Origin: Cylindrobasidium torrendii FP15055 ss-10
Lineage: Eukaryota > Basidiomycota > Agaricomycetes > Agaricales > Physalacriaceae
Direction of reading: 5' to 3'
Length of the DNA stretch: 64,000 nt
Assembly (NCBI GenBank): GCA_000934385.1
Contig: KN880470.1
Coordinates: forward strand, 62,001-126,000
The position numbers were made by a program, and so were the translations under genes. Positions within the stretch are counted from its first letter, which is position 1. Each line of letters opens with the position of its first letter. Below are positions 1 through 64,000 of this stretch, one piece after another. A model generated the notes under the pieces. The model saw only the letters and a program-made list of their open reading frames with translations, was not told the origin of the DNA and did no database searches.

Positions 1-2255
1 CATTTGCAGGCGCGATATACTGGCTATATCATCTTGGATGGCAAGACGAAGATGCTGGCACTGCGCTTCCACTGGTCGACCTCGACACATCGATACCCCG
101 TTATTCTCTGACCGCCATTCTGCCAGTTACTCATAAGGAGATACCAGCACTCCCGGACACCTTGATTCCCTTCCTCTCCCATGCCAAGCTTAGCGAGGTT
201 ATCGTCGTCGTTCCAGAATCACAAATGGCCGCTGCGCGAGCTCTCGTCCGCGATTTCGTCTCGCTACTGGAAGATTATGCACATCCTGATTTCTCGCTTC
301 GCGTTTGGCCCACTCATTTAACTCAAAGTGCCGCTACCGTGCGCATTGGATCTCAAGCCATCTCCGACTATGTACTACTCTTGGACGAAACTGGCCTGAC
401 CACGATCAGCGAAGACAGCAGGACGATGTTGCTGAACCCGCCGCCACTCCAACTTCCCCTCGGACCGCGAGGCATGCACAACACAGCCTGTATCACCGCA
501 ACTTCGACGACCCAGCCTGCAACATATCTCCTGCCACCATTTGTTCTTCCTAGACGGTTGCTACTCGCAGATTCGCCAATATTCGACGCTGATTCTTGGT
601 TCGGTCTCGGGAACCATGTCGCTAGCCAAACTGAGCACAGCTACGGAGGGATTGTCCTTGCTCTGGATGGCGAATATGACTCTGCTTGGTGCTCCCAGAT
701 ATGTCACCACGACCTTACATCCTCGAACACGACTTCAGGCGACGCACTCTTCTCTAGCTCGCACAGCTTTTTGATGTCCAACGACCCGCTGTTTGTCATT
801 CTGCTACCCCGCCTCGCCGACCTTCAGGCATTCGTCTCTGTACCATGTACGCTTCAAGACCGAGGCTTCACCATCTTCGCCGCTCTTTATGCCCCCACCG
901 CCGTTCACCCCGACCGACAGCTTACGTATGGATCCTGCGTTCTCGAATACATCATCCTTTCCGATCCCAGCTCTTACTTACCTTATATACGTCGCGCCCA
1001 TGGGAAAGATCCTGATGTTGTCGTTGCGCTGGATGAACTGCGCTTCTCAACGCCTGGAATACCATGGATCGCATTACCGCGACGAGATCTTGCGTACGCA
1101 GGTTGGATGGGTCGCTTATCGCTCCGCGACTACCACAGTAAGCGCCAGTACGGTTTCCTCATAGATTCTATCTGATCCTTTGGATAGACTGGCATCAGCC
1201 CCGGGTCGACATTAGCATAATTACCAAAGATCGCCCACATTCGTTAAGCAGACTATTGGACTCACTGGCGCGCGCGCGCTTCTTTGGCGACACTCTCAAT
1301 GTGCGAGTCAACATGGAACAGTCCGCCGACGAGGAGACAATGAAAATAGTACGCGACTTCCGTTGGCCCCATGGACAAATATTCCTTCATCATCGCGTTA
1401 TACACGGGGGTCTGCTCCCTGCCGTTGTAGAGTCTTGGTACCCAGCGGACGATGACACCTACGGTTTATTGTTGGAAGACGATGTCGAATTGTCTCCACT
1501 ATTCTATGCGTGGATCAAGATGACCTTGTTGCACTACCGGTGAGTCCACTTGACACGCTGCTGTGTGCGCGTTACAATCTCTTCCTAGATATAGTCCAAC
1601 AGACGATGCTATATCAAGTATGTATGGCATTAGCCTGTACCAACAGAAGACCGTCGAGCTTCATCTTTCTGGACGGCAGCCGTTTTCTGCAGACGAGCTG
1701 TTCTCGAAGAATGGTTTCGAATACTCCTCTCCCTACTTGTCGCAGATTCCATGCAGCTGGGGAGCTGTCTACTTTCCCGAGCATTGGCGCGCTTTTCATG
1801 CCTACCTAACTTTGCGATTCTCGCAGGCGAGTATGCCCATTGGGAACCATGTCGTGCCCAGCATACGCTCGAACCGGTGGACAAAATCGTGGAAGAAGTA
1901 TTTCATTGAGATGGTCTATCTGCGTGGGCTGGTCATGCTCTATCCGAATTTCGCGGGGTACAAGTCATTCTCAACAAATCACTTGGAAGTCGGGGCACAT
2001 GTGAAGCAACCAGACCAGGAGCGAAAGGCGGCATTCGATCTTCCGCTGATGGGACTCGAGGATGTGGGCTTGTTGAGTCGGGCAGAACTACCGGAGTGGG
2101 ACGACCTGCCAGTTCTGAATTTGACGGGGTTCATGTCGTCGCTGGAGGACTTAGGGCGAATTGGTGCTGGGAGGAGGGAGGAACTGGCGCGTTGTGGGGA
2201 TGAACAAGCGTTTGGAGATGACGAACAACATGTTCTAAGAGTGTGTACAGAGTAA
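1..2255 (+). CDS. Family 2-type glycosyltransferase, 5' end outside the window
   Basis: The reading frame is already open at the left edge, so the start codon and probably a membrane anchor lie upstream. The bases before position 10 could also be an intron acceptor. Exons run to about 1137, about 1188-1541 and about 1591-2255, joined by GT-AG introns of about 50 bases. The middle exon carries the pattern of a nucleotide-sugar glycosyltransferase: a strand reading VDISIITKDRP followed by SLSRLLDSL, then an acidic metal-binding site LLLEDDVELSP. The last exon has aromatic-rich segments ending in a tail without motifs. This arrangement fits the GT2-like proteins common in basidiomycetes, which probably act in the secretory pathway. 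Sugar donor and acceptor cannot be read from the sequence. The gene is convergent with SGF73. Confidence 0.75.
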
Positions 2256-2571
2256 TGTTGCGACTGTGTTTAAAGTACTTTCTATGGATAGTCCTGGGCT
2301 CTATCTATGAAGCCCTATTCCCAGTTGGTTTTGTAAAGACGTCTCGCAAGGGTCCCAGTTTGTGAGCGATGTAAGGACGAGTTTCGGAAACCCTGAGGCA
2401 GCTGCACTTCAGTGTACTTCCTACGTCAAAATAGTCGAACTAACCAATTATGCAAACTTTAATTCGTGTCAATAAATAATCCGCATATAATGTGTAGTGT
2501 ACAAATGTAAAAATACAGATGGGAGAGACCTATTCGAGCTGTTCGTCTATGTGTAGCCTGAACACTAAGCG
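2256..2571. other. Intergenic, two convergent 3' ends
   Basis: This 316-base AT-rich gap lies between the stops of the glycosyltransferase and SGF73. It has AATAAA-like stretches near 2471-2480 that could serve 3' end formation. I see no coding potential or repeat. Confidence 0.5.
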
Positions 2572-3596
2572 TCATGAAGCAAGGATGCTCTTCCCTCCGT
2601 TGAGTGCACCCCCAAGAAGGTCGTAAACGGACCGCGCACGCTCGTTACGGGCAACAAACCAGGTGTGGGCGCTAATGGGGACAGCAAGAGGGCGTGCGAT
2701 GATACCGTTCTGTCGTGCGGCGCGAATGGAATTCGTCAAGACCTCCACCTCTGCCTCAGAATCAAGATCGTCCAAGTTTTCCTCGAGCTCTGGCTCTCCG
2801 ACATCAATCTTGTTGACCCCAGCAGCAGCAGCTGCAGCTGCCTTCTTGCTCTTCTTGGACTTGCCATCCTTCTCGCCTGGTTTCTTGATTCCAGATGCGA
2901 TAGCAGCCTCGTCTGCGATACGTTTCTTCTCCGCTTTCTCGCGATCTTTGGCCTCCTTGCGCTCAGCCTTGCTTGGCTTCTTGACAGGTTCGACAAAGTT
3001 GGGATTGGTAGCGCGCTGGTGGTCGTGAAGCAGGTCGTTGAAAGGTCTGGAGCGACCCGGTACGCTACGCTTCGCGCCCATGGAGTGTGTCTTGCAAGTA
3101 AGCGACCTTTGGCACGGCCGTCCTTTGCTTTCGTCCCAGACATAGCAATTACGGTCTGGATGGGATGTGGTGTCCTTCTTCTGCGGGGCAGCTGCCTTCG
3201 ACTTCTTCTTCGAGGGCTGCCCCTCATCATCACCACCAGCTTCAGGAGAGAGTTTACGCTTCTTGGCTGTCTTGCTGGCCTTGTCGCGCTGCTTGCGGAT
3301 TTCGGCACATTCAGCTGGCATGGTTAAGCACGTGAGCGCGCGAGCCTAACTTGTAATTACGCACCTTTATGGGTCATAAAGTAGCTCCTCAACACAGACT
3401 TTGAGCAATCGTGACAACGCATGATTCCCACAGTTGCAGTAATGGGTTCACACCCAAACGTCTTGATACTGGTGGCGTCTAACCAGGCTGTGGGCGCGGC
3501 AGGGACATTCTCTGCTGGTGGTTCAGGGTACCATGGCGCGTCAAAATCAAACGGCGCAGGTGATGGACTGGCTTTCGTGGTGACTTTCTTGACCAT
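2572..3596 (-). CDS. SGF73: SAGA complex deubiquitination-module subunit Sgf73 (ataxin-7 homologue)
   Basis: Two exons (3596-3365 and 3314-2572, a 50-base intron) give 324 residues. The N-terminal part has a short zinc finger, [20 protein letters not shown], matching the Sgf73 finger that helps assemble the SAGA deubiquitinase module. The centre carries the SCA7 domain: a cysteine in NCYVW, then [20 protein letters not shown], the family hallmark, followed by RPFNDLL. Lysine-rich, poly-alanine and acidic stretches follow, and the C-terminal third is otherwise unmarked. The family tethers the Ubp8-Sgf11-Sus1 module to SAGA for histone H2B deubiquitination in the nucleus. The start at 3596 is the first ATG before the finger. 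It is divergent from SES1, with only 118 bases between start codons. Confidence 0.92.
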
Positions 3597-3714
3597 GGTA
3601 AGTGTTGGTGGCGGTCCGTGGGAGAGCGTACTGCGTCACGTGGCGTAGATCACTCCAGGGTCCTTGACTCGATCACATCTTCTCATCCCACTTTCACTTT
3701 GTTTTCCCTGGAAA
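3597..3714. promoter_or_regulatory. Shared divergent promoter, SGF73/SES1
   Basis: Only 118 bases separate the two start codons, so both genes must share this promoter region and part of it must be transcribed as 5' leader. No clear TATA box is visible. Confidence 0.55.
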
Positions 3715-5306
3715 ATGACGCTCGACGTTCTCCATTTTATTGACAACAAGGGCGGAAATGCCGCGGAGATCCGCGAGTCGCAGAAGAAGCGCGGCCTGTC
3801 AGTCGAGGTCGTGGACGAGGTCATTCAGATGTACCAGGATTGGGTCAAGAGTGCGAGTTTATCATAGCCTACCAGCCAGATATTAACCAGGTTATAGTGG
3901 AATTTGATGCTGCAACTCTCAACAAGACAATAAATACTGTGCAGAAGGAGATCACGGCCAAGAAAAAGGTGTGTTATCTGCTTTCCATCTACTCATTTTC
4001 TCACCTTCGTGAAGGCTAAGGAGAATGCGGATGAGCTCGTTGCAAAGAAGAAAGACATAGATGCGCAAGTGGCGGCGAAGAAGGCAGAGGCAAAGGAGTT
4101 TGAAATCAAGATGCGCCAGAAGGCCCAGTCAGTCGGTAACATCGTTGGCAAGGATGTCCCAGTTTCCATCTCAGAGGTGCGTTCTTCTTTTTCTCATTGG
4201 ATCTTTCTCATGGTTTCTAGGATGATAATGTTACTCTCCGTACTTGGCACCGCGCAGATGAGACCGATGAGCCTCCCGTGCGCACAGATATCATGCCTCA
4301 CCACGAAGTTCTTCTGCGTCTAGACGCCATGGACCTCGACCGCGGTGGGTCCTATTATATTCCTCGCTACTCAAACACCTGAATTCTTTCCAGGAGCTAA
4401 AATTGCCGGCCACCGTGGCTACTTCTTGACAAACGACGGTGTTGACCTCAACCAGGCTCTCATTTCGTACGGCCTCAACTTCCTTCGCACAAAGTCGTAC
4501 AAGAAAATCCAGCCTCCCTTCATGATGAACAAGGAACAAATGGGCAAGACTGCCCAGCTCGAGCAATTCGACGAGGAACTCTACAAGGTCATCGCATCCG
4601 AGGATGAGAAGTACCTCATCGCCACCTCGGAGCAGCCTATCTCTGTTTTCCACTCCGATGAATGGTTCGAAAGCCCGAAAGAACAGCTACCCATTAAATA
4701 TGCTGGATACTCGACTTGTTTCCGCAAGGAGGCCGGTTCCGCAGGCCGCGATATGTGGGGTATCTTCCGTGTCCACCAATTCGAAAAGATTGAGCAGTTC
4801 TGCATTACCGAACCTGAGAAGAGCTGGGAGATGTTTGAACATATGGTGGCCAACAGCGAAGCGTTTTACCAGTCCCTTGGCCTGCGATACCGCGTTGTCG
4901 CCATCGTCTCTGGCGCGTTGAACTTGGCGGCGGCACAAAAGTACGATCTTGAGGCGTGGTTCCCTTTCCAGAAGGACTATAAGGAGCTAGTCTCGTGTTC
5001 AAACTGCACTGACTATCGTACGTTTGATAACAGCACTCTATCCGTCATCTGACATTCTCTACAGAGAGTCGAAGACTCGAAGTGCGCTGTGGTCTGAAGA
5101 CGAAAGACCAGACGCGCAAGGTCTACGTTCACATGCTAAACGGCACATTGTGCGCTACTGAGCGCGCTCTGTGCTGTTTGGTAGAGAACTACCAGACACC
5201 GGATGGTCTTGTTATTCCAGAGCCTCTGCGTCCGTACATGGGTGGACGCGACTTCTTGCCGTGGGTGAAGGAACTTCCCAAGGGTCTCCAGAGGAAACAA
5301 GCTTGA
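3715..5306 (+). CDS. SES1: Seryl-tRNA synthetase, cytosolic
   Basis: This class II synthetase charges tRNA-Ser for cytosolic translation. The ATG at 3715 opens [15 protein letters not shown], the usual start of the eukaryotic enzyme, followed by the long coiled-coil tRNA-binding arm spread over several small exons ([10 protein letters not shown], then a K/E/A-rich segment). The catalytic core has [19 protein letters not shown], motif 2 as [11 protein letters not shown] with [12 protein letters not shown], and motif 3 as [19 protein letters not shown]. The C-terminus ends [15 protein letters not shown]. Length and order match the fungal cytosolic enzyme, and nothing looks broken. Introns are near 3852-3898, 3969-4013, 4176-4220, 4345-4394 and 5018-5065. 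The early borders are approximate. Confidence 0.95.
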
Positions 5307-5695
5307 TCAGATACGTGAAATGTTGAATGTAGAGTATGTACTTATGTATGCAGCTATTGTTATACCACCATGTGCAGTAGTATCGGTTTCTGCCTGTTGG
5401 TCCTGCCAATCCCACCGATAGGACTTCGACCATATTTCGTTGGAGAATTTTCTGCAGAAAACACATAACGGAGTGATTTGGGTACGATTGACATCAGCAG
5501 TGTTTGCCTTTCCTCGAAAATTACAGCGGCCAGTACACTATGGCTAAAGTCACAATGGGAGGACACAAGGATTGTAGCATCCACTAATTGCATATGCCTT
5601 TATACTAAACTACAACGCGACGTATTGGGTCTATACTACCACCAATTATACTGAGATTTGATTATAATAATCGTTGGGAATCCGAGCCTGCTCTC
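5307..5695. other. Intergenic, convergent 3' regions
   Basis: This gap between the stops of SES1 and the small gene at 5696 is AT-rich, has no open frame with family features, and shows no repeat. Confidence 0.4.
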
Positions 5696-6025
5696 TCACT
5701 TCGCCGGACTTACGGCGACATGGTCTGCAGGAACAGGCGTAGGTTCCGCTACAACTTCTTTGTCTGCACTGTGTGGATGAACTTGCAGCTTCTTCCATCC
5801 TTCGTCCAACTCCTCTCTGCCTTTCTCGGCTGCGTTCTCATTCTTTTGCTCGGTATCCTTCTCGTTGAAGATGGCATTCAAGGCGCCCATGGCCCCGAAT
5901 CGAATGTAGTCGCCGACGCCTGCGGTCTATGAGTCTTCGAAGATGATAGCAAAGCCGGCGTCCGTACCATGGATAACGCCTGCTGCGCTCCTGACTTTCT
6001 CTCCAAGTTCGTTGTTTGCGCTCAT
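5696..6025 (-). CDS. Small conserved-looking protein, 93 residues
   Basis: Two exons (6025-5968 and 5919-5696) joined by a 48-base GT-AG intron give a 93-residue product. Without the splice the frame stops early. With it the protein reads MSANNELGEKVRSAAGVIHG followed by a short glycine-rich stretch VGDYIRFGAMGALNAIF. It then runs as a charged helix rich in E, K, Q and N, and ends in a proline- and valine-rich tail. The composition resembles small soluble stress- or CsbD-like helical proteins of fungi. This is only a resemblance, and I do not recognise the family. The clean splice rescue and a good upstream leader argue that it is a real gene. Confidence 0.6.
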
Positions 6026-6256
6026 GGTGGGTGTTGTAGGAATGGGATATGGGTAATGGGGTTTGTTTTCTAAAAGGCCGTTCTGGGCAACTTATATAGC
6101 CCTTGACTGGCCTCGTCACAACCAGCGGCCGTTCATGGAGAGAGCCACAGCCGTCAGACCCGTTCTGGCGGAGGGATGCTCAAATGACGCAGTGGATTTC
6201 CGGTTCGCAGCTTTCATGTCCACCCTTAATCATCCGTAGATCTATTGCGTCCTGCG

Positions 6257-7092
6257 CTATATTTCTAAAAAGTCCTCTTCCTCTTCAATCATGGCCTCGA
6301 GGAGCACAAAGAATGATGCCGCAGGGAATCCGACAACGTTGTTGTAGTCACCCTCGACTTTGCGTACGAGCATTCCTCCGAGACGCTGGCGAGATATGAG
6401 AATGAGATGAAGCAGACACGGAAGTGTTTACCTGGATAGCAAAGCCACCAGCACAGTCCAAACCTTCGCCGTTTTCGACGTACGCCTTGATGACTGCTTT
6501 GGAATTGTCGACAAAGTAAACCAATGAGCGTTCTTCGATGCTTTTCATGGCATAGCCTGGAGCAGTCAGGACTGGGTATACTATGGTGACCCCAGTGACG
6601 ACTTCACAAACGCCGCCGTTCAAGTCCATGAGCATGCGGGCGTTGTCTGCCTTGTCGATGGGCTTTTCTAGGACATCTTGGCGCTGCTGCGGAAGCAGGG
6701 AGTAGTCTATCCTCGACGTTGTAGGCTGAACATGGGTCAAGACGACAGTGTCGGCACCGATGACAAGGTCCGGGGCGTTGTCGGGGTCAGATTCCTTATT
6801 ATGAAGTAAGATCGGTTTGAAGATAGGTGGTAGACAGTGGACGCACAACAAGGCGCTCGTAGACCTCAACAGCTTTATGAGTGGCCGTTGCAACGGGATA
6901 CTCGTGGACATCATCAAACTCGCTGGGATCGAGGTCCTCCTTGAACGTGGAGGGGACGATATCGGGCGCGAGACCAAAAGTATTCAGAATCTCTTTTCTT
7001 CGCGGCGAACCTGATGCGAGAACAACGCGTTTGTCCTTCAGTTTCAGGATGGCAGGCGTTGCAAGGGCGTGGGGCAAAATGTGGTTCGGCAT
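6257..7092 (-). CDS. Maf-like nucleotide pyrophosphatase
   Basis: Three exons (7092-6847, 6794-6432, 6385-6257) with introns of 52 and 46 bases give 245 residues. The N-terminal region has the Maf signature RVVLASGSPRRKEIL, then a conserved acidic stretch and LVIGADTVV, where the aspartate belongs to the active site. KPIDKADNARMLMDLNGG and VVTGVTIVYP follow, as in the family. The C-terminus has GGFAIQRLGGMLVRKVEGDY and NVVGFPAASFF, matching the substrate-binding end. Maf proteins hydrolyse nucleoside triphosphates, typically dTTP, UTP or modified forms, to monophosphates and are treated as house-cleaning enzymes. The start codon lies just 43 bases beyond the SmD1 stop on the same strand. Confidence 0.9.
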
Positions 7093-7135
7093 CGGTGATG
7101 GTGGTAGTACACAACAAAAAGACAGAAATATACAT

Positions 7136-7611
7136 TTAGAAGCCGCGCGCCCTGCCGCGTCCACCACCCCTGCCGCGTCCGCCTCCTCCACGGCCCCGGT
7201 CTCCTCCACGGCCTCTTCCGCGTCCGCGTATCTCCTCTTTCTTTCGCGCCTTGGGTTTGGGTGCATCGTCCACAAGGAGTGTGTCCAAAGGAAGGGAGTC
7301 CGGCAGCACGAAATAACGAATATTGTTCCCGCGAATCGACAAGGAATCAAGCGTGACAGGCTCCCGGTTCCGTGCAGTCATTTTAATCGTCTTCAAGTGA
7401 GTGTTCATCTGCATATCCACGCCTGCAAAATATCAGAAGATCGGTTAGGCAGAGCACGGCGCACGCACCAGTAATTGTCCCATGCACCACGGAGCCATTT
7501 TTCATCTCGACCGTCACGGTCTCATTGTTTAATTTCATCAAAAATCTGGGTATTCCTTTGAGCTTCCCGCGCGCGATATGCCCTGTAATACACCGACCTT
7601 ACGAGCTTCAT
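7136..7611 (-). CDS. SMD1: Small nuclear ribonucleoprotein SmD1
   Basis: Three exons (7611-7598, 7545-7469, 7422-7136) encode 125 residues. The first coding exon is only 14 bases. The joined start reads [20 protein letters not shown], the classic SmD1 N-terminus and Sm1 motif, followed by [20 protein letters not shown], and by [20 protein letters not shown] as the Sm2 motif. The C-terminus is an RG/RGG repeat tail, the substrate of symmetric arginine dimethylation in this family. SmD1 is one of seven proteins in the Sm ring around spliceosomal snRNAs, in the nucleus. The gene is followed closely by the Maf gene. Confidence 0.95.
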
Positions 7612-9858
7612 GGTTGAGGATGGACAAGATGAAACCCTAACCTTAGCGATCAGGCTAAGTCGTCTCTTCGAATCACTGTCAGCTTCGAATTCGAGTTGGA
7701 GAGCGATTTCGATGTCTGCGCCTTCCAAAGCCTTCCACAAAGCCACTCCAAACTGGAAAATCGGGAACAGTCGCTCATTTTTTTCATGCTACGAGTCAAT
7801 GTGAGATCCTCTGACAGGATGGACGCCGTTCGCATTTGGACGTCGACAGCAGGCCTTGATATATTGATAGGCTCACCGAGCCAAGTTGATTCTGTACCAA
7901 GACTACTATATATGCATGCATGTATCGATGTCAACTTGGATGCTATCCCTTTGCATGAGCACCTAAGTACTCAGCACTTTGTCAGGGTATTGGAACATGA
8001 GTACAACTATGCCAGTGGCTTTCATTGTTGACAAGACTGCGGTACGTTGAGGCGATAGTTGTGACAGCAAGATGCAGATTGATGTACCGAGCACGCACCC
8101 ATATATCGACTACATATGACATGTTAGTCAAGCTTCAAGCGTTATGTGCTAGCCAAAAGTGGCGAACAATGGCGATTTATAAAGCCACCATTTTTGAGAG
8201 TGTGCAGTGACTATGTACTGGGGGAACGGTGTGACTGTATGGGCCGCTACAATACATTTGGGTTGAACTTAAGATAGCATAGTGTCTGTGCTGACGCCTC
8301 TGTGTCGGAACTTGATTTCGATTATAGTAGTCCGCTGAATTGAGGCCAAATTGAGGCGAAGGATGGCCATGTCAATGCAGCGTCAAAAGATTGTTCCACT
8401 ACAGTGTATCTCTAGTTGCACCTTTGTCAGTAGACAGTTTCGTTTTACGGTAATGAGAAACGCTCCATTGCTCACGGCTCTAAGCTCATACCGTTCCCCG
8501 AGTGCTTGAACGCTCATGCTCTCATGACGCACTCCGACGGTAAGGCATCGCAGTTCGCCACTTCTACCATGCTCTGCCCATATACCACCGGTATGTCTCG
8601 ATGACCTTGCGAATAGAAACGATCCAATAATATTCTGACAGATCCGAATTGGCGAGCCTGGGGCCTTCAATCCGGGGATGCAGCGCTACTTACCACGCGC
8701 TAGCTTTCCATTCTCAATCCCACCACACTGAGGGTCGCCCGAAGAGTCGAACAAAGAAATCTCTCACAGAGAGGACATCTCAATGCGTTCAGGTACTCAG
8801 ACTCTCGTGTGCGTGCAATGCCATAGCCAGTGGCACTGCGTGGGAGATAGCCCAAAATGGAGAACAATGAAAGTTGCGAGCCTGCTGTTTTGCCTCGTGA
8901 TATTAGGGCGGGGAATCACTTGTCTTCTCGGTATGTGGTGTATGATATGAGCTACTGGAGGGGCAGAGAAAGGCAGCTTTACCCATTGAGAGTGGCAACA
9001 CCTGGGAGATATTAGACAGCATCAGGTAGCCGGCAGAAATTGGGCTATGACATACAACAATCACGATGGCCACATAGATGAACGAGACATGTACGGGGTG
9101 CATACATACCATAGATGAGCGCGCGGGGAAGCTTATTGTCGTCCGTCATCGATATGGGGAGATTTCGGTGAACAAGGACGATTTGTGGCGTTGCAATGTG
9201 TGTCTACCTTACCGACTCGGGAGATACCAGCATGCGTGACCGAGTATGCATCCTGTGTACCACCGCACCATTCCGTAGAAGTTGCGGGTGCTTGAAGAGG
9301 CAAGTGGGATGTTAGGAATGGTGACGGTCAGTTTCTGCTGAGAGCGTGCAAAGACTCGTTGAAGTCGTCGAGCACTGACGCTTGAACGCCGAGTGCGTGT
9401 ATAGATTAACACTTGTATTCCGACCGCTTCAATCAGAGCTTAGCTGTAAAAAGATGAAAGCAGTGTACTCACCAAAGAGAAACAAGCGCCGCATGGAGGA
9501 CTATCCCAAATGCGGCAAATCGGGATATTTTCCATGTCCGAAATTTGAAACGTGGTTATATAGGGAGCCGGAAAGCCCCTGGTTGACGTTTCCCATTCCT
9601 CCTTCCCTCATCGACAGCAGGTTGCGGTGTGCCGGGGAGTCGACGCGACCTAGGATTCGTTTTAGTTCTTTTGACGTCGCCATTTCCTCGTTTGCTCATC
9701 GTTTTCGCTATCAACTGGTGTTCGCGCAGTACACGTCGCTTCCGCCATTTTTTTCGATTTTTTACGCACGACCCACACTATCGGCATCAACAGATCGGCC
9801 ACCGGTCGTCTTCTGACAAACAACCACCATCATCCAGTCGAGTTCCTCACTGGAGGAT
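7612..9858. other. Long stretch without a confident gene
   Basis: These 2.2 kb hold only short frames. On the minus strand, a TATA-like box near 9555 is followed by an ATG near 9493 and by several GT-AG-like signals with short open segments down to about 8383. An unrecognised multi-exon gene on this strand is therefore possible, but I could not assemble a convincing product. The right-hand part, about 9550-9858, must hold the promoter and leader of the RNA-binding protein gene on the plus strand. No repeat or RNA gene was seen. Confidence 0.3.
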
Positions 9859-12669
9859 ATGTCGCGCTTCGAAGGAGGAGAGTATGATGGACCACCACCA
9901 GGGGTAAACCCTTATATTCGCGGACCTGACGGTATGGGTGGTCCGCCCAACGTTGTCAACGTCAATGCGGGCCCGACCGGCGGCAGCCCCACGAGCGGAG
10001 GGTATGGCGGCCTCGATCGGCGCGGTTATCAGATGTATGCCAACGCTATGCTGAGATCTATGGGCGGCCCTGCCGATTGGGAAAACGGCTGGGAGGGTGC
10101 CGGGCAAAATGGACCAAACAGATCCAACACCGCTAGTTCTATTTTGAACCATCATCACACATCACCCCCTCCCCCCTCTTCAAACTCGCTTTACGCGCTG
10201 GGCGATACCCGCAATCCCGCCGCCGCCAATAATCCCGAACGTTCGACACAGTCGCCTGTCTCCGCCGTCGGTGGTGTCCCCTCTCCCGCCCAACAAGCTT
10301 CCACAACGCCTGCCCGCACTGTTCTGTGGTGGGGAGATCTCGAGCCCTGGATGGATGAAGAATATGCGAAACAAGTCTGCAAGCTCATGGGCTGGGAGCC
10401 CATTGGCATCAAGGTCCCGCAACCGCCGCCAGATCCCGCCACGGGCCAGGCTCTCAATAACCCAGGCTACTGCTTCCTGACATTCTCTACTCCCGCCAAT
10501 GCTGCCGCCGTTCTCGCCCAGATTGCAAACAACCCCGCTGGCGCTCCCATGACCATGCCGAACTCGGCTAAGCCGTTCAACCTCAACTGGGCATCAGCAG
10601 TGCCGGCATCGTCTATGCCACTTTCGCCTTCTGCTCAGTACACAGGCGTGACTAGTGGTCAGAACCCGCAATTCCCCAAGGAGTTCTCCATTTTCGTCGG
10701 CGACCTTGCGCCAGAGACATCCAACTCAGACCTTGTCGCTGTTTTCCGCAACCCCGTCCTGGGCCTTCGCAGCGACCGCGAACCCAAATTTATTCGCCCC
10801 TTCCTGAGCTGTAAGAGCGCCAAGATTATGCTGGACCCCGTCACGGGCATCTCGCGTGGCTACGGCTTTGTCAGGTATACATCTCGCCGATGCTGCTTGA
10901 CATTCAACTCACTTTTGTGCAGGTTTACCGACGAAGGCGATCAGCAGCGCGCGCTAGTGGAGATGCATGGACTCTATTGCTTGTCGAGACCCAGTACGTT
11001 ACGTCGTAAATCGCCTTGAACCAGACTAACCACTCTTCAGTGCGCATCTCGCCAGCCACGGCCAAGTTCAAGCCGACGACGGTCATGGCGGGTCCTGACC
11101 TTTCGCAGCTTCAATACCCACCCGCGCCCACTCCACACCAAATGATGGCGATGCACCACCCCGCTATGCAGCATCCCGCCATGATGCAAATGTCCCACCC
11201 GTCTCATGCATCGCTGCATTCGATGTCGTCGGGCTCTGCTTCGTCGTTCGATGCATCTAGCTCTGGCACCGGCCTTAGCTCGAATACTTCGGTGTCGAAC
11301 AACAGCCTTAACTCGGCCGCCTTCAATTCTGTTGACGACATGATCAACCTGCCTCATCATGTCCTTGCTCAGATTGCAAAGCAATACGCGACCGGGGAGC
11401 GCGAACCACCCAAGCCACCCCAGGCAACCTCCTCCATCACTTCTCAATTTGCCGACCGTCCTCCGTCCCAGCCTCAGCCGGGTCAGCCTGGTCAACGATA
11501 CTTTTCAGAGGAGTCGTGGAAGCATCATAACCAGGCGCAGGCTATCCTCAGCAACCTCATCGGGCCCAACGGCGAGCAGCTGACATCCAGCGACCCTTAC
11601 AACACAACGGTTTTCGTGGGCGGCCTATCCCCTCTCATCTCTGAGGACACGCTTCGCACTTTCTTTGCGCCTTTTGGAGATATTCACTATGTGCGTCCCA
11701 CATCATTTAGCTCTCAATATCACTGATTAATCCCTGCTGTAGGTTAAAGTGCCGGTCGGCAAGCATTGCGGTTTCGTCCAGTTCGTCCGCAAGACAGACG
11801 CAGAGCGCGCCATCGAGAAAATGCAAGGTTTCCCTATCGGCGGCAGCAGGATCCGTTTGAGCTGGGGCCGTAGCCAATGTATGTGGTTACAACACCTGTT
11901 TCATTGACGTACCTATACTGAACTAGTTCTAGATAAGGCAGCGCAGGCAGCAGCGCAGGCCGCCCAAGCGGCAGCGCTCCAATCGCACCTCGCGTCGGCC
12001 TTCCCGCTCCTCACACCGGAGCAACTTCAAGCCATCCAGCTTATGAAGCTCAATCAAATGAATGGAGGGCAGTCGCCGCCCCCGTTGCCGCCTCCACCGC
12101 CGCCGCAGCAACAGCAACAGCAGCAGCAGCAGCAATCTCAACAGCCGCAACAAGTTCAGCTTCCCCACGTGTCGGATAAGGAGGCTTTTCTGTCGGGGCA
12201 TCACCAGGGGGCCAGTCGTGAACTACTTGACTTCGGTGATCTCGCTGCCCCAAACCAGGCCTTCTCTCCCTTTTCGCCTGAAGCGGCGGCGTATGGACGT
12301 CGTGACTCCGTCTCGAACGGCCTTCCGCATCCATCCAAGTCGTATGCACCAGGCTTTTACGAAGACATCCGCGCTGACTCGGCGGCCAGCATCCTCAAGT
12401 CCGCTCTAGACGCTCGCCCTAACAGCGCCAACCGCTACTACCTCTCCGGTTCTCCTCCGGTGGGCAACGTCAACCGCGGACACATGTCTCGCCCATCGTC
12501 TGGCCATCCCATGGACATGCAGCAAGAGTTTGATGCGATGCACGACCTCAACGGCACCCTGGCCAGCTTGGACCTTGACCGCGAGCGCCCTTGGAAGTCC
12601 CCGGCGGAAAGTTCGGATAGCGGCGCGTCTGTTCAGTTCCAGATGACAATGAACCCCACATCCCCGTAA
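9859..12669 (+). CDS. RNA-binding protein with three RRM domains, Nam8/Ngr1/Csx1-like
   Basis: Five exons are split by short introns near 10875-10922, 10992-11040, 11692-11743 and 11880-11931. A glycine- and asparagine-rich N-terminus leads to RRM1 (TVLWWGDLEPWMDEEYAKQV, later GYCFLTF). RRM2 has FSIFVGDLAPETSNSDL and GYGFVRF, and RRM3 has TTVFVGGLSPLISEDTL and GFVQF. This order, with the WWGDLEPWMDE form of RRM1, is typical of yeast Nam8/Ngr1 and fission yeast Csx1, proteins that affect splicing or mRNA stability. The C-terminal part has an alanine-rich helix, a poly-proline run and a poly-glutamine run near 12100-12150, then low-complexity sequence. Reading frames join cleanly, and I see no damage. 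The exact orthologue cannot be decided by eye. Confidence 0.9.
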
Positions 12670-13862
12670 ACTCTTTTAACGCATTCGTACGCCTTTGGCT
12701 TTCGCTTCACGACCTGTCGCGCCACAACTTTCACGATGTGTTTACTTCCGCGTTGGTTTTTCAGTTCCCTGCTCTCTACGTCTGCTATCTCAAACACCCT
12801 TTTTGTGATATCCTTCTTACCAACCCACTCTTACCTTTTCTTCATTCCTCCCTTCCCTTTCTTCATCCTCACCTAACACAACCGCGTCCATGATGGGAGT
12901 CGACGGCCTTTAATGTGTCTCTCCTTATATCGCGCCACATACCGTTTAGTTTTCCTCCGCCCTCCACTACACACACTATCGCGCTTGTGCACTCCTACCG
13001 ATCTGTCTTGTTTTGTTGTCTCTGTCTACGGAAAATGTTCAGTATACACCGTACTCTTGATAAAATTCCCCCACCTCATCCTTTCGCGACGAAACTCTAG
13101 GCCGGTATTATATGTAAACTCTCTCCAATGCATTTGTTACACTTCAGTACTTAGAACTCTGGACCGCTCGGTACTTGAAAGATTATGTTCAATGTTACAT
13201 ATGTTCTTTTTCATTGTATACAGTAAGTGGGACGTCAAGAAAAAGAACGCAAAGTTGTGAACTCGAAATGATTGCAGCGCAGCCAGATGCGCCCTCAGCT
13301 CCATCTCGCGCGCGGACATGCTTCTCAAAATTCGGATTGAATTCGATAGACACGTGCTGACAATGAATGAACCGATCTGGTAAGATGTGACTTGTCGATC
13401 CATGATGGTCATGGCCACTGCAAACAAACTGCAATATTGAGGAACAGAATCAAAGTACGAGCACGCAAGGTTGTTGATCACCTCAAGATGGCATGGTTAA
13501 AAGCTTACTCATATGAGCGCCAAAGGTGCACTGTGGGCGGGAATCGTCCGAGTCTGGGCGGGGATATCCCGAGGCGTGGGAAATTCTGAGCATAAGCTCG
13601 ATCACCTTTCTTCCTTATCCAGAACCATGACTATTCTGATTTGATGCACTGGTGACAAATGCTCAGCGTCTTGGAAGTTTGAAATGTCAGTCTCGATTTC
13701 ATTTTGTGCGGAAGTGACGAGGAGTCAAGGCATAGCATGGTGGTTACATAGCTGAGGATGGCAAGCTTGCCGAGCCGAGATACAACGTCAAGCAGCTACT
13801 GTTGAGCAGGACATTTAAAAGGAGGACTTTGGCCACCTAGTTATCATCATTCTACTACCGCA
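12670..13862. other. Intergenic, probable long 3' UTR and AKR promoter
   Basis: The first 250 bases after the stop are pyrimidine-rich and look like 3' untranslated sequence. No open frame in the 1.2 kb has family features. The right end carries the aldo/keto reductase promoter. Confidence 0.4.
13812..13821 (+). promoter_or_regulatory. TATA-like box, aldo/keto reductase
   Basis: An ATTTAAAAGG sequence lies about 50 bases upstream of the ATG at 13863, a usual position for a fungal TATA element. Confidence 0.4.
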
Positions 13863-15221
13863 ATGTCTTTCCTTGACCCCAACCCTGAACTCAAATCCAA
13901 GCTTGGCGTGTACCGCCTGCTCGCGCCGCAGGCGGGCGTTCATGTCTCTCCCATCTGCCTCGGCGGCCTTAGCATTGGCGACAAATGGAACGAATCTCTT
14001 GGAGAGATGACGAAGGAGTCGAGCTTTGATCTCTTGGACGCCTACTATGACCTTGGAGGCAATTTTATTGACACGGCGAACAACTAGTAAGTGCTGGGCC
14101 CATTTTCATGCACGGAAAACTGAGACATAATGATTGCAGTCAGAAAGGCACTTCCGAAGAATTCATCGGTGAATGGATAGAGAAGCGCGGTATCCGCGAC
14201 CAGCTTGTAATCGCCACGAAGGTACGTCCATGTCTGCGACAGTTCGTCCGCTCAAGCTGATGGCATGTGCCGTAGTACACCACCAACTCGAAGACGGGAG
14301 ACCTCTCTATCCAGAACCGTGTCAACTTCGCGGGAAACGGCACCAAATCCATGCGAATCAGTGTTGAAGGTAGCCTGAAGCGACTCCGCACGACCTACAT
14401 CGACCTCCTCTATGTGCACTGGTGGGACTACGCCACTTCCATTCGCGAGGTCATGGACTCCCTGCACGCTCTCGTCATGTCAGGAAAGGTCCTCTACCTC
14501 GGAATCTCGGACACGCCTGCCTGGGTCGTTGCACAAGCAAACCAGTACGCGCTCGACCACGGCAAGACGCCGTTCAGCGTGTATCAGGGACACTGGAACG
14601 TCCTCGACAGGGACTTTGAGCGCGATATCATTCCGATGGCGCGCGCCCATGGTATGGCACTAGCTCCCTGGGGTGTTCTCGGCGGCGGAAAGCTGCGCAC
14701 AGACGCAGAGGAGAAGAAGAGGGAGGAGAGTGGAGAGCAGCAGCGTACGTTCTATGGGCCGGACTGGAAGAGGTCCGAGACAGAGGCAGCGGTGTCGAGG
14801 GCGCTGGAGAAGGTTGCTGCTGATGTCGGCGCAAAGAGCATCACATCTAGTGCGTTTTTTCTCCTTCGTTTTTACGTCGACCTTTGCTCATTTCTTGCCG
14901 TGCTAGTCGCCATCGCCTACGTGATGCAGAAGGCACCCTATGTCTTCCCTATCATCGGCGGACGGAAGGTTACGCATCTGAAGGCGAATCTCGAGGCGTT
15001 GGACATTTCGTTGAGCAAGGAGAACATTGCATTTATCGAGAACGCGGCGCCTCACAACCCGGGCTTCCTTGCCACCCTCATCGTGCGTCCTTCATCGCAT
15101 CGCTTGCCAAGTATAACGTTTGCTCACCCACGTACAGGGAGATGGAACCGGATATGGTCCTTTCTTCACCGGCGCCGGAGCAATGGTGAAGCAGCCTCTT
15201 GTTGAACCAATCAAGCCCTGA
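13863..15221 (+). CDS. Aldo/keto reductase, aryl-alcohol dehydrogenase type
   Basis: Five exons joined by short GT-AG introns (near 14090-14139, 14222-14275, 14851-14908, 15081-15137) encode an NADPH-dependent TIM-barrel reductase. The catalytic tetrad is visible: aspartate and tyrosine in [11 protein letters not shown], lysine in LVIATKYTT and histidine in LLYVHWWD. Later blocks [21 protein letters not shown] and [14 protein letters not shown] also match the fungal Aad-like branch, and the C-terminal cofactor site appears as [18 protein letters not shown]. Such enzymes reduce aromatic aldehydes in white-rot and other fungi, but the substrate here is not known. Length and order match the family, and no break is visible. 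Confidence 0.93.
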
Positions 15222-15813
15222 TCTTGATGTATACGAGTTGTACCGAGTCGAACAATAAATAGTGAGAAACAAGATATGCGCAGAAACCAGTTTATACATC
15301 CGTAAATCGTATTACAAGTTGCAGGTTGCAATGATTGTAGGGAAAAGACAAAGCCAGCGTCAGAAATTAAGGTCAAAAGTGGAGTCTTGAATTAAGGAGA
15401 CCCATTTTAGTCCTGGTCCTTTGGCGCTACATGCCACAACCTTAGCCGCACATATCCTTGCATTATAAGTATAACTGTAGATGCAAACCACCGCATCAAG
15501 CTGGCCAATGCTCTTTTTCTCGGAATGTACAACCCTAGCCGATACAATTCAACATCATTCTTCCCATACAGTAAAACACAGGAAACGCTGTCAGACAACA
15601 AACAGTGTATTAGCATAGACATGTCACTATACGCGCAGCAGAGTATGTATCTCGAACCCCTCCGCCGCAAACGCCAAACAAAACGATTACACTACGTAGA
15701 AAAACAAAAGTCCTGTGCAGGTCCATCTCAGTCGTAAGCAGATATCGTATCCAAATGGTCCATTCCATTCACGCCTCCCCATCATCAGCTCAACTCAAGG
15801 CTCTCCCCTTCCT
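15222..15813. other. Intergenic between convergent genes
   Basis: The aldo/keto reductase and the heparinase-like gene end toward each other across this 0.6 kb. It is AT-rich and I see no gene or repeat in it. Confidence 0.4.
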
Positions 15814-18172
15814 CTATGAATCATGGCTATCCAAACTCCAATCATCCAACGCAACACTCTTCGGCGTCTTCAACTCAACATCGCTGCCCCACTGCGGGCT
15901 GAACAACACCTGGATGTCATTCGAGCCTGCGTCCAAGGTGATCATGACCGTAGTGATACCAGGGTTCGGCTGGTCCTTGTCTCCGCCAGTGCTCGGCGTC
16001 GTCGTGAAGCTTGCACCACTAGGCGACAGAATTTCCATCTGTAGCGTTTTGCCATCACGCTCGAGAGTAGCCTTTGTACCATCGGTGGAGACAGTTGCGT
16101 TGGTGTGCATCGTCCATTGCACACCCGCGGAAGAGTTCACTTCATCCTGGATGAGGACTTGGCGGCGGTTGTTGAACATGCGCACACCGCGCTTAACGCT
16201 TGTCCTGAAGAACTGTCAGCCAATATCGCCAGATAATTGAGATGTGACAACGTACGCATCATAAGCGCTAGTCATATCTACAACCCAGAAGGCCGTACCC
16301 TCCCATGGCATAACGGTGCTGGAGCCTTGCTTGGTACCGCTGCTGCCCTTGTTGAGAATCTTTGGCGTAGCAGTGACCAGCTGGTTGTTCCCGCCAATGA
16401 CAAGCGTGTTCTGGCCTTGGGTTTCCTTGCGGTAATACGTCCATCGGACAGCGTCCTGAGCCTGGCTGGCAAAGTAATCCGTGCTAAGATAGTCTCCAGA
16501 ACCGAACTCCCCAGCCCAGCGAGTACCCATTGCATCAAGCACGAAGTCGCCGACATCCAAATCATTGTGCGTCTGGTGACCTTGGAGGCTTCCAGCTTTC
16601 ATGCCAACATAGACTGCGTTTTGGTCCGTCCACGATGAGCGCATTGCAACCCACTGGTCGAGATCATCATCAAAGAAGCCATCGACCTCCTTGCCGTCCC
16701 AGTACGCGCCAGTAAGACCTGGGTTGTACCAGAACATTGCCCACGGCTCAGCCGCATCCCAACGATCGCGCTGGAAGAGAGAGTATTGCGGGATGTTGTA
16801 GTAGTCGCCGTAGAACATGATGGAGTTGGCAGTGGACGAAAACTTGTTGGGGCCGTGGTCGCCATATTCAAACATGGAAGTAGCGCCATAGACGTGCATG
16901 TGGAACTCTCCCGTCTTCTTGAAATCGGGGTTGACCGTCATGAGTTCGTAATCAGAGCCAGTGGCGGTGATGAGTGCGTTGGCCATTTCAGCGTGACCCA
17001 TGGTGCCGAAATACCAGTAATTCGGGGTTTCCGCCCAAGTGCCATCGGAAGAGACAGCCATGGCGCAATTTTGCTTAGCGTTGTCAATGGTGAGACCAAG
17101 AAGGGCCGAAGCATGGCCGGCATCGTCCTCATCAATGATGGCAAGAGAAGCCACAGTAAGCCCGGCGTTGCAGACACAGTTCCAGTTGCCGCGGATGTTC
17201 TGTGTCCACCAAGCATTGTTGTTGAGGGCATCAACACCGTATGTGAGAGCATGGTCGTTGATGGCGGCGCGGATGGTGGTCTTTTGGTCATCCGTCCAAA
17301 CGTCGTGGAGCCAGTCGTACGCAATGCCGAAGGCCATGGCCATCTCGGCTGTGTCGAGGAAATGCGCGCTGTTCCAGCGGTCGGTCTCAGTGAAAGTGGA
17401 TCCTTCGGAGTTGCCAGCGGCGCTCTGTGCATGATGATGAGAAATGGCCTGTTCAATTCCGCGTACGACGCACCTGGAGCTCAAGGTAGACGCGATCGAC
17501 GAACTTGGTGTCGGTGGTCATGCGGTAGGTGTACGAGAGCGCCTTGACACGCTGCTTGACCTCGCGCGAGATATCGAGGATACCCGAATCGCCATCCATG
17601 TAGTAAGCAACAGGGCCTTGGTCGAGGAGACTGTTTGCATAGTCTTGAATGGTCTTGTCCCAGCTCTTCATGTATGGATCCTGTTTGATGAAGTCTGGCA
17701 AAGCGTCCCACTTCTGTTTTGGCGCAAACAACCTTGGGCGATCCTCGCGGACGGAAGTAGGCGCCGGGGATGAAGGAGCGAACGTGTCTTTGGGCCAGGC
17801 GAGTTGAGAGTTGACCGTGGGAGTCGAGAACGCAGCGCCATTGGTGGTCGAGGGATAAAGCGGAATTGAAAACTCTGTGTTGCTGGACGTTGGGAACAGG
17901 CCAATGTCATTTTTCACAGAGGCGACTGCAGAAGGATCGCTCGGGGCGGTGTCACCGTCACTGCCAGATGAAGAGGATGACGACGAATTGTTGTTGTCAC
18001 GGGCGGCACGAGAGCCAAGGACACCACCGAGGACGGCACCGACGATGACCAGAATGGCGACGAGCACGGGCAAGCCGATACGGATCCAGGGAGAGGTGCG
18101 CTTTTTCGGGGGTGGCTGGCCGATGAAGTGGTCGGCGCTGTCGTCCGCATGGACAGCGTTGTAGTTCACCAT
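15814..18172 (-). CDS. Membrane-anchored heparinase II/III-like protein
   Basis: Three exons are joined by two introns near 17462-17413 and 16254-16208. The ATG at 18172 opens a roughly 50-residue cytosolic head with a basic patch (PPPKKRTSPW) and one hydrophobic span, IGLPVLVAILVIVGAVLGGV. A serine-rich stalk follows, so this is a type II membrane protein with its catalytic part outside the cytosol. The body resembles polysaccharide lyases with an alpha-toroid and beta-sandwich fold: RPRLFAPKQKWDALP, FGIAYDWLHDVWTDDQK, NNAWWTQNIRGNWNCVCNAG, then HQTHNDLDVGDFVLDAMGTRW, where the histidine and tyrosine-rich centre of heparinase II-like enzymes is expected. The substrate is not known in fungi. 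Frames join cleanly and it looks intact. Confidence 0.82.
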
Positions 18173-18926
18173 CGTGTGTGTGACCACTAGCTGCGCTAGG
18201 TGAATGAGAAAAAGAAGGAAAGGTCCAACCCAGGCGGTGGTGAGGTGAAGAAGAAGAGGTGGTCGGTTCGAAAACGCCGCTTATATGAGGCAGGCCAGGT
18301 GGTGGCTGAATGAAACAGTAACCGGATGTGACATATATGTCATCGACATCATCCCCTACAAAGTTGTCTTTTTGATCCCATCGTGCTCATCACGGCTGAC
18401 AGTGAGCTCGAGGGCGGGAGATGCTCGTCGATGCCAGAACAACAGTCTCCGCTTCCCCACACTGCGCAGTGAGCTCCAGCAACAGTCTGTTTACAGTTGT
18501 AGCCCAAAAATAACCTTTGCTTTGATCGTAATCTCAGCCAGGCCGCACTACACTGCCCCGAAGGAGGAGTCCTGCTGCCACGGAGCGCCCACCGAGTCTA
18601 GACGAAGAAAGAGAGACACGCATTTGCCAGCCATTCTTTCAGCTATCTTGCTTCACAACCCCAAAACCTTACATGGCATCGCTCTGGAAAACTTGAGGAT
18701 AAGTTGTCCGTGTACATCACAATTCGTGCAAAACGAGCTCATATAAATATGTATATCAAGCAACGTATGGGATAAAGTACATATAATAATCAGCCCCAAA
18801 AGAATATAGTACGGCTACACAGATACACAGACGGACAAACACATCGATGCAGTCCACACCCTTCTTGTCGCGACCCATGGATGCTTCCTCACCCGACAAA
18901 GCCATCGCGACACACTACACAGGCAG
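18173..18926. other. Intergenic, heparinase-like promoter
   Basis: A TATATAA-like box on the minus strand at about 18280-18287 lies 110 bases upstream of the heparinase-like ATG. The rest, up to the stop of the Zn2Cys6 gene, shows no gene. Confidence 0.4.
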
Positions 18927-21900
18927 TCACACATGCTCCAACCCGAATTCCCTCACGAAATTCCTCCAAATATCGTCCTGTGTCGGCTCAGCAGCTGCAC
19001 TATACGCATACCCCATCGGCGCCGCAGCCTGTCCTATCTGGCTCATGAATCCGCCCCCGCCTCCCATAATCAATCCTGTATCCATCGCTGCAGCACTCAT
19101 TCCATTCATCCCGTTCATCACTGGCGCACCATTGGTCGCGTCCATGGGGGAGCCACCACCCGGCGCTTGCGTGAACATGCTTGGTTGCGCAATTCTGGGC
19201 GATGGGTCGTAGGACGACGGGCTGTCAAACTGCTGTTGGGACTGCTGAGGCGAAACAAAGTCCATGGTAGGCGCCTGAGTGAACATGTTCCCAGTGCTGG
19301 CGCTTCCCATCCCAAACGCTGCAGGATCCGTCTGCATGGCGTACGTTGTCGACCCCAAGTTGTCGTAGTATTGCATAAGGTCGTTGTCGCTCCCCGGTAT
19401 GCCATCGTGGCTCGTCGCGGGACTGCTTGCATCGCTCCCTCCGAAGGAATCAAAATTGTTGTAGTTAACATTTTGTTGTTGCTGCTGACTAGAGCCCCCG
19501 CTGCCCTGTGAGTTGATGGACGATGGTGAGGTCGATGAGGGTCGGGTATTGATGACAGACTTAACGCCGCCAAGGACAGACAACTCGTCGGGCATGTCTG
19601 GATCACCCGAGGACATTCGGCGGTGATTCTGACCCGTTGAGGTGAACTGCGTGAAGGCGGCATTTGCTCGTTCCCGAAGCTTTATCAAGATGGGCTAGAG
19701 CACATTGGTTGGGGCATATACATGAACGCGATAAAATCAAGCGCACCATGGTCTTTGGAGGCCGAATCCGCCTTGAACCTTCCTCGTAGAAAGGAATGGT
19801 CTGGTTTAGTAATATCAACGCATCGTGCGAGAGCGTGCACGACGGGCTCTCAACAACGAGCGCACCAAGAACAACCTGATGTCGTCAGTTTTGCCATGCA
19901 GAACCGGAAAGTGAAGGTGCATACGATGGATGAAAAGACACCCGACCAAAAGAACCATGTCATGTCGCCGACGTTGGGATGGCTAATGTAGAGGCCTCGC
20001 AAACTGGAGATTATTCGACACGCACTGCGGTACGTCGCTAATACTGATGGCGCATATTGATGTTGCAGCGGATTGCGCGCCTGCGAGGAGATGGCTTGTG
20101 CGAAGTATGACCGGTGAATGTACATCAAATCTTCTTGGTGTCAAACTCGTTCCCATGTTCAGAGACGATGGACTCACTTGACTCCCGCTCGCATACTACG
20201 CAGTACTGCTGCATAGCATGTACCCTGTCTGGGGACCATGACCGTCCAGCCTCAGAGGCTTCAATAGGTGACTGGAGGTGGGTAGCCACCGGGAATTTGC
20301 GAATCTTCTTGTCCAAGTCGAGTAAAGCCTTGTACGATGGGACTCGTGTCGAAAATACATGCTGAATAGATATAGACAAGCAGCTGGCTGAATATCGGTA
20401 TTTCCATGCATGCCCTATGTTGCAATGAGCAGTGCGCCGAATCGCAGTAGTGTAGAAGAACCTACAGCCAAACTCCTTTTCACCAGATGGCTTTATGTAT
20501 GGCTCAGCATCGTCGGGGAATTTGCAATCCGAGTGTTGTATCATTATCGCTGGTGGACGCCCATTTACAATGCTCTGTCCGCAACGTCAGCAAACAGCCA
20601 ATGGGAGACGCAAACAACTGACGGTCCATGAATCATGAGTGTAGAGGTCCCAAAACAGCCGCCTCCGCCGCTGTTGCTCTTCTTCGTCCAAGTTCCATCC
20701 GGAGCTATCACGATCTACAGGTTGCTTGTTAGCGCTCGTAATATGATAACAGTGTTAGAGAGCTCACGGAGGCCAATCTACAATGCGTTAATATCAGAGA
20801 ATAGAAATGAAGATTGCAAGCAAACGCACTGTTTGTGCAAGCCTCGCAGCGAGACCGTGAATCACCCAACGGGCTTCATTGCTGCGGCGGTCCGAATTGT
20901 AGATGAAGCGGCACATCATAAACAACACTTGCACAGTTGCGGAGGTCACCTCGAGTAGCAACGGCTCAATCGACAGCGCTGCCTGGGCGAGGGCGTAGTA
21001 CTGTTCTCCCATGAGATGTGTGTCTTCGCCAATGTCGTGCAACGATCCATCCGCCATCATCATGAAGAATATAGACAATTTGTGGGAGTGAACGCTGTCA
21101 ATATTCGCGAAGCCTGGAGCGAAATATATTGGAGTGAGGACATTCAGAAGGAAATCTTGCTGGATTATGGGGTCGTACATCCATGCCGAATTCTTGTAAT
21201 ATAGATCCGCGAGATACATAGCGCGTTCTTGTGTGGGCATGTACTGCACGAAGATGGATTTGGTGTAGTTGCAGTCCTTGAGGCCAAAGGGGAAAGAGTT
21301 GACTAGATGAACAAGCTCATAGGGTAGGTCAAGGCGGGAATGGTCGTGGAAAGTGGCATCGCCGTCGGTTACGGGGAGAAGTTCTTGGAAGTACTTGGAG
21401 GTATGTTAGCAGAGAAGGGAGCTGGAGGCATTGGATTTCGCACCTCTGAGCCCGCAGTTTCGCCGTGGTATCGCGCTTGGCCATCCTTGCCGATGGAGAG
21501 GGTTCCTATAGCTTCAGACACTTCGTTGAGACCGGTCTCGTACAGCGCTTCGACTTCTTCATGATGATTGTCTCTAGGTTGGAGCAGCGGATGAGTGTCG
21601 CCGTTGCTCTGCTGGGAAAGCGCGCTTTCGAGCTCATGAATGCGGGACGTCAGATGTTTGACCTCTTCCGCTAGCTTCTCCGCATGAGCCATAATAACCC
21701 TGCCGGCGGTAAGTTCGTTAACGATGCCGGAGATAAGATCCGGCGTACTTGTTGCCCTTGGTCGCGGTGAGCACACCTACGGGCGCGTCAATAAACCTGC
21801 ATTATGGCTAGTGAGACAACTGACCATCGGGACATATGTTCGCGCATCCGCGCCTGTGGAGTTTAAGCACTTTGGACAATGGGCGGCAGAGCGCCTACGC

Positions 21901-22077
21901 ACCGAATACAGGATTGGCAGGGGAATATACGGTCGCATCGTAATTTCGAGCTGGCGCAAGCATTAGTACACCTTGGCGGTAGGTTTCTGGTCAAGCACAC
22001 CGTCGACATTCAGCACAAGAGAGCGCTGACTTGCGCGCTGCGGCGGAATCGAGTCCCCGCCTAGACTCAGCAGACAT
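18927..22077 (-). CDS. Zn2Cys6 transcription factor with fungal-specific regulatory domain
   Basis: The start at 22077 is followed by a binuclear zinc cluster assembled over three exons. It reads SCAECRRLKLRCDRIFPCQSC and then IRRGCANICPDG, with all six cysteines in the CX2CX6CX5-6CX2CX6-8C spacing. A short linker and a coiled coil follow (AHAEKLAEEVKHLTSRIHEL). The middle is the fungal_trans region: MYLADLYYKNSAWMYDPI, HGLAARLAQT, a QRRRRLFWDLYTHDSW block and GRPPAIMIQHSDCKFPDD. After YIHRSYFAQAI and WFFWSGVFSSIVVLGALV comes a long low-complexity tail rich in Q, S, G and M. It is a sequence-specific nuclear regulator with unknown targets. There are many small introns, whose borders in the 19.7-21.0 kb part are provisional. 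Nothing looks disrupted. Confidence 0.88.
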
Positions 22078-22898
22078 GGTGGCAGGAAGAGAAGAATGGA
22101 CGGCGGTATTATTCGGGGTAGAAATTTCAAGTTACAAGCATCCACTTGGTATTATAGAGACGCCCGCCGGCGCCGGCTGGCAGGGCAATCACAGATTGGA
22201 TAAGCTGCCATCACTAGAATAATAATCGGTTTATAGCGACTACAGCACTGCGCTTTTATTGACCTCCCGCTCCCTCCCACCTCCCTTGGACCGACAGTCT
22301 TTGACGGGGGACTCTGTCCAGACAAACGCTGCCTTTATGGTTTCCTTCACTCTGCGAGTCGGACTAGCACTGAGTTTCGACAGCGTTAAAGCCATGGAAT
22401 CCTCGCGCAAACTGGCCAAAAAACCGAGGAGTTAGGGAAAGGAGAATACAATGGAGAGCTTGGGCGTAGACTAAGAATACTTGGAACAATTCTGCCGCTG
22501 TTGTACCTAGCAGCGGCAGCCTATCGCTTGGTGCCACTCAGTGGCGACTGTACGATGCGGGCGATCGATTCCTATTGTCTCTTCGACGAGAGAAATATTT
22601 GCTTAGTCTGATTCTACCATAGCCTGGTACGAGCTATGGTAATAGTGTGTACAACACCATGCTATTAGCATCGCTTGACCCAGGCTCAAGCTAAGCACAG
22701 TCATGTGGGGAGTGCGGGCAATTTCTGAATGCTCGGAGAGTTCGAAAGGCTCTATTAGCCACCTCACTTTGCATAATCACAGCGCAGGCCATAAGTATCT
22801 CCACCAAGTTGAACTCCCTGACGCCGATTTTGTGGCGCTGAACAGTGTGAATACAGATACAAACAAAAGCACAGCATTGGTCACGCCTTCAGACCACC
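22078..22898. promoter_or_regulatory. Divergent intergenic region, Zn2Cys6 factor/TAF10
   Basis: About 0.8 kb separates the two divergent start codons. A short imperfect palindrome sits near 22618-22642 (CATAGCCTGGTACGAGCTATG). No open frame with family features is seen. Confidence 0.4.
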
Positions 22899-23543
22899 AT
22901 GTCCTCTGCCGCACAGAATTTCGCATACCCAGTGGGGCCTTCCCAGACGCCCCAGGATCCCTCTGCCGCCGCCTCGTCGTCGTCTACACCCACTTCCAGT
23001 ACACAACCACAGCAATCCCGCGCTCAAGCTGAGGAGGCTCGTCGTGACCGAACACTTGCAGAGTTCCTCTTGATGCTGGACGAATATGAACCTCTGGTGG
23101 CTTCTTATTTATATCTGCTCAACAGCAACGTTCAACAGTCATCCACAGATTCCAAATGAAGTCACCGACTACTACTTGCAACGTGTTGGCTTCGAGTGCG
23201 AGGATGTCCGCTTGTGCGTATTCCAGTTGTGACGGCTGTGCGCGCCGCCACTGACCGCTCCAGGAAACGCCTTCTCTCCCTCGCTGCACAGAAGTTTGTG
23301 TCGGACATTGCTGCGGATGCGTACCAGCATGCGCGAATTCGGACGAACGCGAGCGGTGGTCGTGCGCGCGCCAACCAGCCATTGGCAGGCCCTGGTGCAA
23401 TGAAGGTGCGTCTACCTCTTGTCTATCCAATTCCACACTCACCTTGATAGGACCGGACACGTACAACATTGACTATGGAGGACCTTAGTGCAACCCTCGG
23501 AGAGTATGGCATCAATGCGCGTAAACCTGATTTCTATCTCTAG
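22899..23543 (+). CDS. TAF10: TFIID/SAGA subunit TAF10
   Basis: Four exons (22899-23096, 23149-23213, 23264-23405, 23451-23543) give 165 residues. After a low-complexity S/Q/P-rich head comes the TAF10 histone fold: [20 protein letters not shown], then [20 protein letters not shown] and [20 protein letters not shown]. The end [20 protein letters not shown] matches the final helix of the family. TAF10 is shared by the general transcription factor TFIID and the SAGA coactivator in the nucleus, pairing with TAF3 or TAF8 in TFIID and with Spt7 in SAGA. The length is usual for fungi with a short head. The start at 22899 has an in-frame ATG with a good context. Confidence 0.95.
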
Positions 23544-23745
23544 TATCCAGCATATTCCTTCGCACAAGCAATAGACTTCATTCAGGACCTCATGTGTTCG
23601 ATTCCTCACCTGTCGCAGGTGTAACTGCATCTTTCGAGACAGCAAGCAACACGCTTTCACCAGAGGGTCGCAAACAACAACTGCATTAATCAAGCGAAGC
23701 CGAATACGTGTAGCCGCGGCTTTCGTTCCTCCTCACGGCAGGGCC

Positions 23746-25723
23746 TCATGAGCTCTGGGTCACCTCCTGCACTTGCATACCCATTCCCAGCTTGACTGCA
23801 TCAAACACCGACGTCCGTTGGTCCAGCGTGCCCCACTTGACCCACCACTCGTCTGCTGCATCGCGTGCGCTGTGTCCAAAGACTGACCCAATGGCCTCCC
23901 ACTGGCTCAACAGAGTCGCTTCGTCCTCCGTTTCGTCATTACGCTCCAGCGACGCTCTTCTTAGGTTGATGTCCCGAATCTCGCGCTCCTCTCCCTCGGG
24001 CAACGATACATTGCGTACCGTCGCCAGTTCCGAGAAGTGCACGAATTTGCAGCGTTCGTAGCGGATCTCTTGGAAGCCGTCGAGCAGCTGAGCAATTTGA
24101 TCTCGCCTCATGAGCCGTGAGAATAACGTTCCCAACGCGATGGCGTCCTCCACTGCCATGGATTGTCCGTGAATGCTGAGTGGCTGAAGAAATGAAGCAT
24201 CAGGCTTCGAGTACACTTGTCATGCGCGAAATTGCGAGCACTTACCAAGCTCGGATGCGCAGCGTCCCCGACCAGTAGAATGCGTGAACTTGGATCAACC
24301 CAGTCTTCAACGAGAATGTTCCTATACGAGACGCGCATGGCGTTGGTGCCCAAGCTGAAGGAACGGATAGCGCTGTAACATATTGAAGCAGATTCCCACA
24401 AGGAAATATCAAACACCTGCGTACATGGGGTGGAAGCCGGTGTAGTCGAGGCTAGATGTTGGGACGTAATCGAGTCCGTCCGGACCCCCAGTCTCCTTCG
24501 AGGCGTACTCGTCATGGCAGTAAAGTGTTACACTATATTCCTCGCCACGAGCCTGCACAATGAGGTGAGTAGGGCACTGGGGTATGGGAGAAGCAGCGCA
24601 CAATCGGAAATGCTAGAAAACAAAGAAGAAGCGTCGGTTAACGGTCTATTAGGCATAAAGGCGCAGGCTTACCCATGATCCATCTTTTGTCTGAAGTCCA
24701 AACCGATGTATCCACCGCACTCTGGAATTCATGAGGACTAGCATTTTGCGGCCAGGAGAGAGACACACTTCGAAGAGTACTTTTCGGTAGTCCTGCTCGT
24801 TGTCCACTATGAGCTCCTTCGTCTTCAGAAGAACACTGGGCACTCCATCAACGGAGATACGGAAATGAGAAATAGGATGCGAACCTGTATGCAGTCATTG
24901 CTTCTGGCTCAAAACTACCCGCTCTGGGCCCAACATTTTCGGTAACAAGACCGCGAATGGTGCTGTTCACGCCATCCGCGCCCACGACTACGTCCGCCGT
25001 GTACGTTGATCCGTCTGCGAACGCCAAGGTTGGTCTTTGATCCTTCTCAGTGCCTGGGGCCAGCCCGACGGTGCGCGCCCCATAGGTGACCGTCGCGCCT
25101 GCGGATGTGGCAAGCTCAAACAACATATCATAGAGGGCGTCCCACTGCAGGATGGTAATCAATTGCAAACGCAGGGTTGTTGAACGGAGCTACGTACGCG
25201 CATGGTGCAGAACACACCACCACTTTCGTGGAGGATATCCGAGTGCCAGAGGACGAACCCTTGATGGGAGTTGTCCTCTACTGATCATGGATATGAGCAC
25301 GTCTAGATGCACGCGGGGTAGGAACCAAAGGGGAAAAAACACACAATGGAAACAGTCTGTGCGCGCGGTTTTGTGTGCATGGAAGTCCAGTTTGGCGCCA
25401 AGGCCCCATTCTCGCAGTGGGCGGTCGAGATTGGGTGGTACGCGGATGCCTGCGCTGTTCTACATGAATTTTGGATGATGATGTTCAGATGCCAATTGGA
25501 TACGACGGGCGGAAGAAGTTGCGACGCACCGTCGGCCGACCCGTGAACTTTTCGAAGACGCGGACCCGGTGCCCAGCACTGGCCAGAGAATACGCACAGG
25601 CTAATCCGGCTATGCCTGAAGGACGGTGAGGACGTACAAAGCACTGCGTCTTGCAGAAGGAGACGTACTGCCTCCGACGATGGCAAAGTCGATGGACAAA
25701 GGTGCTTGACGGCTGTGGGGCAT
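23746..25723 (-). CDS. FAD-dependent aromatic-ring monooxygenase, salicylate hydroxylase-like
   Basis: The ATG at 25723 leads into the FAD-binding fold FAIVGGSIAGLACAYSLASA ending in GHRVRVFEK. RVPPNL and LREWGLGAKLDFHAH follow, as in basidiomycete 6-hydroxynicotinate or salicylate hydroxylase-like flavoproteins. The second FAD motif is VVVGADGVNSTIRGLV. The third, near the 3' end, is spread over an intron, with ILLVGDAAHPSL and the later SMAVEDAIALGTLFSRL. The enzyme should use NAD(P)H and oxygen to hydroxylate a small aromatic compound in the cytosol. The substrate is unknown. It has at least seven introns. The border after the first FAD motif (near 25540) is uncertain because several splice choices keep the frame. 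It is divergent from COQ1. Confidence 0.85.
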
Positions 25724-26235
25724 TGCAGTCGGCGGGAATGGAACCGTGGTAGAGGTGATGGTGAGAAGGAAGGCTAAACAAGGGTCGTAACACGATAGGT
25801 TATAGCATGGACTGTTACTGCATCTAATTCAGTGCAAGCCACGCGGTTTGATCATGGATAAGTTTATGAATGGGAAAGTTTCGGAGAGATTTTGCGAGAA
25901 TTTGGAGACTCAAGAAGGTAATTCATCGTGAGAAACCAAAGAGGTGCTTGAGGCTGCCATAAATGGATCGACGGTGGTTCATCGGTGGCACAGGAATTTG
26001 AAAGTGGACAAATAATTCAACCAAGAAGTTGTCAACTTCCCAACTCCCCAAAGGGTAGTGAGGACTATATCCTACCTTTTCAATATTGTCAGCAGCAATG
26101 AACCTCAAAAATGGGGATGCAGGGAATTCGGGTTACCAGCGCGGCACCGGTGAATTGATCGACGGTGTTACAGGTTCAAGGAGAGGCGCCAGGAGCGCGG
26201 TCCGACGTGCGACGATCTGTTTACGTAAACCGCCG
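25724..26235. promoter_or_regulatory. Divergent promoter, flavin monooxygenase/COQ1
   Basis: These 0.5 kb lie between divergent starts. The plus-strand frame of COQ1 is open back to an ATG at 26098, so part of it may be coding if that start is used. Confidence 0.4.
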
Positions 26236-27613
26236 ATGCTCTGTCACACACGACGGCGCCTGGGACGCGCCATTTCGCAGACAGTGGTCTCTACACCGGC
26301 CAACGCGTCGTCTTCCTACTTCCTCAAACAAAAATGGCCTGCACATCGCGGTGTAACCACTCGGACGGACCCATTTGCACTTCTCGCCGAGCCAATGCAA
26401 GAAGTGCGCCGAACGCTGCTCGACATCCTGGGCTCCTCAAATGATAGCATGGACCAAATTGCGAAATACTATTTCCTCCAGCCATCCAAGGCTTTGCGAC
26501 CGCTTATTGTTCTCCTCTTCGCGAAGGCTACGAATGGCTTGGGTGCCGGATGGGATAGGAAACTGGCGCACGCTATAACCGACCTCGACCAGCCAATGTC
26601 ACGCCCCGATGTGCTAGTGGACCATAATCCGCGCCTCCCTCTTTCCAAAACGGTGCCGTTCAGCGACCACTGGGCATTGACCGACCCACCACCTCCCATA
26701 ATACCACCCACACCTCTCGACGCGACAGGACTCGACATTCTGCCCAGCCAGCGCCGGCTCGCCCAAATCGTCGAAATGATCCATGCCGCCTCCCTTCTAC
26801 ACGACGATGTCATCGACCAATCTCCTTTGCGTCGCGGTAACGCGTCTGCCCCCGAGGCGTATGGCACGAAACTCTCTGTTCTCGGTGGCAATTTCATTCT
26901 TGGACGCGCCAGTGCCGCGCTAGCGCGTCTTGGGGATCCTCAAGTTGTCGAGCTTATTGCCAGCATCATGTCCAACCTTGTCGAGGGCGAAATATTGCAA
27001 ATGCAGGATGCACCGGCGCCATCGCGTGCATGGCGTGTGTATCTGCAGAAGACATACATGAAGACGGCCAGTCTTATGGCAAAGGGGGCGCGGGGGTCTG
27101 TGGTTCTGGGGGGCTGTGAGCAAGGACAGGTGTATGCGGAAGTAGCTTATGCATATGGGCGAAATTTGGGTATTGCTTTCCAGGTGCGTCGCCAATGCTT
27201 TCTTCACCTCGTATTGATTTAGAGAGTGTAGCTTGTGGACGATATCTTGGATTACGAGTCAGGCGAAGCGACATTGGGTAAACCTGGAGGTGCCGACCTT
27301 CAGCTTGGACTCGCTACTGGACCTGCATTGTTTGCTTGGGAGGAATATCCAGAGATTGGGCCCCTTATTGAACGCAAGTTCAAGCAACCTGGAGATGTCG
27401 AACGCGTGCGTAATATCCTTGTTACAATAGTCTGTGCTGATTAAAATGCAGGCACGAGAACTCGTACGCCAATCGGCTGGCGTCGAACGAACAAGAGAGC
27501 TCGCTATTTCGTACGCAGACCAAGCCCGCAAAGTGCTTGATCCATTACCACAAACTGACGCCAAGGACGGCCTCATATCTCTCACTGAGCGCATCATAAA
27601 GCGTAAATCATAA
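26236..27613 (+). CDS. COQ1: Mitochondrial polyprenyl diphosphate synthase for ubiquinone
   Basis: Three exons are joined by introns at about 27184-27231 and 27408-27451. From the ATG at 26236 the protein starts MLCHTRRRLGRAISQ, an arginine-rich stretch without acidic residues, as expected for a mitochondrial targeting signal. An in-frame ATG at 26098 would give a longer head and cannot be excluded. The trans-prenyltransferase signatures are present: SKALRPLIVLLF, the first aspartate-rich motif LLHDDVIDQSPLRRG and the second one QLVDDILDYESG, with GNFILGRASAALARLG and VEGEILQM in between. An insertion of about 60 residues between the first helix block and the first motif is usual in fungal Coq1. 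The enzyme builds the isoprenoid tail of ubiquinone in the mitochondrial matrix. Confidence 0.93.
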
Positions 27614-29701
27614 CATTGACGCCAACAATGGCATCTATGTATGATTTTTTTGCATTCAATACCCCGCATGGCATTTCGACAAGAGTTTCGAGGCAGCATG
27701 AGGGGGAGTGACCTGTGTGGGCTTCATGCAAGCTTCTGTTACGGCTGGCCGCTTGGCAGCAGGCGGCGGGATAGCACAACTGAGGGAGACAGGTAGGCCT
27801 CTGTCCACGGGTAAATGGGCATGGGCGTCCTCGAGAGGTCCCTTTTGTGAGGTGGCGTTATACCCCAGCTTACACTATACCTGTGCTGTTGCGAGTGAAT
27901 TTTGAAACGCAAATTCGTTCTGGTTTAACCTGGTCCTTGGTCCACGATATTGCCTCCCATCAGAGTTGTGCTCAGAGTCGGGGCTTTGCTTGCCCTCCGA
28001 AGTATGCACGTTGAAGACCGCGATTGAGATGGGTCCAATGAGTGCTTTGATATGGTTCGAACTTCATGCGCGGCGATACTTTGTGTCTCGTTTGAGTTCG
28101 AATTTGAGTGACCTCAGGCGCTCCTCACTGGCAGGACGAATCCCCGAGAACAAATGGCTTTTTTGTCATGGCGAACCAAAAACTAAAGTATAATGCACAT
28201 ATGTATATGCATGCATACAAACATACCTTGAGTTAAAATCCGTAGCCAATCCGGATTTGGCGCACGCTCTTCGGCTGAGCAAGGTAAATAGATCGTCTCT
28301 TACCATCACAACCCCCACGAACCCAACTCACTACCCACTTGATTTGTGTCGAGGTTGTCATGGAATCTTGTACTGGTCTTGCCAAGCCCCGGTTTTTGCG
28401 AGGAATGAGCGCTTTCTAGTAGTCTTGCCCTCGACAAACCAACGAAGAGCGAAGCCTCGTGCACTCGATCGGCAACACCAAATTCTGAAGCCTTCTGCCA
28501 GAAGCGAATTTCGGGGTGAAGCGTTCGTGTGTTCATAATCATTGCAGAAAATCCCACTCGAATGCACTATTCCGACGACTCGCACAATGTCTGTGGCCCC
28601 CAAAGCTCTTATCCCCGTCCAACTTTAAGGGTGTATAATTTTCGAGGTCGCCCGGGTATCGTCTGCCCTGAAGCCGCCTTCAAGCCCAGTCGGAAATTAT
28701 GAGTGATGTACGTTCAGTGTTCCTTGACATGGTTGTGTCCCGTTCAAATGTTTCCTGTAGCGTGTTCGAGCAGTGACAAAATCATTCCATCTCACGACTC
28801 CAGCACTGCTGCGACCACATTCAACTTCCGTCAACGCATTCTTCATCTCCCCTCATTCACTGTTTCGCGAGCGTTCTTTGGCAGAACCCTTTGTATGTCT
28901 CGCCGTATTGTCTCTATTTCGTTGTTTCGAGTGTACTGGTGCTCCTTGCGGCGGCACTGATTTTTTTCATCATCATGGACCACCGAAGCTCACGAGTGGT
29001 GTCGTCTCTCGCTCTTGCCCCTGCCTAGCATAAAAGACAGAGGATCTAGCGTTCGACTCTCTGTCTCTCTCGATACGAACAGACTCGGAGTCAACACGAC
29101 GTACTGCTAGAAGCCATGGCGAAATTCTTCAACGCCGTGCATATCAAGAAAGGCGGTCCCCTACGATGGCCAAGGATGCAAGCACACTCGACGGATGCAG
29201 GCGAAGGGGCGAATTATGCTTGGGGTTTGGCGGGAAAGATCGTACTTCCTCTTGCCTCGTTTGAACAGACCGATCAATGCCTGCGCCATTGTGTTACATC
29301 AGCATCCAAATGAACATCAACTAGCGACATCTTGACCGGTGTATTGCACTGATTGTAAGCACTTCTCAGCCTTCTGGGATAAGTGGAGCTTTACTGAATC
29401 CTTCCTGTCTTGTGCTGATGTCGTGCACGTAAAAATCTTCGTCCAATTTTCCGAAAACGCTGGCCGAGCTCTGTCAAGAGGATTACTACAGCCAGCCAGT
29501 GGAGAACGTTGGATTGGTCACGCCATCGCCACTTTCCTGTCGAATCCGTCGTCACAAGGTCTCAGCAAGTTGTATAGACGCTGGCAGCTGGTCTCAGTCG
29601 GATGACGCAGTTGACTTCATAGGGTCCCCATCGTTCGGATATAAAGTGGTCTCAGCTCTTCACCTTGTCAACCTTCTCTTTTCTTCCCCGCCATCATCAT
29701 C
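27614..29701. other. Long intergenic stretch without a confident gene
   Basis: These 2.1 kb between COQ1 and the TMEM69-like gene contain no frame with recognisable domains. A 65-residue frame at 29116-29313 has a good initiation context (GCCATGG) and a pyrimidine-rich leader before it. It is the only candidate for a small gene or first exon, and I rate it weak. The last 100 bases are the promoter of the next gene. Confidence 0.35.
29639..29646 (+). promoter_or_regulatory. TATA box of the TMEM69-like gene
   Basis: ATATAAAG lies 56 bases before the ATG at 29702, followed by a pyrimidine-rich leader, a typical arrangement in these fungi. Confidence 0.5.
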
Positions 29702-30746
29702 ATGTCGTTCACCGTACTCAGACGCTCGCTCGTCTCTTCCTCTCTACGCTCGACGCGTCTGATCGCGCCAGCGCCTCTTCTCCTCCGCCGTAGCGTCGCG
29801 AGTTCAGTCTCAAATCGGCCAGCAAGTCAGGCGTTTGATCATGCTGCCACCAACATCAAAGAGGAGACAGGAAATCTCGCTGCCGACGTCGCAAAAACCA
29901 TCGCTGGCTCTAACATGACCACGCAGTTGGCGAGCTCGTTGAAGGAGGATACCTTTGTACGTGCTCGAATTTGGCGTACTGAGTCCTACTCATAACTCCC
30001 CAGGTTGGACTCACCAAAGCCAACCTCGCCGCTGTTCCCAAGCCTGCCATGATCGTCGGCCTCGCAGGTGGCATTCCCTACATTGGCGCCTCAGGAATGA
30101 CGGTGTATCTCGCACACCAAGCCGGACTCGTCGCTACTGGCGCCTCCACAATGGATCCCGGGCTCGCCCTCACATACTTCGATCAGGCTCTCACTTTCCA
30201 AGTCGCCTATGGCGCCGTCATGCTGTCCTTCCTTGGTGCAATGCACTGGGGCATGGAATTCGCAGGACTCGGTGGAAAGCAAGGCCTCAAACGGCTCGCC
30301 CTTGGTGCAAGCCCCATTCTGCTGGCTATACCGACGCTATCGTTCGAACCGATGACAGCTCTCACTGTTCAGTGGCTCGGCTTCACCGCTCTATGGTACG
30401 CTGACGCTCGCGCGACTTCGTTCGGCTGGACGCCAAAGTGGTACGGCCAGTACCGCTTTTACCTCTCCATTCTTGTAGGCACTTGGTATGCGTTTGCTTT
30501 GCTATCATTGTGTCTTGACTAATTCGTTATAGTATCCTCGGTTCACTTTTCGGCACGTCTTACTATGGCCCTGTCGCTGGGCATGGTTTCCTCACGCACG
30601 AGTTGAACGAAATTCGGCAAGAGCGTCGGGACCTAATCAAAGAACAAGAGTTGCCTGCAAACGAAAACGTGAAGGCTGTTAGGCAAAAGGCTGGCGAGCC
30701 AGGTTTTGTTGTACTGTCGCGCAAACAGACTGAGGAGAAGCAATGA
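29702..30746 (+). CDS. TMEM69-like (DUF3429) mitochondrial membrane protein
   Basis: Three exons (introns near 29957-30003 and 30487-30532) encode about 315 residues. The head MSFTVLRRSLVSSSLRSTRL followed by RRSVASSV has the arginine/serine composition of a mitochondrial presequence. A hydrophobic domain comes next: GLAGGIPYIGASGMTVYLAH, then AYGAVMLSFLGAMHWGMEF, LALGASPILLAIPTL, VQWLGFTALWYADARA and ILGSLFGTSYYG. The SFLGAMHWG block is the mark of the DUF3429/TMEM69 family, predicted multi-span proteins of the inner mitochondrial membrane with unknown function. A charged C-terminal tail with coiled-coil character ends in EEKQ. The reading frame is intact. Confidence 0.88.
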
Positions 30747-31238
30747 GCAGAGAGCAAAGGATGTAAAGCAACTGTATTTGTAGAATTAGTTTGGATTGTT
30801 GTACAAATAAGCATGTATGTAACCAAAAAACTTGGTGAAGTTGTTCTTGTGCAACGGGAACATCCAGTCGGCGGGGCGAACGCTAGAGCTACCGGAGTGC
30901 ACAGTATTGTACAATACATATACTAATAATTATGTATACAGGCTCAACTCATAAGCTGTAGCTCGAGCAATTTAAACCAAGGCAAACTAGGAATGGAACG
31001 ATCGGCCCGGGCCTGCGCTTCTTGCCTTCTTGCCATCACAATGCACACAGACCAACGCTTCAAAGGACAATGGAGAGATTTTGATTATGTCCCGCTGCCA
31101 TTCGCGATGAGCATCCGTTCAGCCCCGCCGTTTTATCCCGGTCCTGCGGCGGGCGGCCACCGCTGTTGGGCTACGGAACAGTTTACACAAGATAAATAAG
31201 GACCAGACCAAGAATCATTCGCGCTTCCAACAACAGAT
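30747..31238. other. Intergenic between tandem genes
   Basis: This is a 3' untranslated stretch followed by the BBE-like gene promoter. I see no gene or repeat. Confidence 0.35.
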
Positions 31239-34036
31239 ATGCACCCCAAACCCTCTCTTCCTTTGTTATTACCCGGTCTCGCTGCTTTGTTGCTGCCAGT
31301 GATAGCCCTTGATTCTGCACAAACGCCATTCAGCCAAGGGTTCGTAAAGGTGTGTAACCAAGCGGTGTGAGGGTGCATTGGAGTGGCTCATTCGTTCTGC
31401 GCTTGAATTTAGACGCCCAACTGTGCTTGGGCAAGATTGAACGCGACACTCGATGGGCGCCTTCAGAGTGCAGCGCCGTACGCGCACCAATGCTTTGAAG
31501 ACTCGGAGGGATATGATGTTGCGGCGTGCGCCCAGACTCGGGCAGAGTATTTGAACCCAGGTGCGCGCTCGCTTGGGTGAGGCAGTCCCCCTGGGACTGG
31601 TTGTTCACGCATACGAAATAGCTCGACGGTCAGACCAATTTGGTGCATACGTCAATGTAGACCATCGTTTTTCCGTCTTTTCGAGGCATAGGCTTATTTT
31701 CCTTTGTGTCTAGGTTGAGTGGGAGGCATGCCAGGCGTCTTCGGAGCAGTGTGCGTTGAATTGGATGGACCCCTCGGTGAACCCACCACGGACGTGCCAG
31801 CAGGGCGCTGTTCCGAATTACTATGTGCGCCGTTTGCTAGCAAGGCTTGACCGCTGCTCATCTCTTCCTGGCACGCAGATCGATGTCCAAGGACATGAAG
31901 ATGTTGCCATTGCATTCGAATTCTCGAAGGTTGAGGGTGTCCCGGTCACCGTGAAGAATACAGGTGTAAGCGTCCACCGTGTTCCCACTGAATCCTCTAT
32001 TATATTAATATTCTGAAGCATGATTATATGGGACGTAGCAGTGGACCTAATACTCTTGGCCTCTGGGTAAGCCTTCGCAACTATGCCTTTGAACTCGTTT
32101 CACGATGCCTCATAGACGCACAACCTCAAATCTGTATGCCGTGCAGAACACCAAACGTCTTTCATACCTAAACAGTCCACTCCAGGTTGAACTTATCCCG
32201 GATTTCGTACCTGAAGGATGTACAGACAAGGAAGCGATTGCTGCAGTGACTTTCGGTGTAAGCTTCCTTTTTTCCAAGGTCAGCCATGTCTAACTTGGTG
32301 TCTTTGTAGAGCGGAAACCAATTCTCAGACTTGCTTGAATTTGCGAACGCGAATGATTTGACGATACCTGGAGGCTCGGATGCTACCGTTGGTGTTGGAG
32401 GTGGATACCTACAGGAATGTTCTCTTTCTATCCTATGTGTTTGCGCGCTAATACAATTGCGTAGGGTGGCGGTCACAGGTATGGGAAATGGGAAATAAAA
32501 AACCTGAGGTGGCACCCTAACTGTGAATCTCTAGTCCACTTTCAAACATCTTCGGGCTTGCAGTGGATCGTGTCGTTTGTTATTCCTGTTATGTCTTTCT
32601 TCAAGATACTGAACATCCCCACACAGCTTCAATTCGAAGTCGTTGTCCCAACAGGCGACTTGCTCATTGCCAACGAGTGCCAGAATTCTGACCTTTTCTT
32701 TGCCCTGCGTGGCGGAGGTGGTGGCACATTTGGTGTCGTTCTATCGGCAACCACGCGCGCCCTACCCAAGGCAAACCTTGTCACGTACGTCGTGCAGTCG
32801 CTCTATCTGTCAACTTAGGAGGTTGACCAGTACTCTAGAGTATCAGCCACGTTCAACCCAGAGACACCCATTGACAAATTTCTGGAATTCGTTATTCCAC
32901 ACTCTGTTGGATGGTCTGAGGATGGTATGTCGCCGTATAGAATAGAGGATGTGTGAGCTGATAGTTTGCAGGATGGAGTGGGTACATCTACGTGAGGCAG
33001 ATAGATCGATGGCTATGCGCAAGGATATACTAAAGGTGTCCTCTTTCCAGACGCTGGGAATCTTTCACATGAGCAAACTCGATGTATCACCAGAGGATGC
33101 CTTAACCTATTTCGCCCCACTCAAAACCTTCCTCGCTGATAGCCTCAACATAACACTCACAGCCACAATTTCTTCCTCGTACGGCGAGTTCCATGAGAAG
33201 TTCCTGCACAAATCGTCAGAGGGCTTGGTCTGCACACATTTCTTGACCTAGAGGCTGCTTGGCTGATACCTGCTTCCAGCCCAAATGCATCCCGGTATTC
33301 GCTGCGTCCCGTCTCATTCCCGCATCGACATTCGAGGACTCGCCGGAGGACCTACTCAATACCATGACCTCTCTGATGAAGCAATATCCCATCGCCTTCA
33401 TTTTCGCGAACACACCTTATGGATATGAGCAATTCGACGGTGTGAGTCCAAGCAGCGTTACCCCCGCATGGAGAACATCGATTTGGGATGTACGTTATCC
33501 AACTTGTGTGTGCGTGTTGGGCGATGTGCTGAAGGGAATTTGTGTCCAGGTGACGTTTGGTCAAGTGTGGGATCATACGAACTCTGTGGAGGAGCACAGA
33601 AGCTCGTATCATGGCCTGTCCAACTCTATGAATGCTTTGCGTGCAATCACGCCTGGAGGCGGGGCCTACTTTGTATGTTGAAAACTAGGCTGCCGTATCG
33701 TGTGCTGATGGATGGTCCCAGAATGAGGCTGACGTATACGAGCCAGAATGGCAAGGTGAGCATGCCCCGTTGGATCTCCTGGTAATATGCTGAAAGGAGT
33801 GCAGATGCTTTCTGGGGTGAGAATTATGAGAAGTTATTGGCCATCAAGCAGAAATAGTAGGCTGGACAGTTCGAGGGAAGATAACGTGCTGACTTTGATT
33901 GTAGTGACCCCGGACATCTACTTGACTGCTGGCGCTGTGGTAAGTTGATTCATTGTGCATAAAAGATGGGAAAGTTAATCATGGTCCAGTTGGTTGGAAA
34001 GGGAAGGACGATTCGCGGTATAGTTGCTACCTGTAA
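31239..34036 (+). CDS. Secreted berberine-bridge-type FAD oxidase with one abnormal splice donor
   Basis: The gene has many exons, all in frame across short introns. [20 protein letters not shown] and [10 protein letters not shown] form a secretion signal. The FAD domain includes [20 protein letters not shown], whose histidine is the usual covalent flavin anchor, and [15 protein letters not shown] joined to [13 protein letters not shown]. The BBE C-terminus appears as [18 protein letters not shown] and [19 protein letters not shown]. Such secreted enzymes oxidise carbohydrates, alcohols or alkaloid-like compounds and release hydrogen peroxide. The substrate here is unknown. The intron at 32415-32464 begins GAATGT instead of GTATGT, although its 50-base length, branch-like sequence and TAG acceptor are normal and splicing there restores the conserved frame. 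If it is not spliced, the frame runs into a stop within about 30 codons, so this copy may be defective. Confidence 0.85.
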
Positions 34037-34056
34037 ATAAGTGTTCTTTGCATATT

Positions 34057-35067
34057 TTATCTCGCAGTGACCTCTGTCACATATATGTACACTTCATAAT
34101 CATCGTCGTCAAAATCATGTTCTGCATCCTGCCCTTCCTTCAGATCCATCTCATTCCTCAAAGGGCTTGGATAGCTCGCTTTTACCAAGGACTGTGCCCT
34201 CCACAGCCGTATCGCGTCTCGCGGCTTCGACCTCAGCCCGCGCGCCATCGGTGTGTCCAACCGCCACTCGGGCCGCTCATATCTCCTTGGATCCTGCTCC
34301 CAGTCCTCAAATCGGATTCGACTGAGCTCCGCACGCTGCTTGTACCGAATCATCGCCCGCGAATGGGTGAAAATGTCGTACGCCGCCTGCCACACCTCCG
34401 CGGGCAGCAGCACACGGCGATCCGCCCTATCAAATACATGACCAAGGTCGTCGAGCCTGCCATCGTTGTTCAGATTGACGAGGCGTCGCACCGCCTCTGG
34501 ATTATATGCAAACAGCTTGGGGTACGTCTCCCTGAGCTCTATCAGCTCAGCAGCAGTGGGCCACCCACTTTGCTCGAGCGCGGCATCCCGCTCTTCCAGC
34601 TCTGGGGAAATAAGCCAGTCTGGGAACCAGCCGCGGAAGAGTAGGAGGCGGTATGCTGCTTGAAAGCATGGTGTGAGGTATACCTCCTCTAGGATGTCAT
34701 CTGGGTGGCCGTGCCATTCGAGGAGAGGCGCGAGGTCGTCTCGGTGTGCAGATGTGCCGGACCATAGCTCACGCCGCACGACTTCATCAGGCGGGCACAT
34801 CGAGCGGACAAAGACAGGCCAGTGTGGGCAATAAGCATGCCAGACATCGAGCAAGATAAGAATGGTGGAGGCAAAGACGACGATGGGGTCGCACTCGCTC
34901 GAAGAAGGGTCACTTGTGAAGTTGAAAAATGTGTACGGTTGAGGTTGTGGCTTCGGAGATGCACGCTGGTAAGCGTCATCAATCTGCCGAAGCATTCGAA
35001 CGCGTGTTCGGAGTATTGGTGTCGGACGGCGGGCCGATATACCTGATTCACATTTGCTGTTGGACAT
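34057..35067 (-). CDS. Unknown single-exon protein, 336 residues
   Basis: An uninterrupted frame from the ATG at 35067 encodes a 336-residue protein with sensible composition and no membrane span or signal peptide. Recognisable features are few: a tryptophan-rich middle (DVWHAYCPHWPVF, LFRGWFPDWL), a leucine-rich helical part, an arginine-rich stretch and an acidic end EHDFDDDDYEV. I do not recognise the family. The codon pattern and a 336-codon uninterrupted frame support a real gene. Being intron-free is unusual in this window. It is convergent with the BBE-like gene, with stops 20 bases apart. A retrocopy or recently duplicated family member is possible. Confidence 0.6.
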   Translation of the reverse strand: MSNSKCESGISARRPTPILRTRVRMLRQIDDAYQRASPKPQPQPYTFFNFTSDPSSSECDPIVVFASTILILLDVWHAYCPHWPVFVRSMCPPDEVVRRELWSGTSAHRDDLAPLLEWHGHPDDILEEVYLTPCFQAAYRLLLFRGWFPDWLISPELEERDAALEQSGWPTAAELIELRETYPKLFAYNPEAVRRLVNLNNDGRLDDLGHVFDRADRRVLLPAEVWQAAYDIFTHSRAMIRYKQRAELSRIRFEDWEQDPRRYERPEWRLDTPMARGLRSKPRDAIRLWRAQSLVKASYPSPLRNEMDLKEGQDAEHDFDDDDYEVYIYVTEVTAR

Positions 35068-36170
35068 GATAACCTGAGTGGCACCGGGCTTGAGAGTAGT
35101 GCTGGCTGGAACTGGGGGATACCACCACAAGAAGGAGGTCCCACTTTATACGGATTTCTTCACAGCCCGGGACACAAAGGGCTCTTGGCCATCCACCTCA
35201 TTACAACTCATTATGGCACCCATTGTCAATGCATAAGTTCACGTGACTAAACGATCGGCGATCTGAACAGGCCCATTTCGACAATCATTCTCACGGTCCC
35301 GCCGTTTGTTCAACTCCAGGATGTCCGATTCAGGAGTTTTCACAGGGTTGGTGCGAAAGAGCCCAATTGACGCATACCTGAATACCCTGAAAACCGAGCG
35401 TCATCCGACAATTTGGAAGTGCTTAGTTAGAACGTACATGACCCATAGAACCCTGACAGAGCCTTACGAGTCAAATGTCTCGCTGCCGGCTACGGGTCAA
35501 ATCATTCCTTTAAGATTTAGGTCTACCCTGACGTGACATTTTCTGCAAGGCCATCCTGCCTTTTCGTCGAAGCCGTCATGTTCTCCACCCCTTCGACGCC
35601 GTCATCATCGGGACCGCTCACAAAAGCCTAGCCAATGCATGGCCCTATACATTGCTTGACTCGACTGCGAGAAACACAATCCCTCAGTGCAAATCCTGGT
35701 TGGTCCCAACATGTATGGACTTTTCCATGCAAGCTTCATTGGGCTGTGTGCTGTTCGATTTGGGTCCCAGGCATTACAAGGGTTGCATCAATTGAAGGTT
35801 CATGACATACCGCCCGCCGTGTTTGCGCGATCTGTACGGCACAGCAAACGGTTCACGGTGGGCACCTAATAAAGTGCTCAAGGATAACACTCCAAATTGT
35901 TCCCAGGAAATGGCCTAAACGCAGCCAGAGATATGATTTACTCACAGAGAGCCGTAGAGTGAGTTCAGCCATGGACGAGGTCTTGCTCGGTCGGTCACAG
36001 CATTGTGGGCGCTAGGCGCAACGGCACGACAGGCGTTCCCGATCACACGCCATTGGCGACGTCGGACGCGCACGAGCATTCCAGTAGTTCCGAGGGTATA
36101 ATATACAAAAGATACGACGGCAGTCGGTATGGGGCGTCACAGATAGATCATCACAGCTGCTATTCTATAT
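35068..36170. other. Intergenic, nothing recognised
   Basis: This 1.1 kb lies between the unknown single-exon gene and the 3' end of YKT6. It has only short frames and no clear repeat or RNA gene. Confidence 0.4.
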
Positions 36171-36934
36171 TCACATAACCACGCAGCACGAGTTTTGCTG
36201 TGATGCGCCATGAATGCGGAGTTGGGAATGGAGCGCAGGGAAAACACACCTTCTTGGCGGTCTTGTAGAACATCTTGCTCTGCGCGGAGAGGGCGTTGGA
36301 ACGGTCGACGAGGTTGTCCAGTTTCTCTCCACGCTCAAGGACAGACTCGATTGTCTTGTGCTATCAGGACATTAGAGCTATGATACACAAGCCAGAACAC
36401 TGCAAAGAACGCACCAAGACAATCTTCGTCTCATCAAGCTCCTGCTGCACGCGCATAATAGTGTCCGCCTGCCTCGGATCCTGGTACTTCTGGATGTAGG
36501 TGTTGATATCCGGGAACGAAATCGCAGACGGGTTCCCGAACGAGGACTGCGGGACTTTGGCGGTGAAATCGTCCAGCAGCTTGGTGAGCAGCGAGAACGC
36601 AGGTCGCACAGGATATTCCTGGTCGGTGATGATCACAGCTTGAGAGCTGATGTCAGAACCACGACAGCACAGAGGTAGGGCGGGGCGTAGGCGCACCTGC
36701 GAGTTGCTCAGCACCGCCCCGGTTGTACACGTGTGCGGTGTAATTGTTCTCCTGGATGCTCTGGCGCTGGCCTTGCGTCGTCCGTTCGGCAACGGTCTTG
36801 GTAAAGAAAGTCATGAACTCAGCGACCGAACTGCGCTGGTAGAACGAGAACGACGATAAATCGCTGGCCGTGGAGAGCGATGTCGCCGCGCCCGAGGGCG
36901 GGGCAAGAAATACAGTCAGAGAGAAAATCTTCAT
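36171..36934 (-). CDS. YKT6: Prenylated v-SNARE Ykt6
   Basis: Four exons (36934-36697, 36638-36415, 36360-36250, 36197-36171) give 199 residues, the usual Ykt6 length. The N-terminal longin domain starts [15 protein letters not shown] and contains [20 protein letters not shown], with [17 protein letters not shown]. The SNARE motif has [20 protein letters not shown], then the central arginine in [14 protein letters not shown]. The last exon is only 27 bases and encodes QNSCCVVM, a double-cysteine CAAX box for palmitoylation and prenylation. Ykt6 acts in Golgi, endosomal, vacuolar and autophagosomal fusion. The frame is open for a further 69 codons upstream of 36934 but has no ATG there, so I use the conserved start. 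Confidence 0.95.
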
Positions 36935-37265
36935 GGCTTCGTCGACGTTCAATTCCAAGAAAGGAGCAACCTGCGAATGACGTTTGGCATCGGCATCTGC
37001 CGCTGAGTATGCGAACCAGTGACACCGCCACACAAAGCGTTTACTAGGACCTTTCAAATTTATTGCGCGTAGTTCGAACCGACCTAGAGCAGCGGTCTCA
37101 AATTCGCGCACACAGTGCTCAATGATTCCAAAGAGCTTCAATCATAATTACAGTAACAATCTACAAGTGCGTACAGTACATATCCGAGATTCAGTGAACA
37201 GCCATGTATACGTACAACAAATCCAAGCCATAGTATAGTATCAACGCATAGCTCCATCGCAGCCT
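36935..37265. other. Intergenic, YKT6 promoter
   Basis: These 331 bases lie between the stop of the debranching enzyme and the YKT6 start, on the same strand. They hold the YKT6 promoter. No TATA box is obvious. Confidence 0.35.
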
Positions 37266-40200
37266 CTACTGGCTGCCCATCGAGTGCACAACCTGAAGGA
37301 AGTCGAGCAACGTACTCGCACTCCATGCCTGCGTCGTGCACGAATCGAAGCAGTACGAGCCATTTTCGTTTGTGAGCTCGGGAATACCAGCCCACGGGTC
37401 CTTCTGCACATGTTCGCGCGAGGTGAGCAGGCGGCGGTGAAGGTGGTGAAGCGTGGTCTTCACATCCTGCGCGATGTCAGACAAGCAACGGGCACTCAAG
37501 GAGCTTGCTTACCTTCTTGCCTTCACCAGCGGCGATGTCAAAGTGCAAGTATGAACGAAGCCAGAAGCCCAGCGGCCAACCCCACTCAGGGCCCTGCAAT
37601 ACATGAGAAAAGGGCTTCTGCGAATGAGAACGAAGCATACATTGTGGTAGTTCAGGCCCTTCGCAATGGACGCGTCTGTCGAGTCGTTTGAGTTATCATA
37701 ATTTGCACGATACTGCAAATCCGCCGAGTCCAATGTCTTCATTCCAAGAGGAGAAACAAGGACTTGATCCGCAATCTGAAGAGCACCAAGAGCGTGTTCG
37801 GGAACGAACAGTTCGGGTGCAACAGTCATGGCGATGGGGAAATTGCAGCGAAGTTGGTAGTCGGACCATTCACGTCCAGCGCCTGACCGATACACGTCCT
37901 TGTAAATCCCGCGGCGGTTGACAAGTTTGGTCTGTACGTCGTAGTTGCCGTCCTGAGAGGCATCTACATAGGAATAAGTCAAGTGAAGCGAATCATGGGT
38001 ATGACAGTACCGGCAGGGACGTAGTAACAGGTTTCGAACGACTTTTGAATGAGCTCTGCCCACTGCTTGTAGGTTACCGTCGTCTGCTTGCCGTTAACTA
38101 GGGACTAGTCAGAAGAAATTTCATAAAATCAAGACACTGGACGTACCAACTGCTTCAACTCCTTGATATGGGAACTTGCCAGCTGAAGCGAGCTGGTCAA
38201 CCCAGCGAAGACAGCTCTTCAAGAGACCCGTGATCTCAACCGGAGCACCATCGCGGGGTGTTCCAGGTTGTCCCTTAGTCCCAGCCTTCACCGATTCACC
38301 CATCTTGTCCATCCACGTTCCACAGTTGGACTTATTCCCACCGAACAGCATGCCAGTGTTCCAGTCTACCTCTATGTCAATGTTGAATCCTTCGTCACGC
38401 ATCTGCATGTCGAGGTTTGGCCCAGCATTGTACTCCCGGAAATGGATACCAGAGGCATGGCGCTGTAAGACTTCCTGGATGATGTCGGCGATGGTGGACG
38501 ATTCAACGTATGCCCGCGGGTCGTCAAATGGCACCCAGGTGTCGTCCTTGGGGAATCGACGCTTGACCTTCTCGGATAATAGTGAAAGACCATCCGGTGC
38601 CATCTCAACATAATCCTGTATATTCTGAAGCATCCACCATGGCGAATCGCGAGAGTTGTATCTAAGAAAGATTAGTGACGGTTGGACCAGGCATAGATGT
38701 GCGTACCTGGGAGTGCGGCACGAGTCGAGCAAGTTCGGAATGAGACCATGCTTCAGAACAGACGCAAAGGCAAGTATATGTTTGCGTGCCCCTTCAAAGT
38801 TGCCAGTGGTCAAAAGAAGACCGCGGAGCGAGATGAAAACGTCGCGCCCCCAACACCTAGCCCATCCGGAAGCGAAGTGAGGAAGACCAGCAGCAAGGGA
38901 AGGTGTTCGAACCGCAGGGTCAAGCGAAGCTGAGTTGACGGTGCCGTACATCTGGACCGCAACCAGCGCGAGGTTTTGCGTGAATTCGTGCCCAGTGAGG
39001 ATGAAGTCCGAGCACTGTTCGACAACGGCACGCCGCGCAGCTTTGTAAGCGGTTGAAATAACCAATGCGAAGTACTTCGGGCGCAGGAAGGGCGGTATCG
39101 TCGCTTTGATCTTCTCGAAGCGCTCCTCGAACCAGCTTGCAACCCTAACGAGGTTTTGAGAGAGATCAGCTTGTCTAAAGAGGATGTCAGTTAGCAATCA
39201 CGGGGGTAACAAGTAATGAACAAACCGGGTAAGACGCTTATGGACATAGTCCAAGGCCCAAGATCCATCACGAAGGTGTCCACAGAGGGGATGCCCAAGG
39301 TCGTTGTACTCCATGATATGGCGAAGCGGATGCATCCAGCCCTCCAGGCCGCAATATACTAACTTCCCTGATCCCGGAACGTCGTAGACTCCAAATTCAC
39401 CATTGGTAATGTCCCGTTCCTCTCCCTCAGCACGATGCAGCACCACATTGAGTTCGACCAAATCAAGAGTGCCAAAGACATCTGATGCCTTGGATGTGCA
39501 GAAGGCATCGAGCGATGGGTCGTAGTCGACAATTTGCGTCTCAAAGAGCATGACACTGCCTGGAGGGAAGTAGTCCGGTACAACAATTTCAGAGTATGGT
39601 CCTTCGTGGTCAAGGCCTTGAGGAACAACCACTGTCGGCAGCTCTACAAGCGTGCTTGGTAGTCCCTTAAGCGTCGTGGGATCTTCGTTGGCCTCATAGC
39701 TCGAGATTTCAAGGCTGGCACCATAAATAAACTTTGCCTTGGTACGGCGCAATTTTACGGGGTTTACTGCTTGGAAGTTCAGCGATGGAAACAGCTGCAG
39801 GGTGAAGATAGACTGACTGTAGCCACGATCCTTGCCCTTGTTGAAGCCTGTGTGCGCAAGAAGAACATAACCTTTCTGTGTGCCAGGCTGGACCCTGGAG
39901 AGTACAATATACTAGAAACTATTAGTACGACACATTATACCACCATAAAATGGGACAAACATCGTTTTCTTGGTGCACATGTCCTTCTTCATAGCCACCC
40001 AACACCATTTCGAGGTGGAGGTTGTTGAAGATGCGTTTCGCGCGTGCAATCCCACTCTTCTCTGTCAGGCCGGTAAGCTCGTATTTGCGCTTCTCGCCAA
40101 CGAGATTGAGCAGCTTTGGATAGAGATCGTCGAAACCTTTGACAGAGCCAAGCGCCGAATAACAGAAAGTAACGAGAGCGCCAGTCGAGAGCGCATCCTC

Positions 40201-42670
40201 GGCGGAGCGCTTGTCCAGTGGAGATTCATTGTCGTGGGTAAGGTCATACATGAGCGCGTGTGGTACAGATCCGGTCAGAGGAATGACAACAGCCTGGCGA
40301 ACGGGACCCTTTCCGGTAGGTGACGGGATCTCCTCCGTGCTATGCAAGCAAGCGGCATCCATCGAACCTAAAGGAAGAGGGTTATTTTGATACGAACGTA
40401 TTCTAGACAAGTGCACATACCAACAGGTTTGTTCACACCATGGCGGTACAGCAACCTTGACAGCTCCTTGGGATCAAAGCCATTGTAACTCTCGCGAACC
40501 AGACTGTTAACACCCAGACGCTTGGTGAAATGGAGATCCATTTCTTCACTACCGGTAAAGAGCTCGGCACAAACATAGAGGTTGGGATTGACGACACGCG
40601 CGGCATCAAGCATCCAGGTTCCAACAGCGAGCGGGGTAGAATGGCAGTTGTCGATGCGGAAGCCGTCGTACAGAGAGGCCAATGATTTGACGTACTCAGT
40701 CATATAATCCCATAGCCACTGATTGTCGGCCGGGGAGTCACCGTATCGCAGCTTCACACAGTCGCCCCAGACAATAACTTCGCGGCGAAGGTACGACTTG
40801 GATGGTGGCAGGGCAAAGTTCTTGAGGGGGTCCGCAGCCCATATCCATCCATTGTTGGCAAGTGAGTATTTGAGGGGATCTTTCTCGACTTTTCCAGCTA
40901 TGCGTGTGAAGTAGACCTCGACGAGGGGGGACCTGTTCACTGTCAGTGCAAAAACATAAAAAACGATAGCTAGCGCACGTCTTTGTGATTTCCCCCAGAC
41001 GGGGGCCGTGCTCGTCAAGGCGGGTGTATGTAACGCGTCCGCGTATTTGTTCGAGCGCAGCCTTGGTGTCATCTTCCCACTCTGCATACAATGGGACGTT
41101 AAGAACATCGACCACACGAATCCAAGCATCGGCGAGTGCATCGATGTCGGCAACATCAACAAATGCAGCCTTTACCAGACCAGCTGCAACAGCGCCATCC
41201 ACAGAAGTACAAAAACGGCCGGCGAGGGCTTGGTACCCGGAGATCTTGCCGGTAGATCGAACAATGTCGGCCAGTTCAACAACAGATTTTCCCGCGACGG
41301 GCGTTCCACTCCAAGGCGTGACATTGTTGGACGAAAGCGCAGTCTTGACCGAATCCTTCTCCCGTTTGGTGTCCAAGACGTAGAACTGCCAAAGGTTGAG
41401 GCCACGGACAACGCCCTCAAACGCAGTAAGGAGCTTGTCGACATCCGACGAGGACTTGACAATGGTGGGTAAGCCCTTAGAAGCAAGCGTTCCGGAGAAC
41501 TGAATCATGGCCGTATCCAACTCAAGTGCTGGGGTGAGATGGGGCGTATTCGCTGGGCTGAAACCTGCCGACACATGAGCACAGTCCAAGTATATGAATA
41601 CAGACACTGACCAGCTTCAGGATGCTCAGCGAGCCACGGGCTGTCGTTGGCCGTGTGGTTGAGTACGACATCAGTAAGGCTAAGGAGACCGTAGTCTTCG
41701 CGCGCAACTTTGAGGATCTCCTTCATCTTGGAGACACCGCCGTCCGAAGCACGACCGTCCTTGAAGAGGCCAGGGTCGTATTTGAGTTGGTCCCGAATCG
41801 AATACGGGCTGTCGCTTTCGCCTCGTTCCTGGAGGGGTGGATAGTGCAGCATCGTATATCCACGCTCTTGCGCTTCAGCGAAGTAGCGACGCCATTCGGT
41901 CAGTGCGCCCATCCACTTCGACACAACAGTGAGGACTGAAATGCCATCGAGGGGAAGATTAACATCTTGGTCGAGGATAGTTGCACCTTCACCCGCAGGG
42001 AGGGGTTCAAGGCGAGAAGAAAGAATGGGCGTGCGGGCTTTGATGCGGAGAACAGGGTCAACATTGAAATAACCTTCACGCCCCTTGACGCGCTCCCCGG
42101 AATCGCCGTCGTATTCGACCCAGAACATGAAGGCACCAGCATGCGAGATAGGAAGGTCAACCTGGATGGGCTTGGAGAAATCAGAGGGAAGCCTGACGTT
42201 TAATTAGTAAGTATGATAACACGAGGTTACGAGACTCTCGTACTTGCGCTCGCAGAAACGGTCACGTCCAAAGGCGCCGCCATCGAGGGGGAAGGTAGTC
42301 TTGAAGACGCCATTCTTTGCAGCGGGGGTGCCTGCGTTCATCGACACGCGAAGAATATACGGCGTGTAAGCAGGAGGCAGGCGGATATACTATAAAGGCG
42401 GTCTTGAGTCTGCGGTCGGCACAGAGAAGTACAAATAACGCGTACCGAGCGATCCTTGTGTGGGCCGCCATCGGCGTCGAGACGCAGCTCATAAACGCGT
42501 ATGGGCGAGTCGCCAGGCGCAGAGGCAGATTCGAAAAACTCGATGCCCTCGTCGGCGGGCGTCTTGGGCGTCACTGGCGCACTCGATGATGTCGGCGAGC
42601 TCGATGCGGAGGCAGCCTGTCCAGGCATCGCCAGCTTGTTGAGTTTGTTTCTGGCGGATTTCTTAGGCAT
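37266..42670 (-). CDS. GDB1: Glycogen debranching enzyme
   Basis: This large gene has about a dozen short introns and encodes roughly 1,500 residues. The start at 42670 opens MPKKSARNKLNKLAMPGQ. The N-terminal half is the 4-alpha-glucanotransferase: LTDVVLNHTANDSPWLAEHP, then the nucleophile aspartate in DGFRIDNCHSTPLAVGTWML, and the acid-base glutamate in YVCAELFTGSEEMD. The C-terminal half is the amylo-alpha-1,6-glucosidase: GWARCWGRDVFISLRGLLL, NCGTWMDKMGESVKAG and the final PELTNENGSYCFDSCTTQAW. The enzyme removes glycogen branch points in the cytosol in two steps. The order and ends match the eukaryotic enzyme. Introns near 42395-42451, 41626-41564 and others to 37456 are consistent with frame, and the finer borders are provisional. 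Confidence 0.94.
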
Positions 42671-42920
42671 GGCGATGATGATCTAGGCGATATGAGATGA
42701 TGGTGGGTGAAAAAGAAGGGGCGGACACCAGGGCCAAAGGCAGACGTTGGTTTTGAGCCAGCGCGGGCACGTCAGTGACATCATACACAACCCCGCGTTT
42801 GCAGAACGCGATCGCCGTCCAAAATGTTATCCCCGGGATCTCCGTATATGGGAAAAGCTCTATTATTCTGTACATACACAATAGCGTTAACTCTGGTATA
42901 GCATGCTTGCTAAGTAATCT

Positions 42921-44516
42921 TTAGAATAAATTTCCAAACATTCGATCCAGCAGTCCCCGTCTGGCCGGCCCATTTTCACTTTCGTCTGGCAGAGGTTCGG
43001 GCGTCGCCCCAATGACCCTCCCCCTCCCATCCGTCACAAACGGTGGTAGTGACTGCTCTCCTCCAGTATTACGGCCAGTAGCATCGTCACTATCGTCGTC
43101 GGAATTGTCGATAGCCTGCAATGCTGGCATCTCGTCATCAGTGCCTGAAGAATCGTCGTCGTCGTCCGACGAGCCGGCGTCCGTCTCAGAGAACATCAAC
43201 TCTTCCCCACTATCTGAGTCGGAAACAGCCTGAAGTCGCGGCATCGAGCTCGACGACGAGATACTGTGGCTTGAAGGGGGGCGAACGGGCCCGAGGACAG
43301 GCCATTCAGCGTCGTCGAGTTGAGGAGCCGGCGTCGGGACGCGAGCCTGGTAGGATGGGTCCGACCACGCCCTCATAGGCAGTTGCACCACTGGCCGGGT
43401 TGGCCTGTTGTGCATCTGTCGAAAGAACGAGGATGGAGGGGGGTGGCTCCGAAATGCCGTCAGTGGTCGGAAAAGGTCAGCTAGACCACCATCGTCCAAG
43501 TCGATGCGAGCAAGGGCATTAGAGATGTCGCTTATAGTTACGTGTTCTCCCAAAGCTTCGAATAGTTCAATTTGAGATCTTCCAGCGACACGCTCGTTAT
43601 GCCTATGTGCTATCTGTTAGGATTCAGCATACCGACAACGATGGGGAAGCGGCTGTAGTACTCACCCTCATATTCACGTCTACGCCATCCGCAAATATGT
43701 ATGGTGTCCCGTCATCGTTCAGATGTTGGTAGAAGCAGTCCTTACCAAAAGGACAGAATGTAGTCATGGTCGGATCCTTCTTCGACCGCTCAAAGTGCCT
43801 GCACACCCACAGATCAGAAAGCGTCAATCTGACAAAACACATTGGACGCACCGACAGCGAACCTTGGCCATGCTTTCCTTGTATGTGGCGAGCGCGCTCT
43901 CTTTCCTCGAGTCGCCGTTTCGGAATGGAATACTGGATGGCATAACATACTTGCTCTCCGCTCTACACATCGGACATTGTTTGGTGACCTTCATCATGTT
44001 TTCCTCGTTGTTCTTCCGAGCCGACTCTCGCCATTCTTTGATGCACTGATCAACACTGTTAGCCCGTATCGTTGATGAGCTGCCAGGAGATTACCTTGAT
44101 GCAGAATACATGCGAGCAACTGACTGGGATACGCATCAGTAACGCGCAGGCGCCTGTTAGATGGGAGCGCACCTAGAAGGCCATACGTTGTGGGAGTATC
44201 AAAACAAATGGAACACGGCTCCGGCTCATCGTCTTCTGCTGCAGACCCAGTGGACTTGGGCAACGAATGCTTGAACCAGCAGCTTTCGCCGCGTTTACAA
44301 TAACCTATTGACCGCTGTTACACGCCTTTCTGAGTAGCAGCCAGATAACGCACCCTGTACGTAGAAACGGCAGGTCTTTGCCTGGTCATATGGCGTCAAG
44401 GCCTCAACGTCCGGCTCCGCATGCTTGAACTTGCATTTGCCACCCGCGAAACAACCCCTCGGATCCTTGTAGTACTTGCACGTTCCGCGCGACTTTGACG
44501 TGCTCGGTCGTTCCAT
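42921..44516 (-). CDS. Makorin-like CCCH/RING E3 ubiquitin ligase
   Basis: Several exons starting at 44516 encode an N-terminal pair of CCCH zinc fingers (CKYYKDPRGCFAGGKCKFKH and CRFYVQGYCKRGESCWFKH). A RING domain follows: EPCSICFDTPTTYGLL, then SCSHVFCIKCIKEWRE and QCPMCRAESKYVMPS. A third CCCH finger sits at TFCPFGKDCFYQHLNDDG with an HFERSKKDPTMTTF lead-in. This CCCH-CCCH-RING-CCCH order is the makorin arrangement, a family of RNA-binding ubiquitin ligases. The long C-terminal part is low complexity, with clusters of serine and aspartate. It ends RRGLLDRMFGNLF. The substrate is unknown. The gene stands in tandem between ADA1 and GDB1. Confidence 0.9.
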
Positions 44517-44681
44517 CGAGTCAACAGGCGATGAAGATTAGCTATTGGTGGTCACAACGGACAGGTGGTGGCTCTCGCGAACCCGGCTGACGCTACGATC
44601 GCGGTTCTCGAAGCTCGGTCCGCGATACCGGAAGCACGCCACACAATGCGTCTATTGTACAACATCCACGGTAAGATACCA

Positions 44682-45773
44682 TTACGAGGTGTCCATAGCT
44701 CTACTCTCCATACTTGTAACACCACTTCGTTGTTGTAATAATGCGAGGAAAAAGTCCGTAGGTTCTGCAGCATCATCCTCATCCTCTGTCGGCTCTTCCT
44801 CGATGTCTGCTCCAGCCAGAAGCTTGTACGCAGCTGCACTTTCGTTGGGCAACATTGCAGGTGCAATAGTAAGAAGGGAGTGCAATGCGTCTTTCGACAA
44901 CACCTTTGGTCCTTTCCGTGGGGATGCAGGCGCTATGGAATCAATGGCCAGCGAGTCACATGTAAGCGTCAACGCGTAGGTCGCTAGCTGCTTAAGCTTG
45001 ACCTAAAGCAACCTCAGTGCCATCTTAAACGTCATTCCAGCACGTACCTCCACAGCCAGACTCATGAGCAACGACACCAGTCTATTCGGCGACCCCAGAT
45101 TATTCTGCGCGCATATCAGGTTCATTCTGTCCGCAATGTGTTGCTGATTGCTCGGGCTTCTTGATGTCGAGGCCAACTGCACGCCAAGCCGTTTTCCAGG
45201 AGGTTCTACGTGCATGCGTTCAGTCTCGCGGGAACACATATAGAGCAAGGAATGCACCTCCACGCTCAGGCAGCAGCGAAACGCCTCTGTCCATAGCAAT
45301 CTCATTCAGATCCAGTCTTGGTTGCGGTTCCATGCTTCTTAATCCAGCTATCCGATGCCTCTCGTGTTTTCCCATCGTCATGGTCCATCGCTTGAGTCTC
45401 TCCGAACGAATACTCCTCGAGTGGTCATCCGGGCCTTGGTACGGTAGTGTTCGCCTTCGTTTGCGCGGATTCGGCTTCGCCACCTCTGGCGGAGGCGTGG
45501 CAGGTCGTCTAAAGCTTCGTGCGTCGAATATTGATATAATGAGGGCATTGTGTAATTGTACTATCCCTGGTTAGTTATGGACCAACGCGCGAGAACGAGG
45601 CGAGACTTACAGAGTGTTTGGGCATCCAATATTGGCTTCAACTGGTCCTCGAATTCTTCGCGTGATAATTTGCCTGCTACAAATTGCCCAAGAATGTGGA
45701 AGTACGCTGGGCTCTTGTCCTCGAGTAGCGCTGTCAATTGTTGCTTGATTGATGTGGTCGAAGGGAGAGACAT
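44682..45773 (-). CDS. HFI1: SAGA complex subunit Ada1/Hfi1
   Basis: From the ATG at 45773 the protein begins MSLPSTTSIKQQLTALLEDK and SPAYFHILGQFVAGKLSREE, then FEDQLKPILDAQ and VQLHNALIISIFDARS. This is the SAGA-Tad1 signature of Ada1/Hfi1, whose helices bridge to Taf12 and organise the SAGA core. The basic patch NPRKRRRTLPYQ follows. The next exons hold conserved but weaker blocks: QHIADRMNLICAQNNLG, then VKLKQLATYALTLTCDSL and LSKDALHSLLTIAPAMLPN. The end is acidic (EEEPTEDEDDAAEP). It is a nuclear transcription coactivator. Exon borders around 45220-45000 are provisional. Two other SAGA subunit genes, SGF73 and TAF10, lie in the same window. Confidence 0.87.
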
Positions 45774-46371
45774 GTCGATCACTTGTCACGGGTGCGTGTC
45801 ACGCGTTTATGCCGTCAAGAACAGCGCTTTGTTCTGGCTTTGTTCGCGGGCCACAAATGTACACGTCGTCGCTAGTGGAACCACAAAGTCGTTAACCTGG
45901 GTTTGACATGTACTTATGTGCGTAGGTACTGTACAACATCTTTCGAATGTCCTCAAAGTGCTTTCAACGCTTAGTCGACTGAATCTCACATTACACACAG
46001 GATGCGGAAAACCCAAGAAGCCACTAGGGCCTATATTCTAGCTCGGATAAATACAATAAATACCGTAAATCGTACATGTACATGTACATCGACTTTTCAG
46101 AACCACTCAATGCTGAAAGTCATCCAGCCGCCTCACTAGGAGACGGAGATAAGTAACGTACATACGAAATAAGTTACGCGCCAGGCGTATCAGGACATGA
46201 ACCAGTCGTGAACGAATAAAGACAGATGAGTGCAGCGACAGCTGCGCCTGGGTGAGGTTGAGGTCAAAAATGAGTGTTCCAATTCTAGTCCGCGGGTTAT
46301 ATGTTACGTGGGTGGGTACTTGCTCGAAACGGAGTGGTGAGTGAGTGAGTGAGGTATCATGAGTTCTGCAT
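45774..46371. other. Intergenic, ADA1 promoter and AA9-like 3' region
   Basis: A short run of the unit TACATG repeats about three times at 46073-46088. Nothing else is recognised. Confidence 0.35.
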
Positions 46372-47615
46372 TTAATGGTGGGTAGAGCGGCGGTGACGGC
46401 GCATCTTGAGACCAGTCGCACGAGCCTGGAGGCAAGTAACATAAGAGGTCTGGCAGTTGTACGATGCCTGGTCCTCAGCGGAGCCAGTGTACTTGGCCTG
46501 GCAGGCGTCCCATTGCGAAGAGCACTCGGAATCGCCGCCGGAGCTGGAGCCAGATGCTGCTGGAGTTGAAGCAGATGTTGCCGCAGGGGTCGAAGGGGCA
46601 CCACCAGCAGATCCAGCAGCAGTGCTTGGGCCACTTGCGCCAGTCGGGGCAGGTGCGCCAGCCGAGGAGGCGGCTCCGGAAGATGCAGCAGAAGACACTG
46701 CACCGCCGACGGGAGAGCTAGATGCAACACCGCTGGGTGCAGCCGCGCTGGAAGATGCAGGACCAGATGCGGAGCCAGAGCCACTGCTGCCGCTGGATCC
46801 ATTGTTGCTACCGCTGTCTCCTCCAGTGCTTGAAGAACCATCGCCAAAGACGGCAGGGCCAGGGAAGTCGTATTCGGCGTTGGAAGTGATGGAGTAAACG
46901 GCGGATCCAGCAACCCGAAGACCTTCGGATGCGGCATCGTATGCACCAGGGAAAGCGGCTGTGTCGGCACTGTCCAGCGAGGTGGAGCCACCGCCAGTCA
47001 CTTTGAAGCGGGAGCAGCTGGGGTAGAACTCGGCGACGCTGGCGAGGTTGAGGACTTCATGGCGGAACATGTAGGTACCCTCCTCGATATCGCTAGGGAC
47101 AGTGAAGGTCATCGCCTTGCCATCCTTCAGGGCGGCTTGGGCCCATGTTGATCCCTCGAAGCCAAGCTGGCCAACCTTGGCGAACTTGGTGGTGCCGGCA
47201 GCGGCGGAGCTGCAGTCGTCCGCGTCGCATTTGGCCATGTAGAGCCAGCCGGGGCCGGTGTTGTGTGGCCAGTTGCTTTGCGAGGTGCCGTAGCCACTCT
47301 TCCAGAAGAAGGACATGGTGGAACCGGCAGCGACAGAGGGGGTTTCGTCGGCCTCTGTAGCTACAGGGCCGCAGAACATGTTGTCGCTGCTGACATCGGT
47401 GATGGGATTGCTATCTGAGACGAGATAGAACGGGCCAGTCGAGCCACTGGCTCCAATTGCGGGAGAGTCCCAGCTTCCACCGTCAGACGTAGTAATGGCT
47501 AAGAGACAATGTGAGTGAACCGAATACAAGTAAAAACTGTAAACGCACTGCTGACGATGCCGTGGGCGGCAGCCATAGAGGCGGCGGCGAGCGTGAAAAG
47601 TGCAGAAGAGATCAT
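46372..47615 (-). CDS. AA9-like lytic polysaccharide monooxygenase with a cysteine-rich C-terminal module
   Basis: Two exons (47615-47549, 47498-46372) give 397 residues. The signal peptide MISSALFTLAAASMAAA is followed directly by HGIVS, so the mature protein starts with the copper-binding histidine. The second copper ligand is in SNWPHNTGPGWLYMAKC, and the axial tyrosine lies in EFYPSCSRFKVTG. The block FTVPSDIEEGTYMFRHEVL is typical of AA9. The domain ends near PGAYDAASEGL. A long Ser/Ala/Gly/Pro linker then leads to an end module with four cysteines (CSSQWDACQAKYTGSAEDQ, then NCQTSYVTCLQA) and a basic tail RRHRRSTHH. The domain oxidatively cleaves cellulose or related glucans outside the cell. 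There is no CBM1, and the C-terminal module is not one I can name. Confidence 0.88.
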
Positions 47616-49092
47616 GTTGGATTGTCGGGATAGAGAAGTTGCAGCAAAAGAACGCGAGGGGAGGTGTATACGTCTTGCGTGCGCACCCACAATAACTTTA
47701 GAGAGTGTAGGGAAAGAGAAGAGCGGGACCCGGCGGAAGAGAGGAGGGGAAAATAACGTGAGGGAAAGAAAACAACCTGGTTGGAGCGGCTGCCCTTTAT
47801 ACTCGCTGACAGGCTCCATACACGATCACATCATCATCTCCCGAAGACGATCTCTGTCCTATTTCTGGCATGGCAACGCCCATAGTGCTCATTGTGCCTG
47901 CGCCACTCCAGCGCGGAAAAGGCCTCTTCTCACCTTACTGGCCGTCTGCACCTTCTGCCCATTGTTCACCTCGAAGCAATCACTTTGTTTCTACCCCACA
48001 GGCCAAAAACAAAACAGTCCTGTGTCCGCGCCATCCGTGGCCCTGTGCAACGCACGGCCGCTTTCTTTTTCTATCAGATCATACCCACACGCTGCGTCCA
48101 TTTTGAGAGCACTCGGAGTGTTCAAGCGGGGACGGTGGCCATCCTCGTCATGCAGGTTCCAGTGCCACCAGCAACCGGTTGATGCGTACTTAGCCGCGCC
48201 TGCACCAACCAAAGTCCAATTCTAGCGATGCTGCTTGTCCGTCACTGTCTGGTCCGTTATCACCAGCTGGTCATCGCGGCGTTGGATTTTGTTCCATAAG
48301 GCTGCGTTGATTTCGAGCTGCTCAATCAGAGCTAGGGCCTGTAGCACAACAAAGTTTGATGGATTGTAAATTCCTGGACCAATCACCCTAGCATGTTGGC
48401 TGTACATCTCGAGCACTATTGTGGAATACTCTGACCGAGCAAAACAAGAGGCGTAAGTCGTGCGCAAACTGCAAGGCAAATCTCATTTGCCGGTCATCTC
48501 TCCAATGTTCATTGTTCATGTCGCTCGTCCTCGGTCAAGGGCCCCACACCAGTCCACAGCCCTCCTTTCGAACACACCGCAAAGACTCTTTCCGCAGTCC
48601 GTAACTGCAGACTACGAACGGTTGTCTGTATCGCAGGCGTTCATGTGAATTCTCCAGTAGTCTCATGTTCCCTCAAGGGGTATCGATGGTCGTTAACCAG
48701 CAAGGCAGAGGGCAAGCTATCGCGTTCTCCTCAGCAGTACACGAAACCCGCAGCTTGAGACAATGAGATTGCTGCTCTGCAACAGCCTCTTGAGCTGTTC
48801 TTAGCTGGAGCCTGGCAATCACCAGATTTAGATGGATACAGTGCAGAAATATCTCGTACACGGAGCACACTGGCGAGGTCCAGGCCAGAAGCACGCACCG
48901 GATGAGAGTGTAGCGTCCCGATGAATATACTTTGTCGGGCGTAGACTACCGTGTCGTCCCCGCCGTCCCTCATATGTGAAAGTTCCGCCTGCGTTGCGAC
49001 CCGGCCAAAGAACAATCAGAGTTCGGTTATCGAGACCGTGCAATACAAGTTACAGGGCTGTACAAGATTATTAAACTTCATGGAGGGCTAAG
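47616..49092. other. Intergenic, AA9-like promoter and a possible unknown gene
   Basis: The left part holds the AA9-like promoter. Between about 48222 and 49043 the minus strand has several short open segments, among them a 57-residue stretch starting LEMYSQHARVIGPGIYNPSN with a helical look. I could not join them into a recognisable protein, so a small unknown gene here is only a possibility. Confidence 0.25.
47796..47801 (-). promoter_or_regulatory. TATA box of the AA9-like gene
   Basis: TATAAA on the minus strand lies about 180 bases upstream of the ATG at 47615, in a GC-poor context, as for secreted enzymes with inducible promoters. The leader would be long. Confidence 0.35.
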
Positions 49093-50510
49093 TCATGTTG
49101 TGTCCATAGTTAACATGGTCTCTTCGCCCTCCATCTTGAACCCTTTCAAGTCAGCTTGATCCATGGCAGCCAGTAGTCCGTCGACATCTGGTGACACGAC
49201 GAACCGCTTGTTCACTTCTCCTAGAACCGTTAGAGACTTGGTGTTGGTGTCCAGCGCCACGGCTTGTTGGAGGAATGCGGGTTGTGTTGCAGAAGAGACG
49301 TCCAGCAAAATACCATTGGCCATACGAATCTTCACGATCCCACTTTTGTATACTTCGAGGGTGCCTATGGTGCCGTCGGGACCTGCTGGTGGAGCCGGAG
49401 GAGCATCTGTGGTGGAGGCAGGTTCACCTGGAACGTTGAAAGAGACCTTTTTAGGTAAAGCATCGGCTCCCGGTGTTGGTTCGGGCACTGGTGCAGGCGG
49501 AGGGACAGTCAAGACGCTGAGTGGAGAGGTGAAAGTGGGGAATGGAGAAGGGAATTGGAAGAAATATAAGCGGTCTTGCCGTAGATCCTATCAACCTTGT
49601 TAGAGGTACGGTAAGAAGAAATCGTCAAGCAGTCACTTACGACTCCCTCGTCGTCCTTGGTATTAGTGAAATCTTCAATAATGTTTTCCAACTCCTCTTC
49701 ATCTTCACTTTCACTAAGGTCCAGAGCCTGAGAGCGGTCGATTCCCTCTACAGTGGATGTCAGCCAGTATTCATGGACGCATCAGTGAACGCACCCTCGT
49801 CGGACTCCTCCTTCTTCGCTTTCTTTTTCTCTCGTTCTCTCCGCAGGGCTTCCGGTGCCATCCAATCCATCTCGCGAACATTTTCCAAATCAATGATCTC
49901 GACACCGTCGTCCGGTTCAGAGTAGACCTCATTGTCGTCGTCGTCTTTGACACGGCCTTTCCCCTTGATATCCTGCTCAACTTTGATGCGAGGTGCACGC
50001 GAATTTGAGAGGTTCGACGACCCAAATGAACCAGAGGATGGGGCGGAAAAGTTGGAGCGAGGAACAATGCGTCCAGAAGTGCCAGATGTTCCCAGCGCAG
50101 GCCCCATAGCGAAGGGACCAGACGCTGTCATCTCGGGAGCTGGTCGTGGTCCTGCGCCTCGTCCTCGTCCTGCTCCGTCTCCTCTCCCTCGTCCACGTCC
50201 GCGACCACGACCACGGGCATCTGTTGTTGTTGGAATAACGTCTGCTGTTGGTTCGGCCTTGACCTCACTGCTTCTTCTTTAGCGTTTGAACATGTATGGC
50301 GAGGTTGACGCACTCTTTTTTGCGTCGTGGAGGGAGTGTTGGGGCAAACTTGAGCTTGGGCCCTGCGCTTCCGCCGCGCGGTGAAGGGCGTACAAAGTTT
50401 CCCATAGCCTTGGGCTTGCCAGGAGTACTACTTTCTGATAGTGACCTTGTGAGAAACAAGAAAGCGCGACAGGCTGAACGCGTACCTCCGCCATTGTTGG
50501 GTGCGGACAT
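49093..50510 (-). CDS. RPC53: RNA polymerase III subunit Rpc53 (RPC4)
   Basis: The start at 50510 opens MSAPNNGGG, then SSTPGKPKAMGNFVRPSP, a low-complexity basic head with RGRG repeats. The middle has PRIKVEQDIKGKGRVKDDDD and ENVREMDWMAPEALRRERE. The C-terminus holds the RPC4 domain: DRLYFFQFPSPFP, then GTIGTLEVYKSGIVKIRMAN and GILLDVSSATQPAFLQQAV, ending in FVVSPDVDGLLAAMDQADL. With Rpc37 this subunit forms the TFIIF-like subcomplex that acts in termination and reinitiation. Introns near 50486-50430, 50313-50278 and 49665-49597 join cleanly. The 5' end lies against the left inverted repeat of the element at 50.6 kb, so its promoter must have been changed or moved by the insertion. Confidence 0.92.
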
Positions 50511-50611
50511 GATAGTGATGGCGGAAAGGAAATGAAATCAAGCCGATCGCTAGTCTCGAGCCAGTACGCCCGACTCGTCGACGATAACAAGTGATGTGCC
50601 TTGCCGGGCGT

Positions 50612-50709
50612 CTGGAAGGATTCGGAGCCTATAAGGGGGGGCACCAAATTGATGATCCAATCAGCCATCACTTACCCGGGTTTTCGCACTTCAACTTGAG
50701 AAACGAAAG
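50612..50709 (+). repeat. Left terminal inverted repeat
   Basis: It pairs without gaps with the reverse complement of 57073-57170 at 91 of 98 positions by hand count. The longest shared run, 36 bases, ends at 50709. The outer end starts CTGGAAGGATTCGG. Confidence 0.9.
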
Positions 50710-51010
50710 GCAAAATCTCAAATGCACGGTGCGGTTTAAATATCATTGCCAATAGGTTGTTATTAGTGACTATACAACCGCTTTTGAAAATTAAATCCTT
50801 AAGGCTCGATTTCGAGCACGTACAACCATATTAGTGCATCGGATTCGGTGGCCTGTCAAGTCATTTACAAAGTTGTCAACGAGCGATACAAGGTCAAATG
50901 TAATGTAGAACATCGGGAGTAATATACATTATGTATACGGCGAGTCTTTCAGGCAAGTCTCTTCAGTCTGACTCCTAAGGTTTGAGTCCGTGTCTATCTG
51001 CCAAACCATC

Positions 51011-54000
51011 ATGAGCGACCAACCCAAACGACCCCGTAGTGCCGAACCAGAGTCGCCACGACATGCGCGAAAGCGATTTGCACTTTACGAGTCTGAAGAC
51101 GACAGCGAGGGTGTTGGGCCGCCATCCTCGCCGACCGACCATGTTGCCCAGCGGCGCCGTCTGCCACCTCGTCATGTTAGCTCTCCAGGAGACCCTATAT
51201 CAGCATCGGCGCCTTCCCAGAGGCAACCAACATTGAACGCAATGGTACCTTCGGTTTCGACCTCTCTCAATATTCCACCATATCGCCCGCGAAAGACTTG
51301 GACACCTTCGAGGCGTGATGCTGCACGCGAGGCCGAGCGCCTGACCGAACTGGAGATGACACCGAGCACAGTCGCTGTGCTTGAGGATGCTAGACGCACT
51401 GCAAAAGTGAAAAGCGTCGCTTTTGTGGAAGATGAGAAGAGCAAGCGCGAGCGCCAAAATGCGGCAGCTGGACAGGCTCAGCAGCGGGCAAGGGAGATTG
51501 AATTAACGCTGGCAAGGGAAAAGGCCAGAGATGATGCGAAGGTCGAAAAGGAGCAGATTCGGCAAGCCGGGCGTGCAAGGATGCTTGAGGGGATTGAGAA
51601 AAGAGAGGGAAAGCAGGCCAGGCATAAGGAGCCCGAGGATCCAGCCGCAAAACGAGCGAGTGCGAGGGCAGTGTGGAAGGATGCAAGGGAGAGAGGCTTC
51701 GGAAATCCTGCAGAGTTCATTAGACACCTTGTTAGCGGGGGCGGAGAGGATTCCACGCACGATGGAAGCTTGTCCCAGTTCTATGCCCATGCCAGCGACC
51801 TGGCCAGCGTGCTCCACGATGCCAAACCGGGCTGCCTCGATGATTTTGTCGCCAAACGCCACGCTGATATTCTCCGTATCGAAGCAAGCCAGTTGAAAGC
51901 TCATTTCTCCCGTAATCCACAGGTTTCGCTGTCCAAGCTTCTGCAGGATTTTTCACTTGACAATCTGGCTAAGGAGTTGCCGGTCGTTGCACCTACACTG
52001 TGGGAGCTCCTGCGGATTGTTGGAGAGCCTGTGCGGCCAGAAATTGGGGCGACAAAGCAGAGTACGCGACGTGACCCGGACATGGTGAGTTGAGGTCAAG
52101 CAGCACTGTTGATCGCACATTTACCCCGCTTACCCCGCTTACCCCGCACTTAGATTCGAACCACCATATTCGCAATGCTAGCCATTTCTCTTTCCCAGCG
52201 CGCAAACACTTTCCAGACCGTGATTGGCCTCTTTCTCATCGGTTCTGGGGTGGCCAAAAAGACTGTGGAAGTATTATCCCATGCCGGCTTTTGTGCATCG
52301 TATTCCACCATCCTGGAACATATTGGTACGCTCTCAAACGAAGCCACACAAGTCTATCGCAAAGTAATGCTGGAGTGCATGTGCTCTATTGTTTGGGATA
52401 ACCTGAACATTGCCTTTCGAGTGGAAGCCCAACGTATGGACTCCCAAAACCATTTTGATAATGGAACAACCGCCACATTAATCGCTCTTCGAGATCCAGC
52501 CACCGGCGCTCGTGTACCCCACGGAACTCTACCTCTCGATATGAAGCCCCCACGCACATCAAGCAAGTCCATTGAGTCGTGGACTGTCGAGCAGACCGCT
52601 CTCACGCACTCCGATGCAATAATTCTTGAGCAGTGTTCGCTGTGGCAGCTGCGTCAACTAGCCATCGATGTCATTCCTTCATTGTCACATCTCAAGTCTT
52701 CCCTCGAGCCATGCCCCACTGTTGAGCAGATAAAGGTGCACAAGACGGAGCAGTATCCTCTCCCAGCCTTACACGAAGACGAGTCAAGCATCGACGGGAC
52801 TTTGAGCGTATACAAGGCTCTCTTCAAGGCTGTTGGTGTCGACTCCGGTGAGAAGGTACAGTCTCACGGGCTCTTCTTCTTGGATGGCGACCAGCTTACT
52901 GAGTCGCTGATTAACAAGGTGAATGACTTGTTCATTGTGCCATTCACGTCTCTCATAATCTCATCTACAGCTCGAGTCTGCCCGCCGAAATGGAAATGAC
53001 GAAATCGAGTCCTTCCTGTCAGTCATCCGGCGGTTTGGGGGATTTCACGCAAAGATGGCAGGATGTCGGGCAGTGGTGAACGAGCACTGGAATAAGCACG
53101 GCGCCACTTCGGGTCTCTGGTTCGAGAACAATCAGACGCTCCAGCGCAAGAACATGGTTGCTGGATGGGAGAAGCAGAAAGCTACTCGCTGGAAAGTTTC
53201 TCACGAGCTCATAGAGCTCTCGATACGCGGGCATATTTTGGATGCTCTCCGTATCTCTTGTGGCCATGAAGACATCGACACATGGGCATTATTTGCTTCC
53301 AAGGACGACTTCAATACCGTTACCCGTGCGGCTTATGACAACCTCTTTACAACGATGGCATATGAGGAGGCAACAGACCACATCAAGCGCGATACAACCT
53401 TTGAGAACTCTATTCTCCAGAATCGAGATATGCTGTGGTATGTTGTCCTGGTGAATTCAGTTCGCGCGGGTGACATTGGTCGCGTCATTCTTGTCTATCG
53501 GGTCTGGATGGTCATGATGCGGACACCCAAAACCATGCCCAAATATGCCGATGCGTTTTTCAAGACGTTTGCGCGACTTGACTTATTTCCGGCCACTCTT
53601 CGGTGCGTTACCACTGCCGCAAAGCTCAAACAATGTCCTAACATTTGGATGCTAGTACCTTCTTTCTGCACAACTGGCTTGTCAACATAACGGGTCTCCC
53701 TAATCGCTTCAAAGAGATTGATTTACTTCAAGAGCATCTCAACTTTTGGGCAAAGGTACGTGCATGTCTTCAAGCAGTGTCATGTAGGTACTTACATCTT
53801 CAATCCTATGAAGATCATTTACAACGCAAAAGGCGTCAACCGGACTTGGGAATGGCTTGCCAAGGTAACAGTCTGCATCTATGCTCTTCGTGATGCCATG
53901 CGAACCGTCCAGAAAGCGTACAAGATACCGGAATACGGGCTTTTGCACACTGTTCCGGATATGGCAAGAGAGGTTGGCATGATCGCTGATGTCCTTCGCA

Positions 54001-54338
54001 CCAAGCGTGTCCAAGAATACGCTGAGTCCCGCCCCAATGAAGATGTGCGTCCAGTACGCGATCTATACGCAGAAGGCTCGAAAAATGCAAATACCCGGAA
54101 GGCACTCACCAAATTTACGGCCGAGCAGCGCAGAGCACGCGTTGATGGATTTCTTGCCCCGGGGTCGCAGCCTGCCGCAGTGGTGACAATAGTAGACATT
54201 GAAGATGATGCTATTGAAGAGCCATACAACATCGACCTCGAAGACCTGGAGATGGACCCGGATGAGGCTGCAGCATATGACAATCTCGATTTTGTGCGGG
54301 AGCGCGGCATGGATATGGTCGGGGACATGCTAGATTAG
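51011..54338 (+). CDS. DUF6589-family protein, candidate transposase
   Basis: Five exons (51011-52084, 52154-52918, 52971-53602, 53656-53755, 53814-54338) give 1,031 residues without a break. The first exon is disordered, basic and rich in R, E, K and A, with a helical region. The conserved part starts near residue 360: NTFQTVIGLFLIGSG, then YSTILEHIGTLSNEA, and IVWDNLNIAFRVEAQRM near residue 440 with DNGTTATLIAL. LDGDQLTESLINK is near residue 604. Later come HNWLVNITGLPNRFKEIDLL, LQEHLNFWAK and NAKGVNRTWEWLAK. This is the DUF6589 family of mushroom genomes. Aspartates in WDNLN and GDQLT recall acidic catalytic residues of RNase H-fold transposases. That reading is my inference. The gene is the only candidate recombinase of the element. 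Confidence 0.85.
52121..52147 (+). repeat. Three perfect 9-base repeats in intron 1
   Basis: The unit TTACCCCGC occurs three times in direct tandem just before the acceptor of the first intron (52085-52153) of the DUF6589 gene. Confidence 0.85.
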
Positions 54339-54352
54339 ATAGTCAATACAAG

Positions 54353-56903
54353 CTATGCCTCCGAGCTACTGTGACTACTGTATCCTGCATCCATCTCACT
54401 TTCTCCAAATAACTCAACAAGTTTGGCCTCAAGGAAGTGCTGTATAATGTAAGTATTCTTATAGATATCGGAGTCCGGCCTGTTGTACAAGCGCGCATTG
54501 TTGAAAATGAGATACCATGCATCACGGAATTGTGACACAGATGTGTAGCCCTTTGTGGGCCCAGCGTGAGCCATGGTGCGGATGTTGGATATCGATGTTG
54601 GGGTCTGTATTTTTTCATAATAGTCCGGGTATTTCTGGTTGCACATCAGCCATCAATTGACCTTGTAAATCAAGACGTACCCGAGATGAGGGTCGTCGCA
54701 TAAAGAGTCCACAAACCCGATTGCCGTCCTTGTCCTCGAGTGCCTCAATGGCGGCTATGCACTCGAGGAATAGAGGTTGAAGTCGCTTATGTGTGCTCTT
54801 TCGGTCCTTGACAACCATACTGCGAAGCTTGCGGTATGCGCGTTCCTGGCGTTGTTCTTCGCGAACAATGTCTTCCGGATCGGGAAATTGGGCAACAGCC
54901 TGCTTGACAACATTCACCACCTCACAACCATATTCGCCTTCCCGTCCTGCTGCCCAATACCATGGGATAACAGTTTCGAAAATACGAGGCTCGATAACGG
55001 ATCGAGCGCGACTTACAATAGCCCCAAGCACATCATCGTCGAGGATACTGCGAGCGGTGATGGTGCGCTGCCCGGGATAGTCTCTCCGGATAATCCCCAT
55101 TCGCCATGCTTTCAGAGCCGCTGTGACTGCCATTTTCTGCGCATCGGTAGGCTTGGGTGCGCGCTTGGGCTTGTACACATTTGGGATCTCAAAGATGACA
55201 TTTGGAACCGGGAATTGCGCTGGTTGACAGTTGTCGCAGCATCGGGCCCCATCTGCGACATCAATTCCCAGGCTCACTGTGACATGGTAAGCTTTGGGCG
55301 AAATTGGAATAGCATAGACAACACACATTTGTCCTTGTTCTCAAAGAAGACGTCCCACGGTGTCCGTCGACATTCGTTGGTCGCAATGAACCAAGAGAGT
55401 GCTGCAGAATCATGTTTTTGAATGGCCGAGAGCGCTTTGCGCTTCTTGAACTTCCCAGTCATGGAACTTGCTGACACAGTTGAAGCCCCTTGTAACGCAT
55501 CTTCCTCGTTGAGATCGATTGCTGCAGCAGCATCTTCGCGCTCCTGCCGCTGCTGCTCCCCGCGTGGCTCTAAACCGGCCTCGTCCTCCTCTTCTTCATC
55601 GCTCTCAAGTATAGTGTCAGCGCACACTTCGCTATTTTTGCTTGCAGCGGCATCCCGGAAGGCTGTTTGGTGGCGGATGAACGATGCCTTGGTAATGAAG
55701 AGGACCACTTCGCCAAAGTGTGAGAAGTTTCGAGTACAGCGACCGATTTTCTGGATAAGAGACAGAAAGGTCTCCGGCTCCTGCCATAAAATAACTCGCA
55801 GAACGTGTGGGAGGTCAATTCCCTAGCATGTGTTAGACGCAAACATAGGGAACTGACATTAGACGCACCATGCCAAGTGCATCGGTGGCAATGACTATGC
55901 GCAGGATTCCAGAGCGCAGGTCTCTCTCAATCTCCGCTTTCTCTTCATCAGAGAGATAGCGGTGATAGAATCGAATGGCTTTCGAAGATAGGTTGGGTGG
56001 TGCATGTGCACGAAGGAAATCTTGCATACGCTCTGCTATTGTGCGTGAATTGACGTAGATGATCGTCTGAGGGAGGCTCTCGGGTGATGTGGCAGGGAAT
56101 AACGAAACTAAGTCCGCAAAGCTGTCCTGGGCATGCTGGAGAGTACGAACTGAGAGCGCGACATTGGGCTTGCGGTTAGATACAGAAATGACTCGAAAGT
56201 CGTCGCCTAGGTGTAGCTTCAGGCGCACATCGTCCATGACATCCTTTGGGAGCGTGGCGGAGACGATGAGCTGTGGTACCGTATTTGGTAGTCGTCGAAT
56301 GAGTTCAATAAGCCGGCCATATGTTGGCCGGAAATCTGGTCCCCATTCCGAGATACAGTGGGCCTCATCGACCGAGAATTGAATGAGATTATCGAGGAAA
56401 GGCTTCGATTGAAGCACAATATTTTTGAAGTCGGAATTGTCCTGCATTTCGGGGCCAAGCAAGACAACACGGTAGTCGCCATTTGCGACGCGCTAATAGA
56501 ATACTGAGCGCTGTTGTAGGCCAAAAGAAAAATCACGCACCTTGAATTCCCCAACAAGATCTTTGATCTGCGACGTCAATGCTACAGCCCGAATCCCGCG
56601 TTCGTTGAGGGCTTTGGCTTGTGCGGTCATGAGAGCAACAAGCGGGCTTATAACAATCACAGCGGCCTTTGACTGAGTGCCCAAGCGTTTTGCAGATATT
56701 ATGTGATAGTATAGGGCGAACCATAGAGCAAGGGTTTTGCCGCCGCCGGTGGGAACATCGAGAATAGTGTGGCGGCCTCGAAGTATGTGAATACCAGCTT
56801 CTTCTTGGAACGGGCGGATTTCTGGGATGCCAAAGTCGCTGCACAATTTATCCTTGGTATCTTTAAGGATTTCCTCGTCGATGCGGTCGAGTATAGGAGC
56901 CAT
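54353..56903 (-). CDS. RecQ-type DNA helicase with C-terminal bromodomain
   Basis: Five exons (56903-56541, 56492-55869, 55822-55327, 55252-54681, 54634-54353) give 778 residues. Motif 0 and Walker A read FGIPEIRPFQEEAG and DVPTGGGKTLALW. The Walker B box is VDEAHCISEWGPDFRPTYG, motif III is VSATLP and motif VI is LIQKIGRCTRNF after DALGMGIDLPHV. A RecQ zinc site, ECRRTPWDVFF and CCDNC, closes the helicase part. The last about 130 residues carry a bromodomain of Snf2/Sth1 type: CIAAIEALEDKDGNRVCGLF, then KYPDYYEKIQTPTSISNIR and FNNARLYNRPDSDIY, with the asparagine that contacts acetyl-lysine. It should unwind DNA and bind acetylated histones. I know no RecQ protein with this fusion. All ATPase motifs look intact. 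Confidence 0.85.
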
Positions 56904-57072
56904 GACGGATGATAGAGGGCAAAAAATAGTTAAAGGGGAGTCTCAAATTCCATGCGTAATAGTCCGTTTTACTTCCGGAGAGCGATCACATAAATCAAGA
57001 TAAATGTATAGCAAAGAGTACATCGCAAAAAAAATACATGTTAGTGCGCAAGTTGGCAAAGTGCATTTTGCG

Positions 57073-57170
57073 CTTTCGTTTCTCAAGTTGAAGTGCGAAA
57101 ACCCGGGTGAGTGATGGCTGATAGCATCATCAATTTCCTACCCCCCCTTATAGGCCCCGAATCCTTCCAG
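57073..57170 (-). repeat. Right terminal inverted repeat
   Basis: This is the reverse complement partner of 50612-50709, with 91 of 98 positions identical. The seven mismatches are scattered. Weaker similarity continues outward to about 57240. Confidence 0.9.
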
Positions 57171-57302
57171 TCGCTTCGCCGTAAGGCCTGATCGACTATC
57201 ATCAGGCGGCGAAGTGGCTGGTGTCGAGTCTAGCCGATCGCAAAGATCTTGTAGACATCACATGCTGTTATCCTTGCCAATTTTCTCCTTCTCACTTCCG
57301 CC

Positions 57303-58398
57303 ATGGCCGCCGCCCCAGTCAAGCACTTCCGCGTCTCATACAATGACATCCACAACTTGATTCGCAAGGCGACGCCAACTATCGCAAAGGAGTTCAACCC
57401 GGACTTGCTGGTCGCAATTGGCATGTGCTAGCTATTCACTCCCAATGAATGACAGTACTGACTTGAGTACAGGCGGAGGGTGTGTGATCCCAGGCTGTTG
57501 TGCTCGTTAATCCTGCTTAGCCTGTCCTAGAGGATTCTTTCCCGCCCGTGTCATGGTCAGTGAACTCATCGACATCGTCGACCAATCCCAGGCATCGGCT
57601 TATCACCTCAACCACAGCGCACCTTCCTTCGCGAGCTGACCGACAACAAGTCGCTCACAATCCAGGCCATTGGATTATCGCTGTACGAGCCGGCGCCGGG
57701 CATGTCAGAGGAGCAGATTGGCAACGAAGTTGTGCGCACACAATGGTTGTAAGTCCATTTGTCCTTCAAGAATGGCTTTCGGATGTTCACACGGAACAGA
57801 TCCGATGCCGGCAAGAAGCTGGTCGGCAAGCGAGTGCTCGTTGTGGTTAGTACCGACCTCCGTCCTTTGTGCCTCTTCACCGACGCGGTCCCCAGGACGA
57901 GGTGGATGACACGCGCAAGACGCTCAGGTGCCCATCTTCGTGCTCGAACTCGCCAACATGTATTGAGATGTTCACCCAGCTATGCACTGAGCGAATTGCA
58001 AAAAGACATCGACGCCGAATTGGCGACGCGCTCACCCGAAGAGGCTGCAAAGCTCCGCGCAGAGACCAAGCTGAGCATCTTTGTTGTGCACAACAAGGAC
58101 AAGCCCAAACTTGCCCAGCTGCCAGAGGGAACGCCGTGAGTGCCATCGACAATCAACTAGCCTTGCATACTGATGTACGCAGATACTGGGCTGGTGAAAC
58201 CCTCGGCGATTTGTGGTGAGTACCTCCCCGTCAACATCGAGAGTACCGTATAGCTGACACCGAGATAAGGCTTGACTATCCCTGGGAACAGACGTATGTG
58301 TTTGGATGCGGGTATGTTGCCCTTCTAACATTTTTTACAGGGATATCGAGGAGCATGACAAGGCGGCGGCAGCGGACAAGAAAGCTCTGAAGCAATAG
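57303..58398 (+). CDS. XPT1: Xanthine/hypoxanthine phosphoribosyltransferase with a 7-base microexon
   Basis: The ATG at 57303 opens MAAAPVKHFRVSYNDIHNLI, then ATPTIAKEFNPDLLVAIG. To keep the conserved GGGGFFPARVM, the 7 bases at 57473-57479 must form their own exon. The intron before them (57421-57472) starts GCATGT and the one after them (57480-57530) is GT-AG. Exons then give RTFLRELTDNKSLTIQAIGL, KRVLVVDEVDDTRKTLSYAL as the PRPP-binding loop, and KLSIFVVHNKDKPK. The end is DIEEHDKAAAADKKALKQ. The enzyme salvages xanthine and guanine- or hypoxanthine-type bases into nucleotides in the cytosol. At least seven introns are present. The promoter side touches the right repeat of the element. 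Confidence 0.9.
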
Positions 58399-58506
58399 AA
58401 CACTATCTATACATTGTAGCATTTACCACTGTTGTACCAAACATTTGAATTTTGCTTGTCGGGCGCGCGCGGCCCAGGGTCACACTGTTCGACCGAGCCA
58501 TCACTT

Positions 58507-58514
58507 TATAAAAG
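58507..58514 (+). promoter_or_regulatory. TATA box of the mitoferrin-like gene
   Basis: TATAAAAG lies about 70 bases before the ATG at 58576, the usual distance. Confidence 0.5.
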
Positions 58515-58575
58515 GCACCTGTTTTTTGCTTCCAGTCTTCCACCTGCAAGTGTCATCGGCCGCCCCCACACTTGT

Positions 58576-59764
58576 ATGGCCGACGAAATTGACTACGAGG
58601 CGCTGCCGCCTAATGCGAGCCTAGCTGTATGTACCATATTGTATTTTAGCCCGTTCTAGACTTGCTAAGCCAAACAGGTAAATATGCTCGCAGGCGCACT
58701 GGTGTGTACTTTCTCTTTCACTCTCTGCTTGTCGTTCTGAGCGATGGACAGGCCGGCATCTCCGAGCATGCGGTCATGTACCCCGTCGACAGCATCAAGG
58801 TAAGCTCACCGTCCACGTAGCATACGGCCAGAGACCGACCATTCTCGTCAGACGCGCATGCAAGTGTATACGACGTCACCTGTCGCGGTATATAGCGGAG
58901 TCGGCAACGCTTTCGCACGGATTTCATCGACAGAGGGGGCCCGCGCACTCTGGCGGGGTGTATGGTCCGTGGTCCTTGGCGCGGGTCCGGCACACGCCGT
59001 CCACTTTGGAACACTTGAGGCGGTGAAGGAACTAATGGGCGGGAATGACCACGCAGATAATTATTTAGCGACGGGTGCGTGTTCTGCCATGATGACGAGT
59101 CAAGACTGACTGGAAAATCGTAGCTGTTGCTGGAGGCGCGGCGACAACGGCAGCTGATGCGCTTATGAACCCATTCGATGGTGCATAACCTTTATGCGGT
59201 TCGTAGAACATTGTTCACATTTCCATAGTCATCAAGCAGCGTATGCAAATACACCAGTCTCAACACCGGTCCGTCCTGGCCTGTGCGCGCAGTGTCTACC
59301 TCAAAGAGGGCCTTGGCGCGTTCTATGTCTCATATCCAACGACGCTGGCCATTTCGATTCCTTTCAACGCCATCCAGTTCACCGTCTACGAGCAAGTCAA
59401 GCGCGTCCTGAACCCGCGGCACGACTACTCCCCGTCAACACACATCACTGCTGGCGGAATTGCAGGTGCTGTAGCTGCTGCGGTGACCACTCCTCTCGAC
59501 GTGGCCAAAACGCTCTTGCAAACAAAGGGCAGCTCCGAGGACGCTGCTATACGCAATGTGCGCGGACTTCCAGACGCCTTCAAGCTCATCTGGGCGCGCG
59601 ATGGAATCAAGGGCTTTGCACGCGGCATTTCTCCTCGAGTTCTCACTGCGATGCCGAGTACTGCTATTTGCTGGCTATCTTACGAATTCTTCAGTGCGTC
59701 CTCCGCATATCCGAGTGATGAAATACTAATAAAATCATCAGAGGCTGCGATGCGCTCCGATTAG
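58576..59764 (+). CDS. Mitochondrial iron carrier, mitoferrin/Mrs3-Mrs4 type
   Basis: Seven short introns split this member of the mitochondrial carrier family (about 290 residues). MADEIDYEALPPNASLA leads into VNMLAGALAGISEHAVMYPV. The three carrier signatures PVDSIKTRMQ, PFDVIKQRMQ and PLDVAKTLLQ each end a first helix of the three repeats. The residues HAVMYP in repeat 1 and FYVSYPTTLAISIPFNAIQF in repeat 2 are the mitoferrin-type contact region, and ARGISPRVLTAMPSTAICWL closes repeat 3. The carrier should import ferrous iron into mitochondria for haem and iron-sulphur synthesis. Frames join cleanly across all introns. The orthologue assignment to Mrs3/Mrs4 rests on motifs only. Confidence 0.88.
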
Positions 59765-61299
59765 ACGCTTACAAAATGCTTTCTGTATCTACTTACACTA
59801 CCTATGGCTGTAATATATGGTTGTCGAAGCTCCCAGGCTCTCCACGATGCTTTTTTCAGGCCACAGCGTTGGTTTACGGCTTGCGCAACGCTTCCAATCA
59901 GCCTAATATGACACCCTTCAATACAAAATGCGAACCTTTCGTTCTCCATGCCACTCTGTCTGGACTCTTCGATGGATCCCTGCACATTGCTGCTGAGCGC
60001 TGAGCATTCAACGTTCTCCAGGTGTATGTATGAGCAGCAAGGATGAGGGTCCACATCTTGTGCTAACGGCCGAATGCAGGCAGGCTGGGAAGTATTTCTC
60101 CGTCGAACATGGGTGCTTCCTGCAAGTTGGATGCAATAAGCAGCGGAAGATAACACCATTCCAAAACGATGTTTGCGTGCGTATCGGAATAGTCTCTTAA
60201 CAAGGTATGCAGGGATCGAGGAGTGGTCAAACGGTAGGGCAATAGATGCTAGTTAGGGTAAGAAGAGGTGTCCTTATCGTCTCTCCTCCGTCGGGTTTTA
60301 CAGAATACTTCCATGGGTACAATGAATCCAAATGGGAGCCAGCGGCCGTTCTGTACACCAGCCAAATATTAAATTCCAGGCATGTAGTTCATCTCTCCGT
60401 ATGTACATCCCATTGCTTAACCAAGAGAAAAGATAAATTCGATATATCGCTCATGGAATAATCCTAGAGAACGAAAACTCCCACTGTCAAGGTATACGGG
60501 GCCACCATCGTGTCACGCATCGACTCGAGGCATCAATAACTGCTGCACGTGTCCGCGACGTCCGATCAGGAGTTCACGGCGCGGCAACTGCTCTCATGAA
60601 CATAAGGCTTTAGCCTCACGCCAACTGTAGTCAACACATTGTCTTCTGCGTGTTTAATCCATCTAATTCTTTCTAGATGATTATACGATGATTGAGATTG
60701 CTAGGGTTGCGGTTAAGTAATATACCTTTGGAATCGACATTGCCTTCTGTTGTATGTTCGATTTGCTGCGAAGCAAAGGCTAACACTGATTCTGTAGGGA
60801 CACTTGATGAGAGGTCTGGAGAAGCTCCGAGGTCCCTTTTCTCCGCTTGTCAGCTGTGCAACCGCTGTTCTCGCGTGAGTGCTATCGCTCCTGTGCTACC
60901 TCTGACTTGGTCGCTTTGTTCGCTCGGAGCTACCTTTCGTGCATGTACATAGCACCACAGGATGAATGAGAGACGCCTTTCTGACTACATACACTCCTCA
61001 GGAGCCTTGAATCGAGATGGAATGCCCTGCCGCCTTGGATTTGTACGACATTCTCACAGGGCTGCCACCATCTTTCTCCACGGACTCCGCGCGATGGCTT
61101 CACGAAAGCGCCCCAAGGTCTGATGTGTTCTCTGTGACATTCGGCAACGTGGGATACATAGGTTGCGTCCGCACTCTGAGGGTATACGGCCTATGTCCTT
61201 TAGTCAACCCTCTCATCTGGACGCTGTGAATTGGAAACGTTCATAAGGCTCCGTCGCAAGACGCTCCGCTTTTTTTCGCCTTTCTTCCTCCACACCAGC
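59765..61299. other. Intergenic, nothing recognised
   Basis: This 1.5 kb has only short frames, among them a 132-codon minus-strand frame over the carrier 3' end that has no family features. I found no tRNA-like cloverleaf. Confidence 0.35.
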
Positions 61300-62241
61300 A
61301 TGCCCGGACAAGAACCACCGCTACCACCGGATTTGTTGCGTGTAATCTTTGAGCAGGCAGCGCAATCCGACAAAGCAACCGCGCTCTGCTTGATACTGTC
61401 CGCAAGCATCGTACGGGACTGGCAAGCACATCCAGCTTTTGCCTATAGTACTGCTTAACTTGTACCAAGGATTGAGCCCGTACTCTACGAGTCGGTCAAT
61501 CTCGTCCGACAACGCACAAGTACCCTCCTCCTCCGGACATTGGAGACAGCCAAGACTCGCGAGTTCTACCGCAAGCATGTCAAGTCCATCACCTTCAGCG
61601 TCGGCGCTTACTCAGACATGCGCTGTATGCTTCGCATTCTATCCATTTGTCAAGACGTCAAGCATCTCACCATTTACTTCATACCCACAAGTCAAGTGCC
61701 CAATCCAGCATACCCATCTTCAACTTTGGAGCAACTCGTCGACGGTCTGCATCCCACAAATCTCACTGTCCAATTCCCCACTAGCAGCCACCTCTTCTCG
61801 CCAGAGTTCCACTTGCCGGTGTACGCCCACATTACCCACCTCTCTATCGTCAACGATTGGATGGATTGGACGGTGTGGCGGAACCTCGAGCTCCTCAAAT
61901 CACTCAGCCATCTGGCAGCCGACGTCCGCGCACCTGCCGAGTCACTGAACCCCCAGAAAATCGAGCAAATATCTCACGCGGTGCAGGGAATCCTTTGCCG
62001 ATGTACTAGCCTGAAGCTCTTTATTATTGTCCTCATATTTGCCGCGGACCCAGCGGCGGCAGGCGAAGCTATCGCCCAGGGTATGGTCGCGGACGACCGC
62101 CGCCTCGTCTTTTTACAGGACCCGGAGCCATTTCGCGACCGGGACGCGCATTGGGAGAACGATATGTGGCGGCTGGGAGCTGAGATCGCCGCTGTTCAAT
62201 CTCGAACTGGACGGTGGGTTCTCCATCACCTGCGAGGTTGA
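61300..62241 (+). CDS. F-box-like protein
   Basis: Exon 1 (61300-61421) starts MPGQEPPLPPDLLRVIFEQA, an F-box-like motif of the type frequent in mushrooms. It joins exon 2 (from 61470) through a 48-base intron beginning GCAAGC. This gives LSASIVRDWIEPVLYESV, the usual follow-up of such proteins, whereas no GT donor keeps the frame. Exon 2 carries leucine-rich blocks such as LLRTLETAKTREFYRKHVKS, then LSICQDVKHLTIYF and YAHITHLSIVNDWMDW. They resemble the repeats that select substrates in SCF ubiquitin ligases. The substrate is unknown. The 3' end could use a further intron near 62213, so the C-terminus is uncertain. Confidence 0.6.
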
Positions 62242-63220
62242 TCAAGGAGAAAGACTGACCACCCTCAAAGATTGAATATCCCACACACCAGACCGCCGCG
62301 GGCATCTCTTTCTCGCAGTAAGTCGACTGACCTTGGTCTTCGTCCGCCATACGCGATCTAACTCGGAATTTTGGTAGTGATTTCTAGCGCGTAGCCTGAT
62401 AGAACGCTCGATACCTCGTGTACCCAGCCACAGGTCTTGCCACGCGTAGCGTCAAGAACGGGGCATTTGCGTGCCATGTCGCGACCGGGACACACAGGCG
62501 CCCACACGTAGGGTCATACTCGGCATTCACCGCCGCTGCATGCTTCAACCACGAGCCAGCTACGTAGCCAAATACCCATGCTGTAGCCCAATGTTTAATT
62601 GTATTGTTGCACCTAAGCCTCTGTGGATACCGCAGTCAAGCTCCGTGCAGTGACGGAGCAGTCCTCTGGCAGTCCTTTCGAACAATATTCCATTATCTTT
62701 CAATCAGGCCTTGGGATCGTCCCTATCGATCATTCTCGGGTAGCGGCTCTTGAGTGGCACCCCTTTGAGAACAATTTCCACTCGATCCCAGGCAAGTCTC
62801 TTTCATTTTTGGGCTTTCCTTGTTGTCTATCCGCCTCGAGGCTCTGGTGTAACTGTATCATTCATTCCCGAGAAACGGCGTCACCCATCGATAGGTCCCT
62901 GATTGGCGCTGAACGGCTAATGTACTTGCTCGCTGCACTGTAAAAACACGTTGAGAACGCGAGGCGACCGTACAGTGTCAGTCGAATCCCGCAGTGAGTT
63001 CCGCATTTGATGCATGAGTGGGCCTTCACCGCCTTCGGTCCTTGAAACGCTTTGTTTATGCAGAGAATCACGGATAGTTCGATGATGAGTTGTCAGGGCT
63101 ATTTAACATGAAGAGGGAGTGGTGGCCCACCTCCAAGCCACGCCCATCGCGCATCTTTTGTTTTTCTCCACTTCTTTCCTCTTTTCCTCTTTTTTCTTTT
63201 TATTCTGCGCGCCATCTGCG
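62242..63220. other. Intergenic, SET-gene promoter
   Basis: This 1 kb before the SET-domain gene ends in a pyrimidine-rich leader (63165-63205). No other gene is seen. Confidence 0.4.
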
Positions 63221-64000
63221 ATGGGTCGTCCCTCTCAATCTACACGTTCAAGTTCGCAGGCCAGCGGACAACGATCTTACTCGCGCGAGCGAATCTATGC
63301 CTCACGAGTCCCCTCGCCAACATCGACTGTCGAACAGATCCCTGTTGTGTCACGACACCTCTACTTCAACGACTCCGACTTGACATGCGCAACCGTGCTC
63401 CGCGCTGACGTCGACGAATGCCTGCCACTCGCCTGTGACCCGATGCCCTCAAGACCGAAGCCCGCCTTTTCTGTCCACAGTACTTACCACAAGGGCTTGG
63501 GCATGTTCGCTAGAAAGACGCTGCCAGCGGCATCTGTCATATCCGTTGAACATCCTCTCATCATCGTCGCCAAAGGCAGCGGCGACGCCTCCCATTGCAT
63601 GTACCCCATGGAATTGGGGGAGCTTGGGATGCTTGCCAACACTCGTAGGCGTGAATGCTTCTCGGAGTTCGAGGGTCTGTTAGAGACGAACGCAGTCGAC
63701 ATATGTCTACCTTCCAAAAACGGCCCTCCGGTCGAACACTCTGCCATCTTCCTTGAGTTGAGCCGCTGCAATCATAGGTGTGTCCCCCATTTTCTTTCCC
63801 ATGATCATTCCCCGATGAACTGACGCTGCTCATTTGAAGCTGCTCTCCGAACGCGTACTGGAAATGGGATGCCAAAACGTTTACGTCGACTCTTCGTGCA
63901 GCCAGACCCATTGAGAAGGGTGAAGAGATCACGATTCAATACATCGACTCCTGCATTAGCTACCGTCAGAGGCGTGACAAGCTCGCCTCGCGCTACGGGT
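63221..64000 (+). CDS. SET-domain protein, 3' end outside the window
   Basis: The ATG at 63221 follows a pyrimidine-rich leader and opens a serine-rich head MGRPSQSTRSSSQASGQRSY. The SET domain starts near FSVHSTYHKGLGMFARKTLP, followed by SVISVEHPLIIV. The intron at 63778-63839 joins LSRCNHSCSPNAYWKWD, the pseudoknot motif of lysine methyltransferases. GEEITIQYIDSCISYRQRRD then marks the last motif. The order resembles the SMYD/SET-domain proteins of basidiomycetes that carry SET without flanking domains. The target is unknown. The stop lies beyond the right edge. The frame is open to position 64000. Confidence 0.8.

What the first reader, a model, noticed from the sequence alone, without database searches (positions are those of the whole stretch)
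50612..57170. Candidate undescribed DNA transposon: TIRs around DUF6589 and RecQ-bromodomain genes
Seen: inverted repeats matching at 91 of 98 positions flank exactly two intact, convergent genes in a 6.6 kb block between a normal divergent gene pair. Neither gene belongs to the neighbours' pathways. Inference: the block is an autonomous mobile element, with DUF6589 as the likely transposase and a chromatin-reading helicase as accessory factor. I know of no described transposon with this pair, though I cannot search for one.
Basis: partly seen in the sequence, partly recalled or inferred. Interest (0 to 1): 0.88.

Follow-up and report, generated by a model that had tools for sequence, protein, structure and literature searches.

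The report
Mushroom jumping gene carrying a helicase
A stretch of mushroom DNA that looked like two odd genes between repeats is a complete jumping gene that pairs a very probable cutting enzyme (from a protein family so far labelled 'unknown function') with a DNA-unwinding enzyme; helicase-carrying jumping genes were already known in fungi, but this one appears to give a whole family of mystery proteins a job.

Summary
The element is 50551-57232, flanked by an exact 9-bp target-site duplication (GCCGATCGC); the repeats lie just inside. Copies with these ends sit elsewhere in the genome: a 1.5-kb deletion derivative, one split over two contigs, and 79-111-bp miniatures. A distant second family (C337) holds the same gene pair, head to head, between related ends, also with an exact TSD. 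Exact 9-bp TSDs border 14 of 16 copies with both halves; the other two are degraded at their tips. DUF6589 is very probably the transposase: two separate models match Hermes and P element best, with aligned D, D, H, E. In other fungi 28 of 53 helicase relatives share organism and contig length with a listed DUF6589 protein, and distances of linked pairs correlate (r 0.875). The helicase is RecQ-like with a C-terminal bromodomain. 'Undescribed' is doubtful: AcademH is a known helicase-carrying lineage with 9-10-bp TSDs, recorded in Basidiomycota. The bromodomain variant and the function for DUF6589 appear new.

The parts
50542..50550 (+). left target-site duplication GCCGATCGC
   Evidence: exact 9-bp direct repeat bordering the element (also found, tied with another pair, by the scan)
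50551..57232 (+). whole DUF6589-RecQ transposon, 6682 bp
   Evidence: homology with the C34 copy stops at these borders; TSD on both sides
50551..50611 (+). left outer end, TAGTCTCGAGCCAG..., shared with miniature copies
   Evidence: 15 places in the own genome, the window included; similar to the C337 family end
   Evidence: 91 of 98 positions complementary to 57073-57170
51011..54338 (+). DUF6589 gene, 1031 aa, exons 51011-52084, 52154-52918, 52971-53602, 53656-53755, 53814-54338; very probable DDE transposase
   Evidence: gene model by GT-AG splicing; PF20231; fold and D/D/H/E. P0001 is the public 841-aa model of this gene
54353..56903 (-). RecQ-like helicase with C-terminal bromodomain, 786 aa, exons 56903-56541, 56492-55869, 55822-55327, 55276-54681, 54634-54353
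   Evidence: gene model; DEAD, Helicase_C, Bromodomain; two relatives, P0121 and P0122, match RecQ-family models best, below their curated cut-offs
57073..57170 (-). right subterminal inverted repeat
57171..57232 (+). right outer end with subterminal hairpin (CGCTTCGCC...GGCGAAG) ending TCGAGTCTA
   Evidence: a like hairpin in the C337 family
57233..57241 (+). right target-site duplication GCCGATCGC
49093..50510 (-). flanking host gene RPC4/RPC53 (not part of the element)
   Evidence: PF05132 E 9.9e-27; start codon checked; low end is that of the open frame

Best explanation
A complete, structurally intact cut-and-paste DNA transposon. Shown: borders, 9-bp TSD, other copies, two intact genes, a second family with the same gene pair and similar ends, and a predicted DDE-transposase-like fold for DUF6589. 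Inferred: DUF6589 binds the hairpin-bearing outer ends (TAGWCTCGA, with the 98-bp subterminal repeats as possible extra sites), cuts with D250/D414/E660 (P0001 numbering) and joins the element to a 9-bp staggered target, doing the same in trans for the ~100-bp miniatures. The RecQ-like helicase probably opens the hairpin-prone ends or helps repair the excision gap; the bromodomain may tether it to acetylated chromatin. The element works like AcademH transposons and is probably a bromodomain-bearing branch of that lineage.
Against: Only one full-length copy of the window family in this assembly, and the C34 copy differs by 6-12%, so present activity is not shown. No empty site of a related strain could be compared. 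Two degraded copies (C272, C487) and solo ends C77 and C353 have no TSD. 25 of 53 helicase relatives had no listed DUF6589 on a contig of that length, and co-residence is not adjacency; only 12 of 26 linked pairs have the same nearest neighbour in both proteins. Six of ten RecQ-like places in the genome have no DUF6589 beside them. Fold match: only 2 Foldseek hits reach E 0.001 and TM-scores are low (TMt 0.23-0.31); identity 7-13%; the tool warns that helical models can reach such Z by common arrangement. D656 and other acidic columns are conserved too, so the catalytic set is chosen by order and position. The TSD+repeat scan of the window alone ties the true pair with another (5 mismatches). 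No biochemistry.
Confidence: 0.88

Rival explanations
1. Two separate elements: an inner 6.56-kb transposon bounded by the 98-bp repeats that landed inside a ~105-bp miniature element; the outer ends and TSD belong to the miniature only.
For: The outer ends alone make up 79-111-bp miniatures. The 98-bp repeats are longer and better matched than the outer ends. Miniature C270 reads almost like an uninterrupted site: it matches the left outer end of C60 over 53 of 54 bases and runs straight on into C60's right outer end.
Against: The distant C337 family has the same kind of outer ends and 9-bp TSD directly around the gene pair, and no long inner repeat was found between its two end regions (best 12 bp). 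C40 and C34 have the inner repeats at the same two junctions, C60 at the right one. No direct repeat longer than 1 bp flanks the inner repeats (read). C270 can equally come from loss of the inside between the short repeats CTCGCT/TCGCT at the two junctions.
Confidence: 0.08
2. DUF6589 and the helicase are passengers or a host gene pair; another, unseen transposase moves these ends.
For: Most copies are gene-less miniatures; only one full copy of the window family.
Against: Two families share pair plus ends; the pair recurs and its distances correlate in many genomes; DUF6589 has the predicted fold and residues of a DDE transposase.
Confidence: 0.04
3. It is not AcademH but a separate, so far unnamed superfamily whose transposase family is DUF6589.
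For: DUF6589 occurs in no paper of the library; no other transposase family among the Pfam matches of four DUF6589 proteins; best fold matches are hAT and P.
Against: Helicase plus 9-10-bp TSD plus presence in Basidiomycota is how papers describe AcademH.
Confidence: 0.3
4. Member of KolobokH, the fungal Kolobok lineage that carries a RecQ helicase.
For: RecQ helicase, fungi only (PMC9587614 passages).
Against: Kolobok makes TTAA 4-bp TSDs with RR..YY ends; here TSDs are 9 bp of varied sequence and the ends are TAG..CTA.
Confidence: 0.02

Closest known systems
AcademH (Academ superfamily, Kojima 2020)
   Same: DNA transposon with a helicase gene; 9- or 10-bp TSDs (PMC10045372 passage); recorded in Basidiomycota at low copy number (PMC10799480 passage).
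   Different: Identity of its transposase with DUF6589 not testable here (the paper was not held). A bromodomain on the helicase and TAGWCTCGA ends with subterminal hairpins are not mentioned in the passages I saw.
KolobokH
   Same: Fungal DNA transposon with RecQ helicase.
   Different: TTAA 4-bp TSD against 9 bp; different termini; helicase described as downstream of the transposase domain, here on the opposite strand.
hAT (Hermes) and P-element transposases
   Same: Closest solved folds to DUF6589; D, D, E with a helical insertion and a conserved histidine between second D and E (the C/DxxH motif of hAT and P between second D and E is from the PMC9587614 passage).
   Different: 7-11% identity; no hAT family among the Pfam matches; hAT usually makes 8-bp TSDs (PMC12730594 passage; 8 bp for P is recalled).
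MULE/Mutator
   Same: 9-bp TSDs; long inverted repeats (maize Mu: abstract in the listing).
   Different: No MULE family among the Pfam matches; a helicase gene.
KDZ and Plavaka transposons of mushrooms
   Same: Agaricomycete DNA transposons, some with accessory genes (PMC12730594 abstract, section 3.2 and passages).
   Different: TSDs of 7-8 and 2-3 bp; the accessory gene there is a TET/JBP dioxygenase; no KDZ or Plavaka family among the Pfam matches.

Membership tests
Pfam DUF6589 (PF20231) | profile match above the curated cut-off | tested here: met
   344.9 bits against cut-off 27 for P0001
DDE (RNase H-like) cut-and-paste transposase | RNase H-like fold with D (strand 1), D (end of a later strand), E (later helix) | tested here: met
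   predicted, not solved; strand 245-255 with D250, strand 409-413 followed by D414, helix 657-676 with E660; matches to Hermes, P element, RAG1, Transib, Tn5. The residues were placed by sequence order; no residue-by-residue structural overlay was seen
AcademH | 9- or 10-bp TSD | tested here: met
   9 bp exact in 14 of 16 copies with both halves
AcademH | helicase encoded in the element | tested here: met
   window and C337 elements
AcademH | transposase homologous to Academ transposases | not testable with these tools
   no Academ reference sequence or paper held
AcademH | lineage-specific termini | not tested
   termini of AcademH not given in the passages seen
KolobokH | TTAA 4-bp TSD | tested here: not met
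   9-bp TSDs of varied sequence; Kolobok definition
KolobokH | RecQ helicase, fungi | tested here: met
hAT | 8-bp TSD (5-7 in subgroups) | tested here: not met
   9 bp; definition
hAT | hAT Pfam domains | tested here: inconclusive
   none reported; HMMER's filters drop most matches above about 0.1
MULE | MULE transposase domain | tested here: inconclusive
   none reported, same limit
KDZ / Plavaka | 7-8-bp / 2-3-bp TSD | tested here: not met
   9 bp; definitions

The most novel reading that the evidence does not exclude
DUF6589 founds a transposon superfamily of its own (or an unrecognised deep branch beside Academ), expanded across Agaricomycetes, in which a DDE transposase typically travels with a RecQ-type helicase; one branch has fused a bromodomain to that helicase so that acetylated-chromatin reading steers or licenses transposition, and the hairpin-bearing ends make the helicase part of the reaction itself.
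Probability: 0.25. Interest if true: 0.75.

Novelty: new variant of a known kind. Interest (0 to 1): 0.52.

Why it matters
Many mushroom proteins that databases list as 'hypothetical' or 'family of unknown function' are very probably transposases; recognising this cleans up gene counts and gives an unnamed Pfam family a testable activity. The element also offers a system in which to ask what a helicase, and a chromatin-reading domain fused to it, does for a cut-and-paste transposon, because two families in one genome have the same partners, one with a bromodomain and one in which none was found.

Tried and rejected
(1) C34 as the other allele of the same locus: suggested by shared flanks of about 60 bp, rejected because homology stops at the element borders and the rest of C34:1-19999 does not match the 64-kb window. 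(2) KolobokH, hAT, KDZ, Plavaka membership by TSD length: not met (see table). (3) Viral contigs with the DUF6589 alignment: 33 pattern matches, none a relative. Viral structure library: nothing at E 0.001 or below. PDB by sequence profile: best E 0.048, troponin I, meaningless. PHROGs with two DUF6589 proteins: 0 families. Rfam over 50000-58000: 0. (4) Targeting of promoters: 3 of 17 insertion sites lie within 200 bp upstream of an ORF start against 184 of 1500 control positions, not significant; 4 of 17 lie inside an ORF of 100 aa or more against 881 of 1500 (rough P 0.0035, crude ORF calls), which selection against gene damage explains equally well. (5) Element ends for C17, C136, C266, C147: single end-like motifs only, no paired TSD in the sequence held; by my own estimate about one such 8-mer per locus is expected by chance. 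(6) The C337 border pair alone is reached by 3 of 300 shuffles; its weight comes from the ends resembling the window family's, which the scan did not use. (7) In the fold lists other superfamilies that are missing are not excluded.

Dropped rows: A1 used 69 of the 120 listed DUF6589 hits (162 found); A2 used 47 of 117 C17-type hits plus 4 of the first list; one search used 26 of 28 linked pairs (two helicases with two DUF6589 partners left out); knows only the 120 listed of 162 DUF6589 hits. Bromodomain count: 33 of 53 fungal helicase hits carry PF00439 in the precomputed column (counted by eye).

Papers: PMC12730594 abstract, section 3.2 and passages; PMC9587614, PMC4522978, PMC10799480, PMC10045372, PMC8290104, PMC9674265, PMC12210899 passages only; others in search listings only. 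Kojima 2020 (AcademH) and one other paper asked for by DOI were not held; what I say of AcademH comes from papers that cite it. Not-in-print statements rest in an open-licence library only.

Full report
WHERE IT IS. The window is contig C40:62001-126000 of a 29.3-Mb, 494-contig assembly. The top database match of the DUF6589 gene is a protein of Cylindrobasidium torrendii FP15055 ss-10 on a contig of the same length (147645), family Physalacriaceae, Agaricales.

OBSERVATION. The inverted repeats exist (91 of 98 positions; 102 nt at 92%). Between them lie two intact genes: DUF6589 on + (1031 aa) and a RecQ-like helicase with a C-terminal bromodomain on - (786 aa). 14 bp separate their stop codons.

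TRUE ENDS. Searching the own genome with the left repeat gave five places on three contigs, the window's two included. The C34 copy matches the window over 57234-56535 and 51405-50551, that is 61-62 bp beyond the repeats, and no further. At those borders the window has GCCGATCGC on both sides and C34 has GCTCCGCTG on both sides (9 bp, exact). It sits in a spacer of about 100 bp between the start codons of RPC53 (50510) and the right-hand gene (57303).

OTHER COPIES. The outer ends occur at 15 (left) and 10 (right) places; a miniature used as query gives 21 places. Nine miniatures of 79-111 bp have both ends and exact 9-bp TSDs. The C60 copy runs into a contig end; a right end followed by ATCTACAAC was found at the end of contig C93, and ATCTACAAC is the left TSD of C60, so these two contigs very probably meet there. 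In all, 14 of 16 copies with both halves have an exact 9-bp TSD; the two without, C272 and C487, have lost their extreme tips. An exact 9-mer match at a given place has chance 1 in 262,144. Solo left ends form a second class: C109, C137, C163 keep 43-53 bp of left end followed directly by an exact second TSD copy, C3 57 bp with 8 of 9; C77 and C353 have none. The clean junction at the missing right end fits one-sided cleavage at the element border followed by resection and rejoining (inference).

A SECOND FAMILY. Contig C337 holds a helicase (-) and a DUF6589 gene (+), head to head. A scan for 9-10-bp direct repeats bordering inverted ends, without using the window's motif, ranked first 9832-16700 with TSD CTTTCCTAT and ends TAGACTCGCTACC / TAGGCTCGTGACC, enclosing both genes. 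So good a pair is reached in 3 of 300 shuffles, but the ends also resemble the window family's, with a left CACGATA motif and a right subterminal hairpin CGCTTCGCC...GGCGAAGCGG. The first 128 bp recur at 100% at C339 (near a contig end) and C59. C59 is a 1.3-kb deleted copy with TSD TGTTCGCAT, 98% identical over 269 bp at the left and 87% over 238 bp at the right end. So C337 is not a fixed single locus; how recently it moved is unclear.

THE PAIR. The genome search found five DUF6589 loci: C40, C337, C17, C136, C266. Four have a helicase gene beside them, convergent (C40, C136) or divergent (C337, C17); C266 lies at a contig start. Six of ten RecQ-like places have no DUF6589 next to them. No bromodomain was found in the helicase pieces of C337, C136 and C17. 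In the protein database 53 fungal proteins form a distinct RecQ group (E <= 8.5e-70, next hit 4.5e-31; 33 of 53 with a bromodomain). 28 of 53 share organism and exact contig length with one of 120 listed DUF6589 proteins (5.1 expected for random placement in an assumed 50-Mb genome); on contigs under 500 kb 16 of 35 (0.44 expected); no length is shared with another organism. Protein distances of 26 linked pairs correlate at r 0.875 (0 of 5000 permutations; within Mycena 22 pairs, r 0.856, 0 of 5000), though only 12 of 26 have the same nearest neighbour in both. Shared species history contributes, but copies within one species agree too (M. crocata, helicase/DUF6589 distance: 0.50/0.51, 0.20/0.11, 0.52/0.48).

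MECHANISM. Cut and paste with 9-bp staggered joining, by analogy with Hermes and P element. The helicase role (opening hairpin ends, gap repair) and the bromodomain role are inference; promoter targeting was not seen.

ONE ELEMENT OR TWO. Miniature C270 reads nearly like an uninterrupted site for the inner 6.56-kb block when compared with C60. I still favour one element, because the C337 family has similar outer ends and TSD directly around the same gene pair and no long inner repeat, and because the inner repeats have no TSD of their own.

KNOWN OR NEW. No paper in the library mentions DUF6589. But AcademH, a helicase-carrying Academ lineage, makes 9-10-bp TSDs (PMC10045372) and occurs in Basidiomycota (PMC10799480). 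I think it more likely than not that DUF6589 is the Academ-type transposase; the source paper and its sequences were not held. KolobokH has RecQ but TTAA TSDs. So: a real transposon, in all likelihood a new, bromodomain-bearing variant of a known kind, with a new assignment for a Pfam family.

Noticed in passing
L036, L037, L042, L040 (C109, C137, C163, C3): Solo left ends of 43-57 bp whose missing right end leaves a clean TSD copy, as if cut at one end, resected and rejoined; the four TSD-bearing solo ends seen are all left ends.
   Followed up: partly
L007:7664-7953 (C60) and L069 (C93): A different element of about 290 bp with 75-nt inverted arms (73%) is nested in the C60 copy; contigs C60 and C93 very probably meet inside this insertion.
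   Followed up: partly
L024:4546-6207 (C147): A RecQ relative 46% identical to the window's, with an end-like TAGACTCGATCC at 6207 but no partner end or DUF6589 in the stretch held.
   Followed up: partly
L025 (C46:136330-136962): A RecQ relative with an in-frame stop in the six-frame match; a decayed copy or an unrecognised intron.
   Followed up: no
L021 and L023 (C337:721-2727 and 7849-9759): Two similar long open frames (72% alike in DNA over 1229 columns) beside the C337 element, which begins about 70 bp after the second one's stop; not scanned for domains.
   Followed up: no
window 51011-54338: The public model of the DUF6589 gene (P0001, 841 aa) starts later than the frame read here (1031 aa).
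   Followed up: no
P0014, P0025, P0122: Lentinula raphanica proteins of this pair lie on contigs of 6539, 6662 and 6778 bp, close to the element's length, as collapsed repeats might.
   Followed up: no
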